Assembly: GCF_002932875.1 (NCBI RefSeq)
Contig: NZ_PSWS01000058.1
Coordinates: 224,415-288,414 of the forward strand
From: Rathayibacter tritici
Lineage (GTDB): Bacteria > Actinomycetota > Actinomycetes > Actinomycetales > Microbacteriaceae
Direction: 5' to 3'
Length of the DNA stretch: 64,000 nt
The notes beneath the pieces were generated by a model. It saw only the letters and a list, made by a program, of their open reading frames with translations. It was not told where the DNA came from and searched no databases. This document shows positions 1-64,000 of this stretch, piece by piece; position 1 is the stretch's first letter, and each line of letters opens with the position of its first letter. The position numbers and the translations under genes were made by a program.

Positions 1-825
1 GCGGAACTGCTGCACGGAGGCGGCGAGTTCGTCGTGCACGATCGCATAGAGATCGACATCGACGTTGTCTCTGAGCACGACCGCGCTCTTGGCCAGGACC
101 GCGTCGAGGGCGGCAGCCTGGTCGCGCAGCTTGCCCGCTCGCTCGTACTCCATCGCGCCGGCGGCCTCGCGCATCTCCTTCTCGAGTTCGCCGATCATCC
201 GCCGGTCATGACTGCCCATGAAGGCGACGAAACGATCGACCATCTCGCGGTGCTCCGCAAAGGTGACCCGGTGCGAGCAGGGCCCGCCGCAGCGTCCGAT
301 CTGCGACGCGAAGCAGGGTTTACCGCTCTGCATCGCGCGCTTGTAGGTGGAGTCGTTGCAGGTCCTGATCGGGAACGCCTTGATCATCAGGTCGATCGTC
401 TCGTGGATCGCCCAGATCTTCGGGTAGGGCCCGAAGTAGCGGGCCTTGCGAATTTTCGCGTTGCGCGTGACCATCACTCTCGGCGCCTCGTCGCCGAGCG
501 TCACCGCCATATAGGGGTACGACTTGTCGTCGCGGAACTTGACGTTGAAGGGCGGGTCGAACTCGTTGATCCAGGTGAATTCGAGCTGGAGTGCCTCGAC
601 GTCGGTCCCCACGACGGTCCACTCGACTCCCGAGGCCGAGGTGACCATCCGCCGAGTTCGCTCGTGCAGGCTCGGGAGTGGCGCGAAGTAGTTGCTCAGC
701 CGAGCGCGGAGGTTCTTGGCCTTGCCCACGTAGAGCACCCGACCCCGGGCGTCCGTGAAGCGGTACACGCCCGGGAGGGTCGGGATCTCGCCCGGCTTCG
801 GCCGGAAGTCGACTGTCTGCGTCAT
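1..825 (-). CDS. uvrC: UvrABC excinuclease subunit C, N-terminal part (cut by window edge)
   Basis: UvrC makes the two incisions around a DNA lesion marked by UvrA/UvrB. The 275 visible residues start [20 protein letters not shown] and hold the GIY-YIG nuclease domain (about residues 12-95, with PGVYRF and [14 protein letters not shown]), which makes the 3' incision. A UvrB-binding UVR helix pair follows near residues 205-245 ([15 protein letters not shown]). The C-terminal RNase H-like nuclease and helix-hairpin-helix domains lie beyond the left edge, so completeness cannot be judged. The gene starts 14 bp after the uvrA stop and is probably cotranscribed with it. The ATG at 825 matches the usual UvrC N-terminus. 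Confidence 0.95.
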
Positions 826-839
826 GCCTCTCGCTCGCG

Positions 840-3761
<2,922 letters not shown>

Positions 3762-3767
3762 TCCGAA

Positions 3768-3773
3768 AGTGTA
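3768..3773 (-). promoter_or_regulatory. Candidate -10 box of a leaderless uvrA promoter
   Basis: TACACT on the minus strand, six bases before the GTG start. Transcription starting about 7 nt after the box would begin at the start codon itself. No good -35 hexamer is visible. Confidence 0.5.
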
Positions 3774-3853
3774 TGCGGAGCCACCGACATCGCCCGAGGC
3801 GTTCGCTGGGCGCTGATCCGCCGGTCCCTCCCCTTGCCGATCAGCGCTCTCGA

Positions 3854-5920
3854 TCACGACAGGTGGCCGGCCTTCTCCATCTGCCGCAGCTCGCGCTTGA
3901 GCTCCTGGACCTCGTCGCGCAGCCGGGCCGCAAGCTCGAACTTGAGCTCGCCCGCCGCCTGGAGCATCTGACCATTGAGGTCCGCAATGATCGCCTCCAG
4001 GTCGTTGCCGCCGTTGGCCGCGAGTCCCTGCCGGCGCAGGTTGGGCGTAGGACTCTTCTTCTTGGAGTCGCGGCCGGCGAGCAGCTTGGCGGTATCGGCC
4101 CCCTCACGGGCGAGGGCGTCGGTGATGTCGGCGATCTTCTTGCGCAGCGGCGTCGGGTCGATGCCGTGGTCGAGGTTGTAGGCGACCTGCTTCTCGCGCC
4201 GGCGGTCGGTCTCGTCGATCGCGAGTCGCATCGAGTCGGTCACCTTATCGGCGTACATGTGCACCTCGCCCGAGACGTTGCGGGCAGCGCGGCCGATGGT
4301 CTGGATGAGCGACGTCGACGAGCGGAGGAAGCCCTCCTTGTCGGCGTCGAGGATCGCCACGAGCGACACCTCGGGAAGGTCGAGACCCTCGCGCAGCAGA
4401 TTGATGCCGACGAGGACGTCGTACACCCCGGCGCGCAACTCCGAGAGGAGCTCGACTCGGCGCAACGTGTCGACGTCCGAGTGCAGGTACCGCACGCGAA
4501 CGCCGGCCTCGGTGAGGAAGTCGGTCAGCTCCTCCGCCATGCGCTTGGTCAGCGTCGTGACGAGCACCCGCTCATCGCGCTCGGTGCGACGCGTGATCTC
4601 CTCGAGCAGGTCGTCGATCTGGCCCTTGGTCGGCTTGACAACGATCTCGGGATCGATCAGTCCGGTGGGGCGGATGATCTGCTCGACGATGCCGTCGGCG
4701 ATCCCCATCTCGTAGCGACCGGGGGTCGCCGAGAGGTAGACCGTCTGGCCGACGCGAGACGTGAACTCCTCCCACTTCAGCGGGCGGTTGTCCATCGCCG
4801 AGGGCAGACGGAAGCCGTGCTCGACGAGGGTGCGCTTGCGAGAGGCGTCGCCCTCGTACATCGCGCCGATCTGCGGCACAGTGACGTGCGACTCGTCGAT
4901 CACGACAAGGAAGTCGTCCGGGAAGTAGTCGAGCAGACAGTGCGGGGCCTCGCCCGACTCGCGGCCGTCGATGTGCCGGGAGTAGTTCTCGATGCCCGAG
5001 CAGAAGCCGATCTGCTGCATCATCTCGAGGTCGAAGGTGGTGCGCATCCGCAGCCTCTGAGCCTCGAGGAGCTTGTTCTGCTTCTCGAGGTCGGCCAGAC
5101 GTACCTCGAGCTCCTGCTGAATAGTGTCGATCGCCCGATGCATGACGTCCTGGCTGGCGACATAGTGCGAGCCGGGGAACACCGAGACCGACTCGAGCTT
5201 ACGGACGATGTCGCCGGTGAGCGGATGCAGTGTGTACAGAGCCTCGATCTCGTCGCCGAACATCTCGATCCGGATCGCGAGTTCCTCGTACATGGGGATG
5301 ATCTCGATCGTGTCGCCCCGCACCCGGAAGGTTCCCCTGGCGAAGTCGACGTCGTTCCTGGCGTACTGCATCGAGACAAACTTGCGGATGAGGCGGTCGC
5401 GGTCCACGCGCTGGCCCACCTGGAGCGCCACCATCGCCTCGAGGTACTGCTCGGGCTGGCCAAGGCCGTAAATGCAGGAGACGGTGGAGACGACGATCAC
5501 GTCCCGGCGGCTCAGGAGCGAATTGGTGGTGGAGTGCCGCAACCGCTCGACCTCGGCGTTGACCGAGCTGTCCTTCTCGATGAAGGTGTCGGTCTGCGGG
5601 ACGTAGGCCTCGGGCTGGTAATAGTCGTAATACGAGACGAAATACTCGACCGCATTGTTCGGGAAGAGTTCGCGGAACTCGTTGGCCAGCTGCGCGGCGA
5701 GCGTTTTATTGTGCGCGAGAACGAGAGTGGGACGCTGCACGGCCTCGACGAGCCACGCGGTGGTGGCCGACTTGCCGGTTCCGGTGGCGCCGAGCAGCAC
5801 GACATCGGTCTCGCCGGCGTTGATCCGAGCGCTCAGGTCGGCGATGGCGGCGGGCTGATCACCGCTCGGCTTGTACTCGCTGACGACCTCGAACGGGTGC
5901 ACGGCACGGGTTGGCTCCAT
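3854..5920 (-). CDS. uvrB: UvrABC excinuclease subunit B
   Basis: UvrB is the helicase-fold subunit that verifies damage and recruits UvrC. The 688-residue protein starts [20 protein letters not shown], as expected for the family. It shows Walker A GATGTGKS near residue 43, the beta-hairpin region [12 protein letters not shown], the DESH box, helicase motif QTIGRAARN and a C-terminal UVR domain ([16 protein letters not shown]) that binds UvrC. An in-frame extension of 55 codons upstream is rejected: it has no family similarity, and a TACGCT -10 box sits 7 nt before the ATG at 5920. The gene is followed by uvrA after 92 bp. Confidence 0.95.
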
Positions 5921-5927
5921 GATCCGA

Positions 5928-5933
5928 AGCGTA
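5928..5933 (-). promoter_or_regulatory. Candidate -10 box of a leaderless uvrB promoter
   Basis: TACGCT on the minus strand, seven bases before the uvrB ATG, so the transcript probably begins at or next to the start codon. It supports the chosen start. Confidence 0.5.
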
Positions 5934-5971
5934 GCCGTGACCACCGACACCGGGCTCGTCCTGCGCTGGGG

Positions 5972-5987
5972 GCGAACGCGAGTGCGC
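5972..5987. promoter_or_regulatory. Possible LexA (SOS) box upstream of uvrB
   Basis: GCGAAC-GCGA-GTGCGC agrees with the actinobacterial/Gram-positive SOS box pattern (half-sites TCGAAC and GTTCGA separated by 4 nt) at 9 of 12 positions. It lies about 50-65 bp upstream of the inferred uvrB transcription start. This is only a similarity call. Confidence 0.3.
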
Positions 5988-6005
5988 GCGTCCGGGACGC
6001 CGCCA

Positions 6006-6153
6006 GTTCGATTTGCAGGGGATACAGGCTCCGCGACGGCGCACAAGCGGAGGAGAGCGCTCCACGCGCGGGAAGACCTGCACATCGCACGCCTTCCTGC
6101 AGATCGGACGACGGCCCGGCGAGCGGACGGCGGCCCGGCGAGCGGTGCGGGTC
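6006..6153. repeat. 19-bp repeat array with inverted halves, uvrB-coaE gap
   Basis: One copy in A orientation (GTTCGATTTGCAGGGGATA, 6006-6024), a 34-nt gap, then about five successive 19-nt units in the opposite (B) orientation. The B units start at 6059, 6078 (CTGCACATCGCACGCCTTC), 6097 (CTGCAGATCGGACGACGGC), 6116 and 6135, and the last two are more diverged. The array runs to the coaE stop codon. The same repeat family occurs at 40.3 and 58.4 kb. Confidence 0.75.
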
Positions 6154-6748
6154 AGCGCGTCAGGCGCTCCCAGAGTGCGTCGGCCTGGGCGAGCGTCTCG
6201 TCAAGGGTTCCGGAGGCGTCGATCACGACGTCGGCGAGAGCCAGGCGCTCCTCGTCGCTCGCCTGCGAGGAGACGCGGGCGCGCGCCTGCTCCTCCGTCA
6301 TACCGCGCACCGCGACCAGCCGCTCGATCCGGGTCCGCTGCGGTGCCTGCACGACGACAACCTCGTCGAACTCCCGCGCACCGCGGCCCTCGGCCAGCAG
6401 CGGGACATCGTAGACGACCACGACGTCCGGATCCGCCGCGGCCGCCTCCGCGAAGAGGCGCTGCGAGCGGAGTGTCACCGCCGGATGGGTGATGGCGTTC
6501 AGATCGGCGCGCGCGACTGCGTCCGAGAAGACGATTGCGCCGAGGGCTGCGCGGTTGAGGGCGCCGTCGGAGCGGATCACAGCCGGGCCGAACCGCTCGA
6601 TGATTGCCGCTAGTGCGGGCTCCCCCGGCTCGACGACCTGCCGGGCGAGGACGTCAGCATCGACGATCACGGCTCCGTGCTCGGCGAGACGGCGGGCGAC
6701 GGTGGACTTGCCCGAGGCGATGCCTCCGGTGAGGGCGACGAGATGCAC
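6152..6748 (-). CDS. coaE: Dephospho-CoA kinase
   Basis: Last step of coenzyme A synthesis: ATP-dependent phosphorylation of the 3'-hydroxyl of dephospho-CoA. The 198-residue cytosolic P-loop kinase begins MHLVALTGGIASGKSTVARR, with the P-loop at residues 8-16, followed by DADVLARQVVEPG and the typical helical lid with RIERLVAVRGM. The length is normal. The GTG start at 6748 has a TAGGGT -10 box (6755-6760) 6 nt upstream, so it may have its own leaderless promoter between the rpsA terminator and the gene. It follows rpsA on the same strand, an arrangement common in Actinobacteria. The 19-bp repeat array touches its stop codon. Confidence 0.95.
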   Translation of the reverse strand: MHLVALTGGIASGKSTVARRLAEHGAVIVDADVLARQVVEPGEPALAAIIERFGPAVIRSDGALNRAALGAIVFSDAVARADLNAITHPAVTLRSQRLFAEAAAADPDVVVVYDVPLLAEGRGAREFDEVVVVQAPQRTRIERLVAVRGMTEEQARARVSSQASDEERLALADVVIDASGTLDETLAQADALWERLTR

Positions 6749-6754
6749 CCGGCC

Positions 6755-6760
6755 ACCCTA
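6755..6760 (-). promoter_or_regulatory. Candidate -10 box of a leaderless coaE promoter
   Basis: TAGGGT, six bases before the GTG start of coaE and just downstream of the rpsA terminator hairpin. Confidence 0.4.
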
Positions 6761-6788
6761 CCCAGCCGAGCCGTGACCCTGGAGACGC

Positions 6789-6822
6789 CGAACGGCCGGC
6801 CCCCGAGGGAACCGGCCGTTCG
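6789..6822 (-). terminator. Hairpin terminator downstream of rpsA
   Basis: A perfect 11-bp inverted repeat, CGAACGGCCGG / CCGGCCGTTCG, with a 12-nt loop, lies 31 bp after the rpsA stop. There is no U tract, which is common in GC-rich Actinobacteria. Confidence 0.7.
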
Positions 6823-6830
6823 ATGCGACG

Positions 6831-6858
6831 TGCTCGCGATCAGTTGCTCGCGATCAGT
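6831..6858. repeat. 14-bp tandem duplication across the rpsA stop codon
   Basis: TGCTCGCGATCAGT occurs twice back to back. In the rpsA reading direction it duplicates the last Asn codon and the TGA stop. Confidence 0.85.
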
Positions 6859-8308
6859 TGCTGGAGGACAGCTTTTCGCGCAACGCGGCGAGGGACTCGT
6901 CATCGGCGAGAGTGCCGCCGGTGGTCGCCTCGCTGGTGAAGCCAGCGCCGACCGAGACACCCTCGGAGACGGTCGCCGCCTCCTCCTGCGACTTGACGAC
7001 CTGGGCCTTGTGGGCCTCCCAGCGCGCCTGAGCAGCGGCGTACTCCAGCTCCCAGGCCTCACGCTGAGACTCGAAGCCCTCGCGCCACTCGTTGGTCTCG
7101 GGGTCGAAGCCCTCGGGGTACTTGTAGTTCCCCTGGTCGTCGTACTCCGTGGCCATGCCGTAGAGCGCCGGGTCGAACTCGGTGCCCTCGGGGTCGACGC
7201 CCTCGTTCGCCTGCTTGAGCGAGAGGGAGATGCGGCGACGGTCGAGGTCGATGTCGATGACCTTGACGAACACCTCTTCGCCGACCGACACGACCTGCTC
7301 GGCGAGCTCGACGTGCTTGCCCGACAGCTCGGAGATGTGGACGAGGCCCTCGATGCCGTCCGCAACGCGGACGAAGGCACCGAACGGAACAAGCTTCGTG
7401 ACCTTGCCCGGCGCGACCTGTCCGATCGCGTGGGTGCGGGCGAAGACCTGCCACGGGTCCTCCTGCGTCGCCTTGAGCGAGAGCGATACGCGCTCGCGGT
7501 CGAGGTCGACCTCGAGAATCTCGACGGTGACCTCCTGGCCCACCTCGACGACCTCGGAGGCGTGCTCGATGTGCTTCCAGGAGAGCTCGGAGACGTGGAC
7601 GAGACCGTCGACGCCGCCGAGGTCGACGAACGCACCGAAGTTGACGATCGACGACACGACGCCCTTGCGGACCTGACCCTTGTGCAGGTTGTTCAGGAAC
7701 GTGGTGCGGCTCTCGGACTGCGTCTGCTCGAGGAGCGCGCGACGCGACAGAACCACGTTGTTGCGGTTCTTGTCGAGTTCGAGGATCTTCGCCTCGATCT
7801 CCTGGCCGAGGTACGGCGTGAGATCGCGGACACGGCGCAGCTCGATGAGCGACGCCGGAAGGAAGCCGCGGAGGCCGATGTCGACGATGAGACCGCCCTT
7901 GACGACCTCGATGACCGAGCCGGTGACGACGCCGTCCGACTCCTTGATCTTCTCGACGTCGCCCCACGCACGCTCGTACTGCGCGCGCTTCTTGGAGAGG
8001 ATCAGTCGCCCCTCCTTGTCCTCCTTCTGGAGGACGAGGGCCTCGACACTGTCGCCCACGTTGACGACCTCGGAGGGGTCGACGTCGTGCTTGATGGAGA
8101 GTTCGCGCGAGGGGATGACGCCCTCGGTCTTGTACCCGACGTCGAGGAGGACCTCGTCGCGGTCGATCTTCACGACGGTGCCTTCGATGAGGTCTCCGTC
8201 GTTGAAGAACTTCAGAGTCTTTTCGACCGCGGCAAGAAAGTCTTCAGCAGACCCGATGTCGTTGATCGCGACCTGCTTGGTTGCCTTGTCGGTCGTTGCG
8301 GTTGTCAT
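6854..8308 (-). CDS. rpsA: 30S ribosomal protein S1
   Basis: Ribosomal protein S1 binds mRNA at the small subunit. The 484-residue protein contains four S1 (OB-fold) RNA-binding repeats, roughly at residues 35-105, 122-187, 208-276 and 293-362. Examples are SIVNFGAFVDLGGVDGLVHV and LVPFGAFVRVADGIEGLVHI. An acidic, low-complexity C-terminal tail of about 120 residues follows. Four repeats is usual for Actinobacteria, compared with six in E. coli. The start MTTATTDKATK at 8308 is the first ATG of the frame. The gene has its own promoter and terminator. A small duplication at its end repeats the stop codon. Confidence 0.96.
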   Translation of the reverse strand: MTTATTDKATKQVAINDIGSAEDFLAAVEKTLKFFNDGDLIEGTVVKIDRDEVLLDVGYKTEGVIPSRELSIKHDVDPSEVVNVGDSVEALVLQKEDKEGRLILSKKRAQYERAWGDVEKIKESDGVVTGSVIEVVKGGLIVDIGLRGFLPASLIELRRVRDLTPYLGQEIEAKILELDKNRNNVVLSRRALLEQTQSESRTTFLNNLHKGQVRKGVVSSIVNFGAFVDLGGVDGLVHVSELSWKHIEHASEVVEVGQEVTVEILEVDLDRERVSLSLKATQEDPWQVFARTHAIGQVAPGKVTKLVPFGAFVRVADGIEGLVHISELSGKHVELAEQVVSVGEEVFVKVIDIDLDRRRISLSLKQANEGVDPEGTEFDPALYGMATEYDDQGNYKYPEGFDPETNEWREGFESQREAWELEYAAAQARWEAHKAQVVKSQEEAATVSEGVSVGAGFTSEATTGGTLADDESLAALREKLSSSN

Positions 8309-8491
8309 TAAGGGATGCTCCAGGATGGATGGGTCTCGGGCGGCGGCCCCCTGCGAGCCTCGCGGCTCGGCGGAGTGGTGACCACTGCGGTGGTGAGGAT
8401 GTGCCTCCGACCCCGGAGCGGCGCTTGTTGGACCGGGAACCGGTCCTCCTCACGCGCCGCGGGCGCGGCGGCGCCACACATGTGACAACTG

Positions 8492-8521
8492 AGTTTACCA
8501 ACCCGGCCGGGCGCACAGCAA
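8492..8521 (-). promoter_or_regulatory. Candidate rpsA promoter (-35 and -10)
   Basis: On the minus strand TTGCTG (8516-8521), an 18-bp spacer and TAAACT (8492-8497) resemble a vegetative sigma promoter. It would give a long, about 180-nt leader before rpsA. The leader is GC-rich with several possible hairpins, which could serve autoregulation. Confidence 0.5.
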
Positions 8522-8556
8522 TCTCGACGCGCCCGTCTCGGCCTCGGGATCCGAGC

Positions 8557-10233
8557 TCAGCCCGCGAGACTGGCGCGGAGCGTGTCGAGTCCGACGCCGC
8601 CGAGGTCGAGCGCCCGCCGGTGGAAGCCCGCGAGCGAGAAGCTCGCGCCCTCACGGATCTGGGCCTGGTCGCGCAGCTGCTCCCAGATCCGCTGGCCGAT
8701 CTTGTAGGACGGAGCCTGCCCCGGCCAGCCGAGGTAGCGGTTCACCTCGAAGCGAACGAAGGCGTCGTCCATAGTCACGTTGGCGCGCAAGAAGTCGAGG
8801 GCGGAGTCGGCGGTCCAGCCCCGGCCGGAGCCGGGCATCGGCTTCTGCAGGTGTACTCCGATGTCGAGGACGACGCGCGCCGCGCGCATCCGCTGGCCAT
8901 CGAGCATGCCCAGGCGGTCGGCCGGGTCGTCGAGGTAGCCGAAACTCTCCATCAGCCGCTCCGCGTAGAGGGCCCACCCCTCGGCGTGACCCGACGTGCC
9001 TGCGAGTTGGCGGCGCCAGGTGTTCAGGCGGGCGCGGTTGTGCACCGCCTGCCCGATCTGCAGGTGATGCCCGGGGACGCCCTCGTGGTAGACGGTGGTC
9101 AGCTCGCGCCAGGTGGCGAACTCGGTGACGCCCGCGGGCACCGACCACCACATCCGGCCCGGACGCGAGAAGTCGTCGCTCGGTCCGGTGTAATAAATGC
9201 CGCCCTCCTGGGTCGGCGCGATGCGGCACTCGAGGCGGCGCACCTCCTCCGGGATGTCGAAGGCAGTGCCGGCGAGCTCGCGGACGGAGCGGTCGCTCGT
9301 CTCCTGCATCCAGGCCTGCAACGCGTTGACACCGTGCAGCGTCCGCGCCGGATCGGCCTCGAGGTGGGCGATCGCCTCGGCGACGGAGGCACCGGGCAGG
9401 ATCTCGCGAGCGATGGCCTCCTGCTCGGCCGTCATCCGCGCCAGCTCCTCGATCCCCCACTCGTAGGTCTCGTCGAGGTCGACGACGGCCCCGAGGAAGC
9501 GGCGCGAGTGCAGCGCGTACAGCTCGCGGCCGACGGCATCCTGCTCGGTCGCGGCGGGAGCGAGCTCGCTGCGGAGGAATTGCGCGAGGGAGCCGTACGC
9601 GGCCGAGGCGCGCCGGGCGCCGTCCTCGAGCCGCTGCGCGAGTGAGGCGGGCAGCGAACCGGCAGCGGGAGCGGCCTCGGCGGCCAGCTGGGCGAAGAAT
9701 CCGCGGGGCGCGGCGATCGTGCGGGCCTGCTCCGCGACGAGCTCGACCTGGCGGAGAGCGGGAACCACTCCGGTACGGACCCCCGCGCGAAGGGTCTCGG
9801 CGTAGCCCTCGAGCGCCGTCGGCACGGCCAGCAGCCGCTCGGCGATCGCGTCCCAGTCGGCGACCTCGTCGGTCGGCATCAGGTCGAAGACGTCGCGCAG
9901 CTCCTGGGCAGGGGACGCGATCACGTTGATGTCGCGCAGCGGCAGGCCCGCATCGTGCCCCTCGAGGGCGAGACGGAACTCGGCGCTCAGGTCGGCGACG
10001 GTGACACGGTCGACCTCGTCGGCGGGCTCGACTGCCTCCAGCTCGGCGAGTGCGGACGCCGTCGCGGCCCGCGCGCGCTCGAGGCCGATCGGCGAATAGT
10101 CACCCAGGAGCCCGTTCGCCTCGGCGCGGCCGATGGCGGTGCCGAGGGTGGGGTCGAGGTCGACGAGCGTGTCGACCCAGCGCTCGGCGACGGCGTCGAC
10201 GGCGGTGGGCTCGCGGGGGATGTCGGTGCTCAT
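8557..10233 (-). CDS. DUF885 family protein, putative metallopeptidase
   Basis: A 558-residue soluble protein without signal peptide, starting MSTDIPREPTAVDAVAERWV. The C-terminal half carries HEGVPGHHLQ near residues 382-391, the HExxPGHH motif that defines DUF885, followed by SGHAEGWALYAE with a further Glu. This pattern is consistent with a gluzincin-type zinc site, so peptidase activity is inferred, and the substrate is unknown. The ATG at 10233 is chosen because a TAGGCT -10 box (10241-10246) is 7 nt upstream and the family similarity begins here. The frame stays open through the polA region, but that extension is antisense-like noise. It lies directly downstream of polA. Confidence 0.85.
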   Translation of the reverse strand: MSTDIPREPTAVDAVAERWVDTLVDLDPTLGTAIGRAEANGLLGDYSPIGLERARAATASALAELEAVEPADEVDRVTVADLSAEFRLALEGHDAGLPLRDINVIASPAQELRDVFDLMPTDEVADWDAIAERLLAVPTALEGYAETLRAGVRTGVVPALRQVELVAEQARTIAAPRGFFAQLAAEAAPAAGSLPASLAQRLEDGARRASAAYGSLAQFLRSELAPAATEQDAVGRELYALHSRRFLGAVVDLDETYEWGIEELARMTAEQEAIAREILPGASVAEAIAHLEADPARTLHGVNALQAWMQETSDRSVRELAGTAFDIPEEVRRLECRIAPTQEGGIYYTGPSDDFSRPGRMWWSVPAGVTEFATWRELTTVYHEGVPGHHLQIGQAVHNRARLNTWRRQLAGTSGHAEGWALYAERLMESFGYLDDPADRLGMLDGQRMRAARVVLDIGVHLQKPMPGSGRGWTADSALDFLRANVTMDDAFVRFEVNRYLGWPGQAPSYKIGQRIWEQLRDQAQIREGASFSLAGFHRRALDLGGVGLDTLRASLAG

Positions 10234-10240
10234 GCCTCCG

Positions 10241-10246
10241 AGCCTA
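10241..10246 (-). promoter_or_regulatory. Candidate -10 box of a leaderless promoter for the DUF885 gene
   Basis: TAGGCT, seven bases before the ATG, in the 32-bp gap after polA. Confidence 0.4.
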
Positions 10247-10265
10247 GCCAGGCCGCGCAGCCGGC

Positions 10266-12935
10266 TCAGTGCGCCGCGACATCCCAGTCGGCTCCGTGGC
10301 CCACCTGTACCTCGAGCGGGACGCTCAGGTCGGCGGCCCCCGCCATCCGGTTGCGGACGATCGCCTCCAGCGGCTCCTCCTCGCCGGGAGCGACGTCGAA
10401 GATCAGCTCGTCGTGCACCTGGAGGAGCATGCGCGAGCCGAGGCCGCGCTCGTCGAGGTCGGACTGCACGCCGATCATCGCGCGCTTCATGATGTCGGCG
10501 GCCGAGCCCTGGATGGGCGAGTTCAGCGCCGCGCGCTCGGCGTTGTCGCGGAGCACGCGGTTCGCGCTCTGTAGCTCGGGGAACGGGCGGCGGCGCCCGA
10601 AGATCGTCTCGGTGTAGCCCGTCTCGCGGGCCTGCTCGACGACGCTGCGGAGGTAGTCGCGCACGGCGCCGAAGCGGACGAAGTAGTCGGTCATCAGCTG
10701 CTTGGCCTCGGCGCTCGAGATCCGCAGCTGCTTGGACAGGCCGAAGGCGCTCAGGCCGTAGGCGAGACCGTAGGACATCGCCTTCACCTTGTTGCGCATG
10801 GCGGACGTGACCTCGCCCGGCTCGACGCCGAAGATCCGCGAGCCGACGAACCGGTGCAGGTCCTCGCCGGAGTGGAAGGCCTCGATCAGCCCTGCGTCGC
10901 CGGAGAGGTGCGCCATGATCCGCATCTCGATCTGCGAGTAGTCGGCGGTGAGCAGGGTACTCGCCTCCGCTCCGTGCACGAAGGCGGTGCGGATGCGGCG
11001 GCCGACCTCGCTGCGGACGGGGATGTTCTGCAGGTTCGGGTCGTTGGAGGAGATGCGTCCGGTGGCGGTGCCGGTCTGGTCGTAGCTGGTATGGATCCGG
11101 CCGTCGGTGGTGACCGACTTCTCGAGGGTCTCGATGATCTGCTTGAGCTTTGTCGCGTCGCGGTGCTCGAGCAGCAGGCCGAGGAACGGGTGCGGATGGG
11201 ACTCCTGGAGGTCGGCCAGGGCGGACGCGTCGGTGGTGTAGCCCGTCTTCGTCGCCCGGGTCCGGGGCATGTCGAGCTCCTCGAAGAGGACCTGCTGCAA
11301 CTGCTTCGGCGAGCCGAGGTTCATTTCGTGACCGATCTCGGCGAAGGCGCGGCTCGCGAGGTCGGCGGCCGAGGTGGTCAGCTCGCCCCGGAGGCGCGCG
11401 AGCACCTCGGCGTCGATCGCAACGCCGGTGAGCTCCATCGTCGCGAGCACCTGCACGATCGGCAGCTCGATGTCGACGAGCACCGACAGCATCCCCTCGC
11501 CCAGACGCTCGCGGAGCGGCGCGACGAGCCGGTAGGCGTACCAGGCCTCGGTCGCCGGGCCCATCGGCTCGACGGTGGGGACGAGCTGGTTCGGGTCTCC
11601 CTGCGCCATCGTCTCGTCGAGGTGCTGCGCGACCTGGGCCGAGAGGGTGGCCGGGTGGCCGGTCGGCTGCAGGAGCCAGGAGGCGACGCGGGTGTCGAAC
11701 TCGAGGCCCGCGACGGGGAGGGCTGCGCGGCGCAGCGCCTTGATCTGGGGCTTGGCGTCGGCGAAGTACTTGGGTGCGGGGCCGGCCAGCCATTCTTCGA
11801 GCGCGGTGTAGTCGGGCCGCTCAGCGGCCCACGGCACGAACGCCGTCTCCTTCTCGACCGCGAGACCGACGCCCTCGAGTCCGTCCGCTCCGAGCTGCAC
11901 CTGAACGGCGACGGGCGCGGTGCCCTGCGACGAGACGCGGTCGAGCCAGTGCGCGAGCTCCTCGTCGACCAGGGTGCGGACGGCGGGGGCGGAGGTCGTG
12001 ACCACGTCGCCCGCCAGAGCCGCGGCGGCGCCGTCGACGCCCTCCTCCGCGGCGATCGTCAGCACCCGCTCCTGGAGCGTCTTGAACTCCAGGCGGCTGA
12101 AGATCTCGCGCACCGCGTCCGGATCGATCGGCCGCCGAGTGAGGTCGTGCGGACCGAGCGGCAGCTCGACATCGGTCACGAGGCGATTGAGGCGGCGGTT
12201 GCGGAGTGCGTTCTCCTTCTGCTCGCGGAGCTTCTCGCCGACGACGCCCTTGATGTCGTCGGCGTGGGCGATGATGTCGGCCACCGTGCCGTACTGAGTG
12301 ACCCACTTGGCGGCCGTCTTGGGGCCGACCTTGTCGACTCCGGGCAGGTTGTCGCTCGTCTCACCAACGAGAGCCGCGATCTCGGGGTACTGGTGCGGCT
12401 CGACACCGTACTTCTCGAACACCTTGTCACGGTCGTAGCGCGTGAGCTGCGAGACGCCCTGAGTGGAGGGGTAGAGCAGGGTGACCTCGGGGGTCACCAG
12501 CTGGATGGTGTCGCGGTCGCCCGAGACGACCAGCACCCGGAAGCCGGCCTCGGCGCCCTGGCGCGCGAGGGTGGCGAGGATATCGTCGGCCTCGAAGTCC
12601 TCCTTCGAGACGGTGCGGATGTTCATCGCGTGCAGCGCCTCCTCGAGGAGGGGGACCTGGCCCGTGAACTCGGGCGGAGTCTCGCCGCGGGTGCCCTTGT
12701 ACTCGGGGTACTCCCGGGTGCGGAACGAGTAGCGGGAGATGTCGAACGCGACGCCGAGGTGGGTCGGCTTCTCGTTCTTGAGCAGCAGGATCAGCATCGA
12801 CAGGAAACCGTGGATGGCATTCGTGTGCTGGCCCTCGCGGGTCTGGAAGCTGTCGACCGGGAGAGCGTAGAACGCCCGGAACGCCAGGGAATGGCCGTCG
12901 ACGAGCAGGAGGGTAGGCTGTTCCGGATCTGACAC
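10266..12935 (-). CDS. polA: DNA polymerase I
   Basis: Repair and Okazaki-fragment polymerase of 889 residues. The N-terminal 5'-nuclease domain (about 1-300) begins VDGHSLAFRAFYALP. The middle domain keeps the 3'-5' exonuclease fold but has lost the DEDD residues: no DTET-like motif, and WYAYRL where YxxxD is expected. It is therefore probably not proofreading. The polymerase domain has motif A (TADYSQIEMR), motif B (RNKVKAMSYGLAYG) and motif C (QVHDELIF). Motif B has Tyr at the position equivalent to E. coli Phe762. The GTG start at 12935 lies 7 nt after a TAGTCT -10 box, suggesting a leaderless mRNA. It is divergent from the thioesterase gene. Confidence 0.96.
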   Translation of the reverse strand: MSDPEQPTLLLVDGHSLAFRAFYALPVDSFQTREGQHTNAIHGFLSMLILLLKNEKPTHLGVAFDISRYSFRTREYPEYKGTRGETPPEFTGQVPLLEEALHAMNIRTVSKEDFEADDILATLARQGAEAGFRVLVVSGDRDTIQLVTPEVTLLYPSTQGVSQLTRYDRDKVFEKYGVEPHQYPEIAALVGETSDNLPGVDKVGPKTAAKWVTQYGTVADIIAHADDIKGVVGEKLREQKENALRNRRLNRLVTDVELPLGPHDLTRRPIDPDAVREIFSRLEFKTLQERVLTIAAEEGVDGAAAALAGDVVTTSAPAVRTLVDEELAHWLDRVSSQGTAPVAVQVQLGADGLEGVGLAVEKETAFVPWAAERPDYTALEEWLAGPAPKYFADAKPQIKALRRAALPVAGLEFDTRVASWLLQPTGHPATLSAQVAQHLDETMAQGDPNQLVPTVEPMGPATEAWYAYRLVAPLRERLGEGMLSVLVDIELPIVQVLATMELTGVAIDAEVLARLRGELTTSAADLASRAFAEIGHEMNLGSPKQLQQVLFEELDMPRTRATKTGYTTDASALADLQESHPHPFLGLLLEHRDATKLKQIIETLEKSVTTDGRIHTSYDQTGTATGRISSNDPNLQNIPVRSEVGRRIRTAFVHGAEASTLLTADYSQIEMRIMAHLSGDAGLIEAFHSGEDLHRFVGSRIFGVEPGEVTSAMRNKVKAMSYGLAYGLSAFGLSKQLRISSAEAKQLMTDYFVRFGAVRDYLRSVVEQARETGYTETIFGRRRPFPELQSANRVLRDNAERAALNSPIQGSAADIMKRAMIGVQSDLDERGLGSRMLLQVHDELIFDVAPGEEEPLEAIVRNRMAGAADLSVPLEVQVGHGADWDVAAH

Positions 12936-12941
12936 ACGGCC

Positions 12942-12947
12942 AGACTA
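12942..12947 (-). promoter_or_regulatory. Candidate -10 box of a leaderless polA promoter
   Basis: TAGTCT six bases before the GTG of polA; the predicted first transcribed base is the G of the start codon. Confidence 0.5.
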
Positions 12948-13026
12948 CACAGCGCCTCCGACACCGGATCGGCCCGCTCGCGCCCGCCGATCAGGGCCGC
13001 TCCGAGGCTCCAGCACGAGGAGCGAC

Positions 13027-13473
13027 GTGACCGAGCCGACCCCCAGCACGACCGCCTGGATCCGCCCGCCAGGACTCGACCTGGATGCCGGGATCGGCCG
13101 CGGCATGGGCGAGCTCGCCGAGCGGATGGGCATCCTCTGGCACGAGCTCACTCCGCAGCACTCGGTCGCCTCGATGCCGGTCGAGGGCAACCGGCAGCCG
13201 TTCGGCATCCTGCATGGCGGCGCGCACGTGGTGCTGGCGGAGTCGATGGGCTCGATCGCGGCGAATGTGCATGCGGGCGAGGGGCGGCTTGCGATGGGCA
13301 TCGAGCTGAACGCGAGCCACAGCCGCTCCGTCCGGTCGGGCTTCGTGATTGCCACCTGCGACGCGCTCCACCTCGGCTCCACCCTCGCCACGCACGAGAT
13401 CGTCGTCCGCGATCAGGAGGGGCGCCGCCTCTCCACTGTCCGAATCACCACCATCATCCGCGACGCCCGGTGA
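13027..13473 (+). CDS. PaaI-type hotdog-fold thioesterase
   Basis: A 148-residue hotdog protein of the PaaI/YdiI-like acyl-CoA thioesterase group. It shows the expected core: HSVASMPVEGNRQPFGILHG, then GAHVVLAESMGS with the putative catalytic acidic residue in the long helix, then GIELNASHSRSV. Members hydrolyse aromatic or fatty acyl-CoA, for example in menaquinone synthesis (DHNA-CoA); which substrate applies here cannot be told. The GTG start has GAGGAG 4 nt upstream. It is divergent from polA, with 91 bp between the starts. Confidence 0.85.
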   Translation: MTEPTPSTTAWIRPPGLDLDAGIGRGMGELAERMGILWHELTPQHSVASMPVEGNRQPFGILHGGAHVVLAESMGSIAANVHAGEGRLAMGIELNASHSRSVRSGFVIATCDALHLGSTLATHEIVVRDQEGRRLSTVRITTIIRDAR

Positions 13474-13633
13474 CGGAGCACAGTCAGCCCGTAGCGCGGG
13501 AGCGGAGGGTGAGGAGCACGCCAAGGACGGCGACGACGCCCGCCGTCGACAGCGAGACGGCCGGGGCACTCGGCGCTGTCAAGCGACAGCCGACGACTGT
13601 GCCCGTCCCCGTCCAAGGGGCGACACTGGGCGG

Positions 13634-14305
13634 ATGAGCCTTCGCCTACTCCTCAAGAGCCTTCCGTCCATGCCCTCCGAGTTGCCTTCGTTCGATGCCG
13701 AGGCGGCCCCGGCCGATCCGATCCAGCTTTTCGGGCAGTGGCTCGAGGAGGCGAAGGACGCGGGGCAGCTCCTCCCCCACGGCGCCACGGTGTCCACCGC
13801 CGCCGCCGACGGCACCGTCTCGGCACGCGTGTTGGTGCTGCGCGAGATCGACGAGGCCGGGTGGGCCTTCTCGACACACGCGTCCAGCCCGAAGGGGCGA
13901 GACATGGAGGAGAACCCGCACGCCGCGCTGACCTTCTTCTGGCCGGTGCAGGGCCGGCAGGTCCGCGTGGAGGGCCGCGTCCAGCGCGCCAGTGCGCAGG
14001 AGTCGGCCGACGACTTCCGCCGCCGCTCCGAGGCTGCGCGCACGGCGCTCCTCGTCGGACGCCAGAGCGAGCCGATGCGCAGCGCTGAGGACTTCGGTCT
14101 CGTCACGCTGCAGACCAGCGTCGCCGTGAGCTGCTCCCCCGCCACGCTCGACCGCGACTGGGCCGTCTACCGGGTGATTCCCGAGCGGATCGAGTTCTGG
14201 CAGGGCTCGGCCGCCCCCGAGCAGGACCACACCCGCCTCGAGTACCGCCCGGGAACGACGGAGGCGGGCGGCTCCCGCTGGGAGCGCACCCGCCTGTGGC
14301 CCTGA
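13634..14305 (+). CDS. pdxH: Pyridoxamine/pyridoxine 5'-phosphate oxidase family protein
   Basis: FMN-dependent split-barrel protein of 223 residues, resembling PdxH, which oxidises pyridoxine or pyridoxamine phosphate to pyridoxal phosphate. Visible family features are SARVLVLREIDEAGWAFSTH and NPHAALTFFWPVQGRQVRVE in the FMN-binding core, and the C-terminal dimer region RIEFWQGSAA...WERTRLWP. The C-terminus has the WQG and R-L-x-P pattern of true PdxH. No Shine-Dalgarno is seen before the ATG, but GACACT sits 6 nt upstream, fitting the leaderless pattern of neighbouring genes. It ends 9 bp from the convergent regulator gene. Some relatives are general flavin-binding proteins, so the substrate is not certain. 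Confidence 0.8.
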   Translation: MSLRLLLKSLPSMPSELPSFDAEAAPADPIQLFGQWLEEAKDAGQLLPHGATVSTAAADGTVSARVLVLREIDEAGWAFSTHASSPKGRDMEENPHAALTFFWPVQGRQVRVEGRVQRASAQESADDFRRRSEAARTALLVGRQSEPMRSAEDFGLVTLQTSVAVSCSPATLDRDWAVYRVIPERIEFWQGSAAPEQDHTRLEYRPGTTEAGGSRWERTRLWP

Positions 14306-14314
14306 GGCCGAGAG

Positions 14315-14923
14315 CTACGCCTTCTTGATGCTGAGCTGCTCGATGATCGCCTGGGCGACGTCGTGCATGGTGAGGCGGCGGTCCATCGATGCCTTCTGGA
14401 TCCACCGGAACGCCTCGGGCTCGGTGAGGCCCATCTTCTCGTTCAGCAGGCCCTTGGCGCGGTCGACGAGCTTGCGAGTCTCGAAGCGCTCGACCATGTC
14501 GGCGACCTCGGCCTCGAGAGTGAGGATCTGGGCGTAGCGCGAGAGAGCGATCTCGATCGCGGGCAGCAGGTCGTTCGGAGTGAACGGCTTCACCACATAG
14601 GCGAGCGCTCCGGCCTCGCTCGCGCGCTCCACGAGCTCCTTCTGGCTGAAGGCCGTGAGCAGGACGACCGGCGCGATGTGGGCCTTCGACAGGCGCTCGG
14701 CCGCCGAGATGCCGTCGAGCTGGGGCATCTTGACGTCCATGATGACGAGATCGGGGCGCAGCTCGGTGGCGAGAGCCACAGCGGTCTCGCCGTCGCCCGC
14801 CTCACCGACCACCTCGAAGCCGTTGTCGCGGAGAATCTCCACGATGTCGAGGCGGATGAGGGATTCGTCTTCGGCGACGACGACCCGACGGGGCGCGGTC
14901 GACGAGGGTTCCTGGTCAGTCAC
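14315..14923 (-). CDS. pdtaR: ANTAR-domain response regulator (PdtaR-like)
   Basis: Two-component response regulator with an RNA-binding output. The 202-residue protein has an N-terminal receiver domain (RRVVVAEDESLIRLDIVEIL, phospho-acceptor Asp in DLVIMDVKMPQLDG, Lys in YVVKPFTP). The C-terminal ANTAR domain (about 140-195, LVDRAKGLLNEKMGLTEPEA) usually binds paired hexanucleotide hairpins to prevent termination. Size and architecture match mycobacterial PdtaR (Rv1626). No partner histidine kinase is encoded nearby, as is usual for this family. The GTG start at 14923 is chosen by its TAGGCT -10 box 7 nt upstream; the longer open frame reads through the tRNA gene. Confidence 0.9.
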   Translation of the reverse strand: MTDQEPSSTAPRRVVVAEDESLIRLDIVEILRDNGFEVVGEAGDGETAVALATELRPDLVIMDVKMPQLDGISAAERLSKAHIAPVVLLTAFSQKELVERASEAGALAYVVKPFTPNDLLPAIEIALSRYAQILTLEAEVADMVERFETRKLVDRAKGLLNEKMGLTEPEAFRWIQKASMDRRLTMHDVAQAIIEQLSIKKA

Positions 14924-14930
14924 GCCGATG

Positions 14931-14945
14931 AGCCTACGGTATTCT
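14931..14945. promoter_or_regulatory. Back-to-back -10 boxes: pdtaR (minus) and tRNA-Leu (plus)
   Basis: TAGGCT on the minus strand (14931-14936) serves pdtaR. TATTCT on the plus strand (14940-14945) lies about 17 nt before the tRNA-Leu gene. The boxes are only 3 bp apart, so RNA polymerase could hardly occupy both promoters at once. Confidence 0.4.
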
Positions 14946-14962
14946 CGACGAGCTGGTGATGA

Positions 14963-15045
14963 GCCGGTGTGGCGGAATGGCAGACGCGGGGCACTCAAAA
15001 TGCTCTGCCCGAGAGGGCGTGTGGGTTCGAGTCCCACCACCGGTA
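14963..15045 (+). tRNA. tRNA-Leu (anticodon CAA)
   Basis: An 83-nt class II tRNA. The acceptor GCCGGTG pairs with CACCGGT (one G-U pair), discriminator A. The anticodon stem is GGGCA/TGCTC with loop CTCAAAA, giving anticodon CAA (reads UUG). The variable arm is long, and the T arm has GTGGGTTCGAGTCCCAC. CCA is not encoded. Confidence 0.95.
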
Positions 15046-15324
15046 CCCAGACGGCGTGCCTGGCGATACCGTGGCGCGTGACGGGCGCGCCGACCTCTGC
15101 GGCGCCGCCCGAGTAGCGGTCAGCGGGACAGCGGCAGGCTGCCCGCCAGCCATGCGACCTGCCGCTTCGCCCCGGCGAGGACGACGCCCACGGCGCCGTG
15201 CTCCTCCGTCCGGGCGTTCGCCATCGCCGCGGTAGAGGAGTCGTAGTCGCGTGCCGCTTGAGCTCCCCGGCCTCACACCGCGACGTCGCGCCGGCGTCCC
15301 GGGAACGGCGCTCCCGAGCGCTGG
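15046..15324. other. Intergenic stretch without a supported gene
   Basis: Between tRNA-Leu and the DUF427 gene. Only short frames are present. One minus-strand frame ends with 34 plausible residues (MANARTEEHGAVGVVLAGAK...), but there is no ribosome binding site or known match, so it is not called. A terminator for the tRNA is not obvious. Confidence 0.5.
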
Positions 15325-15816
15325 TCACCAGAACATGGTGCCCGGCGAGCCCTTGAACGGGCCCACCACGCGCGCAGTAATCCAGCCGCCGTAGAAGTCG
15401 CCCGGCTGCGGCTGGACCGTCTCGCCGGCGACGGTGCAGGAGTCCATCCGGCCGGGGTACAGGGCGACCGTGTCGACGAGCGCCTCGAACCCGGCCATCG
15501 GCTCGAGGTAGGTCCAGCCCGCCGCCTCGGCGATCGCTCCTCCTCCGCCCCTGACCGTGAGGTAGGACGCGGCGCCCTTGAACTCGCAAATGCTGCGGCC
15601 GGGCGCCGGTTCGAGCGCTCCCGGCGCGAACGAGGACACGGGGAGGTAGTAGACGGGCGGGTGGCTCGTCTCGAGAACGCGGAGGGCGTCGGTGGTCTCG
15701 GCGACGACGACTCCGCCCAGCGTGACGACGACGTGCTCCGAGGTGGCTTCGACCCTGGGCGGTCGCGGGTAGTCCCAGACGGATTCTTGGCCCTCTGCGG
15801 GCGGCACACGCTTCAT
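15325..15816 (-). CDS. DUF427 domain-containing protein
   Basis: A 163-residue soluble protein with a DUF427 beta-domain. It begins MKRVPPAEGQESVWDYPRPP and includes VVVTLGGVVVAETTDALRVL, PVYYLPVSS, SICEFKGAASYL and YPGRMDSCTV. These match the family signature, notably the CEFKG...Y and YP motifs. The biochemical function is unknown. The ATG at 15816 is preferred over the one at 15840 because a TAGCGT -10 box (15824-15829) lies 7 nt before it. It appears to be a single-gene unit between the tRNA and the DarT-like gene. Confidence 0.85.
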   Translation of the reverse strand: MKRVPPAEGQESVWDYPRPPRVEATSEHVVVTLGGVVVAETTDALRVLETSHPPVYYLPVSSFAPGALEPAPGRSICEFKGAASYLTVRGGGGAIAEAAGWTYLEPMAGFEALVDTVALYPGRMDSCTVAGETVQPQPGDFYGGWITARVVGPFKGSPGTMFW

Positions 15817-15983
15817 CCCGCTCACGCTACGCGGCACCAAGCAGCCGTCCGCCGCCTCCCAGAGGATGCCCGGGCGGGCGCCGTCGCTCCGCTGATCGCC
15901 GCCGCCAGAACGCGCGGACGCCCTGGTCGCGTAACGTCGTCCTTGCGCCGGAACCCCGAGACCGCGCGCAGAAGGAATCCAGA

Positions 15984-16769
15984 GTGCCCACCGAATGCAT
16001 CCACGGCCTCGACATCGCGCTCTGCGACGTCTGCTCCCCCGCCAAGCTCCCCGAGCCCGTGGGACGCGCCAGCCGTGCCCCCGCGCGCGTGCCGGGCACC
16101 TCCCGAGCGGCTACCGCCCGCGCCGCCGCTCGCGGTACGGTGCGCGAGAAGCCCCTGCCCGAGGTGGACATCGCCGCGCAGCGGATCTACCACGTCACCC
16201 ACCTCGACAACATCGAGGCGATCGTCGCCGCCGGTGCGATCCTGGCCGACCAGCAGCTCGTTGAGCGCCCCGCGGTCGACGTCAGCGCCGAAACGACCCG
16301 CGAGCACCGCCGTGCCGTGCAAGTGAAGGACGGCGTGAGCGTCGCCGGCTTCGTCCCCTTCTTCCTCTCGCCCGACGCCGCGCTCTGGGCCGACCTGCGC
16401 GGCGAGCGCGTCGCTCCGCACTGGTCGCCCAGCGCCCACGAGACCATGGCCTCGCAGTACGTCGTGCTGGTGGGCTCGCTCGCCTCGGCTCCCGTGCTCA
16501 GCGACGGAGACGCCTCCCACGTACTGACCCGCTTCACCGAGGGCGACGCCCTGGTGCGCACTATGGCCCGCCTCCTGGTCGACGAGCCGGCGCTGCGCAG
16601 CGCCGAGGCGCTCGTTCCCGAGCGCTTCCCGCTCGACGGCGTCGCCACGGTCGGAGTGGCCTCGGTCGCCGCGCGCAACCGCGTCAAGGCGCTGTTCGAG
16701 GGCGTCGACGCCTCGCCCCGCGTGGCCGTCTACCCGCCGTGGTTCCACCCGGTGGCCGCGGAGGAGTGA
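15984..16769 (+). CDS. DarT-like ssDNA thymidine ADP-ribosyltransferase (DUF4433), no DarG nearby
   Basis: A 261-residue protein of the DUF4433/DarT family, whose characterised members add ADP-ribose to thymidine in single-stranded DNA. Motifs seen: YHVTHLDNIEAIVAAGAI (69-86, NAD-binding start), FVPFFLSPDAALW (123-135), and SAEALVPERFPLDGV (206-220), where Glu208 aligns with the catalytic Glu of DarT. The N-terminus adds about 60 residues with CIHGLDIALCDVC (Cys5, Cys14, Cys17), which looks like a small metal-binding knuckle. The GTG start has AAGGA 7 nt upstream. No macrodomain antitoxin (DarG) lies next to it. It converges with the next gene with a 7-bp gap. The family call is firm; toxicity here is unknown. 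Confidence 0.8.
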   Translation: MPTECIHGLDIALCDVCSPAKLPEPVGRASRAPARVPGTSRAATARAAARGTVREKPLPEVDIAAQRIYHVTHLDNIEAIVAAGAILADQQLVERPAVDVSAETTREHRRAVQVKDGVSVAGFVPFFLSPDAALWADLRGERVAPHWSPSAHETMASQYVVLVGSLASAPVLSDGDASHVLTRFTEGDALVRTMARLLVDEPALRSAEALVPERFPLDGVATVGVASVAARNRVKALFEGVDASPRVAVYPPWFHPVAAEE

Positions 16770-16776
16770 TCCGGGC

Positions 16777-17301
16777 CTAGTCGGCTTCGAGCAGGTCGAG
16801 GCGGTCGGCAAGGTAGCGACGCAGCGGCATCAAACCCTGGTCGCCGAGACCGGGCGCCCAGCGCACCAGCACCTCGGAGCCGCGCAGGACCAGCGGCTCC
16901 TCTCCCGCCTCGAGGGCGGCGGCGTCGAGCGCGAGGGGACGCCAGCCGTAGTTGACGATCTCGCCCTCCTGGAACGGGCCGTCGAAGGCGGCACGGCGGA
17001 TCTCGCGCCGCGCCTCCTGCGACTCCGACTGATTGTTGGCGTGCAGCGGAGCGACGGCCCGCGTGACCGATCCGGTGGCGAACAGCTCGCCCTGGCGCCC
17101 GAGAAGGAGCACGCCCAGTCGCCAGGCCCGAGTCACCGGAGCCATCACGGGCTTGCGTCGGAAACCGAGGATCGCCCGCGGGATGCGCAGCTGTGCGAGG
17201 GCCTGATCGGCGACGCTGCGCGCCTCGAGCTCGGCGCACACCTCCCCGAGTAGCGCGGTCAGGGCGGCGACAGCCTGCTCGGCCCCGGGTGCTGCGGGCA
17301 T
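16777..17301 (-). CDS. Conserved hypothetical protein
   Basis: A 174-residue soluble protein that I do not recognise with confidence. Visible parts are an N-terminal helix (MPAAPGAEQAVAALTALLGE), a region AILGFRRKPVMAPVTRAWRL followed by GVLLLGRQGELFATGSVTRA, and a C-terminal acidic stretch ending YLADRLDLLEAD. The ATG at 17301 has GAGGAGG 4-5 nt upstream, and codon use is typical of the genome, so it is a real gene. It may match small Microbacteriaceae proteins sometimes labelled glutaminase, but no catalytic motif supports that. It converges with the DarT-like gene. Confidence 0.7.
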   Translation of the reverse strand: MPAAPGAEQAVAALTALLGEVCAELEARSVADQALAQLRIPRAILGFRRKPVMAPVTRAWRLGVLLLGRQGELFATGSVTRAVAPLHANNQSESQEARREIRRAAFDGPFQEGEIVNYGWRPLALDAAALEAGEEPLVLRGSEVLVRWAPGLGDQGLMPLRRYLADRLDLLEAD

Positions 17302-17423
17302 CGCTCCTCCTCGTTGCGTGCCGCCAGCCTACGGGCGGCACCGGCGCCGGGCTCCCGCCCTCCGCACCGGCCTCGCCGCCGCGCACCGCTAGCATCGCCT
17401 GACAACACTGAGGAGGACGAGCG

Positions 17424-17990
17424 ATGCGCGTCATCATGATGGGCCCGCCAGGCGTGGGCAAGGGCACCCAGGCAGACGCGCTCTCGCGCGAGCTGGGGGT
17501 GCCGGCAATCTCCACCGGCGAGCTGTTCCGCGCCCACGTTGCCGATGGCACCGACCTCGGCCGACGGCTGCGGGCGCTCGTCGAGGCGGGCGAGTACGTG
17601 CCGGACCAGCTCACGAACGCGCTCGTTGCGGAACGGATCGACGAGGACGACGCTCGCGACGGCTTCATCCTGGACGGTTATCCGCGCACTCTCGCGCAGG
17701 TCGACGCTCTCACCGAGTTGCTCGACGAGCGCGGGACGCCCCTGTCGTGCGTCGTTCTTCTGACGGCCGGCGCTGACGTGGTCCTCGCGCGACTGCACGC
17801 ACGGGCGCAGGAGCAGGGACGGGCCGACGACGACCCCGAGGTGGTGCGGAACCGGATCGAGGTCTACGAGCGCGAGACCGCTCCCCTGGCGAAGGTCTAC
17901 GAGGAGCGCGGTCTGCTGGTGCGCATCGACGGCTCAGCCTCACAGGGCGAGGTGGCGGCCAGGATCATCGCGGCGTGCCGGCCCGAGTGA
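17424..17990 (+). CDS. adk: Adenylate kinase, probably a second copy
   Basis: Adenylate kinase converts AMP and ATP to two ADP. The 188-residue protein has the P-loop GPPGVGKGTQ (residues 7-16), AMP-binding STGELFRAHV, DGYPRTLAQ and the LID Arg region RLHARAQEQG. The LID is the short type without a zinc finger. Essential adk normally lies in the secY ribosomal operon, so a copy here next to carD is probably a paralogue; this is inference because the rest of the genome is not visible. The ATG has GAGGAGG about 8 nt upstream, and TAGCAT at 17390-17395 is a possible -10. It converges with carD, 21 bp apart. Confidence 0.88.
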   Translation: MRVIMMGPPGVGKGTQADALSRELGVPAISTGELFRAHVADGTDLGRRLRALVEAGEYVPDQLTNALVAERIDEDDARDGFILDGYPRTLAQVDALTELLDERGTPLSCVVLLTAGADVVLARLHARAQEQGRADDDPEVVRNRIEVYERETAPLAKVYEERGLLVRIDGSASQGEVAARIIAACRPE

Positions 17991-18011
17991 GCCGACCCGC
18001 CGCGACGGGCA

Positions 18012-18503
18012 TCAGATCGCCGAGGCGAGGACTTCGTCGAGCTTGGCGGACGCCTCCTCATCCGTGCCCTTCAGGGCGAGCGAGAGTTCGGAGACGAGGA
18101 TCTGACGGGCCTTGAGCAGCATCCGCTTCTCTCCGGCCGAGACGCCGCCCGCCTGCTCCCGACGCCACAGGTCGCGGACGACCTCGCTGACGCGGTAGAC
18201 GCTGCCGCTGGCCATCTTCTCCTGGTTGGCCTTGAAGCGGCGCGACCAGTTGCTGGCCTCCTCCGCGACATCGCTGCGCAGGACGTCGTAGACGGCCTGG
18301 ACGCCGGCGTCGTCGATGATCTCGCGTACGCCGACAAGTTCGGCGTTCTCGACGGGGAGGGTGATGGTGAGCTCGCTGGTGTGCACGTTCATAGTCATGA
18401 ACGTCTTCTCGACGCCCTTCACCGAGCGCTTCTCGAGCCCGGTGATCGTCACCGCTCCGTGGTGCGGGTAGACCAGGGTCTCGCCGACCTCGAATGTCAT
18501 CAT
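18012..18503 (-). CDS. carD: CarD family transcription factor
   Basis: CarD binds RNA polymerase beta and stabilises open complexes at rRNA and other promoters; it is essential in mycobacteria. The 163-residue protein starts MMTFEVGETLVYPHHGAVTI (RNA polymerase-interacting Tudor-like domain, about 1-65). The helical DNA-binding domain follows, with NWSRRFKANQEKMASG, VVRDLWRREQ and LLKARQILVSELSLAL. The length is usual. Two ATG codons occur in tandem. The first overlaps the TetR stop (ATGA) and has AAGG 6 nt upstream, so translation may be coupled to the TetR gene. This pairing would make CarD expression depend in part on the TetR promoter. Confidence 0.93.
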   Translation of the reverse strand: MMTFEVGETLVYPHHGAVTITGLEKRSVKGVEKTFMTMNVHTSELTITLPVENAELVGVREIIDDAGVQAVYDVLRSDVAEEASNWSRRFKANQEKMASGSVYRVSEVVRDLWRREQAGGVSAGEKRMLLKARQILVSELSLALKGTDEEASAKLDEVLASAI

Positions 18504-19183
18504 GTCGTGCCTTTCGTCGTGGGGCGTGGTGGGAGTGAGGAGTCGAGGGGTTGCAGGGTCGCCTCGGCGAGCCACAGCGGCAGCAGCGCGACGAGATGCT
18601 CGACGAGCTCCTCGTCGGTGCCGTCGAGCGAGCCGGCGAGCCAGGCGCCGACCACGGCGAGCACGCCGCCGGCCGCGAAGACCGCGGTGAGCTCGGGGTC
18701 GACCGCAGGGGGGACGTCGACGCGGGCGAGCACTGCGTGGTGCAGGGCCAGTGCCGTGTCGAGCACGGCATCGTCCGACGCGACCCGGGCGGAGGCGCGG
18801 GCCCGGAGGCGGGCGTGGAAGGCGTGGCGGTCGACCAGGCGCTCGATCAGGCGCGAGTAGCCGCGCTGCAGGGCATCCCCTCCTGAGCGATCTGCCGGGG
18901 AACTCTCGGCGACGTCGGCGACCACGAGGTCCTGCCGGAGGAGGGCCGAGGCGACTCCCGCGGCGTCGTCGAAATGGGCGTAGAACGCGCTGCGGCTGAT
19001 GCCTGCCTCGCGCACGATGTCGCTCACGGCGATCCCCTCTGCTCGCTCGCCGTCGCTCTGCATCACGAGGCGCTCGACCGCATCGAAGACTCGGCCGCGA
19101 GTGCGTCGAGCCCGCGGATCGGCGGAGCCGGGCGCCGAGGGGGACTCCGCCGCGGGCACGGAAGCAAGGCGCACGGACGTCAT
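18500..19183 (-). CDS. TetR/AcrR family transcriptional regulator
   Basis: A 227-residue regulator. The N-terminal helix-turn-helix (about 45-80) reads IAVSDIVREAGISRSAFYAH, and the ligand-binding C-terminal domain is variable. The ATG at 19183 is chosen over the GTG at 19201 because a TAGACT -10 box lies 8 nt upstream, giving a leaderless transcript. A strong palindrome at 19201-19224 covers the promoter and fits autorepression. It overlaps carD by 4 bp and follows the MpaB-like gene by 45 bp, so either may be a target. The ligand is unknown. Confidence 0.9.
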   Translation of the reverse strand: MTSVRLASVPAAESPSAPGSADPRARRTRGRVFDAVERLVMQSDGERAEGIAVSDIVREAGISRSAFYAHFDDAAGVASALLRQDLVVADVAESSPADRSGGDALQRGYSRLIERLVDRHAFHARLRARASARVASDDAVLDTALALHHAVLARVDVPPAVDPELTAVFAAGGVLAVVGAWLAGSLDGTDEELVEHLVALLPLWLAEATLQPLDSSLPPRPTTKGTT

Positions 19184-19191
19184 TGGTGGTG

Positions 19192-19224
19192 AGTCTACCA
19201 CTTCCCGGACAGGTGTACGGGAAG
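19192..19224 (-). promoter_or_regulatory. TetR promoter (-10 TAGACT) and probable operator palindrome
   Basis: The -10 box is at 19192-19197. Immediately upstream, 19201-19224 is a near-perfect 24-bp palindrome. Arms CTTCCCG and CGGGAAG flank ACA...TGT, with mismatches only at one symmetric pair and the centre. Position and size fit an autoregulatory TetR operator. It is less likely to be a terminator, since no U tract follows. Confidence 0.55.
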
Positions 19225-19228
19225 CGGG

Positions 19229-20083
19229 TCAGGCCCCGCTGGACACCTGCGCAAGACGCGCGATCCGGTCGATCGCTGCCTGCTCGCTCGGCGAGACCGG
19301 ACCGAGGTAGCGGCGCAGGAACACGAACAGCAGCCGATTCGCCGTGATTGCGGGCCACCAGGGGCGGCGCAGACCCAGCAACCGGCGCACGTCCGGCCTG
19401 AGCGAGGCCACGGCTCCGGCGAACAGCAGCGGATAGACGGCGCCGGCCTCGCCGGGCAAGCGGATGTCGCGGAGAAAGCCAACTGCCTCTCGCACGCGCG
19501 CGTCCGGCTTCAGCTCGCCCGCGAATCCGGCGAGCTGTTCGCGGAGCTCCGCGACGCTCTCGGGCGGGTGCTCCACCCCGAGCAGTCGACCGGAGGCCGC
19601 CCACTCGCGCACGTAGGCGTCGGGGCCGCCGGGGATCCGGCCGCCCCACACCTCGTGGGCACCGAGGAACGCCTCGGTGAAGGCGTCGTGCACCCACAGC
19701 AGCAGCCGCGGATCCTGAGCGGAGTACGGTCGCTCGAGGCCGCCGGCGTCCTCGTAGGAGCCCACGATCCGCTCATGAACACCGGTGACCCAGCGCGCTG
19801 CTCCGCTCGCCGCCGCGGTGTCGCCGAAGCTGGTCGTCAGGACCCAGCGGACAGTGTTGTCGAGTCGGCCCATCGGATCTTCGCGGTAGCGCGAGTGGTC
19901 GTGCACGCCCGCCATCGCTCCGGCGTGCAGGGTCTGCATCAGCAGGGCGCGGACTCCAGCGATCATCGTAGGCAGCCCGCCGTTGACCGCCCAGACGGCA
20001 CTGCCCGGTCCGAAGAGCCCGGCGTCGGCTCCCTGCTCGAGGGCGACGATCCAGTCGGCGCGGGGGCGGGGGCGTCGGCTCAC
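19229..20083 (-). CDS. MpaB/latex-clearing-protein-like oxygenase (DUF2236)
   Basis: A 284-residue member of the ER-bound oxygenase MpaB / rubber oxygenase family, heme-binding in studied relatives. Characteristic pieces are QTLHAGAMAGVHDHSRYRED, PMGRLDNTVRWVLTTSFG and YSAQDPRLLLWVHDAFTEAF; the conserved His residues in the first and third are heme ligand candidates. The C-terminus has a hydrophobic segment (AVYPLLFAGAVASL). The substrate cannot be assigned. The GTG at 20083 has only a weak GGGCGG upstream, so the start is less sure. It lies between the SNF2 gene and its likely regulator TetR. Confidence 0.8.
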   Translation of the reverse strand: MSRRPRPRADWIVALEQGADAGLFGPGSAVWAVNGGLPTMIAGVRALLMQTLHAGAMAGVHDHSRYREDPMGRLDNTVRWVLTTSFGDTAAASGAARWVTGVHERIVGSYEDAGGLERPYSAQDPRLLLWVHDAFTEAFLGAHEVWGGRIPGGPDAYVREWAASGRLLGVEHPPESVAELREQLAGFAGELKPDARVREAVGFLRDIRLPGEAGAVYPLLFAGAVASLRPDVRRLLGLRRPWWPAITANRLLFVFLRRYLGPVSPSEQAAIDRIARLAQVSSGA

Positions 20084-20146
20084 CCGCCCAGTGTGCGCCC
20101 GGTCCCTGGGTCGCGGCTGGCTGTTTTGTCACCCTTCGTGGGGTCG

Positions 20147-23100
20147 TCAGTCGGCGAGCAGCTCGCGGACGTCGTCGGCGGTCAGGGCCCGGGCGAAGAG
20201 CTCGCCCTCGTCGAGCACCGCCGTACTGAGGCGGCCCTTGCGCTCTTGGAGACGCACGATCTTCTCCTCGATCGTGTCCGTCGCGACCATGCGGTACACG
20301 TTCACCCGCCGCTGCTGGCCGATGCGGTGGGCCCGATCCACAGCCTGCGCCTCGGCGGCAGGGTTCCACCACGGATCGAGGACGAACACGTGGTCGGCCT
20401 CGGTGAGCGTGAGTCCGGTGCCGCCCGCCTTGAGGCTGATCAGGAAGACGGGGGCGGCACCGGAGCGGAACTCCTCGATGACTCCGGCGCGGTCCCGCGT
20501 GGACCCGTCGAGCTGCACGAAGGGGATCCCGCGCTGACGCAGCCGCTCCCCCGCCCGCTCCAGATAGGACGTGAACGTACTGAAGACGAGGGCCCGGCGG
20601 CCCTCGGCGAGCACGTCGTCGAGCTGCTCGACCAGCACGTCGAGCTTGGCGGACGGGACATGCCGGTAGGCCGGATCGACCAGAGAGGCGTCCAGCGCGA
20701 GCAGGCGGAGCAGGGTGAGCGAGCGGAATACGGTGAAGCGCTGGCGGTCGAGGTCGTCGACCATCCCCAGGAGCTTGCGCCGCTCGCGCTGGAGGTAGCT
20801 GTCGTAGAGCACCCGGTGAGCAGGTGTCAGCACGATCTCGAGCGTCTGCTCCTGCTTCTCGGGCAGCTCCGGCGCGACCGCCTCCTTGGTGCGGCGGAGC
20901 AGGAACGGCCGGAGCCGTCGCCGCAGACGCTCGAGGCGACGGCGCGCACCTTCGGTGTGGCCGACCGTCCGCCCCTCGGACAGATCCGGCGAAGCGATGC
21001 CGATCGGCGCCTCCGCATGCAGGATCGGCCGGGTGTACTCCTCGCGGAACCGGCGCAGCGGCGGCAGCAAGCCGGGCGCGACCAGGGCCAGGACCGCCCA
21101 CAGCTCATCGAGCGAGTTCTCCAGCGGCGTGCCGGTGAGCGCGAGCACGACGGGTGCTCCCACACCGCCCGCGGCCCGGTGCGTCTGCGAGGCGGGGTTC
21201 TTGACGAACTGCGCCTCGTCGAGCACCAGGGCCGACCACTCCCGTGCCGCCCAGCGCTCGCCCGCGAGGCGCAGAACCGCGTAGCTGGTGAGCACCACGT
21301 CCACGTCCGCCGGGATCGCGTCGAAGGCGCTCTCCCGCGAGCTCGCGACGACGTGGACGCGCAGCCCCGGCGCGAACCGCTCGGCCTCGGAGCGCCAGCC
21401 GGGCACGACCGAGGTCGGGGCGACCACGAGGAACGGCGCGCGACGGACTCCGACGCGGCGCCCCTCCTCCACTGCCCACACCATCATCGCCAGCGCCTGC
21501 AGTGTCTTACCGAGGCCCATGTCGTCGGCGAGGATTCCGCCGAGTCCATGACCGAGGCGGTGTACGAGCCAGGCGTAGCCCGCCCGCTGGTAGGGGCGCA
21601 GCTGCGCGGTGAGGCCGGCGGGCGCCTCCACCTCATCCGGCGAGCCGGCGGCCAGGGCGGAGGCGAGCACGTCGCGCCAGGCGTCGGAGGCGATGTTCTC
21701 GTCGGCCAGCTCTGCCAGCTCGCTCCAGAGCTCGGTCTGGTGCCGGCCGAGCCGCGGCCCCGTCTCCCACTCGTCGAGCTCGTCGGCCCGGGTCAGCAGC
21801 TCGCGGAGCCGGTCGAGGCCGGGGTGCGCGAGCGAGAGGTAGGAATGGTCGACCAGGCGGATGCGGTCGCCACCCGCCGCCAGGGAGCGGAAGAGGGGCA
21901 GGAACGGCACGGTCGCGTCGCCGATCGTGACGACGACACCGAGGTCGAACCAGTCGGCGCTCTCGGTGTCGACGGCCGTGATCGTGAGGGTGAGCGGTCC
22001 GTTCAGCAGGCGGTAATCCGGAGCGGCGCCCTCGCGCTCCACCCGCACACCGCCGACTCCCTCCAGCTGCGGCAGCTGCTCCACCACGAAAACCGCGGCC
22101 TCGGCCCCGCGCAGGACCGCGCTCGTCCCCGGCTCCGGGACCACGGTGGATCCGGCCTCTCCGAGCACTGAGCGCACCCGGCGGAGCACGGCCCGCTCGA
22201 GGACGTCGTCGGGCGTGCCGTCGAGCTCGGTCGCACGGTCGGGCGTGCGGCGCCAGTGCCAGCCGACCCTGACCGTGCGCCGGGGCTCGAACGCCACGGT
22301 ACAGACGAGGCGGGGCGGCTCTGGCTCGTCGAGCACGAGGTCGACCCCCTCTTCGCGAAGCGCGATGCGGCCACGAAGGGCCGGGAGGTGCTCGCGGACG
22401 AACTCGGACACGTCCTCGGCCGGGACGTTCGTCTGCTCGGGGTGCTCGAGGAGCCGCAGCTCCTCGTCGTCGAAGGGCAGCGGCGCGGGGGCGAGGAGGA
22501 TCGAGGACGGATCGCCGCCCTCGACCGCGTAGACACCGTGCCGGGCGACGGGACGCGCCGACTCCAGCGGATACTCCGCCCCGTCGATCCGCAGGACGGG
22601 CCGCAGCCGCAGCGCGCCCTCCTCCGCCGAGACCGTCACCGCCACGTGGGCGGGACCGCCGAGGCGCACCGCCCCCTTCTCGGGGGCGAGCAGTGGTACG
22701 GCCGCCGCCTGAGCCTGCTCGAGCAGCCGCCAGAGCAGCGGACTCTCGTAGTCGTCGAGGTGGATCCAGTCGGGGTCCTGCCCGAGGTGCACCGTGCGGG
22801 TGGCCCGATGGAGCGCGGCGAATTCGGCGAACCAGCGCTGATGGGCGGGGTCGAGCGAGAGCCGATGAGTCTGGAAGTTGAGCGACTTCCAGGTGAGCGT
22901 GGTGCGGTTCCAGGCGCCGCCGCGTCCGCGCACGACGGGCCGGGTAGCGAGCCGATGGTCGCGGCGCTCGGCCGGGTCGTAGCCCTTCGCCGTGACGCGC
23001 TCGCTCGCAGGCGCCCGCCACGGATCGTCGGCACGGCGCACCAGCCGGCGCAATTCGAACTGCAGGCCGATCGGTGTGAGGACCGGCGACGCCTCCGCCT

Positions 23101-23164
23101 CCGTGGAGCCGCTGAGCTCGCCCACGCGAGCGCGCCAGGAGGAGGGGGTCGACTCGGGAGGCAT
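20147..23164 (-). CDS. SNF2/SWI2-type helicase
   Basis: A 1005-residue DEAD-like ATPase. The SNF2 core occupies about residues 500-1005. It shows motif I (DDMGLGKT, near 545), DEAQ in LVLDEAQFVKN (near 650), motif III (LALTGTPLENSLDELW), LRPFLLRRTKEAV, motif V (LISLKAGGTGLTLT) and motif VI (QAVDRAHRIGQQRRVNVYRM). The N-terminal 500 residues are beta-rich and not recognised; no SWIM zinc finger (CxC...CxH) is seen. Such bacterial proteins resemble RapA/HepA-type remodellers, but the target is unknown. The ATG at 23164 is chosen because the open frame upstream is antisense to the epimerase gene. It is divergent from that gene. Confidence 0.88.
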   Translation of the reverse strand: MPPESTPSSWRARVGELSGSTEAEASPVLTPIGLQFELRRLVRRADDPWRAPASERVTAKGYDPAERRDHRLATRPVVRGRGGAWNRTTLTWKSLNFQTHRLSLDPAHQRWFAEFAALHRATRTVHLGQDPDWIHLDDYESPLLWRLLEQAQAAAVPLLAPEKGAVRLGGPAHVAVTVSAEEGALRLRPVLRIDGAEYPLESARPVARHGVYAVEGGDPSSILLAPAPLPFDDEELRLLEHPEQTNVPAEDVSEFVREHLPALRGRIALREEGVDLVLDEPEPPRLVCTVAFEPRRTVRVGWHWRRTPDRATELDGTPDDVLERAVLRRVRSVLGEAGSTVVPEPGTSAVLRGAEAAVFVVEQLPQLEGVGGVRVEREGAAPDYRLLNGPLTLTITAVDTESADWFDLGVVVTIGDATVPFLPLFRSLAAGGDRIRLVDHSYLSLAHPGLDRLRELLTRADELDEWETGPRLGRHQTELWSELAELADENIASDAWRDVLASALAAGSPDEVEAPAGLTAQLRPYQRAGYAWLVHRLGHGLGGILADDMGLGKTLQALAMMVWAVEEGRRVGVRRAPFLVVAPTSVVPGWRSEAERFAPGLRVHVVASSRESAFDAIPADVDVVLTSYAVLRLAGERWAAREWSALVLDEAQFVKNPASQTHRAAGGVGAPVVLALTGTPLENSLDELWAVLALVAPGLLPPLRRFREEYTRPILHAEAPIGIASPDLSEGRTVGHTEGARRRLERLRRRLRPFLLRRTKEAVAPELPEKQEQTLEIVLTPAHRVLYDSYLQRERRKLLGMVDDLDRQRFTVFRSLTLLRLLALDASLVDPAYRHVPSAKLDVLVEQLDDVLAEGRRALVFSTFTSYLERAGERLRQRGIPFVQLDGSTRDRAGVIEEFRSGAAPVFLISLKAGGTGLTLTEADHVFVLDPWWNPAAEAQAVDRAHRIGQQRRVNVYRMVATDTIEEKIVRLQERKGRLSTAVLDEGELFARALTADDVRELLAD

Positions 23165-23228
23165 CGCCCCATGCTGCCACGCACCTCCGACATGCCCACA
23201 AGGCCCGCCAGGCGGGCAGAATCGGAGC

Positions 23229-24113
23229 ATGAGTAGCAGCGACTCCCCGGCGCCCACCGTCCTCACCCTCGGCAGCGAGAGCCTGCGCGTCGCCCTGACC
23301 ACCGCCGGGGCCGAGATGACCTCGCTCCGCGACGGCGAGGGCCGCGAGTACCTCTGGCAGGCCGGGCCCCAGTGGCGTCGGCACGCTCCCGTGCTGTTCC
23401 CGATCATCGGGCGCCTCCCGGGCGACACCCTGCAGCACGATGGCGCCGAGCACCGGATGGGGCAGCACGGCTTCGCGCGCGACCGGGTCTTCGATCTCGC
23501 CGGCGTCTCGGCCGACGAGGCTGTGTTCCGGCTCCGGAGCGACAACGCCACACGCGCGATGTTCCCCTTCGACTGGACGCTGCTCATCGCGTACGCCGTG
23601 ACCGACGCGACACTGCGGATCACCCAGACCGTCGAGAACCGCGGCTCGACCCCGCTGGGCTACTCGCTCGGCAACCACCCGGCCTTCGCGCTACCGCTGC
23701 CCGGCGGCCGTGGTGCACACCGCATCCGCTTCGCGCAGCCCGAGCCGGAGGGGTACCGCCGCGCGCCCGAGAATCTGCTGCTGGCGCAACGCCACCCCGC
23801 GCCGCTCGAGGACGGCGTGCTGGCGGTGGACGACGCGCACTTCGAAGCGGGCGTGATGATCTTCGATGAGTCGCGCCGACGCACGCTTCGGCTCGAGGCC
23901 GACGGAGCGGCCCGCTCGATCGAGGTCGACACCGGGGACTTCGACGTGGTCGGCGTGTGGAAGCCGGTCGGCGCGCCGTTCGTCTGCCTGGAACCGTGGC
24001 GCAGCGTGCCGACGCCGGAGGGCTGGGACGGCGACATCGTCGACAAGCCGCGCCAGATCGTCCTCGGGCCGGGCGAGCAGCGCGCACTGTCCTACCGCAT
24101 CGCGCTGAGCTGA
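23229..24113 (+). CDS. Aldose 1-epimerase family protein
   Basis: A 294-residue cytosolic protein of the galactose mutarotase-like superfamily, YihR/LacX type. It shows PVLFPIIGRLPGD, GQHGFARDRVFDL (with the catalytic His), YSLGNHPAFALPL and VCLEPWRS (catalytic Glu). Family members interconvert alpha and beta anomers of sugars or sugar phosphates; the exact sugar is not known. The ATG at 23229 has CAGAAT 6 nt upstream, in the same spacing as other leaderless promoters here. Its 3' end overlaps the convergent Ppx gene by 22 bp. Confidence 0.85.
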   Translation: MSSSDSPAPTVLTLGSESLRVALTTAGAEMTSLRDGEGREYLWQAGPQWRRHAPVLFPIIGRLPGDTLQHDGAEHRMGQHGFARDRVFDLAGVSADEAVFRLRSDNATRAMFPFDWTLLIAYAVTDATLRITQTVENRGSTPLGYSLGNHPAFALPLPGGRGAHRIRFAQPEPEGYRRAPENLLLAQRHPAPLEDGVLAVDDAHFEAGVMIFDESRRRTLRLEADGAARSIEVDTGDFDVVGVWKPVGAPFVCLEPWRSVPTPEGWDGDIVDKPRQIVLGPGEQRALSYRIALS

Positions 24114-25060
24114 ACGTCCTCCCGTTGGATCTGTGCGTCGAGCCGCTCGAAGCGGCGGATGATCAGGCCCTCGCGCGTGGCCCAGGGGCAGATCACCAGC
24201 GTCTGGACGCCGAGGGCCTCCATCGCAGCCTCCGCGACGAGGGCTCCGGCGAGGAGCTGCGGGGCCCGCAGAGCGGAGACGCCCGGGAGCGCTGAGCGGT
24301 CGGCCGCGCTGATCGCGGCGAGACGCGAGGTCCAGAGCCGCAGGTCGACCAGGTGCAGCTCGCGGCGCACGAGGGGGCCGGCCGCGCTCGAAGCGGCGCC
24401 GGTGATCCGCGCGAGCGAGCGGAAGGTCTTCGAGGTGCCCGCCACGAGGTCGGGGCGACCGAGGGCGACGAAGGCGCGGGCGGGCTTCGCAAGCAGCTCC
24501 CTAGCGTGACGGCGGGCGGCCTTCACGCTCGTGGCGGAGGCGGGATCGCCGACCAGCAGATCGCGCGTCACCCGGCCCGCCCCCAACGGGACGGACACCG
24601 CCAGCTCCGGCACCTCGTCGATACCCATCGAGAGCTCGAACGAGCCGCCGCCGATGTCGAGGTCGAGGATCGAGCCGGCACCCCAGCCGAACCAGCGGCG
24701 CACGGCGAGAAAGGTGGCCGACGCCTCCGCCTCGCCGCCGAGTTCCTGCAGATGTACGCCCGTCTCGGCGCGGACCCGGTCGAGGACCGTGGCGCCGTTC
24801 CCGGCCTCGCGGATCGCGGAGGTGGCGAAGGCGAGCAGGTCCTCCGCCCGGTGCTCGCGGGCGACCTCGGCTGCCTCGGCGACGAACGCGATCAGCTCGC
24901 GCTGCCCCTGCTCGGTGATGTCACCCGCCGCGTCGAGGTGCGCCACGAGCGCGAGACTGCGCTTGTGCGAGCGGTAGGACACCGGACGGGCGCCGGGGTG
25001 CGCGTCGACGAGGAGCAGATGGACCGTGTTGGAGCCGATGTCGAGCACGCCGAGTCGCAT
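24092..25060 (-). CDS. ppx: Ppx/GppA family exopolyphosphatase
   Basis: Phosphatase acting on polyphosphate and/or pppGpp. The 322-residue protein has the ASKHA fold with LGVLDIGSNTVHLLLVDA at the N-terminus, FATSAIREAGN, and the second phosphate loop DIGGGSFELSMG. It is the short, two-domain form found in Actinobacteria (like mycobacterial Ppx1/Ppx2), without the C-terminal HD domain. The ATG at 25060 lies 6 nt after a TACCGT box (25067-25072), again suggesting a leaderless mRNA. The tail overlaps the 3' end of the epimerase gene on the other strand. Whether the substrate is polyphosphate or pppGpp cannot be read from sequence. Confidence 0.9.
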   Translation of the reverse strand: MRLGVLDIGSNTVHLLLVDAHPGARPVSYRSHKRSLALVAHLDAAGDITEQGQRELIAFVAEAAEVAREHRAEDLLAFATSAIREAGNGATVLDRVRAETGVHLQELGGEAEASATFLAVRRWFGWGAGSILDLDIGGGSFELSMGIDEVPELAVSVPLGAGRVTRDLLVGDPASATSVKAARRHARELLAKPARAFVALGRPDLVAGTSKTFRSLARITGAASSAAGPLVRRELHLVDLRLWTSRLAAISAADRSALPGVSALRAPQLLAGALVAEAAMEALGVQTLVICPWATREGLIIRRFERLDAQIQREDVQLSAMR

Positions 25061-25123
25061 GGGTCCACGGTATCCGCCTGCGCAGCCGCATCCGGCCAGG
25101 GGCGCCGATCTCGGCGGGACGAC

Positions 25124-25157
25124 GGAGGGCCCGGCCGCCTGCGCGACCGGGCCCTCC
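25124..25157 (-). terminator. Hairpin terminator downstream of pyk
   Basis: An 11-bp perfect stem, GGAGGGCCCGG / CCGGGCCCTCC, with a 12-nt loop begins 14 bp after the pyk stop. There is no U tract. Confidence 0.7.
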
Positions 25158-25171
25158 GGGGAGTGCTGGAC

Positions 25172-26617
25172 TCAGTGATCCCAGTTCTCGGCCCTGTCGT
25201 CCGAGCTGGACGAGCCGACGATGTGCACCCGCATGTCGTTCGTCGTTCCGGCGCGCCCGGGAGGTGACCCGGAGACGACGACGACGGTCTCGCCGGGCTG
25301 GGCGAGACCCTCGCGCAGCAGCACAGCATCCACCTGCGCGAACATCGCGTCAGTGTGGTTGACCCTCGGCGTGACGAACGACTGGACTCCCCAGTTCAGC
25401 GCCATGCGGCGACGGACGGCGGGCTCGGGGGTGAAACCGATGATCGGGATGCCGTGGCGCAGGCGCGTCATGCGGCGCACCGAGTCACCCGACTCCGTGA
25501 ACACACAGAGGAACTTGGCCTCGACGAACTCTGCGACCTCGGCGGCGGCCAGCGTGACCGATCCGCCCTGGGTACGGGGCTTGCTTCCGAGCGGCGGGAT
25601 CCGCTCCAGGCCGTGCTCCTCGGTGGACTCGACGATGCGCGCCATGGTCTGCACGGTGACGACCGGCCACGCTCCGACGCTGGTCTCGCCCGAGAGCATG
25701 ACCGCGTCCGCGCCGTCGAGGATCGCGTTGGCGACGTCCGAGGCCTCGGCTCGGGTGGGGCGCGGGCTTTCGATCATCGACTCGAGCATCTGGGTCGCGA
25801 CGATGACCGGCTTCGCCCACCGGCGGGCGAGCTCGACGGCGTGCTTCTGCACGATCGGCACGGCCTCGAGGGGCAGCTCGACGCCGAGGTCGCCGCGGGC
25901 GACCATGATGCCGTCGAAGACGTCGATGATCTCCTGGAGGTTATCGACCGCCTGCGGCTTCTCGATCTTCGCGATGACAGGAGCCTTGCGGCCCTCTTCC
26001 GCCATGATCTCGTGCACCCGCTCGATGTCGCTGGCGTTGCGCACGAAGGAGAGCGCGATGATGTCGGCGCCGAGGCGGATCGCCCAGCGCAGATCGTCCT
26101 CATCCTTCTGCGAGAGGGCCGGAACGTTGACTGCGACCCCGGGCAGGTTGATGCCCTTGTTGTTCGAGACGTTGCCGGGGACGACAACCTCGGTGACCAC
26201 GCGCGGCCCCTCGACGGCGGTGACGCGGACCGCGACCTTACCGTCGTCGATCAGGAGCATGTCGCCCGGGTTCACGTCGTCGGGGAGGCCCTTGAACGTG
26301 GTGCCCGAGAGCTCGCGCGTGCCGATGACGTCCTCGGTGGTGATGGTGAAGACATCACCCTCGGCGAGGGCGTACGGACCGCCCTCGAACTTGCCGAGGC
26401 GGATCTTCGGCCCCTGCAGGTCGACGAGGATCGCGACAGCGCGGCCGGCGTCGTCAGCGGCCTTCCGCACGATGCGATAGATGCCTTCGTGGACGTCGTA
26501 GCTTCCGTGACTGAGGTTCATGCGGGCCACGTCCACGCCGGCGTCGATGATCGCACGAATGGTCTCGTACGACGACGTTGCCGGGCCGAGGGTGGCGACG
26601 ATTTTCGCTCGTCTCAT
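25172..26617 (-). CDS. pyk: Pyruvate kinase
   Basis: Final glycolytic step: phosphoenolpyruvate plus ADP to pyruvate plus ATP. The 481-residue protein starts MRRAKIVATLGPATSSYETI and has RMNLSHGSYD, VDLQGPKIRLG, the catalytic Lys in VIAKIEKPQAVDN, the metal-site MVARGDLGVELP and ATQMLESMI. The C-terminal allosteric domain is present. The length is typical of tetrameric bacterial enzymes. It follows gltD on the same strand with a 95-bp gap that may hold its own promoter, and it ends at a strong hairpin. Confidence 0.96.
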   Translation of the reverse strand: MRRAKIVATLGPATSSYETIRAIIDAGVDVARMNLSHGSYDVHEGIYRIVRKAADDAGRAVAILVDLQGPKIRLGKFEGGPYALAEGDVFTITTEDVIGTRELSGTTFKGLPDDVNPGDMLLIDDGKVAVRVTAVEGPRVVTEVVVPGNVSNNKGINLPGVAVNVPALSQKDEDDLRWAIRLGADIIALSFVRNASDIERVHEIMAEEGRKAPVIAKIEKPQAVDNLQEIIDVFDGIMVARGDLGVELPLEAVPIVQKHAVELARRWAKPVIVATQMLESMIESPRPTRAEASDVANAILDGADAVMLSGETSVGAWPVVTVQTMARIVESTEEHGLERIPPLGSKPRTQGGSVTLAAAEVAEFVEAKFLCVFTESGDSVRRMTRLRHGIPIIGFTPEPAVRRRMALNWGVQSFVTPRVNHTDAMFAQVDAVLLREGLAQPGETVVVVSGSPPGRAGTTNDMRVHIVGSSSSDDRAENWDH

Positions 26618-26692
26618 TGAGGGGGTGCTCCGTTGTTCTGCGCTCAGAGGCGCGTCGTTAGCGGGGGAAGTGAGCTGATTGCTGGCGGGCCG

Positions 26693-26698
26693 AGACTA
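26693..26698 (-). promoter_or_regulatory. Candidate -10 box of a pyk promoter
   Basis: TAGTCT on the minus strand, giving a leader of about 70 nt before the pyk ATG. The -35 region is not convincing. Confidence 0.3.
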
Positions 26699-26712
26699 TC
26701 GCGTCCCGAAGA

Positions 26713-28170
26713 CTAGAGCGTGAAGCCCCGGTCGTTCGGGCCGACCGGCGCCGGCAGCTGTGTGGTGCCCTCGAGGTAGCGGTCGACCTCGGCCGCGACG
26801 GAGCGACCCTCGGCGATAGCCCAGACGATCAAGGACTGTCCGCGCCCGGCATCGCCGGCCACAAAGACGCCGGGGGCACTGGTCTCGAAGGAGGCGCCGC
26901 GCGCGACATTGCCTCGCTCGGTGAAGGGGACCTCGAGCTGGCGAGCGAGGTGGTCCGCCTCCGGACCCGTGAAGCCGAGGGCGAGCAGGACCAGGTCGGC
27001 CGGGATCTCGCGTTCGGTGCCCGCCTTGGGCACGCGACGCCCGTCGAGATACTCGGTTTCGGCCACGCGCACCGCCCGGACCTCGCCGCCCTCGTTGGCC
27101 AGGAACTCCACGGTCGAGGCGAGGAACACGCGCTCCCCACCCTCTTCGTGAGCGCTCGAGACCTCGAACACGGTCGGATCCATCGGCCAGGGCTGAGTGT
27201 CCGGGCGCTCGGACGGCGGCTGCTGCCCGATCGCCAGAGTGGTGACCGAGGCGGCCTTCTGGCGGTGTGCGGTGCCGATGCAGTCGGCTCCGGTGTCGCC
27301 TCCGCCGAGGACCACGACGTGCTTGCCCTCCGCCGAGATCTGCTCGAAAACGCGGTCGCCCGCGATCGCGCGGTTCGACTGCACCAGGTACTCCATCGCG
27401 AAGTGCACGCCGTCGAGGTCGCGGCCCGGAACGGGCAGATCCCGCGGAACGAGAGCGCCGGTGGCGACCACGACCGCGTCGTAGCGCGCGCGCAGGTCGT
27501 CCCAGGTGATGTCGGAGCCGATGTCGACTCCGGCGCGGAAGCGGGTGCCCTCCGCCTTCATCTGGTTCAGGCGCAGTTCGAGGTGCTTCTTCTCCATTTT
27601 GAAGTCGGGGATGCCGTAGCGCAGGAGTCCGCCGATGCGGTCGTCGCGCTCGTAGACCGCAACCGTGTGCCCGGCGCGAGTGAGCTGCTGCGCGGCGGCG
27701 AGCCCCGCGGGGCCGGAGCCGACCACCGCGACGGTCTTGCCGGTCAGACGCTCCGGCGGGTGCGGCTGCACCCAGTCGTTGCCGAACGCCTGATCGATGA
27801 TCGAGACCTCGATCTGCTTGATCGTGACCGCCGGCTGGTTGATCCCGAGCACGCAGGACGACTCGCATGGCGCCGGGCAGAGCCGACCCGTGAACTCCGG
27901 GAAGTTGTTCGTCGCGTGCAGACGCTCGATGGCCTGGCGGCCCTCGCCGCGCCACATCAGGTCGTTCCACTCGGGGATCAGGTTCCCCAGCGGGCAGCCC
28001 TTGTGACAGAACGGGATGCCGCAGTCCATGCAGCGGCCCGCCTGACGGCGCAGCACGGCGGAGTCGCCCTGCTCGTAGACCTCTTTCCAGTCCATCAGGC
28101 GCACGGACACCGGGCGCCGATGGGGCAGCTCCCGGTCCTGCACCTTCAGGAACCCCTTGGGATCAGCCAC
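26713..28170 (-). CDS. gltD: Glutamate synthase (NADPH) small subunit
   Basis: Beta subunit of NADPH-GOGAT, passing electrons from NADPH via FAD and two 4Fe-4S clusters to GltB. The 485-residue protein has N-terminal cluster cysteines [17 protein letters not shown] and [12 protein letters not shown]. The FAD dinucleotide fold is [17 protein letters not shown], the NADPH fold is [17 protein letters not shown], and the closing FAD motif is [19 protein letters not shown]. The GTG start overlaps the gltB stop by 8 bp, so the subunits are translationally linked. Confidence 0.96.
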
Positions 28171-31100
28171 CGGTCACCTCCAGAATCCGTCCCCAGACGA
28201 CATCGCCGTCGGGGTCGAGCCCCTCCTCGACGGCGGATGCCCGCGTCGCGAGCACCGCAGCGAAATCGCGGGGCAGTACCTTGACGAAACGCGAGACCGT
28301 TCCGTCCCAATCATCGAGCATCCCCTGGGCCAGGGGTGACTCGGTCTCGACGACATGCCGTTCGAGCAGGTCGCGCAGCATTTCTGCATCGGCACTGCCG
28401 AGCTCGGAGAGGGTGAGCTCACCGGACGCGAGGGCGTCGCGGTTGACGAGCTCCCGGCGCAGGCCGTGGATGTAGGCGGTGCCGCCGGACATGCCTGCAC
28501 CGAGGTTCCGTCCGGTCTCGCCGAGGATCACCGCCAAACCGCCGGTCATGTATTCGAGCGCGTGGTCTCCCACGCCCTCGACCACCGCGGTGGCACCGGA
28601 ATTGCGCACGAGGAAACGCTCGCCGACCATCCCGCGGAGGAACATCGTGCCCTGAGTCGCCCCGTAGCCGATCACGTTGCCTGCGATCACGTTGGCGGAG
28701 GCGTCGAACGTGCTACGGCGGTCGGGCCGCATCACGATCTGGCCGCCCGAGAGCCCCTTGCCGACGTAATCGTTGGAGTCGCCCTCAAGGCGCAGCGTGA
28801 TGCCCGCCGGGAGGAACGCCCCGAACGATTGCCCGGCCGAGCCGCGCAGCGAGACCACGATCGAGTCGGCCGGCAAGCCGTTCTCGCCGTAGCGGACGGT
28901 GACCTCGTGGCCGAGCATCGTGCCGACCGCGCGCTCAGTGTTCTTGATCTCGCGCTCGATCGAGACGGTGCCGCGATGATCGAGGACGTTCGCCGCACGA
29001 CGAATCAGCTCGTTGTCGAAGTGCTGCTCGAGCTCGTGCTTCTGGCGGCGCGCATTCCGGCGCGGCTCGTCGTCGGCGAACTCGGGGCCGACCAGGATCG
29101 GCGTCAGGTCGAGGCCGCTCGCCTTCCAATGCTCCACGGCGCGATTCACGTCGAGCAGCTCGCGGCGGCCGACGATCTCGTCGATGCTCCGGTAGCCAAG
29201 GTGCGCAAGGTACTCGCGCACCTCCTGAGCGATGAACTCGAAGAAATTGACGACGAACTCGGGCTTGCCGGTGAAGCGCTTGCGCAGCTCCGGGTTCTGC
29301 GTGGCGACTCCGACGGGGCAGGTGTCGAGATGGCAGACGCGCATCATGATGCAGCCCTCGACAATCAGCGGAGCCGTCGCGAAGCCGAACTCCTCGGCCC
29401 CGAGCAGCGCGCCGATGACGACGTCGCGGCCTGTCTTCATCTGCCCGTCGACCTGCACGACCACGCGGTCCCGCATGCCGTTGAGCATGAGGGTCTGCTG
29501 GGTCTCGGCGAGGCCGAGCTCCCAGGGAGTCCCCGCGTGCTTCAGCGAGTTGACCGGGCTCGCGCCCGTGCCGCCGTCATGGCCCGAGACGAGGATGACG
29601 TCGGCCAGGGCCTTCGCCGTGCCCGCCGCGACCGCTCCGATACCCGACTGGCTGACCAGCTTCGCGTGGATGCGGGCCGACGGGTTAGCGCGCTTGAGGT
29701 CGAAGATCAGCTGCTTGAGGTCCTCGATCGAGTAGATGTCGTGGTGCGGGGGCGGCGAGATCAGCCCGACTCCGGCGGTCGCGTGCCGGGTGCGCGCGAT
29801 CCACGGGTACACCTTCGTCGGCGGCAGCTGACCGCCCTCGCCGGGCTTGGCGCCCTGGGCGAGCTTGATCTGGATGTCGTCCGCGTGGGTGAGGTACATG
29901 CTCGTGACGCCGAAACGACCAGACGCGACCTGCTTGATCGCGGACCGGCGCTCGGGGTCGAGTAGCCGCTCGGTGTCCTCACCGCCCTCGCCGGTGTTCG
30001 ACTTGGCGCCGAGCCGGTTCATCGCAATGGCGAGCGTCTCGTGGGCCTCGGGCGAGATGGAGCCGTAGCTCATCGCTCCGGTGGAGAATCGCTTGACGAT
30101 GGCCTCGACCGGCTCGACCTCGTCGAGCGGGACGGGCGTGCGTCCGCCGGCGAACGCGAACATGCCACGGAGGGTCATCAGGGCACTCGACTGGTCATCT
30201 ACCATCGAGGTGTACTCGCGGAAGATGTCGTAGCGGCGGTTGCGGGTCGAGTGCTGTAGGCGGAACACCGTGTCCGGGTTGAACAGGTGCGGCGCACCGT
30301 CGCGGCGCCACTGGTATTCGCCCCCAACCGCGAGGCGCTCGTGTGCGATGACGGCGCCGTCCTCCGGGTAGGCAGCGCGGTGACGGGCCGCGTTCTCCTC
30401 AGCGACGACCTCCATACCGATGCCGCCGAGCTTGGAGACGGTGCCGGTGAAATACTGGTCGACGAATTTCTGGCTGAGTCCCACCGCCTCGAACGTCTGC
30501 GCTCCGGCGTAGCTCGAGACGGTCGAGATGCCCATCTTCGACATGATCTTCAGCACGCCCTTGCCGAGGGCCTTGATCACATTCTTGACGGCCTTCTCCG
30601 GCGAGAGATCCGAGATCATCCCACTGCGCACCAGCTGCTCGCACGTCTCCATTGCCAGGTACGGGTTCACCGCGGAGGCGCCGTAACCGATCAACGTCGC
30701 GACGTGGTGCACCTCTCGGACGTCACCGGCCTCGACGACGAGCCCCACGCGCATCCGGTTCTCGGTGCGGATGAGGTGGTGGTGCACCGCCGCGAGCATC
30801 AGCAACGACGGAATGGGCGCGAGATCCTTGGTGGAGTCGCGGTCCGAGAGTACGAGGAACTGCGCTCCGGCGGCGATCGCCTCGTCGGCCTCGTCGCACA
30901 TGGCGTCGATCCGCTCCTGCATGGCGCGCGGTCCGGCGTCGACACGGTAGAGACCGCGGATCGTCGTGGTGATGTGGCTGAGCGGACGCGGCGCGATGTG
31001 CTGGATCTTCGCGAGTTCGTCATTGTCGATCACCGGGAAGTCGAGGACCACTTGCCGCGCGTGCTCGGGACCGGCGCTCAGCAGGTTGCGCGATGGCCCG

Positions 31101-32755
31101 AGGCCGAGGCGGAGCGAGGTGACCACCTCCTCCCGAATGGAGTCCAGCGGCGGATTGGTGACCTGCGCGAACGCCTGGGTGAAGTAGTCGAACAGCAGGC
31201 GCGGGCGCTGGGAGAGCACCGCCACCGGAGTGTCCGACCCCATCGCGCCGAGCGGCTCCGCACCGGCGCGCGCCATGGGCAGCAGAAGGAGGCGGACCTC
31301 CTCCTCCGTGTAGCCGAAGGTGCGCTGGCGGCGGTTGACCGAAGCGGGGGTGTGCACGATGTGCTCGCGCTCGGGGAGGTCCCTGAGGTTGATGCGGCCG
31401 TTCTCCAGCCACTCCTCGAAGGGACCGGAAGCAGCGAGCTGCGCCTTGATCTCCTCGTCCTCGACGATGCGGCCCTGCTCCGTGTCGACCAGGAACATGC
31501 GACCGGGCTGAAGGCGTCCCTTGCGGACCACCGTCGCCGGGTCGATGTCGAGCACGCCGATCTCGCTCGCGAGCACCACGAGTCCATCGTCCGTGACCAT
31601 GAAGCGGCCGGGGCGAAGCCCGTTGCGGTCGAGCGTGGCGCCCACGAGCACGCCGTCGGTGAAGCCGATCGCGGCCGGACCGTCCCACGGCTCCATGAGC
31701 ATCGAGTGGTACTCGTAGAAGGCGCGGCGCTTCGCATCGAGGGCGCCACCCTGGTTCTCCCAGGCCTCGGGCACCATCATCATCACGGCGTGCGGGAGCG
31801 AGCGGCCGGCCAGGGTGAGCAGCTCGACGGCCTCGTCGAAGGACGCGGAGTCGCTTCGGCCCGGCGAGACGATCGGGAGCAGCGGCGCGAGGTCACCCAG
31901 TTCGCGACTCTTCAGCTGCGACTGGCGGGCGCGCATCCAGTTGCGGTTGCCCTGCACAGTGTTGATCTCGCCGTTGTGCGCGATCATCCGGAACGGCTGC
32001 GCGAGCGGCCAGGACGGGAAGGTGTTGGTCGAGTAGCGGGAGTGCACGACGGCGAGCTTGGACGCGAAGCGCTCGTCCGAGAGATCGGGGTAGAACGGCT
32101 CCAACTGGAGGGTCGTCACCATCCCCTTGTAGACGACTGTGCGGCTCGACAGCGACATGAAGTACGCCTCGAGCTCGCGCTCGACCCGCTTGCGCAGGCG
32201 GAAGGTCTGCCGGTCCAGGCGGAGGGAGGCCAGGGGGACCCCGTCCTCGTCGGTCAGCTCGCTGGAGACATAGACCTGCTCGATCGCCGGCATCGCAGCG
32301 CGAGCGAGGGTACCGATCTCGTCGGGCTGCACCGGCACGGACCGCCAGCCGAGCACGGTCAGGTTCTCCTCGCGGGCGATCTCAGCGATCGATGTCTTCA
32401 CCCGCTCGCGGGCGAAGACGTCCACGGGCAAGAAGGCGTTACCGACGGCGTACTGCCCCACGGGCGGCAGTTCGACCGGAGCGACCGCGCGTAAGAACTC
32501 GTCGGGGATCTGCGTGATGATGCCCGCGCCGTCACCGGTCCCGGCATCGGAGCCGACGGCTCCGCGGTGCTCGAGGTTGCGCAGCGCATTGAGTGCCGCG
32601 TCGATGATGTCGTGGCCGGGGGTGCCGCGCAGGGTGGCGACCATCGCGAGACCGCATGCGTCCTTCTCTGCGGCCGGGTCGTACATCCCCTGGGCCGACG
32701 GCGTGCCGATAAAGGGCACGACGGGAGCCTGGGGCGAGGGCTGGGCGGAGGCCAT
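28163..32755 (-). CDS. gltB: Glutamate synthase large subunit
   Basis: Alpha subunit of GOGAT: glutamine hydrolysis, then transfer of ammonia to 2-oxoglutarate. The 1530-residue protein has a class II amidotransferase domain with Cys34 ([15 protein letters not shown]), made N-terminal by removal of a 33-residue leader. It also has the central and FMN-binding synthase domains ([28 protein letters not shown]), 3Fe-4S cysteines in [15 protein letters not shown] near 1135, and the C-terminal beta-helix. The ATG at 32755 is chosen because MASAQPS... gives the usual leader, and GTGAGGAC lies upstream. The open frame 46 codons longer is unsupported. It precedes gltD with an 8-bp overlap. Confidence 0.95.
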
Positions 32756-32970
32756 GTGAACCGTCCTCACGGGGGTGATGGCTGATCGGGGCGTCGCTGG
32801 CCCGCGGGGGTGGAGGAGGGACGGCTTCCCGGTCAGGAGAGCCGCAGAGTTCTGCGCAGTGCGAGCGTCGTGCGCCGCCGGCGGTGCCAGCACGACCTCC
32901 CACCCGCGGCAGCGCTCGTGGCTGCGCCGTGAGGGGCGGTCGTGGAGGTGTCGGGCACCTGGGCGGCGAT
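32756..32970 (-). other. gltB leader region with large inverted repeat
   Basis: The gap between lgt and gltB. It contains no TA dinucleotide, hence no canonical -10 box, so gltB is probably read through from lgt or uses an atypical promoter. An imperfect inverted repeat pairs GGTGCC (32883-32888) plus CGACCTCC (32893-32900) with GGAGG...TCG (32944-32953) and GGCACC (32954-32959). It encloses a smaller GCAGC/GCTGC hairpin. The function is unknown. Confidence 0.4.
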
Positions 32971-32985
32971 CGCGGAGGCTCCGCG
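32971..32985 (-). terminator. Small GC hairpin after lgt
   Basis: CGCGGA-GGC-TCCGCG, a 6-bp stem with a 3-nt loop, lies 6 bp after the lgt stop. It has no U tract and may be a weak or partial terminator. Confidence 0.4.
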
Positions 32986-32991
32986 ACCCCG

Positions 32992-33963
32992 TCAGGTGCG
33001 GGAGACCGTCGGCTTCTCGGCGTCGGTGCCGGAAGCAGGGGTGGTGGTGTCGTCGGGGTGGGACTCGACGTCCTCGAACTCTATCTCAGCGGAAGCCGGA
33101 GTCCACTCCCGACCCGGCCGGTACGCCGAGGGCTCGCCACCGGGATGTTCGCGCTTCTGAATCACCACGATCACCAGGCCGATGACGACGGCAGCGAGGG
33201 CAGCCCAGACATTGGTGCGGATGCCCCAGAAGAACTCACTCGGGTCGATGCGGATGGACTCGAACCAGACTCGGCCGACGCCGTACCAGATCAGATAGGC
33301 GGCGAAGACGGTGCCCCACTGCAGTCGGAGGCGGCGCTCGAGCACCAGAACGACGGCGATGCCGACGACGTTCCAGAGGATCTCGTACAGGAAGGTCGGG
33401 TGGAAGAGGGTGCCCGCCTGCAGGCCGACCGGGAAAGCCGGGTTCGTGGTTTCGATTTCCAGGCCCCAGGGCAGGGTGGTGGGCAGGCCGAAGAGCTCGT
33501 GATTGAACCAGTTGCCCAGACGTCCGAGCGCCTGCGCGGCCAGCAGGCCGGGAGCGAGGGCGTCGGCGAAGCTCCAGAAGCGGACGCCGGTCCAGCGGCA
33601 ACCGATGAACGCGCCGACCGCGCCACCGATCAGGCCGCCGAAAATCGCGTTACCGCCGTTCCAGATGCGGACGACCTCCCACGGGTCGGCGCCGGCGAAG
33701 AAGTAGTCGCCGGGGTGCGTCAGCACGTGATAAGCCCGAGCGCCGACGATGCCCAGCGGGACCGCCCAGATGATGATGTCGAGCACGACCCACGGCTCGA
33801 CGCCGCGACGCCTGAGGCGCTGGTCGGTCATGATCGTCGCCACGATGATCCCCGCGAGGATGCACAGCGCGTAGGTGTGGATCGCGAGGGTCCAGTTGCC
33901 GATCGTGAGGTCGTACTGACTCCACGCGTCGGGGGGGCTCGGAATGCTCAGCGGTACGGACAC
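32992..33963 (-). CDS. lgt: Prolipoprotein diacylglyceryl transferase
   Basis: Inner-membrane enzyme that moves diacylglycerol from phosphatidylglycerol onto the lipobox Cys of prolipoproteins. The 323-residue protein has about seven membrane segments (for example [20 protein letters not shown] and [20 protein letters not shown]). It carries the Lgt signature [18 protein letters not shown], plus [14 protein letters not shown] and a [12 protein letters not shown] motif. A charged cytoplasmic C-terminal tail of about 50 residues follows, as is common in Actinobacteria. Its position after trpCBA is conserved in Actinobacteria, but a hairpin separates it from trpA. Confidence 0.95.
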
Positions 33964-33996
33964 CGGTACTCGACCTTTCGAAGGAGGGGGTCCCCC

Positions 33997-34017
33997 GGGC
34001 GCAGCTCGGCTGCGCCC
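33997..34017 (-). terminator. Hairpin terminator downstream of trpA
   Basis: A 9-bp perfect stem, GGGCGCAGC / GCTGCGCCC, with loop TCG lies 31 bp after the trpA stop. It is flanked by C/G runs that extend it imperfectly, and has no U tract. Confidence 0.6.
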
Positions 34018-34048
34018 CGGTGGGCATCCCGATTGTAGCGGGAGGGCG

Positions 34049-34849
34049 TCAGCGCTCGGCGCGCGTGCCCTCAGCGAGGCCGCGGGACGTCTCGGCGACA
34101 GCGGCCACCCCTCCGGATGCCAGGGCGCGCACCAGCGCGGAACCGACGATAGCGCCGTCCGCGTACGCGAGGATCTCGGCGACCTGCTCGCCGGTCGAGA
34201 TGCCCAGGCCGACGCAGGCGCTCTCGGAGCCGGCGACGCGGAGCCGGTCGATCAGTGTGCGCGCTGCGGAGTCGACGTCGGTGCGGGCCCCGGTAATACC
34301 CATCGTCGAGACCGCGTAGACGAAGCCGCGGCTGGAGTCGACCGCCTGGCGCAGCCGCGTGTCCGTCGAGGACGGCGCGGCCAGGAACACCCGGTCGAGG
34401 CCGAGGCGCTCGGACACGGCGAGCCACTCGGCTCCCTCGTCCGGGATCAGGTCGGGCGTGATCAGGCCGGAGCCGCCCGCCTCCGCGAGGTCGCTCGCGA
34501 AGCGCTCCACGCCGTACTGCAGCACGGGGTTGTAGTAGGTCATCACCAGAACCGGCACGTCGACGCGCGCGCGGATGCTGCGCACCGCTTCGAAGCCGTG
34601 CCGCAGGCGGAACCCGCCGGCGATGGCGGCCTGCGTCGCCTCCTGAATGACCGGTCCGTCCATCACAGGGTCGGAGTAGGGCAGGCCCAGTTCGATCGCG
34701 TCCACGCCGTTCTCGGCCATCGCGACCGCGGCGTCGATACTCGTCGGCAGGTCGGGGAAGCCGACGGGCAGGTAGCCGATCAGGGCGCCCGCGGCCTCCT
34801 CGTTGCGGCGCCGGACGGTCTCGGCGACGCTCGGCCCCCGACCACTCAC
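34049..34849 (-). CDS. trpA: Tryptophan synthase alpha chain
   Basis: Cleaves indole-3-glycerol phosphate to indole, which is channelled to TrpB. The 266-residue TIM barrel has the catalytic Glu in [20 protein letters not shown] and the Asp of YSDP, then [11 protein letters not shown] and the phosphate loop region [12 protein letters not shown]. The GTG start overlaps the trpB stop by 4 bp (GTGA), so the subunits are coupled in translation. The chain is of normal length and complete. Confidence 0.96.
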
Positions 34850-36057
34850 GACTGCACCGCGCCCTGGTCCATCAGACCGAAGTAGTGCGCGGCCGTTGTC
34901 ATGTCCTTGTCGCCGCGGCCGGAGAGGTTGACGAGGATCGTCGCGTCCGGGCCGAGTTCGCGACCCAGCTCGAGCGTGCCGACGAGGGCGTGCGCGGACT
35001 CGATGGCCGGGATGATGCCCTCGGTGCGGCTCAGCAGCATCAGAGCATCCATCGCGGCGGAGTCGGTGACCGCTCGGTAGTCGGCGCGGCCGATGCTCGA
35101 GAGCCAGGCGTGCTCCGGGCCGATCCCGGGGTAGTCCAGGCCGGCCGAGATCGAGTGCGATTCGACCGTCTGGCCATCCTCGTCCTGAAGGAGGAAGCTG
35201 CGCGCACCGTGCAGGACGCCCGGCCGGCCCTTGCTGATGGTCGCCGCGTGGCGCGGGGTCTCGATCCCGTCGCCCCCCGCCTCGAAGCCGACGAGGCGGA
35301 CCTCGGGGTCGTCGAGGAAGGCGTGGAAGATGCCCATCGCGTTCGATCCGCCGCCAACGCAGGCCGTGACCGCGGTCGGCAGCGAGCCGGTGAGCTCGAG
35401 GACCTGCTCACGCGCCTCCTCGCCGATGATCTTCTGGAAGTCGCGCACCAGCGCGGGGAACGGATGCGGCCCCGCGACGGTCCCGAAGATGTAGTTGGTC
35501 GTGCCGACGTTCGTGACCCAGTCGCGCATCGCGTCGTTGATCGCATCCTTGAGGGTGCGCGAACCGGTCGTCACGGGGATCACCTCGGCGCCCAGGAGCC
35601 GCATCCGGGCGACGTTGAGCGCCTGGCGTTCGGTGTCGACCTCGCCCATGTAGACCACGCAGTCGAGGCCGAAGAGCGCGGCGGCCGTGGCGGTCGCGAC
35701 TCCGTGCTGGCCGGCGCCCGTCTCCGCGATGACCCTCGTCTTGCCGATCCGCTTGGTCAGCAGCGCCTGCCCCAGCACATTGTTGATCTTGTGCGAGCCG
35801 GTGTGGTTGAGGTCCTCGCGCTTGAGGATGATCCGCGCACCGCCGGCGTGCTCGGCGAACCGGGGTACCTCCGTGATGATCGACGGCCGGCCGGTATAGC
35901 TGCGGTGCAGCTCCATCAGCTCGGCCGCGAACGCGGGGTCGACCTTGGTGCGCTCGTACTCGGCGCTCAGCTCATCGAGTGCCTCGACGAGCGACTCGGG
36001 GACGTAGCGTCCGCCGAACTCGCCGAAGTAGGGGCCGAGTTCATCCCGGAGTGCCAT
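34846..36057 (-). CDS. trpB: Tryptophan synthase beta chain
   Basis: PLP-dependent condensation of indole and serine to tryptophan. The 403-residue protein has the PLP Lys in [16 protein letters not shown], the [12 protein letters not shown] loop, the phosphate-binding [16 protein letters not shown] and [10 protein letters not shown] near the N-terminus. It is the standard TrpB1 type. It lies between trpC (20 bp upstream) and trpA (4-bp overlap). Confidence 0.97.
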
Positions 36058-36077
36058 GCGGTTCCGCCTTACGGTGA

Positions 36078-36851
36078 TCAGGACGCCAGGAACCTGGCGA
36101 GAGTGGAGACGGGGTCGCCTCCGGTGACGAGCGCCTCGCCCACGAGGACGACATCGGCACCAGAACGGCGGTAGTGGGCGACATCGTCCGCCGTCTTGAC
36201 CGCGGACTCGGCGACCTTGACCGCAGTGGCGGGGATGCGATCGGAGAGTCGGCCGAAGAGGTCGCGGTCGAGTTCGAAGGTCGTCAGGTTGCGCGCGTTC
36301 ACGCCGATGAGGTGGGCGCCGAGGTCGATCGCGCGCTCGAGCTCGTCGGCCGAGTGGGTCTCGACGAGCGGGGTCATCCCGAGCTCGAGGACCAGGGCGT
36401 GCAGCTCGGTGAGCAGGGGCTGTTCGAGCGCGGCGACGATGAGCAGGACCAGGTCGGCACCGGCCGCTCGGGCCTCGAGGACCTGGTACGGCTCGGCGAT
36501 GAAGTCCTTGCGCAGGACGGGGATCGAGACGCGCTCGCGGACCGCCTCCAGGTCGGCGAGCGACCCCTTGAAGCGGCGCTCCTCGGTGAGGACGCTGATC
36601 GCGCTCGCTCCCCCGAGCTCGTACTGCCCGGCCAGATCGGCGGGAACGGGGATGTCGGCGAGGGCCCCGCGCGACGGGCTCGCGCGCTTGACCTCGGCAA
36701 TGATCTTGACGCGCTCGGCGGGAGCCAGCGCGGCCAGGGCGTCCAGGGCGGGGGTCTGAGCGAGCGCACGACGCTCAACGACCTCGATCGGGGCGCTCTC
36801 GCGGCGGCGAGCCGCATCGGCCAGGGCTCCGGCGGTCAGGTCTGTGAGCAT
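36078..36851 (-). CDS. trpC: Indole-3-glycerol phosphate synthase
   Basis: Ring closure of carboxyphenylamino-deoxyribulose phosphate to indole-3-glycerol phosphate. The 257-residue TIM barrel has [13 protein letters not shown] with the catalytic Lys, [28 protein letters not shown] and [13 protein letters not shown]. The ATG at 36851 shares a base with the stop of the preceding small membrane gene (TGATG), implying coupled translation. The frame is open further upstream, but that part overlaps the small gene and has no trpC similarity. Confidence 0.95.
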
Positions 36852-37084
36852 CAGGCACCCACCTTCGAGTTCGCCTTCGGGCCGTCGACGCCGTAGCCCG
36901 CTCTGGCCATCCCCACGCCCACGAGCAGGCCCACCACGACCAGGCCGGCCGAGAGCCAGACGACGAGCGGCACGTCGAACCAGAACGCGATCGTGCCAAT
37001 CGTGAATCCGACCAACATGATGACGACGGCCGTCCAGGCCGCGGGCGAGTGGCCGTGGTTGTCGTCGTCGTGCTCGCTGCTCAT
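36851..37084 (-). CDS. Small membrane protein of the trp cluster (HGxxPAAW type)
   Basis: A 77-residue protein, MSSEHDDDNHGHSPAAWTAV, with two predicted membrane segments (VVIMLVGFTIGTIAFWF and VVWLSAGLVVVGLLVGVGMA). The HGHSPAAW motif marks a small actinobacterial family that is regularly found just before trpC. Its role is unknown. A good AAGGAGGA lies 5-6 nt before the ATG at 37084. Its stop overlaps the trpC start. Confidence 0.85.
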   Translation of the reverse strand: MSSEHDDDNHGHSPAAWTAVVIMLVGFTIGTIAFWFDVPLVVWLSAGLVVVGLLVGVGMARAGYGVDGPKANSKVGA

Positions 37085-37221
37085 GGGTCTCCTCCTTGTA
37101 GTGCATCGGAACCCGAGCAGTCTAGCGCGAGGCACCTGGGGACCCTGGCCGGGACGCACCTGCCGCGGGCCCCCGTCAGGGGCCGGACTCGGGCCGTCTT
37201 CGAGCGGGTAGCCGGCCCGGG

Positions 37222-37857
37222 TCAGCGGGAGGACGTGGGGTCGTCACCGCGCGAGAGCTCGTCCCAGGAGACGACCGGATCGATGTCGCCGTCGTCGGTG
37301 TGGACCGTCGAGGCACCGTGGCCGTAGCCGTCGGCCGGCTCGAAGCGGGACGTCCGCTTCTTCGCCACCCCGGGCCACCGGCGCGAGGTCGCGAGCACGC
37401 CGATCCCGAGCACCGCTGCGAGCACACCGCACGCCAGGGCCACGACCGGCCAGGCCGTGACGGCGGAGGAGGCGACCAGGGCCGCGACGGACTGCTCACC
37501 GGCGATGGCGGTCGCCCCGGTGACCAGCGAGGCCCCGGCGCGCACGGGGTCGCCCAGGGCGGTCGCAGCCGCCAGCACGACCGACGCGCCGAGAAGCACC
37601 TGAAGCAGTCCTAGCAGGATCCGGAAGACGGGACCGGCGATCGCGAGCGCCGCCGCGAGGGCCAGGCCCGCGAGCGCGAGCGCCGAGAGTGCCGGAGCGG
37701 CGACCGTGCCCGCCACGTCGATCCGCTGGCCCTCGCCCTCGGTTGCCGCGAGCGTCAGCGTGAACCACGACTGCGTGGAGGAGGTCAGCTCGAGCGCGGC
37801 GAGCAGCACGACCCCGAGGATCGCGGAGTACTTCAGCCGCCGGCCGCTCACGCTCAC
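37222..37857 (-). CDS. Tryptophan-biosynthesis-associated membrane protein
   Basis: A 211-residue integral membrane protein with about four hydrophobic segments (SAILGVVLLAALELTS, PALSALALAGLALAAALAIA, LLGLLQVLLGASVVLAAATA and VVALACGVLAAVLGIGVLAT). A charged cytoplasmic tail follows. It belongs to the conserved trp-region membrane family (TIGR02234-like) of Actinobacteria; function unproven. The GTG start at 37857 overlaps the hisI stop (GTGA). In many Actinobacteria trpE would lie just upstream of this gene, but here hisI is joined directly. Confidence 0.85.
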   Translation of the reverse strand: MSVSGRRLKYSAILGVVLLAALELTSSTQSWFTLTLAATEGEGQRIDVAGTVAAPALSALALAGLALAAALAIAGPVFRILLGLLQVLLGASVVLAAATALGDPVRAGASLVTGATAIAGEQSVAALVASSAVTAWPVVALACGVLAAVLGIGVLATSRRWPGVAKKRTSRFEPADGYGHGASTVHTDDGDIDPVVSWDELSRGDDPTSSR

Positions 37858-38222
37858 TCCCCCGGGCCGAGGCCGGTGAACGGCGCGAGCGGATCGACGT
37901 CGAAGCAGGCGTGCTCGCCGGTGTGGCACGCGGCTCCGATCTGCTCGACCTGCACCAGCAGCGTGTCGGCATCGCAGTCGAGCGCGGCTGCCCGCACGAA
38001 CTGGGCGTGGCCGGAGGTGTCGCCCTTGCGCCAGTACTCCTGCCGCGAGCGCGACCAGAAGGTGACGCGGCCCTCGCTGAGGGTTCTGCGGAGCGCCTCG
38101 CGGTCCATCCACCCCATCATCAGCACCTCGCGGGTGTCGTGCTGCTGGATGATCGCGGGCAGCAGCCCGGTCGGATCGAAGGCGGCGCGCTCGAGGACGG
38201 CGTCGAGCTCGGCGGGGGTCAT
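37854..38222 (-). CDS. hisI: Phosphoribosyl-AMP cyclohydrolase
   Basis: Third step of histidine synthesis, opening the adenine ring of PR-AMP. The 122-residue zinc/magnesium enzyme has [36 protein letters not shown] and the metal cysteines in [10 protein letters not shown]...[10 protein letters not shown]. It is the single-domain form; HisE is encoded separately at 39967-40230. The start overlaps the hisF stop by 4 bp, and the end overlaps the trp-linked membrane gene by 4 bp. Confidence 0.95.
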
Positions 38223-38980
38223 CGGACCTCGATCCCGGAGTCGGCGAGCGCGCGTTTGACGTCCCCGATCGTCAGCTCGCGGTTGTGGAAGACGGAGGCG
38301 GCGAGGACGGCGTCGGCTCCCGCGTCGATCGCGGGGGCGAAGTGTCGGGCGGCGCCGGCGCCCCCGGAGGCGATGACAGGGACGCTACTGCGCTCGCGCA
38401 TCGCGGCGATCAGCTCGAGGTCGAAACCCTGCTTGGTGCCGTCGGCGTCGATGGAGTTGACCAGCAGCTCCCCGGCGCCGCGCTCGACGGCCTCGGCCGC
38501 CCACGCCAGGGCGTCCAGGTCGGTCTCGTGGCGACCGCCGTGGGTGGTGACGACGAAGCCGGACGCCGTGGCGTCACTCCGCTTGACATCGAGCGAGAGC
38601 ACGAGCACCTGCGCGCCGAAGACGTCGGCGATCTCGCCCAGGAGCTCCGGCCGGGCGATTGCGGCGGAGTTGACGCCGACCTTGTCCGCGCCGTGCGCGA
38701 GCAGGCGCGACACGTCATCGGCGCTGCGCACGCCCCCACCGACGGTGAGCGGGATGAAGACCTGCTCGGCCGTCGCCCGCACCACGTCGTAGGTGGTCGA
38801 GCGGTCATCGACCGTGGCGGTGACGTCGAGGAAGGTCAGCTCGTCGGCACCCTGCTCGAAGTAGAGGCGTGCGAGCTCGACGGGGTCGCCCGCATCGCGC
38901 AGGTTCTGGAAGTTGACGCCCTTGACGACGCGGCCGGCGGCAACGTCGAGGCAGGGGATGACGCGGACGGCGAGACTCAT
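38219..38980 (-). CDS. hisF: Imidazole glycerol phosphate synthase, cyclase subunit
   Basis: With HisH it forms imidazole glycerol phosphate and AICAR from PRFAR. The 253-residue TIM barrel has the catalytic Asp pair in [19 protein letters not shown] and LSLDVKRSD, plus the phosphate loops [13 protein letters not shown] and VIASGGAG. The partner hisH (and hisA, hisB, hisC, hisD) is not in this window. It is flanked by hisG (12-bp gap) and hisI (4-bp overlap). Confidence 0.96.
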
Positions 38981-38992
38981 CGGCTCCCCCTT

Positions 38993-39856
38993 CTACAGGC
39001 GCGCGGCGTGGATCGAGGTGACCAGGATCGCGCGAGCGCCCAGGTCGTACAGGCGGTCCATCACCTGGTTCATGTCCGCCCGGGGCACCATCACGCGAAC
39101 GGCGACCCACTCGGCGTCGTGCAGCGGCGAGACGGTCGGCGACTCGAAACCCGGTGCGATTGCAGTGGCGCTCTCGAGCAGGGACACGGGGCAGTCGTAG
39201 TCGAGCAGCACGTACTCGCGAGCGACCAGAACGCCCTGCAGGCGCCGCAGCAGCACGGGAATGCCCTCCGGCTCCCCCTCGGCCGAGACGAGCACAGCGG
39301 TCGAGTCGAGGATGACCGGGCCGAAAATCTCGAGCCCCGCCTTGCGGAGCGTGGTGCCGGTTTCAACGACATCGGCGATCACATCGGCGACACCCAGCTG
39401 GATCGCGGACTCGACGGCGCCGTCGAGACGGATCAGAGCCACGTCGACGCCGTGCTCGCGGAGGAAGCGACCGACCAGACCCGGGTAGCTGGTCGCGACC
39501 CGGAGGCCGTCGATCTGCGCGAGGTCGTCGTAGCGGCCGGCCGGTCCGGCGAAACGGAAGGTGGAGTTCGCGAAGCCGAGGCTTGCGATCTCGCGCGCCT
39601 GGGAGCCGGAGTCGATCAGGAGATCGCGCCCCGTCACTCCGACATCGAGGGCGCCGGAGCCGACGTAGGTCGCGATGTCGCGTGGACGGAGGTAGAAGAA
39701 CTCGACACCGTTGCGCTCATCGACGACGTGCAACTCCTTCGGGTCGCGGCGACCGGTGTAGCCCGCCTCCGCGAGCATCTGGCCGGCGGTCTCCGACAGG
39801 GAGCCCTTGTTGGGAACGGCGACGCGCAGCAGCGCCGGGGCGGGGGTGGTGGTCAC
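38993..39856 (-). CDS. hisG: ATP phosphoribosyltransferase (long form)
   Basis: First committed step of histidine synthesis, feedback-inhibited by histidine. The 287-residue protein has the periplasmic-binding-like catalytic domain (LRVAVPNKGSLSETAGQMLA, DVGVTGRDLL, DVVETGTTLRKAGL with the PRPP loop). A C-terminal ACT-like regulatory domain follows (about 215-287, ending GARAILVTSIHAARL), so it is the long form without HisZ. The GTG at 39856 is chosen by its AAGGA 6 nt upstream and family start VAVPNKG; the open frame extends 79 codons further without similarity. Confidence 0.94.
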   Translation of the reverse strand: MTTTPAPALLRVAVPNKGSLSETAGQMLAEAGYTGRRDPKELHVVDERNGVEFFYLRPRDIATYVGSGALDVGVTGRDLLIDSGSQAREIASLGFANSTFRFAGPAGRYDDLAQIDGLRVATSYPGLVGRFLREHGVDVALIRLDGAVESAIQLGVADVIADVVETGTTLRKAGLEIFGPVILDSTAVLVSAEGEPEGIPVLLRRLQGVLVAREYVLLDYDCPVSLLESATAIAPGFESPTVSPLHDAEWVAVRVMVPRADMNQVMDRLYDLGARAILVTSIHAARL

Positions 39857-39966
39857 GGGAGGTCCTTCATGACTCGACGGCTGTTCGATGGGCGGCACGG
39901 TTCCTCGGGGAGCGTGCGGACGCGACGGCGCGGATCGACGGCGCACCCCGGCGAGCGGGGCGGTGC

Positions 39967-40230
39967 TCACAGATGCCGGTAGACGTCGGCCGTCGTCAGA
40001 CCCTTCGCGAGCATCAGCACCTGGAGGTGGTAGAGCAGCTGCGAGATCTCCTCGGCGGTGCGCTCGTCGCCCTCGTACTCGGCGGCCATCCACACCTCGG
40101 CGGCCTCCTCGACGATCTTCTTGCCGATGAAGTGCACGCCGGCGTCGAGCTCACGGACGGTACCCGATCCCTCGGGCCGGATGGCGGCCTTCTCGCCCAG
40201 CTCCGCGAAGAGGTCGTCGAAAGTTTTCAC
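39967..40230 (-). CDS. hisE: Phosphoribosyl-ATP pyrophosphatase
   Basis: Second step of histidine synthesis. An 87-residue all-helical MazG-like protein beginning [20 protein letters not shown], with the metal-binding [17 protein letters not shown] and [14 protein letters not shown]. It heads the his-trp run. The GTG start has no Shine-Dalgarno, but a TATAGA box lies 8 nt upstream, pointing to a leaderless mRNA. A large repeat array sits just upstream. Confidence 0.94.
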
Positions 40231-40238
40231 CGGGGAAG

Positions 40239-40244
40239 TCTATA
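40239..40244 (-). promoter_or_regulatory. Candidate -10 box of a leaderless hisE promoter
   Basis: TATAGA on the minus strand, eight bases before the GTG of hisE; it probably drives hisEGFI and the trp genes. The -35 region would fall near the end of the repeat array. Confidence 0.5.
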
Positions 40245-40292
40245 CGGCGGGCGGGACGGGGCCGCGTGGGCGCTGTGAGCGGCGTGCGAGGC

Positions 40293-40554
40293 GTGCGATG
40301 TGCAGGAGCCCGTCCGATTCGCAGGAGCCCGTCCGATTCGCAGGAGCCCGTCCGATTCGCAGGAGCCCGTCCGATTCGCAGGAGACCGTCCGATTCGCAG
40401 GAGAAGGTCGCCGTCACGCGTTCGTCATGCGGCAGAACCGGGCATCTCGCACGGATCTCCTGCACACCGCACGGAAGCCTGCACACCGCACGGAAGCCTG
40501 CACACCGCACGAAGGCCTGCACACCGCACGGGATCCTGCAGATCGGACGGCGTC
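40293..40554. repeat. Two opposed arrays of a 19-bp repeat, hisE-rpe gap
   Basis: This fills the 331-bp gap between hisE and rpe. Array A (40293-40406) has six 19-bp units, starting at 40293, 40312, 40331, 40350, 40369 and 40388. Three are identical GTCCGATTCGCAGGAGCCC; the first and the last two carry changes. After a 34-nt spacer, array B (40441-40554) has six 19-bp units at 40441, 40460, 40479, 40498, 40517 and 40536, mostly CTGCACACCGCACGGAAGC. The reverse complement of A, rotated, is CTGCGAATCGGACGGGCTC, so B is the same family inverted. There are no variable spacers, so it is not CRISPR. It ends 7 bp before the rpe stop. Confidence 0.9.
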
Positions 40555-40561
40555 CGCCGCC

Positions 40562-41230
40562 TCAGTGCCGGTGCAGGTGCGCGGTAGCCGTAGCGCGCAG
40601 GGCCGCGATGGCCTGCTCCGGGTCGTCGGCGCCGAAAACCGCGGAGCCGGCGACGAACGTGTCGGCCCCCGCCTCCGCCGCGATCTCGATCGTGCCCGGC
40701 GCGATGCCGCCGTCGACCTGAAGCCAGACGTCAAGTCCGGTGCGGTCCACGACGTTCCGCAGGGTGCGCAGCTTGGGCATCGTCTCCGCCAGGAACGACT
40801 GGCCGCCGAATCCGGGCTCGACCGTCATCACGAGGACCTGGTCGAACTCCGGCAGCAGGTCGAGGTACTCATCCACCATCGTCCCCGGTTTGAGCGCGAT
40901 GCCGGCGCGCGAGCCGATCTCGCGCAGGCGCCGCGCGAGAGCCACGGCGTCGCGTGCGGCCTCGGCGTGGAAGGTGACCGAATAGGCGCCGGTCTCGGCG
41001 TAGTCGGGCGCCCAGCGGTCCGGGTCTTCGATCATCAGGTGCAGGTCGAGCGGACGGGGCGACACGTCCTGCAGGCGCTGGACCATCGTCAGGCCGAAGG
41101 TCAGATTTGGCACGAAATGGTTGTCCATCACGTCGACGTGCACGAAGTCGGCTCCGGCGATCCGCTGCAGCTCGGCCTCGAAGTTCACGAAGTCGGCGGA
41201 GAGGATGCTGGGGTTGATCCGTGCGGACAT
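40562..41230 (-). CDS. rpe: Ribulose-phosphate 3-epimerase
   Basis: Interconverts ribulose 5-phosphate and xylulose 5-phosphate in the pentose phosphate pathway. The 222-residue TIM barrel has [17 protein letters not shown], the metal site [40 protein letters not shown] and [10 protein letters not shown]. The ATG at 41230 lies 6 nt after a TAGGCT -10 box (41237-41242), so it may be transcribed separately from rsmB as a leaderless mRNA. Its stop is 7 bp from the repeat array. Confidence 0.96.
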
Positions 41231-41268
41231 GCCTCCAGCCTAGAGCGGGCCCGCTCCCGCGGCAGGCG

Positions 41269-42642
41269 TCACGACCGGCGGCGCAGGAGCTGAATGAACA
41301 TGGCGTCGGTGCCGTGCCGGTGGGGCCACAGCTGCACATGGGTCGCTCCGTCGGGAAGCGCAAGCGGTGCGGCGCTCACTCCGCGGAGCACGGCGGGGGT
41401 GTCCACGAGCTCGAGCGCGTGCCGCTCCTGGGCGAGAGCGAGTACGCGCCGCGTCTCGCCGAGGTGCGGCGAGCAGGTCACGTACGCGAGCAGTCCCTCC
41501 GGCGCGAGAGCTTTCACGGCGGAGTCGAGCAGCTCGCCCTGCAGAGCGGCTAGCGGCTCGACGTCGGCCGCCGACTTGCGCCAGCGCGCCTCCGGCCGGC
41601 GTCGCAACGCCCCCAGGCCGGTGCAGGGCGCGTCGAGCAGGATCCGGTCGAACGCTCCCGGCCGCTCGTCACCGAGCTCGCGCCCGTCCCCGGTGCGCAC
41701 CTCGACCGTGGGATCGACAGCCGCCAGCGCCTGCCGCACGAGTCCCGCGCGGCCGGGCACCACCTCGTTCGCGAGCAGTGTCGCCCCGCCGGCCCGCGCC
41801 TCCGCTGCGAGCAGAGCCGCCTTGCCGCCGGGGCCGGCGCAGAGATCGAGCCAGCGCTCACCCGAACGGACCGGGCGCGCTCGGGAGAGGGCCAGCGCGG
41901 CCAACTGCGAGCCCTCGTCCTGGACACGCACCCGGCCCTCGCGCACGGCGGGGAACGCCTCCGGGTCGCCGCCGGTGCTGGTCATGCCGACCGGCGAGAA
42001 CCGGTCGGGCTCGGCGTCGGCAATCTCGCCGGGAGCCGCTGACCCGGGCAGGGCGACCAGGTTGACGCGCGGTGCCGCGTTGTCGGAGGCGAGTAGCGCG
42101 TCCAGCTCGTCGGCCGCGCCCTCCGCCGCCAGCGCCCGCCGCAGGGCGCGGACGATCCAGACGGGGTGGGAGTTCAGTGCGGCGATCCGGTCGTCTGCGG
42201 AGACGGCGGCGGCGGACACCCGTTCGCGCCACTCGTCCGCGCTCGAGCGCGAGACCGTGCGCAGCACCGCGTTGGCGAAGGCGACCGCCCCGCGCGAGGA
42301 GCCGGCGGCAACGAGCGCGACGCTCTCATTCACCGCGGCGTGCGGAGCCACGCGGGTCGCGAGCAGCTGGTGCGCACCCAGGCGCAGCGCGTCCAGGACC
42401 GGCGGGTCGAGGCTGTCCGCAGGTCGGCGCGCGGCCAGGGCGATCACCCTGTCGTAGTAGCCGGACATCCGCAGGGTGCCGTAGCACAGCTCGGTGGCCA
42501 GCCCCGCGTCGGCGGGCGAGAGACCGGCCGCGCTGATCCGCGCCGGCAGGACGAGGTTCGCGTAGGCGTCCGATCCGCTCACCGCGAGCAGGACCTCGTA
42601 GGCGACCCGGCGGGCGGGGGCGGCGCCGCGACGGGCGCTCAT
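41269..42642 (-). CDS. rsmB: 16S rRNA (cytosine-C5) methyltransferase RsmB
   Basis: Methylates C967 (E. coli numbering) of 16S rRNA. The 457-residue protein has an N-terminal NusB-like RNA-binding domain (about 10-140, ARRVAYEVLLAVSG...VNESVALVA) and a SAM-dependent domain. The latter shows LDLCAGPGGKAALLAAEARA, the catalytic motif DAPCTGLGALRRRPE and the second Cys in LLAYVTCSPHLGET. Both cysteines of the RCMT mechanism are present. Its start overlaps the fmt stop by 4 bp. Confidence 0.93.
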   Translation of the reverse strand: MSARRGAAPARRVAYEVLLAVSGSDAYANLVLPARISAAGLSPADAGLATELCYGTLRMSGYYDRVIALAARRPADSLDPPVLDALRLGAHQLLATRVAPHAAVNESVALVAAGSSRGAVAFANAVLRTVSRSSADEWRERVSAAAVSADDRIAALNSHPVWIVRALRRALAAEGAADELDALLASDNAAPRVNLVALPGSAAPGEIADAEPDRFSPVGMTSTGGDPEAFPAVREGRVRVQDEGSQLAALALSRARPVRSGERWLDLCAGPGGKAALLAAEARAGGATLLANEVVPGRAGLVRQALAAVDPTVEVRTGDGRELGDERPGAFDRILLDAPCTGLGALRRRPEARWRKSAADVEPLAALQGELLDSAVKALAPEGLLAYVTCSPHLGETRRVLALAQERHALELVDTPAVLRGVSAAPLALPDGATHVQLWPHRHGTDAMFIQLLRRRS

Positions 42643-43544
42643 CCGAGCACCGTGCTGTCGCGCAGGCCCCGCGCCCAGGCGGCGCCCGGCATCGGAGTCT
42701 TGCCGGCGGGCTGGACGGTGACCAGCTCGATCGCTCCGTCCCCGGTGCCGACGAGCGCGCGTCCGGAGTGAAGGCGCACGCTGCCCGGAGCGAGATCCCC
42801 CTCCGCGGCGCGCACGGCCAGCACCTTCAGGCGCGCGCAGCCCACCGCGGTGGAAGCGCCGGGCTCGGGGGTCGTTCCGCGCACCAGCGCCAGGATCCGC
42901 GCGGTCGGCAGCGTCCAGTCGATCCGGCCGTCGGTCGCGTCGAGCTTGGGCGCGAGGGTCACCTCGCCGACCTGCGGGGTGGCGACGGCGGTCCCCCGTT
43001 CGAGTGCGTCGACCACGTCGAGGGTGAGGTTCGCGCCGCTTTCGGCCAGCTCCGCCAGCAGCGCGCCCGCGGTGCGCTCCCCCGCGTCGACGGGGAGTTC
43101 GGCGTAGACGTCGCCCGCATCGAGTTCGGCGACGAGCTGGAAGACGCTCGCGCCGATCCGCGTCTCCCCCGCCATCAGCGCGCGCTGGAGGGGAGCCGCT
43201 CCCCGCCAGCGCGGCAGCAGCGAGAAGTGCAGGTTGATCCAGCCGAGCCTCGGCACCGCCAGCAGCCGCTCGCGCACGAGCCCGCCGTAGGCGACGATCA
43301 CGCCCAGATCCGGGGTGAGCTCGGCGAGGTGGTCGGTCACCTCCTCGTCGAGCCGATTCGTGCGGATCACGGGGAGCCCCAGCTCCTCCGCCGCGACGGC
43401 GACCGGCGACGGAGTGAGCACGCGCTTGCGGCCCACCGGAGCATCCGCCCGGGTGACCACGGCGACGACCTCATGCGCGGAGGCGGCGAGGCCCTGGAGG
43501 GTCGGGACGGCCGCGGCGGGCGTACCGGCGAAGACGAGGCGCAC
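42639..43544 (-). CDS. fmt: Methionyl-tRNA formyltransferase
   Basis: Formylates initiator Met-tRNA using 10-formyl-THF. The 301-residue protein starts MRLVFAGTPAAAVPTLQGLA. It has the formyl-THF/catalytic motif INLHFSLLPRWRGAAPLQRA with Asn and His, IGASVFQLVAELDAGDVYA, and the C-terminal OB-fold domain with KTPMPGAAW. It lies between priA (17-bp gap) and rsmB (4-bp overlap), the usual actinobacterial order. Confidence 0.95.
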   Translation of the reverse strand: MRLVFAGTPAAAVPTLQGLAASAHEVVAVVTRADAPVGRKRVLTPSPVAVAAEELGLPVIRTNRLDEEVTDHLAELTPDLGVIVAYGGLVRERLLAVPRLGWINLHFSLLPRWRGAAPLQRALMAGETRIGASVFQLVAELDAGDVYAELPVDAGERTAGALLAELAESGANLTLDVVDALERGTAVATPQVGEVTLAPKLDATDGRIDWTLPTARILALVRGTTPEPGASTAVGCARLKVLAVRAAEGDLAPGSVRLHSGRALVGTGDGAIELVTVQPAGKTPMPGAAWARGLRDSTVLG

Positions 43545-43561
43545 AGGGCTCTCCCGGGGTG

Positions 43562-45526
43562 TCAGAGGATGTCGGGGTCGTCGAGGCGAACCCGGAGCTT
43601 GGGGGCCGGCCGGAAGCGACCGGGCGTGGTCGGCGGCCGACGGCGGCGCGTGGCATTGCGGATCACGGCGGAGCGGAGGCGGGCGGCCACCTCCGCACCG
43701 CGAGCGTAGTCGAAGCGCACGATGGCCCGGACGGAGCCGTCCTCGAGCCCGACCGGGCCGAGCACCTCCTGCCGGTCCTCCTCGTCGAGCGCGTCCAGCG
43801 CCTCCGCCACCGCGTGCGCGTCACCGCTGACCGTTGCGAGCCGCACCGCGGGCGGGAACCGCAGTGCGCGCCGCTCCAGCAGCTCGGCGCGGAGGTACTC
43901 GGCCTGACGCCAGGTCGCGAGGGCGGTCGCGAGCCGACCGCCGACCCCGACCAGCAGTACCGGAGCGCCCGGGCGGGCCAGGGCAGCGGCGTTCGACCAG
44001 GTGCGAAGTGCGTCGTCGGCGACGCGCAGGCTCTCGCGCGCCAGCATCCGCTCGCCGTCCAGGAGCAGGACGGCGTGGTAACCGCCGTCGACCCGCGGCT
44101 CTGCGCCTCGCGTGGCCACGACGAGCGCGGGCTCGGCGGGGAGGGTGAGCACGGGCCGCTGGCCGTCGGCGACGATCACCTTGGCGCCGGGGAAGGCGCG
44201 CCCCAACTCCTCCGCGGTGCGCCCGGCCCCGAGGGTGACCAGGCGGAGGGCCGTGGCCTCGCAGACCGAGCAGGTCCAGTCCGCCGCGATCAGGCCGCAC
44301 CAGCCACAGCTCGGACGCCCGCCCGCAGAGTGCACGCCGAGCGGTCCCTGGCAGCGGTTGCAGCGCGCGACGGTGCGGCAGCGGGCGCAGGCGACCACCG
44401 GCGCATAGCCGGGCCGCGCGACCTGCACCAGCACGGGGCCGGAGTCGAGGGCCTTCCGTGCCTCTCGCCAGGCGGAGGAGGGGATGCGCGCGGCAGCGTC
44501 ATGCTCGTCGGCCGCCCACTGCTGCGCGGTCGGCACCACGTGCGGGCGGCGGCTCGGGCGCGGTTCCACCTCGGCCGCGAAGCCGATCTCGACCAGACGC
44601 TCGACCTCGACGGTGCGGGTGTTGCCCAGCAGCACGAGGCCCGCGCCACTCTGCTCCTGACGGATCAGGGCGACGTCACGGGCATGCGCGTAGGGCGCCA
44701 GGGGCTCGGCGAAGAGCGGGTCCCCGTCGTCCCAGAGCGCGATCAGGCCGAGGGCGGAGGAGGGGGCGTAGAGCACGGAGCGGTTGCCCACGACGACCCG
44801 CGGCCCGGGATCGAGGCAGCGGACGAAGGCGGCGTAGCGCTCGGCGCCCTTCTGGCGCGCGTCGAGCCGCACAAGCGACTCCGCCGGGACGTGGGCCGCG
44901 AGAGCGAGCTCCAGCTGCTCCTGATCGCGGTAGTCGGGCACCGCCAGGATCGCGTCGCGCCCCGCGGCGAGCGTATCGCGGGCGAGCTCGGCCAGCGTGA
45001 CGGCCCAGCCACCGACCCACCCACCGGAGTCGAGCTGCACGGGAGTCGGCACGGCACCGACTGCCAGACGCGCACCCTCGGCGAGTCCGGCGAAGGAGTC
45101 GACGGGATACCCCGTCACTCCGCCCGCCTCGACCAAGGGAGCAGCCGGAGCCGGACCCGCCGCGAGACGCGCCTTCTCGACCCGCACGTGGCGCCGCGGT
45201 ACGGCAAGGCGCAGCACGTCGCTCGCTCCTCCGCAGGCGCGGTCGGCGACACGGCGTGCAAGGGCCCAGACCTCGGGCGTCAGCACCACGAGCGGCGAGA
45301 CCAGCTCCTCGACCTCGCTCAGCGCGCCGACGTGCTCGGATCCCTCCCCCGTCTCCACGACGAGGGCGTCGGCGATCCGCCCGCCGGTGCGCAGCGGCAC
45401 CCGCACGCGGACGCCGGGCACCACCTGCCCGCGCAGCGCCTCCGGCACCGCATAGTCCAGGAGCCGGTCGAGCTGCGGGAGTGGCGAGTCCAGGAGCACG
45501 CGCGCGACGGCTCCGCTCGTCGCCAT
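43562..45526 (-). CDS. priA: Primosomal protein N' (PriA), helicase motifs lost
   Basis: Replication-restart initiator. The 654-residue protein keeps the N-terminal 3'-DNA-binding domain (VPLRTGGRIADALVVE) and the zinc-binding segment, with eight Cys in CARCRTVARCNRC...CGWCG...CSVC near 380-430. The helicase core, however, has no GxxGxGK[ST] Walker A (EGARLAVGAVPTPVQLDSGG instead), and the DEEH box is replaced by LIALWDDGDPLF. It should thus bind forks without unwinding, as is known for actinobacterial PriA. The chain is of normal length and not broken. Confidence 0.92.
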   Translation of the reverse strand: MATSGAVARVLLDSPLPQLDRLLDYAVPEALRGQVVPGVRVRVPLRTGGRIADALVVETGEGSEHVGALSEVEELVSPLVVLTPEVWALARRVADRACGGASDVLRLAVPRRHVRVEKARLAAGPAPAAPLVEAGGVTGYPVDSFAGLAEGARLAVGAVPTPVQLDSGGWVGGWAVTLAELARDTLAAGRDAILAVPDYRDQEQLELALAAHVPAESLVRLDARQKGAERYAAFVRCLDPGPRVVVGNRSVLYAPSSALGLIALWDDGDPLFAEPLAPYAHARDVALIRQEQSGAGLVLLGNTRTVEVERLVEIGFAAEVEPRPSRRPHVVPTAQQWAADEHDAAARIPSSAWREARKALDSGPVLVQVARPGYAPVVACARCRTVARCNRCQGPLGVHSAGGRPSCGWCGLIAADWTCSVCEATALRLVTLGAGRTAEELGRAFPGAKVIVADGQRPVLTLPAEPALVVATRGAEPRVDGGYHAVLLLDGERMLARESLRVADDALRTWSNAAALARPGAPVLLVGVGGRLATALATWRQAEYLRAELLERRALRFPPAVRLATVSGDAHAVAEALDALDEEDRQEVLGPVGLEDGSVRAIVRFDYARGAEVAARLRSAVIRNATRRRRPPTTPGRFRPAPKLRVRLDDPDIL

Positions 45527-45540
45527 CGCCGCGGGGCCCG

Positions 45541-46746
45541 CTACGAGAGGCCCGCGGCGGAGCGCAGGTCCTCGACCCGGTCGAGGCGCTCCCAGGTGAA
45601 GTCGGGAAGTTCGCGGCCGAAGTGACCGTAGGCCGCGGTCTGCGCGTAGATCGGGCGCAGCAGGTCGAGGGCGTGGATGATCGCGGCCGGGCGGAGGTCG
45701 AAGACGGAGCGGATCGCCTCGGTGATCGTCTCGTCCGAGACGGTCCCGGTGCCGAAGGTCTCGACGTAGAGGCCGACCGGAGCGGCCTTACCGATCGCGT
45801 AGGCGACCTGCACCTCCATCCGTGAGGCGAGGCCCGCGGCGACCGCATTCTTGGCGACCCAGCGCATCGCGTACGCGGCCGAGCGGTCCACCTTGGACGG
45901 GTCCTTGCCCGAGAACGCTCCGCCGCCGTGGCGCGATGCTCCGCCGTAGGTGTCGACGATGATCTTGCGGCCGGTGAGCCCGGCGTCGCCCTGCGGGCCG
46001 CCGATCTCGAAACGGCCGGTCGGGTTGATCAGCAGGCGGACGGCCGAGGAGTCGAGGTCGACCGTCTCGAGCACCGGGCGGATCACGTGCGCCTCGATGT
46101 CCGCGTGGATCGTCTCGGTGCTGACGTGCTCGGCGTGCTGCGTGGAGAGCACGACGGTGTCGATGGTCGACGGAGTGGTGCCGTCGTAGCCGATCGTGAC
46201 CTGGGTCTTGCCGTCGGGACGGAGGTAGTCGAGCTCGCCCGACTTCCGTACGGCCGCCAGGCGCTCGGCGAGGCGGTGCGAGAGCCAGCTGGGCAGCGGC
46301 ATGTACTCGGGAGTCTCGTCGGTCGCGAAGCCGAACATCAGACCCTGGTCGCCCGCGCCCTGGCGGTCGAAGGCGTCCTCCCCCGCCGTGAGAGTGCGGA
46401 CCTCGAGGGCCGTGTCGACGCCGGCCGCGATCTCGGGCGACTGCTGGCCGATCGACACCGAGACGCCGCAGGAGCGACCGTCGAAGCCCTTCTCGGAGGA
46501 GTCGTACCCGATCTCGACGATCGTGTCGCGGACGATCTTGGGGATCTCGACGTAACCGCTCGTGGACACCTCGCCCGCGACGTGCACGAGGCCCGTCGTG
46601 ACCAGCGTTTCGACGGCGACGCGGCTGTGCGGGTCCTCGCGGAGCAGCGCGTCGAGGATATGGTCCGAGATCTGATCGCAGATCTTGTCCGGGTGGCCCT
46701 CGGTGACGGACTCGGAGGTGAACAGGCGGAGGGGACCGGAGGTCAT
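45541..46746 (-). CDS. metK: S-adenosylmethionine synthetase
   Basis: Makes SAM from methionine and ATP. The 401-residue protein begins [20 protein letters not shown]. It has [19 protein letters not shown] and the phosphate loop [19 protein letters not shown]. It functions as a tetramer needing Mg and K. It follows coaBC after 117 bp; GAGAAGAG lies just before the ATG. No SAM riboswitch is apparent in the gap. It is followed by priA after 14 bp. Confidence 0.97.
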
Positions 46747-46863
46747 GCTTCTCTTCTCGTCCCGGTGTCGTGCGGACCGGGGTCGTTCGTACCGGACGTG
46801 GCCGGGCGGGCACAGTGGCCGCGCGGGCAGGCGGTCGGCGCCTCCGCGGGCAGACCGGTGGGG

Positions 46864-48090
46864 CTAGCGCGCGATCGCGTCGAGGACGCGGTCGGCCACC
46901 TCCGCCTTGCTTCCCGAGGCCTCGCCCACTATATCGCCGGCTCGATCCAGGACCACGACGGCGTTGCGCTCGCTCTGGAAACCCTCGGCCCAGCCGACCC
47001 TGTTGACAACAAGCAGATCGCACCCCTTGCGGGCGATCTTGGCGCGCCCGAGCGCGAGCATCGCGTCCCGGTCCGGCTCGGTCTCGGCGGCGAACCCGAC
47101 AACGATCTGCCCCTCGTGTCGCGCGGAAGCGATCTCGGCCAGAACGTCCGGGGTCTTGATCAGCTCGAGGACCAGCCGCTCGCCCTGCTGCTCCTTCTTG
47201 ATCTTCGCGTCGGCGACCTCGGCCGGCCGATAGTCGGCGACGGCCGCGGCCATGATCACGACGTCCGCTCCGGGAGCGGCGGCCAGGGCGGCCGCGCGCA
47301 ACTCGAGAGCGGTGCCCACCTGGCGCACCGTGACGCCCTGCGGGACCGACACGTCGAGGTTGGCGGCGAGGAGGGTCACCTCGGCGCCGCGGGCCGCAGC
47401 GGCCAGCGCGAGCGCGACCCCCTGCCGACCGCTGGAGCGGTTGCCGACAAAGCGCACCGGATCGAGGGGCTCGCGGGTGCCCCCCGCAGTCACCAGGACG
47501 CGGAGCCCCTCCAGATCGCGGCGGGCGCCGACGGCCCGGGCGTGCACGGCCAGAGCCTCGGCAACGATCGTCTCGGGCTCCTCCATGCGGCCGGGTCCGG
47601 AGTCGGCGCCGGTAAGACGCCCGACGGCGGGGCCGATCACGTGCACGCCGCGCGAGCGGAGGGTCGCCGTATTGGCGACGGTCGCGGCGTTCGCCCACAT
47701 CTCGGTGTGCATCGCCGGGGCGACGACCAGCGGGGCAGTACTCGCGAGGACGGTGGTGCCCAGCAGGTCATCGGCCAGGCCGGCGGCGAGCTTGGCGAGC
47801 GTGTGCGCCGTGGCCGGAGCGATGACGATGAGGTCCGCGGTCTGACCGATCGCCACGTGCCGCACTTCCGCGACGCCCTCATACAACTCGGTGTGTACGG
47901 GGTTACGCGAGATGGCCTCGAGGGTGGGCTTGCCGACGAAGCGCAACGCCGCCTCGGTCGCGATGACGTGGACGTCGTGCCCCGAGAGGACCAGCGCGCG
48001 CACGACTCCCACTGCCTTGTACGCGGCGATGCCGCCGGTGATGCCGACGACGACCGTGAGCCGTCGACCGGTCTCGTGAGAGGAGCCCAC
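46864..48090 (-). CDS. coaBC: Bifunctional phosphopantothenoylcysteine decarboxylase/synthetase
   Basis: Two steps of CoA synthesis in one 408-residue protein. The N-terminal FMN decarboxylase CoaC (about 10-190) has VVGITGGIAAYKAVGVVRAL, the catalytic His region AEVRHVAIGQTADLIVIAPA and VVAPAMHTEMW. The C-terminal CTP-dependent ligase CoaB (about 195-408) starts RVLVTAGGTREPLDPVRFVG and has NRSSGRQG, AAVADYRP and KIKK. The GTG start at 48090 follows the rpoZ stop by 10 bp. Confidence 0.95.
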   Translation of the reverse strand: MGSSHETGRRLTVVVGITGGIAAYKAVGVVRALVLSGHDVHVIATEAALRFVGKPTLEAISRNPVHTELYEGVAEVRHVAIGQTADLIVIAPATAHTLAKLAAGLADDLLGTTVLASTAPLVVAPAMHTEMWANAATVANTATLRSRGVHVIGPAVGRLTGADSGPGRMEEPETIVAEALAVHARAVGARRDLEGLRVLVTAGGTREPLDPVRFVGNRSSGRQGVALALAAAARGAEVTLLAANLDVSVPQGVTVRQVGTALELRAAALAAAPGADVVIMAAAVADYRPAEVADAKIKKEQQGERLVLELIKTPDVLAEIASARHEGQIVVGFAAETEPDRDAMLALGRAKIARKGCDLLVVNRVGWAEGFQSERNAVVVLDRAGDIVGEASGSKAEVADRVLDAIAR

Positions 48091-48100
48091 CCGGCGAGGA

Positions 48101-48355
48101 CTACTCGGCGAGGGGCTGGGCGACCAGCTTGTCCTCGTTGATCTCGTGCAGCGCGACCGAGAGCGGCTTGTCGTCGATGGTCGAGTCGACCAGCGGGCCG
48201 ACGTTGTCGAACAGGCTGCCCTCGTGGAGGTCGGCGTAGTAGTCGTTGATCTGGCGGGCGCGCTTGGAGGCGAAAATCACCAGCGCGTACTTCGAGTCCA
48301 CCTTCGAGAGGAGCTCGTCGATGGGCGGGTCGATGATGCCGAGATTGTTGGCCAT
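48101..48355 (-). CDS. rpoZ: DNA-directed RNA polymerase omega subunit
   Basis: Assembly and stability factor of RNA polymerase, contacting beta-prime. The 84-residue protein has [20 protein letters not shown] and RARQINDYY, the conserved core, and an acidic C-terminal extension found in Actinobacteria. AAGGAG lies 7 nt before the ATG. It sits between the guanylate kinase fusion and coaBC, as in mycobacteria and many other bacteria (gmk-rpoZ-coaBC). Confidence 0.95.
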
Positions 48356-48478
48356 GAGTGTCTCCTTGCGGGCGCATCAGCGCCGATCTGCGGCTCCGGA
48401 GCGGCACGACGCGGGCTCCCGGAGGCGCGAGCCCGAAGGAACCCGGGCGTCGGCCCGGAGGTGGTCGGTGGCCCGGTG

Positions 48479-49459
48479 TCAGCGACCCGGATCAGCGGGG
48501 GCGTCGTCGGCACGAGGCGCCATCAATGCTACGACCTCGCGGGCCGCTTCGGGCACGGTGCTGTTCACGACGGCGACATCGAACTCATCCTGCGCGGCCA
48601 GCTCCACCTTCGCGGTGGCCAGGCGGCGCTCCTGCTCCTCGGCACTCTCGGTGCCGCGGCCGACCAGGCGGCGCACCAGCTCGTCCCAGCTGGGCGGCAG
48701 GAGGAAGACCAGGCGGGCATCCGGCATCCGCTCGCGCACCTGGCGCGCACCCTGGATATCGATCTCGAGCATCACCTGCCGACCCTGCTCCAGTGCGGCG
48801 TCGATCGGCCCGCGCGGCGTCCCGTAACGGTGCGCGTTGTGCACGACCGCGTACTCGAGGAACTCCCCTGCCGCGATCATCCGGTCGAACTCGGCGTCGT
48901 CGACGAAGTAGTAGCTCACGCCGTCCACCTCGCCGGGGCGCGGGGCCCGAGTGGTGGCCGAAACCGAGAGCAGCACCTCGGGGTAGTTCTCGCGGATGTA
49001 GGTCGAAACGGTGCCCTTGCCGACCGCGGTGGGACCGGCGAGCACGAGCAGCCGGTTGCGGGAGGGGCGGCGCCGGCGCGCCTCCCGCTCCTCCAGGAAC
49101 GACGCCAGGCCCTCGACCTGACGACGCCCGAGGCCACCGAGGCGCTTCGACTCAGCGATCCGCAGCTGGTCCATCACCCGTGGCGTCTTGACCACGCCGA
49201 GAGCCGGGACGGAGCGCAGCAGCTCACTGACCCGCATCCGCCCCTCGACCCCGAGCGGTTCGGCCTGCGCAGCGGCGAGCACGGCGGTCGCGGGGCGGCG
49301 ACCGGAGGCGACCGCCTTCTTCACGACGGCGCGGGCACGGCGCGCCGCGATGGCGGCCTCGGAAGCGGCGCGGCGGTCGACCTCGGGCGGAGAGGGACGG
49401 TGCACGGCCTCCGGGCGCGACGGGGCGCCGGGGTCGGGGCTGACGGTTTCAGCGGACAA
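48479..49459 (-). CDS. gmk: Fusion of actinobacterial integration host factor (mIHF) with guanylate kinase
   Basis: A 326-residue protein with two recognisable parts. Residues about 25-123 match mycobacterial-type [42 protein letters not shown], then [19 protein letters not shown], a DNA-binding helix-two-turn-helix. Residues about 135-320 are guanylate kinase (GMP to GDP): P-loop [47 protein letters not shown] and [11 protein letters not shown]. In mycobacteria mihF and gmk are adjacent separate genes; here one open frame joins them through a short Arg-rich linker ([14 protein letters not shown]). The start overlaps pyrF by 11 bp. Both activities are inferred. Confidence 0.92.
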
Positions 49460-50330
49460 GGGTCTCCTGGATGTCGGTCGCGCGTCGGGCGATCTCGGCA
49501 GCGATCCCGGAGGGGCCGGCGCCGAGCACGCTGCGCGACTCGCTGACGATGGTGGCGGCGCTCCACGCGCCGAACAACCGCTGCGCGTCCGCGACAGCGG
49601 CGCCCTGGTGGCCGAAGCCGGGCGCGAGCACCGGGAGTGCGGGGTGCAGCGGCTCGTCGGTGCCGATGCCGAAGTCGCTCAGGGCGACGGTGGCGCCGAG
49701 CACCACGCCGACCGAGCCGATCGGCGCGCGAGCATGAGCGTCGTTCCAGGATGCCACGTCCGCCACGACCGCGTGTGCCACCGTCGTTCCCGCCCGGTCG
49801 CCGTCCTGCACGAGCGCGCGCTGCACGAGCCGTGCCTCCGGGTTGGACGTGGCGGCGAGCACGAACACGCCCTTGCCCGCCTCCTCCGCCAGCGTCAGCA
49901 TCCCCCCGAGCGAGCCGAGGCCCTGGTAGGCGGCCGCGGTCATCGCGTCCGCCTCCAGCGGCGAGCCGGGCCGGAGCCAGGCCTCGGCGTAGGCGGTCGC
50001 ACTGGTGCCGATGTCGCCGCGCTTGACGTCGGCGATCACCAGTAGCCCGGCCGCTCGGGCGTCGGCGAGCACGCGCTCGAGGGCGGCGTACCCCGCGGAG
50101 CCGTGCCGCTCGAAGAAGGCGACCTGCGGCTTCACGATGCCGGCCCGCCCGGCCGCGGCGTCGACGACGGTGCGGCCGAAGCGCTCGAGCCCGCCCGCGT
50201 CATCGGCCAGCCCCCAGGCGTCGAGGAGGAAGGAGTGCGGATCGATCCCCACGCACAGCTGTCCGTGCGCGGCGAACGCCGCCTCGAGGCGTGAGCCGAA
50301 GGAGGCGGCGCCCACCGCGCGGGTGCTCAC
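49449..50330 (-). CDS. pyrF: Orotidine 5'-phosphate decarboxylase
   Basis: Last step of UMP synthesis. The 293-residue protein belongs to the long (type 2) OMP decarboxylases found in Actinobacteria and Myxobacteria. It shows [17 protein letters not shown], the catalytic Lys/Asp tetrad region [20 protein letters not shown], and the phosphate-binding [11 protein letters not shown] with SRSVL. It overlaps carB by 4 bp upstream and gmk by 11 bp downstream, so it lies fully inside the pyr-gmk operon. Confidence 0.95.
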
Positions 50331-53300
50331 GCCGTCCGCTCCGCGCGGCGCCGCGCGTAGTCCTGCAGGCTGGTCACCTCGAACGGCTCGTTCGCCGCGT
50401 CCAGCGAGGCGACCGCGGCCGCGAGCTGGGCGATGGTCGTGAACAGCGGCTTGTCGGCGGCAACCGCGGCGGCGCGAATCTCGTAGCCGTCGGCGCGGGT
50501 CGCTCCTCCGCTGGGCGTGTTGATCACCACATCGACCTCGTCCCGGCTGATCAGCTCGACGATCGAGGGCGCATCGCCCTCGGCGCTCTCGCTGTACTTG
50601 CGCACCACGCGGGCCTGGATGCCGTTGCGGTTCAGCACCTCGGCCGTGCCCTCGGTCGCGAGAAGCTCGAAGCCGAGCTGGCGCAGCCGCAGCGCCGGCA
50701 GCACGATCGAGCGCTTGTCGCGGTCGGCGACCGAGATGAAGACCGTGCCGCTGGCGGGCATACCGCCGTACGCCGCGTCCTGACTCTTGGCGAACGCGCG
50801 CGGGAAGTCGCGATCGATCCCCATCACCTCACCCGTGGAGCGCATCTCGGGGCCGAGCAGCGAGTCGACGATCTGGCCCTCCTTGGTGCGGAAGCGCTTG
50901 AACGGCAGGACCGCCTCCTTCACGGCGATGGGCGAGTCCATCGGCACGTCGGACCCGTCGCGCTTGGGGAGGAGCCCCTCGGCCTTCAGCGCCGCGATCG
51001 TCTCGCCGACCATCAGGCGCGAGGCGGCCTTGGCGAGCGGGATGCCGAGCGCCTTCGAGACGAACGGCACCGTGCGGGAGGCGCGCGGGTTCGCCTCCAG
51101 CACGTAGAGCACGCCCTGGCCGATGGCGAACTGCACATTGAGCAGGCCGCGGACGCCGACGCCGCGGGCGATGGCGAGGGTCGCCTCCCGCACCTGGTCG
51201 ATTTGGCGGCGGCCCAGCGTCACCGGCGGCAGGGTGCAGGCCGAGTCGCCGGAGTGGATACCGGCCTCCTCGATGTGCTCCATGACGCCACCGATGTACA
51301 GCTGCTCGCCGTCGAAGAGGGCGTCGACGTCGATCTCGATCGCGTCGTCGAGGAAACGGTCGACCAGGAGCGGATGCGCCTCGTCGATGATCCCCTCGCC
51401 AGCCATCCGCTCGAAGTAGTCCTCGAGCTGCGGGGTGCCGTACACGATCTCCATGCCGCGCCCGCCGAGCACGAACGAGGGCCGGACGAGGACCGGGTAG
51501 CCGATCTCGACTGCGACCTCACGGGCGCCGTCGAGGTCGGTCGCCGTGCCGTTGCGCGGAGCGAGCAGGCCCGCCTCGTCGAGGATGCGCGAGAAGGCGC
51601 CGCGCTCCTCCGCCAGGTCGATGTTCGCGGGGGTGGTGCCGAGGATGGGCACGCCGGCCGCCTCAAGGCCCGCCGCGAGTCCCAGAGCGGTCTGGCCGCC
51701 CAGCTGCACGACCACGCCGACGAGCTCGCCCGACTGCGACTCCGCGTGGATCACCTCCAGCACGTCCTCCAGCGTCAGCGGCTCGAAGTAGAGGCGGTCG
51801 GAGGTGTCGTAGTCGGTCGAGACGGTCTCGGGGTTGCAGTTGATCATGATCGTCTCGAAGCCCGCGGCCGAGAGGGCGAACGAGGCGTGCACGCAGGAGT
51901 AGTCGAACTCGACCCCCTGCCCGATGCGGTTGGGGCCGGAGCCGAGGATGACGACCTTGCGGCGGTCGGCGGCCACGACCTCCGTCTCCTCGTCGTAGGA
52001 GGAGTAGTGGTAGGGCGTGAGCGCCGGGAACTCGCCCGCGCAGGTGTCGACGGTCTTGTAGACCGGGCGCACGTCGAGCGCGTGGCGGGTGCGCCGCACC
52101 TCCGCCTCATCGAGTCCGCGGAGCTCGGCGATCTGCGCGTCCGAGAAGCCGTGGTCCTTGGCCAGGCGGAGCAGCCCCGCGTCGAGCCCGTCGTGCTCGC
52201 GCACCAGCTCCGCGATCTCGTTGATCATCACGATCTGGTCGAGGAACCAGGGGTCGATCTTCGTGGCCTCGAACGCCTGCTCGATGCTCGCTCCCCGGCG
52301 CAGCGCCTGCTGCACGGTGACGATGCGACCGTCGGTGGGGGTCTTCGCGATCTCGAGCAATTCGTCCACCGAGCGCTCCTCGCTGCCCCAGTGGAACGAC
52401 GAGCCGCGCTTCTCGAGCGAGCGGAGGGCCTTCTGCAGCGCCTGCGCATAGTTGCGGCCGATCGCCATCGCCTCACCCACCGACTTCATGGTGGTGGTCA
52501 GCGTCTTGTCCGCGGCCGGGAACTTCTCGAACGCGAACCGCGGCACCTTGACGACGACATAGTCCAGCGTCGGCTCGAAACTCGCCGGTGTGACCTTCGT
52601 GATGTCGTTCGGGATCTCATCGAGGCGGTACCCGATCGCGAGCTTCGCGGCGATCTTGGCGATCGGGAAGCCGGTCGCCTTCGACGCTAAGGCGGAGGAA
52701 CGGGAGACGCGCGGGTTCATCTCGATCACGATGATCCGGCCGTCGGCGGGATCGATCGCGAACTGGATGTTGCAGCCGCCGGTGTCCACTCCCACGTCCC
52801 GGATGATCCGGATACCGATATCGCGCAGCTTCTGGTACTCGCGGTCGGTCAGGGTCAGCGCCGGAGCGACGGTGATCGAATCGCCGGTGTGCACGCCGAC
52901 GGGGTCGACGTTCTCGATCGAGCAGACGACGACCGTGTTGTCGGCCGTGTCGCGCATCAGCTCGAGCTCGTACTCCTTCCAGCCGAGGATCGACTCCTCC
53001 AGGAGCACCTCGGTGGTCGGGCTCTGGTGCAGGCCGTCGCCGACCATCCGCACCAGCTCCTCGCGGGTGTACGCGAATCCGGAACCGAGGCCACCCATCG
53101 TGAACGACGGGCGGATGACGAGCGGGTAACCGAGGTCCTCGGCGTAGTCGATCGCCTCCTCCACGGTGTGCGCGATATACGACTTGGCAACGTCCGCGCC
53201 CGCGTCGAGCACCAGCTGCTTGAAGATCTGGCGGTCCTCGCCGCGGTTGATTGCCTCGAAGCTCGCTCCGATCAACTCGACGCCGTACTTCTCGAGGATT

Positions 53301-53617
53301 CCGAGGTCGTGCAGCTGAATCGCCGCGTTCAGTGCCGTCTGGCCGCCGAGGGTCGGCAGAATCGCGTCCGGCTTCTCCTTGGCGATGATCGCCTCGATCG
53401 CTTTCGGGGTGATCGGCTCGACGTAAGTGGCGTCGGCGAAGTCGGGGTCAGTCATGATCGTCGCCGGGTTGGAGTTGACCAGGATCACGCGCACCCCCTC
53501 GGCGCGCAGCACGCGGCAGGCCTGAGTACCGGAGTAGTCGAACTCGACAGCCTGCCCGATGACGATCGGGCCGGAGCCGATGACGAGAACGCTCTGGATG
53601 TCTTCCCTGCGCGGCAT
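50327..53617 (-). CDS. carB: Carbamoyl phosphate synthase large subunit
   Basis: Synthesises carbamoyl phosphate from ammonia (delivered by CarA), bicarbonate and two ATP. The 1096-residue protein has two tandem ATP-grasp halves, with [20 protein letters not shown] at the start and [20 protein letters not shown] near residue 555. An oligomerisation domain lies between them, and a C-terminal MGS-like allosteric domain follows (about 940-1070, [20 protein letters not shown]), the UMP/ornithine site in relatives. It overlaps carA by 1 bp and pyrF by 4 bp. Confidence 0.97.
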
Positions 53618-54879
53618 TACTTCTGCTCTCCGATGCTGCTATTCGTGGGGATGCTGCTGGTCGTGGGGCTGCTGCTGGTCGTGGGGCTGCCCGTGGGCTC
53701 CGAGGCGTGCCGCCCGGCGGAGCGCTCTCGCCCGACCGAACGCTCAACGACCATGTCGCGGAAGCGATCGAAGAGGTGATTGGCATCGTGCGGGCCGGCC
53801 GCCGCCTCCGGGTGGTACTGCACCGAGAAGGCGGGGATGTCGAGGCAGCGCAGCCCCTCCACGACCGAGTCATTGAGGGAGTAGTGGCTCACCTCGACGC
53901 GACCGAAGCCCTCCGGCGAGTCGAGCTCGCCCTCGATCGGCGCGTCCACCGCGAAACCGTGGTTCTGCGAGGTGATCTCCACGCGGCCGGTGAGCTTGTC
54001 GAGCACGGGCTGATTGATCCCGCGGTGGCCGAACGGGAGCTTGTAGGTGCCGAAGCCGAGTGCGCGGCCGAGCAACTGGTTGCCGAAGCAGATGCCGAAG
54101 AACGGCAGGTCGGCGCGCAGGGTCGTGCGCAGCAGCTCGACGTGGCGGTCCGAGGCCTCGGGGTCACCGGGGCCGTTCGAGAAGAACAGCGCGGACGGGT
54201 CCAGCGCGAGCACCTGCTCCGCCGACGCCGACTCGGGCAGCACGTGCACGTCGAAGCCGCGCTCCGCGAGGTAGTGCACCGTCGAGGTCTTCACGCCCAA
54301 GTCGATCACCGCGACCGAGCCGACGCGCTCGCCGCGGGCGGGCACCACGTACTGCTCGTCGGTCGACACAGCGGAGGAGAGGTTCAGCCCCTGCATCTGA
54401 CGGCCGCCGAGGACCAGCGCGAGCTGCTCCTCCTGCGGGAGAGCGAGGTCCTCGCCCGAGAACACGCCGGCGCGCATCGACCCTGCCGAGCGGATATGGC
54501 GAGTGATCGCCCGGGTGTCGACAGCCGAGATGCCCACGATGCCGTCGGAGTCGAGGTCGTCGCCGAGCGAGCGCTGCGCGCGGAAGTTGGAGACGACCCG
54601 GGAGGGATCGCGGACGACATAGCCCGCGACCCAGATGCGGCGCGACTCCCTGTCCTCATCGTTGGTCCCGGTGTTGCCGATATGCGGGGCGGTCTGCACG
54701 ACGATCTGGCCGGCGTAGCTCGGGTCGGTCAGCGTCTCCTGGTAGCCGGTCATGCCGGTCGCGAAGACGATCTCACCCAGGGTGCGGCCTCGGGCGCCGT
54801 AGGCCTGACCCGTGAATCGTCGTCCGTCCTCGAGGACGAGGACGGCGGTGGGTTCGGTGCTGAGGCGTGTCGTTGGCAC
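53617..54879 (-). CDS. carA: Carbamoyl phosphate synthase small subunit with repetitive C-terminal tail
   Basis: Glutaminase subunit of carbamoyl phosphate synthase. The 420-residue protein has the N-terminal CPSase domain ([20 protein letters not shown]). The class I amidotransferase follows, with the nucleophile in [25 protein letters not shown] and [11 protein letters not shown]. After the catalytic domain there is an unusual Ser/Thr-rich tail of about 45 residues, ending in three six-residue units ([18 protein letters not shown]) encoded by an 18-bp tandem repeat. The tail is unlikely to matter for catalysis. The start is 3 bp after the stop of the membrane-protein gene, and the stop overlaps the carB start by 1 bp. 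Confidence 0.95.
53632..53685. repeat. 18-bp tandem repeat (3 units) in the carA 3' end
   Basis: Three units starting at 53632, 53650 and 53668. The second is GATGCTGCTGGTCGTGGG, and the others differ by one to three bases. A partial unit follows. It stays in frame and encodes a PTTSS-type hexapeptide. Confidence 0.9.
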
Positions 54880-54882
54880 GGA

Positions 54883-55437
54883 CTAGGAGCCCTTCTGGGT
54901 CGTGTCGGGGCCGCCGTCGGCGGCTCCGGGGTGGGAGGGGGAGGAACGGGGGCCGGCGAGGCGCTGCAACTCGGCGACCAGGTGCTCGCGGAGGGCCGGC
55001 TCGGCGACGCGGAGGTAGCTGTCGACGCTCTCCTCGCCGCGTGGCGACCACGAGAGCACGAGAAGCCCGCCCTCCTCGACGGCGCGGTCGATCACGTAGC
55101 TGCCCTGACCGGCTCCGCGCAGCAGCGCCGCCGGGATCACGGTCTCGCGCTCGCCGACGGGGGCGATCACGACCCCGCGCTCGTGCAGACGCAGCACGGC
55201 ATTGCCCCGGAAGCCCAACCCGGGCAGCACGACCCGCTCGAGCGGCTGCTCGAACCGGGTCGTGGCGACGTAGGGCAGCTCGACGCGCTCGACCTCGGCG
55301 CCCAGCGACGAGGGGGGAACCGGCTCCGGCGCGAGATCGGCCGATCGGCGACGGCGCGCGCGCCACGAGAGCAGCATCCCGACGAAGACGAGGACGACGA
55401 CCGCGGCGATGACGATCGTGATCGCGGCCCTATCCAC
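54883..55437 (-). CDS. Membrane-anchored protein of the pyr operon
   Basis: A 184-residue protein with one N-terminal membrane segment (ITIVIAAVVVLVFVGMLLSW) followed by RARRRR, so the rest probably faces the cytoplasm. A beta-rich domain follows (LPGLGFRGNAVLRLHERGVV, GQGSYVIDRAVEEGGLLVLS) that resembles a PH-like fold. A similar gene lies between pyrC and carA in mycobacteria (Rv1382 region), so the position is conserved but the function is unknown. The GTG start at 55437 overlaps the pyrC stop by 8 bp; the stop is 3 bp before carA. Confidence 0.85.
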   Translation of the reverse strand: MDRAAITIVIAAVVVLVFVGMLLSWRARRRRSADLAPEPVPPSSLGAEVERVELPYVATTRFEQPLERVVLPGLGFRGNAVLRLHERGVVIAPVGERETVIPAALLRGAGQGSYVIDRAVEEGGLLVLSWSPRGEESVDSYLRVAEPALREHLVAELQRLAGPRSSPSHPGAADGGPDTTQKGS

Positions 55438-56826
55438 GGGAGACCTTCGCGGAGGCGGCGACGACGGCCGCGTCGACGAGCTCGCCGTCGAGCACGGTCG
55501 GGAAGCCCCGGTGCAGCGTCGCGACGACCCGGCCCGGCAACTCGCGGCCGAGGTACGGGGAGTTGCGGCTGCGGCCGCGCAGATCTCCCGCCGAGAACCG
55601 GCGGCGCGCCTCCGGGTCGTAGAGCACCACGTTCGCGGCAGCACCGATGACCAGACCGCGGTCGTAGCCGCTCAGCCTGCCGATGCGAGCGGGCGCGGAG
55701 GAGAGGACCCGCGCAACATCCCTCCAGCTCATCCGGCCGTCCTCGACGACAGCGGCGTGCACGACGCTCAGTGCGCTCTCGAGACCCACCATGCCGAACG
55801 CGGCGGCGTCCCACTCGCAGTCCTTCGCCTCGACCGGATGCGGGGCGTGATCGGTAGCGACGATATCGATCGTGCCGTCGGCGAGGGCCTCGCGGAGCGC
55901 GAGCACGTCCTCGTCGCGGCGCAGCGGCGGGTTCACCTTGAAGCGAGCGTCGTAGCTCGGGCCGTCCTGACCCGCGACGGCCTGCTCGGTGAGGAGGAGG
56001 TGGTGCGGCGTGACCTCCGCCGTCACGTCGATCCCGCGCGCCTTCGCCCAGCGGAGGACGTCCACTGAGCCCGCGGTCGAGACGTGGCAGACGTGCAGGC
56101 GCGAGCCGACGTGCTCGGCGAGGAGCACATCGCGGGCGATGATCGCCTCCTCCGCGACGGCCGGCCAGCCCTGGAGCCCGAGAGCGCTAGACACGGCTCC
56201 CTCATTCATCTGCGCGCCGACCGTCAGGCGCGGCTCCTGCGCGTGCTGGGCGACGACCCCGTCGAACGCCTTGACGTACTCGAGCGCTCGGCGCATCAGC
56301 AAGGCGTCCGACACGCACCTGCCGTCGTCCGAGAAGACGCGCACGGCGGCGCGGCTACGGGCCATCGCGCCGAGCTCGGCGAGCGACTCCCCCGCCAGGC
56401 CCACGGTGACCGCGCCGATCGGGCGGACCGTCGCGTAGCCGGCGTCCTCGCCCAGACTCTGTACCTGCTCGACCACGCCCGCGGTGTCCTGCACCGGCGA
56501 GGTGTTCGCCATCGCGAAGACAGCGGTGAAGCCGCCGGCGGCCGCGGCACGGGTACCGGTCAGGATGGTCTCGCTCTGCTCGAAGCCGGGCTCACGAAGG
56601 TGGGTGTGCAGGTCGACCAGGCCGGGCAGCGCCAGCAGGCCGTCGGCGTCGATCACGCGCGCGCCACTCGAATCGAGAGCGGCGCCGATCTCGACGATCA
56701 CGCCCCCGTCGATCAGGAGGTCGGCGGTCGACTCGTCGGCGAACGTCGCCCCGGAGATCAGGATCCGCTCGGTCGGCGCAGTGCTCGTGGGGAGCGGCGC
56801 AGTGCTCCTCGGTGGCGGCGCAGTGC

Positions 56827-56830
<4 letters not shown>
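55430..56830 (-). CDS. pyrC: Dihydroorotase
   Basis: Cyclises carbamoyl aspartate to dihydroorotate. The 466-residue type I amidohydrolase has the metal-binding [49 protein letters not shown] and the catalytic Asp in [15 protein letters not shown]. The N-terminus has a short low-complexity stretch ([20 protein letters not shown]) before the enzyme proper. The true start might lie after that stretch, but the ATG at 56830 overlaps the pyrB stop by 4 bp, which supports it. Confidence 0.95.
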
Positions 56831-58373
<1,543 letters not shown>

Positions 58374-58393
58374 TTAAAGGAAAAGCCGTGACG

Positions 58394-58399
58394 AGTATA
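58394..58399 (-). promoter_or_regulatory. Candidate -10 box of the pyr operon promoter
   Basis: TATACT on the minus strand, giving a leader of about 47 nt that contains the PyrR hairpin and the strong ribosome binding site. No clear -35 is seen at 17 bp. Confidence 0.6.
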
Positions 58400-58428
58400 G
58401 GGGCCACCGACCCGCCCGCCTGTCCCAC

Positions 58429-58511
58429 CTCCGGCTCGCGAAAACACGTTCGGCTCGCAGAATCGAAGGGATTCGACGAGCCGAAGCCGGTTCTGCGAGC
58501 CGGAGGTGATC
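58429..58511. repeat. Inverted 19-bp repeats, pyrR-nusB gap
   Basis: Two units in A orientation (58429 CTCCGGCTCGCGAAAACAC; 58448 GTTCGGCTCGCAGAATCGA) are followed, after 7 nt, by two in B orientation (58474 CGACGAGCCGAAGCCGGTT; 58493 CTGCGAGCCGGAGGTGATC). Outer ends form a perfect 14-bp inverted repeat (58426-58439 with 58495-58508), and a nested 9-bp one joins 58449-58457 with 58477-58485. It can fold as a long hairpin and might end nusB transcription. Same family as at 6.0 and 40.3 kb. Confidence 0.8.
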
Positions 58512-58535
58512 CGAACCGGAGCGGGCGAGCAGCCC

Positions 58536-58955
58536 TCACGCGGTCGCGCGCGACTCCGCGACCGAGGCGAGCAGGCCGTTGATGAAGCCGGCGGAGTCGT
58601 CCGTCGACAGCAACGTCGCCGCCTCGACCGCCTCCGCGATGGCGACACCGTCGGGCACCTCGTCGTTGTGCAGGATCTCCCACACGCCGATCCGCAGGAT
58701 GGCCCGGTCGACCAGCGGCATCCGCGACAGCGTCCAGCCTTGCGCGAGCTGCGCGATCAGCGCGTCGATCTCGTCCGCATGGTCGATGACCCCGTCGACG
58801 ATTTCGCGGGCGTAGAGCCACGACGCCTCGCGAGCCGGCTCGTTCGCCGCCCGCTCTGCCTCGGCGCGCAGCGACTGGGCGAAGCTGATCTGCCGGACGT
58901 CGGCGTTGTAGAGGATGTCGAGAGCGCGTTTCCGCGCCTTCGTGCGAGCACTCAC
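58536..58955 (-). CDS. nusB: Transcription antitermination factor NusB
   Basis: NusB binds boxA of rRNA leaders together with S10 and prevents premature termination. The 139-residue all-helical protein starts MSARTKARKRALDILYNADV. It has the family end region RMPLVDRAILRIGVWEILHN followed by VAIAEAVEAATLLSTDDSAG and FINGLL. It follows efp by 12 bp, a usual efp-nusB pair. Downstream lies the inverted 19-bp repeat element. Confidence 0.96.
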   Translation of the reverse strand: MSARTKARKRALDILYNADVRQISFAQSLRAEAERAANEPAREASWLYAREIVDGVIDHADEIDALIAQLAQGWTLSRMPLVDRAILRIGVWEILHNDEVPDGVAIAEAVEAATLLSTDDSAGFINGLLASVAESRATA

Positions 58956-58967
58956 GGCAGACCCGGC

Positions 58968-59528
58968 TCAGCTGACGCGGCCGAGGTAGTCACCCGTGCG
59001 GGTGTCAACCTTGACCTTCGTGCCCTGCTCCAGGAAGAGCGGGACCTGGATCTGGTAGCCGGTCTCCACCGTCGCGGGCTTGGTGCCGCCGGTCGAGCGG
59101 TCGCCCTGCAGGCCCGGCTCGGTGTAGGTGATCTCGAGCACGACGGAGGCGGGGAGGTCGATGTACAGCGGGTCGCCATCGTGCAGGGCGAGGGTCACGT
59201 TCTGGTTCTCGAGCATGAAATTCGCCGCGTCGCCCACGACCGCCTCGGGGACGGTGATCTGGTCGTAGTCGCTGGTGTCCATGAAGACGAAGTCCGCGCC
59301 GTCGCGGTAGAGGTACTGGAAGTCGCGGCGGTCGACATTGGCCGTGTCGATCTTCGCGCCTGCGTTGAACGTCTTGTCGACGACCTTGCCGGTGAGGACA
59401 TTCTTCATCTTGGTGCGGACGAAGGCGCCGCCCTTGCCCGGCTTGACGTGCTGGAAGTCGATGACGTTCCAGAGCTGGCCGTCGATGCTGAGGACGGTGC
59501 CGTTCTTGATGTCGGTGGTAGAGGCCAT
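58968..59528 (-). CDS. efp: Elongation factor P
   Basis: Relieves ribosome stalling at polyproline stretches. The 186-residue protein has the KOW-like domain I starting [20 protein letters not shown], with the functional loop [13 protein letters not shown] (Lys at the tip), and two OB-fold domains. The PGKGGAF loop is the common type in Actinobacteria, probably used without beta-lysylation. It carries a leader of about 90 nt if the TACACT box at 59618-59623 is its -10. Upstream is a divergent Rhs gene. Confidence 0.96.
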
Positions 59529-59848
59529 GCGAAGGGGAATCCGTTTCGGTGGAAGTCTGCGCCGGCGAGCCCGGATGCGCGGGCGCGGCGATATCGGCCG
59601 GTCCGGCTGACCCGTCGAGTGTAGTCGACGAGCCCTTTCCCGCGAGAAGAACGGACGGCACCGCCTCCGACCGACGATCCACGCCAGAGGACGCGCCAGC
59701 CGCCGCCGCTGTCCGACCCCACGTGATTACCATACGCGAGCCTTCCTCGGTGCGCTTCTCGGCCGACCGGGACCGCGATGTGCGGGCGGCAGGAGCGGGC
59801 GCCGGTGCGACGAGCGCCGGGTTCATCGCCGGGGCGAGAGGAGTCACT
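59529..59848. other. Divergent intergenic region between efp and the Rhs gene
   Basis: 320 bp. For efp (minus) the best -10 is TACACT at 59618-59623. For the Rhs gene (plus) TACCAT at 59728-59733 is a weak -10 candidate. GAGAGGAG at 59836-59843 is a strong ribosome binding site 5 nt before its GTG. The Rhs frame is open further up to a GTG at 59723, which lacks a ribosome binding site. Nothing else is seen. Confidence 0.5.
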
Positions 59849-62800
59849 GTGGCGGATCTGGGCGCGATCGAGGAGAACGTTGTCTTCAGTCATGCGACGG
59901 CAGAACAGCTGACCGGCGCGGTCCGCTCCGCCGCTGCCACGATCGAGGGCCAGGCGGGCTCGCGGGCCGCCCTCGTCACCGCGGCGAGCGCCGAGTTCCG
60001 CGGCTGGTTCGCCGAGCTCTTCGCAGAGAATGCGCGGGTGGCGTCCGCGGATGCGGGCGAGCTCGTCGGCCGCCTGCGCGAGGTGGGGGACGCGGTGCAG
60101 CAGCTCGCCCGCGAGGCGCTCGCCGAGCAGAAGCGGCGCCTCGTCGCGCGGGAGTGGAAACGCCAGCAGGACGCGCGGAACCTCCTCGAGCATCTGCACG
60201 ACGGCCTGTTCGGCGAGGAGGAGCCGCCCGTGGGTCCGCCGGCGACACCGCTGTGCGTCAGCGTCGATCCGTCCCCGATCAAGAGCCGGCAGAACCCCCT
60301 CCCCGGCGGCGGAGGAGGAGGGGGCGGAGGCACCACCTCGGCCCGTCCGGAGGACCTCCGCTCGTTCGCCGATTCGTCGAGGACCGCGAACGTGGAGCTG
60401 CGGGGCGCGCTCGCATCCGTCCGCGGCTGGCTCGCCGAGTTCGCCACGTCCTGCCGCTGGGGCGCGCTCGCGGCCGACGCGGTGGTGACCGGCTTCGAGC
60501 AGTGGCTGAGCGCGAACGACCAGGACGTGACCTGGGCCGGCACGATCGCCGAGGCGTTCACGGCGGCCGGCGGCGAGGGAAGCGTCATCGCGCTTCCGGA
60601 CGCTGCGCTCGCGGTCGCCCTCACCTCGGCCGGCGTGTCACTCGTGCGTCAAGACCTCATCATCGCTCCGCCGCAGGCGTTCGGCGCTCCGCCCACCACC
60701 GGCTACGCCGACGATCCCGTCAACACGGCCACCGGCAACTTCCTCGAGACCGAAGTCGATCTCGGCTTCGCCGGTGGCAGCGCGGCATTGCGCTTCGCCC
60801 GCGCCTACAACTCGCTGGACGACCATGTCGGCGCCTTCGGGCGCGGCTGGTCCTCCGAGGCCGAGGTGCGCCTGCGGCTGGCGGACGACGGCGCGACCCT
60901 CGTGCTCGCCGACGGCCGGGAGACGGTGTTTCCGCGGCGGGACGACGGCTGGGACCGGGCCGACGGCGAGAACCTCTGGCTCGACCGGGTCGGCGACGCT
61001 CTCCTCGTCTCCGACAACGCCGGTGGCCGCTGGGAGTTCTCGGCGTCCGGGATCTGGCGTGCATCGAGTACCGGCCCGGGAACGCGGGTGAGCGGCGAAC
61101 GCGACGCCGAGGGCCGCCTCAGTGCCCTGCAGCACGAGCGGGGTCGACGCATCGACGTGGTCTGGGCCGGGGAGCGCATCGCCGCTCTCCAGGCGTCGGA
61201 CGGGCGGCGGGTGCACTTCGAGTACGAGGGCGGGGTCCTGGTCTCCGCGACCGGCCCGGCCGGGACCCGCCGGTACGGCTGGAGCGAGGCCGGCCTGCTC
61301 GAGAGCGTGACTGACACGGTCGGCGTTGCCGAGGTCCGCAACCGCTACGACTCCCGTCGAAGGGTCGTCGCCCAGACCTCGCCGTTCGGCCGCACCACCC
61401 GCTTCGCGTACCTTCCGGGGCGGATCACCGTCGCCTCCGACGAGGACGGCACGCGGGCGAACAGCTGGGTCGCCGACGCTCGTGGACGCCTGGTCGGAGT
61501 ACTCGACCCGGCGGGCCGGCGGCAGTCGATGAGCTTCGACGCACACGGGAACCTCCTCTCCGCGACCGAGCGCGACGGGGCGACGACGGTCCACGCCTAC
61601 GACGCGCGCGGTCACCGCCTCCGCTCGAAGACCCCCTCCGGCGCGGACGTCACCGTCGGCTGGGACGAGCACGACCGCGTGACGACGGTCGTCGCGGAAT
61701 CCGGCGCCGTGACGCACTACGAGTACGCGGAGGACGCCGACCGGAACCCGAGCCTCGTCGTCGATCCCGAGGGCGGACGCACGGCACTGCAGTGGACCGA
61801 CGGCCTCCTCACCGAGATCGTCGATCCCGTCGGCGTGCGCCTCCGCTTCGGCTACGACCGGTTCGGCGACCTGATCGCCACCACGGACGCCGACGGCGGG
61901 ACCGCCCGGCTGGAGCGGGACGAGGCGGGCCGTGTCGTCGCCGCGGTCACCCCCTCCGGAGCCGTGACCCGCTTCCGCTACGACGCGGCGGGGCGGCTGC
62001 TCTCGACGCGCGACGCCCTCGGCGCGACCTGGCGCTACGAGTACGACACCGGCGGGCGCCGCATCGCTGTCGTCGACCCGCTCGGCGCTCGCACCACCAT
62101 CGAGCACGGCGAGCACGGCGCACCCGTCACCACCGTCGATCCTCTGGGCCGAGCGGTATCCCGCGTCCTCGACGACGTCGGCCTCGTCAGTGAGACGATC
62201 CTGCCGGACGGCTCGTCGTGGCGATTCGGCCACGACGCCCTCTCCCGGTTGACCGAGACGGTCGACCCCAGCGGAGGCGTATGGCGGCGCGAGCACAACG
62301 CGACCGGCGCCCTGACGGCCACCATCGACCCCACCGGTGTCCGGCGCGGCCTCCACCACGAACCGCAGTCGCTCCGGATCGACGACGGCGGCGCGCAGCA
62401 GCTGAGCCGCTTCGACTCGCTCGGCCGCCTTGTCCGCGTCGAGGAGCAGGACGAGACGGTGGCGCTCGCCTCCTACGACCTCTGCGGACGCCCGGTCGAG
62501 CTGGTCGACGGCGAAGGCTCCGTCACGGTTCTGCGCCGGGACGCGGCCGGGAGGGTCGTCGAGCGCGTCTCCCCCACCGGCGCCGTGACCGCCTTCGAAT
62601 ACGACGATTGCGGTCGGCCGTCCGCCGTCATCGATCCGCTCGGGGCCCGCACCGAGATCGGCTACGACCGCGACTCGCGCCGCGTGCGGACCGTGCTGCC
62701 CACGGGCGAGGTCGAGCGCATCGAGTACGACGCCGTCGGCCGCGTCGTCCTGCGCTCGCTCCCTGGCCTCGGCACGGCCCGGTTCGCGTACGACGCCCTC

Positions 62801-64000
62801 GGGCGGGTGGTCCGCGTCAGCGACCCGTGGACAGGCCGGCGACGGTTCCGCTACGACGCGGCGGGTCAGCTGATCGAGGCGGTCGACGGGCTCGGCGGGG
62901 TCACCCGCTTCGACTACGACGAGCGCGGCCGCAACACCGTCATCACCGACCCGATGGGGGGCGTGATCCGTCGGCGTTTCGACGCCTGCGACCGGGCCGT
63001 CGAGGTGATCGATCCGCTCGGCCGCTCGACGACCGCCGGCTATGACGCCGCGGGCCGCCAGATCTGGCAGCGGGATCGGGACGGGTCGCGCTGGGAGCGG
63101 CACTACGATTCCGACGGCCGCGAGAAGAGCTTCGCGATCGACGGCCGCGTCGTCTCCGAGACGCACCGGGACATCCGGGGCCGCGCCCTCCGCATTACCG
63201 ACCGCACTGCCCCCGGCGAGCCGGTCGAGCACGAGCTGAGGTGGGACCGGTGCGGCCGGCTCATCGAGCGCCGTCGCGGCGGCCGCGGAGTCTCGTGGGA
63301 GTACGACGCTGACGGCTCGCGCAGCGCCGCCGTACATCCCGACGGCGGGCGGACCGAATACGAGCGCGACGCCCGCGGACTGGTCACCGCCGTCGCGCAT
63401 CCGGGCCTGGGCCGTGCGACCTTCGGCTACGACCGCTCCGGCCGCCTGGTGCGCTCTTCCGCGGGCGCCCTGGCCCAGGAGTGGGTCTTCCGCGACGGCG
63501 CGCTCGTCGAGCACCGGCACTACGGTGGCGGTCGCCGCGCCACCACGGTCTTGGAGCGAGACGAGGACGGACGTCTCAGCGGGGTGAGCGGACCGGACGG
63601 CTCCGTCGCCTACCGGTACGACGACGCACACCAGCTGATCGCAGCGATACCCGAGTCGGGGGACGCCCGCGAGTGGAGCTTCGACGCGGCCGGGCGCCTC
63701 GTGCGCGAGCAGGTGGGCGGGACCGTCCACTCACGGCACTACGACGCGGGCGGCCGGCTGATCGCCGCGGAGTCGAGCGACGGCACCCGGGTGGAGTACG
63801 TGCACGACGGGCTCGGTCGCCGCATCCGCGAGGTCTCCTCCGACGGCACGGAGCGCAGCTATGCGTGGTCCGCGATGGGCAGCCTGGCGTCGGTTTCCCA
63901 TTCGTATGCGGGTTCCGCGCCGCGCACCACCGCACTCTGGGTGGACGTGCTCGGCGACCTCGCCTCCGTCGATGGCACCGACGTGTGGTGGGACGACGCG
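59849..64000 (+). CDS. Rhs/YD-repeat protein with helical N-terminus and DUF6531 domain (cut by window edge)
   Basis: The frame is open from the GTG at 59849 to the window end (1384 residues). No signal peptide or membrane segment is visible. Residues about 1-115 are helical (LGAIEENVVFSHATAEQLTG, EFRGWFAELF) and recall WXG100-type secretion domains. A Pro/Gly linker includes nine Gly. A second helical block spans about 165-250. DUF6531 (about 284-355) begins DPVNTATGNFLETEVDLGFA and has RAYNSLD and FGRGWSS. From about 400 on there are some 40 YD repeats such as FRYDAAGRLLSTRD. Such proteins are polymorphic toxin carriers with a variable C-terminal toxin; that end and any immunity gene are outside the window. 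Confidence 0.85.
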   Translation, partial: MADLGAIEENVVFSHATAEQLTGAVRSAAATIEGQAGSRAALVTAASAEFRGWFAELFAENARVASADAGELVGRLREVGDAVQQLAREALAEQKRRLVAREWKRQQDARNLLEHLHDGLFGEEEPPVGPPATPLCVSVDPSPIKSRQNPLPGGGGGGGGGTTSARPEDLRSFADSSRTANVELRGALASVRGWLAEFATSCRWGALAADAVVTGFEQWLSANDQDVTWAGTIAEAFTAAGGEGSVIALPDAALAVALTSAGVSLVRQDLIIAPPQAFGAPPTTGYADDPVNTATGNFLETEVDLGFAGGSAALRFARAYNSLDDHVGAFGRGWSSEAEVRLRLADDGATLVLADGRETVFPRRDDGWDRADGENLWLDRVGDALLVSDNAGGRWEFSASGIWRASSTGPGTRVSGERDAEGRLSALQHERGRRIDVVWAGERIAALQASDGRRVHFEYEGGVLVSATGPAGTRRYGWSEAGLLESVTDTVGVAEVRNRYDSRRRVVAQTSPFGRTTRFAYLPGRITVASDEDGTRANSWVADARGRLVGVLDPAGRRQSMSFDAHGNLLSATERDGATTVHAYDARGHRLRSKTPSGADVTVGWDEHDRVTTVVAESGAVTHYEYAEDADRNPSLVVDPEGGRTALQWTDGLLTEIVDPVGVRLRFGYDRFGDLIATTDADGGTARLERDEAGRVVAAVTPSGAVTRFRYDAAGRLLSTRDALGATWRYEYDTGGRRIAVVDPLGARTTIEHGEHGAPVTTVDPLGRAVSRVLDDVGLVSETILPDGSSWRFGHDALSRLTETVDPSGGVWRREHNATGALTATIDPTGVRRGLHHEPQSLRIDDGGAQQLSRFDSLGRLVRVEEQDETVALASYDLCGRPVELVDGEGSVTVLRRDAAGRVVERVSPTGAVTAFEYDDCGRPSAVIDPLGARTEIGYDRDSRRVRTVLPTGEVERIEYDAVGRVVLRSLPGLGTARFAYDALGRVVRVSDPWTGRRRFRYDAAGQLIEAVDGLGGVTRFDYDERGRNTVITDPMGGVIRRRFDACDRAVEVIDPLGRSTTAGYDAAGRQIWQRDRDGSRWERHYDSDGREKSFAIDGRVVSETHRDIRGRALRITDRTAPGEPVEHELRWDRCGRLIERRRGGRGVSWEYDADGSRSAAVHPDGGRTEYERDARGLVTAVAHPGLGRATFGYDRSGRLVRSSAGALAQEWVFRDGALVEHRHYGGGRRATTVLERDEDGRLSGVSGPDGSVAYRYDDAHQLIAAIPESGDAREWSFDAAGRLVREQVGGTVHSRHYDAGGRLIAAESSDGTRVEYVHDGLGRRIREVSSDGTERSYAWSAMGSLASVSHSYAGSAPRTTALWVDVLGDLASVDGTDVWWDDA

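Follow-up and report, generated by a model that had tools for sequence, protein, structure and literature searches.

Among the dispersed repeats of bacterial genomes the REPs are the best known; they form stem-loops, and many are associated with a transposase. REPINs are REP doublets that form hairpins and go with a RAYT transposase (Bertels and Rainey 2011, PMC3116915), and the GTAG- and CGTC-tagged REPs, as presented in the accessible text of PMC3733652, are intergenic, lie mainly between convergent and unidirectional genes close to their 3' ends, and often have units in opposite orientation, with head-to-tail dimers negligible or under-represented. According to the same text the CGTC REP is a stem-loop with an 8-9 bp stem and a 4-5 nt loop, and the CGTC repeats have no dedicated transposase. 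A further type, a MITE of Porphyromonas gingivalis, is described in the accessible part of PMC4596501 as containing a minisatellite. The element of Rathayibacter analysed here has neither a detectable stem-loop unit nor a detectable RAYT.

The element lies between hisE and rpe in a stretch of 64 kb, which we call the window (G+C 70.7%). Two arrays with a 19-bp period occupy this gap; units follow one another head to tail in an arm, and the two arms point in opposite directions. Their unit is the 14-bp sequence CCTGCRNAYCGSAC, and units were counted with the conserved 14-mer CCTGCNNANCGSAC; those matching 11 of its 11 fixed positions were taken as intact, which gives six units on the minus strand and five on the plus strand, flanking a core of 57 bp. 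The features of the gap and its neighbours are as follows.

39967..40230, minus strand: hisE, phosphoribosyl-ATP diphosphatase, downstream of the element (NCBIfam NF001610, 157 bits)
40293..40401, minus strand: left arm, six 14-bp units CCTGC(GA/AC)ATCG(G/C)AC starting at 40293, 40312, 40331, 40350, 40369 and 40388, period 19, pointing outward towards hisE
40402..40458, plus strand: core between the arms, 57 bp, no intact units
40429-40446, reading against the hisE/rpe direction: the family's off-centre core motif GCGGnnGAAn... (GCGGCAGAACCGGGCATC), position read from the core sequence
40459..40548, plus strand: right arm, five 14-bp units starting at 40459, 40478, 40497, 40516 and 40535, period 19, pointing outward towards rpe
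40562..41230, minus strand: rpe, ribulose-phosphate 3-epimerase (NCBIfam TIGR01163, 256 bits)

The unit scan and the NCBIfam gene names confirm the inverted pair of 19-bp tandem arrays that a preliminary description had placed between hisE and rpe, and correct its figures of six units facing six across a 34-nt spacer. Only five right-hand units are intact, the supposed sixth at 40440 being a degenerate half, and the unit-free middle measures 57 bp; the earlier figures fit the counting of that half unit. Tandem Repeats Finder reported repeats at 40302-40403 (5.4 copies, 98% matches) and at 40459-40540 (4.3 copies, 90%), and about 13 bp separate the rpe stop codon from the element. With at most one mismatch allowed, the single-unit pattern matched the window 17 times (13 exactly), compared with 8.7 +/- 3.1 in shuffles; 2 of 100 window shuffles equalled or exceeded this number.

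The window also holds a second element of the same layout.

3854-5950: uvrB (NCBIfam)
6006..6148, no strand assigned: second element, in the uvrB-coaE gap (NCBIfam gene names and unit scan)
6152-6748: coaE (NCBIfam)

It consists of one minus-strand unit at 6006 (10/11), a 57-bp core (6020-6076), and intact plus-strand units at 6077 and 6096 followed by two degenerate ones. It is found as well in the orthologous gap of G001, the nearest Rathayibacter genome compared, and of G003; the preliminary description of the window makes no mention of it. The two real elements of the window score 22 and 21 of 22. Two weaker matches, one at 34111 within a coding region and one at 42761, reach 17 of 22, as do matches in shuffled windows.

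The hisE-rpe array is one copy of an interspersed non-coding DNA element specific to Rathayibacter. The preliminary description had named absence of the unit from the rest of the genome as what would refute it, and the unit does recur in related genomes: the full geometry, with units facing across exactly 57 bp, was found at 103 places in 11 of 15 Rathayibacter genomes, and its reversed control at none in all 15. These places number 23 in G001, 3 in G002, 18 in G003, 21 in G004, 6 in G005, 8 in G006, 2 in G007, 9 in G008, 4 in G009, 7 in G012 and 2 in G014, with none in G010, G011, G013 and G015. A two-unit pattern gave 28 matches in G001 (reversed control 0) and was present in 9 of the 15 genomes. 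Single units were over-represented in most of them, for example 80 vs 2 in the control for G001 and 47 vs 8 for G012, and stood at control level in G010 (2 vs 2) and G013 (2 vs 1).

Outside the genus the family was not detected. Among 398 Microbacteriaceae genomes, 10 of them Rathayibacter, the two-unit pattern matched 7, all Rathayibacter, and none of the 388 from other genera. Scanning a collection of 84,980 species yielded 29 stretches, 26 from Rathayibacter; the remaining three, from a Rhodobacteraceae MAG, Microbacterium oxydans and a Paraburkholderia MAG, gave no match to the facing geometry. The 57-bp geometry occurred once in 127 genomes of other genera (G125), which we take as chance.

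Across the family, the layout is n minus-strand 14-bp units, a core of 57 or 58 bp and n plus-strand units, with n from 1 to about 10 and a period of 19 bp. The mean number of units per element is 5.2 and the maximum on one side 10; a single unit per arm was seen in 12 of 91 elements. In loci not chosen by spacing (picked by the two-unit pattern or by rpe, with units scoring at least 10/12), 55 of the 62 minus-then-plus gaps measured 57 or 58 bp, the inverted conserved ends and preferred-length spacer by which REPINs and GTAG REPs are recognised: 45 gaps were of 57 bp and 10 of 58 bp; two measured 29 bp, and the remaining five measured 28, 56, 59, 60 and 220 bp. When all loci were counted, some of them picked by the 57-bp geometry itself, 88 of 115 gaps were of 57 bp and 13 of 58, and 8 further gaps equalled 57 plus a multiple of 19; 57 bp is three periods of 19. 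Gaps in the opposite, plus-then-minus order were scattered (n=26).

The arms grow and shrink by local duplication. The 4-nt linkers within an arm have a mean identity of 0.66 (n=503); the figure is 0.37 for linkers taken from the two arms of an element (n=182) and 0.32 for linkers paired at random. For the family, this bears out the earlier proposal that the arms were enlarged by separate duplications. Concordance between facing units was weak and confounded by genome-specific variants (S, 58 of 91 vs 47 expected; two-letter, 36 vs 25), and a pairing of facing units was not adopted. The longer arm is not tied to one side of the core motif (36, 33 and 11 equal). Separately, whole elements stand in tandem, three to four per gap, at three loci (L053 353-974, L050 3640-4390 and L054 3672-4068), in steps of roughly 145-235 bp and with some cores near-identical.

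The cores share sequence features. An ungapped alignment of 80 cores, oriented by best fit, scored 1346 vs 625 +/- 10 in 15 shuffles, and its common features are GGAT-like and ATCC-like ends and a GCGG at the centre (positions 28-31). A dyad, GAAnGCGCTnTC, has its centre at 39.5, roughly a helical turn away from position 29, the middle of the element. Two of its pairs covary (standard pairs 0.60 vs 0.43 expected, and 0.56 vs 0.35), having been picked from a screen of all column pairs. The dyad presumably resembles the operators of the LacI family. With respect to the genes, the direction of the core motif is weakly biased (28 of 39 against gene direction, p 0.009), and with respect to the replichores of G001 it showed no bias (7 and 6 vs 8 and 11, with the origin assumed at the contig start).

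Comparison of cores was restricted to those of 57 bp, with four near-identical copies set aside (three from the same locus, one from another genome). For 852 pairs from different loci within a genome the mean identity was 0.44 and the highest 0.74, against 0.31 for a shuffled baseline, and for 26 pairs from orthologous loci the mean was 0.57; the window cores are 0.84 and 0.81 identical to those of G001. In 17 of the 26 ortholog pairs, those with 57-bp cores, the same motif direction and identity of at least 0.5 (9 pairs were left out), motif positions agreed at 190 of 238, end positions at 85 of 102 and the rest of the core at 336 of 629. In ortholog pairs the fixed positions of the units were conserved at 0.98 (n=340), a figure inflated by the choice of elements by unit score, vs 0.56 for the variable positions (n=136). 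The pairs share genomes and are non-independent, the elements were selected by unit score and spacing, and the orientation was set by the motif itself; read within these bounds, the units, the core motif and the spacing appear to have been kept after an element settled at a locus, with the rest of the core having drifted.

Presence at a given locus is patchy. Between rpe and hisE the element is found in the window, G001, G003, G012 (twice) and G007; it is reduced to two units in G006 and decayed in G015, without recognisable geometry. Seven genomes (G008, G011, G009, G004, G002, G014 and G005) have only 39-47 bp between the flanking matches, too short for an element (the gap sequences were inspected for G008 and G011 only), and G010 and G013 have a wider, different arrangement. 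In G001 the element lies in a 355-bp stretch of the nusG-rplK gap, which is replaced in G009 and G011 by 58 bp with a terminator-type hairpin (read by eye). Since the geometry is missing from four of the 15 genomes and the element is absent from these seven rpe-hisE gaps and two nusG-rplK gaps, any function it has is dispensable. A different repeat (TGCTGGTCGAGTAGCCCCGCAGGGGCGTATCGAG type) was seen in G011 (L166, C2, about 569.5-569.9 kb) where G001, G003 and G004 carry the element.

G015 is decayed or empty at the four orthologous loci inspected. Its coaE-uvrB gap keeps one intact unit, one degenerate unit and a 56-bp core, nusG-rplK has a single unit, and one convergent locus is a 40-bp gap; at that last locus G009 has weak units around a 58-bp core. 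Such decay would fit the loss of a maintaining factor in the G015 lineage.

Elements prefer the 3' ends of genes. The 74 distinct gaps with an element, counted when both inner units scored at least 10/12, comprise 29 convergent, 37 codirectional and 8 divergent ones, vs 47, 200 and 85 among the remaining gaps of 40 bp or more in the same loci, a background that counts some regions twice (p about 1e-6). Genes were called with a purpose-made codon-usage caller checked on hisE and rpe, and from the 103 instances two that overlapped a called gene and two at a locus edge were left out. Of 42 elements in codirectional gaps, 34 were nearer to the upstream stop than to the downstream start. Any dispersed repeat subject to purging from promoters would be expected to show a preference of this kind.

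Elements occur throughout the G001 chromosome, and the neighbours identified are ordinary genes, rpe-hisE, coaE-uvrB, nusG-rplK, ftsY-smc, ispG and dxs among others. Pfam searches with 40 of the 58 proteins flanking elements in G001 returned mostly housekeeping and metabolic families, and eight had no match. Association with one gene family was rejected, as the recurring flanking families have one member per genome, which is expected of orthologs. A 284-aa protein encoded between two G001 elements (L078:4298-5152) had no Pfam match at 1e-10 and no NCBIfam match at 1e-8, and G012 likewise has an element between a dapA-like gene and a homologue of this protein (L046). Longer tandem repeats of about 100 and 170 bp occur in neighbouring gaps (L123, about 3650-4000; L147/L034, upstream of the element).

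Set beside the described systems, the element is best filed as a new interspersed repeat of REPIN/MITE-like type with iteron-like arms. It shares with REPINs, as these are characterised in the accessible text of PMC3116915, a pair of conserved inverted sequences, a spacer between them that is less conserved and of preferred length, and dispersal between genes; it differs in that its unit is no imperfect palindrome (only TGC...GCA matches, when S is C, and there is no GTAG at the end), each arm is an array of 1-10 units, and copies dispersed recently were not seen. With the tagged REPs, as far as the available text of PMC3733652 describes them, it has in common the intergenic 3'-end placement and opposite unit orientation, and it differs in that head-to-tail arrays are common and the 14-bp unit lacks a stem of their kind. 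In its minus-strand reading, GTSCGRTNYGCAGG, there is no CGTC-type stem of 8-9 bp with a loop of 4-5 nt, and of 232 outermost units 112 have G at position 15, the one that would complete CGTS. Like the MITE of the accessible part of PMC4596501, it is small, non-coding and bounded by terminal inverted repeats, here the facing units, and contains a tandem repeat; unlike in that MITE, the repeats form both ends, no target-site duplication was convincing, and the 40 of 58 flanking G001 proteins scanned included no parent transposon.

Searches for repeats of Rathayibacter, Microbacterium and Microbacteriaceae, in a literature represented by titles and the beginnings of abstracts, with subscription papers outside its coverage, found no description of the element, in agreement with the preliminary description, whose author knew of no named element so laid out; the available part of the R. 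toxicus genome paper (PMC5552033) describes CRISPR arrays and no such element.

These results favour a protein-DNA complex in which spacing is critical over a hairpin formed by RNA. Since a near-exact distance between facing sites is kept with no RNA structure between them, a protein complex touching the innermost units and the core dyad is the best explanation. In such a complex a putative sequence-specific protein would bind the outward-facing units, and a dimer, of the same or a second protein, would bind the core dyad one helical turn off centre, so that both arms would be held in one nucleoprotein complex of fixed geometry, which extra units on the 19-bp period would extend outward. With less confidence, and as a guess suggested by the placement between transcription units, the complex may serve as a boundary between them, whether as a roadblock, an insulator or a supercoil anchor. 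Also with less confidence, the family may first have spread in REPIN/MITE-like fashion, with a mobilising enzyme now lost or not recognised as the likely origin. Taken as a whole, this reading of a genus-specific element with a putative complex of fixed geometry, a boundary role and a mobile past is, in our judgement, moderately probable.

A purely selfish, non-autonomous MITE or REPIN is a competing explanation: the arms would be sites for a transposase, the fixed core would meet the needs of the transpososome, the 3' bias would result from purging of promoters, and the host would gain nothing. The REPIN-like architecture described in PMC3116915, the patchy presence with sites lacking the element at rpe-hisE, nusG-rplK and coaE-uvrB, the tandem duplications of whole elements, and an IS3-family transposase fragment situated some 270 bp away from an element in G001 (L080:3239-3631; NCBIfam NF033516, 80 bits with a cut-off of 160) are in its favour. 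Other results argue against it. A Y1/RAYT transposase (Y1_Tnp, PF01797) was found in none of the 15 Rathayibacter genomes, with a control positive in 5 of 14 known genomes, and we rejected the RAYT link. The search for target-site duplications over 116 elements was not convincing (best of 175 length/offset tests, z 3.1); the elements are old, and no near-identical cores occur at different loci of one genome, so no recent jumps are seen. The flanking G001 proteins scanned for a related transposon had no match to a mobile-gene family at E 1e-10. Finally, constraint persists at a locus after insertion, which a dead copy would not show. We therefore regard a purely selfish element as somewhat unlikely, if the strongest competitor of the protein complex.

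The preliminary description had proposed a long hairpin in RNA or a cruciform in DNA, and transcribed facing arms might in principle stop transcription or shield the upstream mRNA at its 3' end, a role proposed for REP/BIME sequences. The placement at gene 3' ends would agree with this, the window RNA folds much more stably than its shuffles (z -5.9; as single-stranded DNA, z -2.2), and the one Rfam match in 39900-40700, MIR918, falls on the window array at E 2e-4, far below the gathering score (35.2 bits vs 268). As the working form of the family, however, such a hairpin is not sustained. RNA structure was rejected for the family cores (mean z -0.25 and -0.18, with no pairs from RNAalifold), the linkers of facing arms are barely more alike than random ones, 12 of 91 elements have just one unit in each arm, and a loop does not need a near-exact distance of 57 bp. 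A terminator identity was likewise rejected for the window: no intrinsic terminator (GC hairpin followed by a T run) was found in 39900-40700, and the comparable terminator-type hairpin at G001 nusG-rplK (read by eye) stands beside the element, the hairpin being present without it in G009 and G011, so that the element does not replace the terminator there. An RNA-level role is accordingly improbable.

Direct repeats of 19-bp period resemble plasmid iterons, and the units could be chromosomal sites of a replication initiator of plasmid or phage type, or could act as a decoy that titrates it. The likeness lies in the short direct repeats and their period near 19 bp; the Rathayibacter arrays face each other in pairs, are chromosomal and occur at dozens of loci, and those of G001 are scattered across its chromosome. 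The window element had no plasmid match at E 0.01 and 19 phage records at E up to 1, one G001 element had five plasmid records with a best E of 0.1, the two-unit pattern had no match in viral contigs, and the 7 matches of the geometry pattern there are taken as chance. With no convincing match to plasmid or phage, and no replication initiator among the 40 of 58 G001 neighbour proteins scanned, this origin was rejected and the iteron explanation is very improbable. A meaningless minisatellite made by replication slippage, to which the local duplication of arms, mutated units included (G001 rpe-hisE), would lend itself, is contradicted by the counts, with the same unit at dozens of unrelated loci in facing orientation, at fixed spacing and around a conserved core motif, and can practically be dismissed.

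The protein complex of fixed geometry can be taken one step further, in a form that we consider speculative and rather doubtful. The elements might be dispersed clamp sites at gene ends, on which a genus-specific protein would assemble from a fixed centre outward in both directions along the iteron-like arrays, giving tunable boundaries whose strength would be set by the fast-changing number of units. We know of no described element of this kind in a bacterial chromosome.

The near-exact distance between facing arrays has been kept although the sequences have diverged widely, so there must be something that reads it. Identifying the protein would show whether bacteria have tunable boundary sites at the ends of genes, or reveal an unrecognised mobilising enzyme, and the variable number of units may serve for strain typing.
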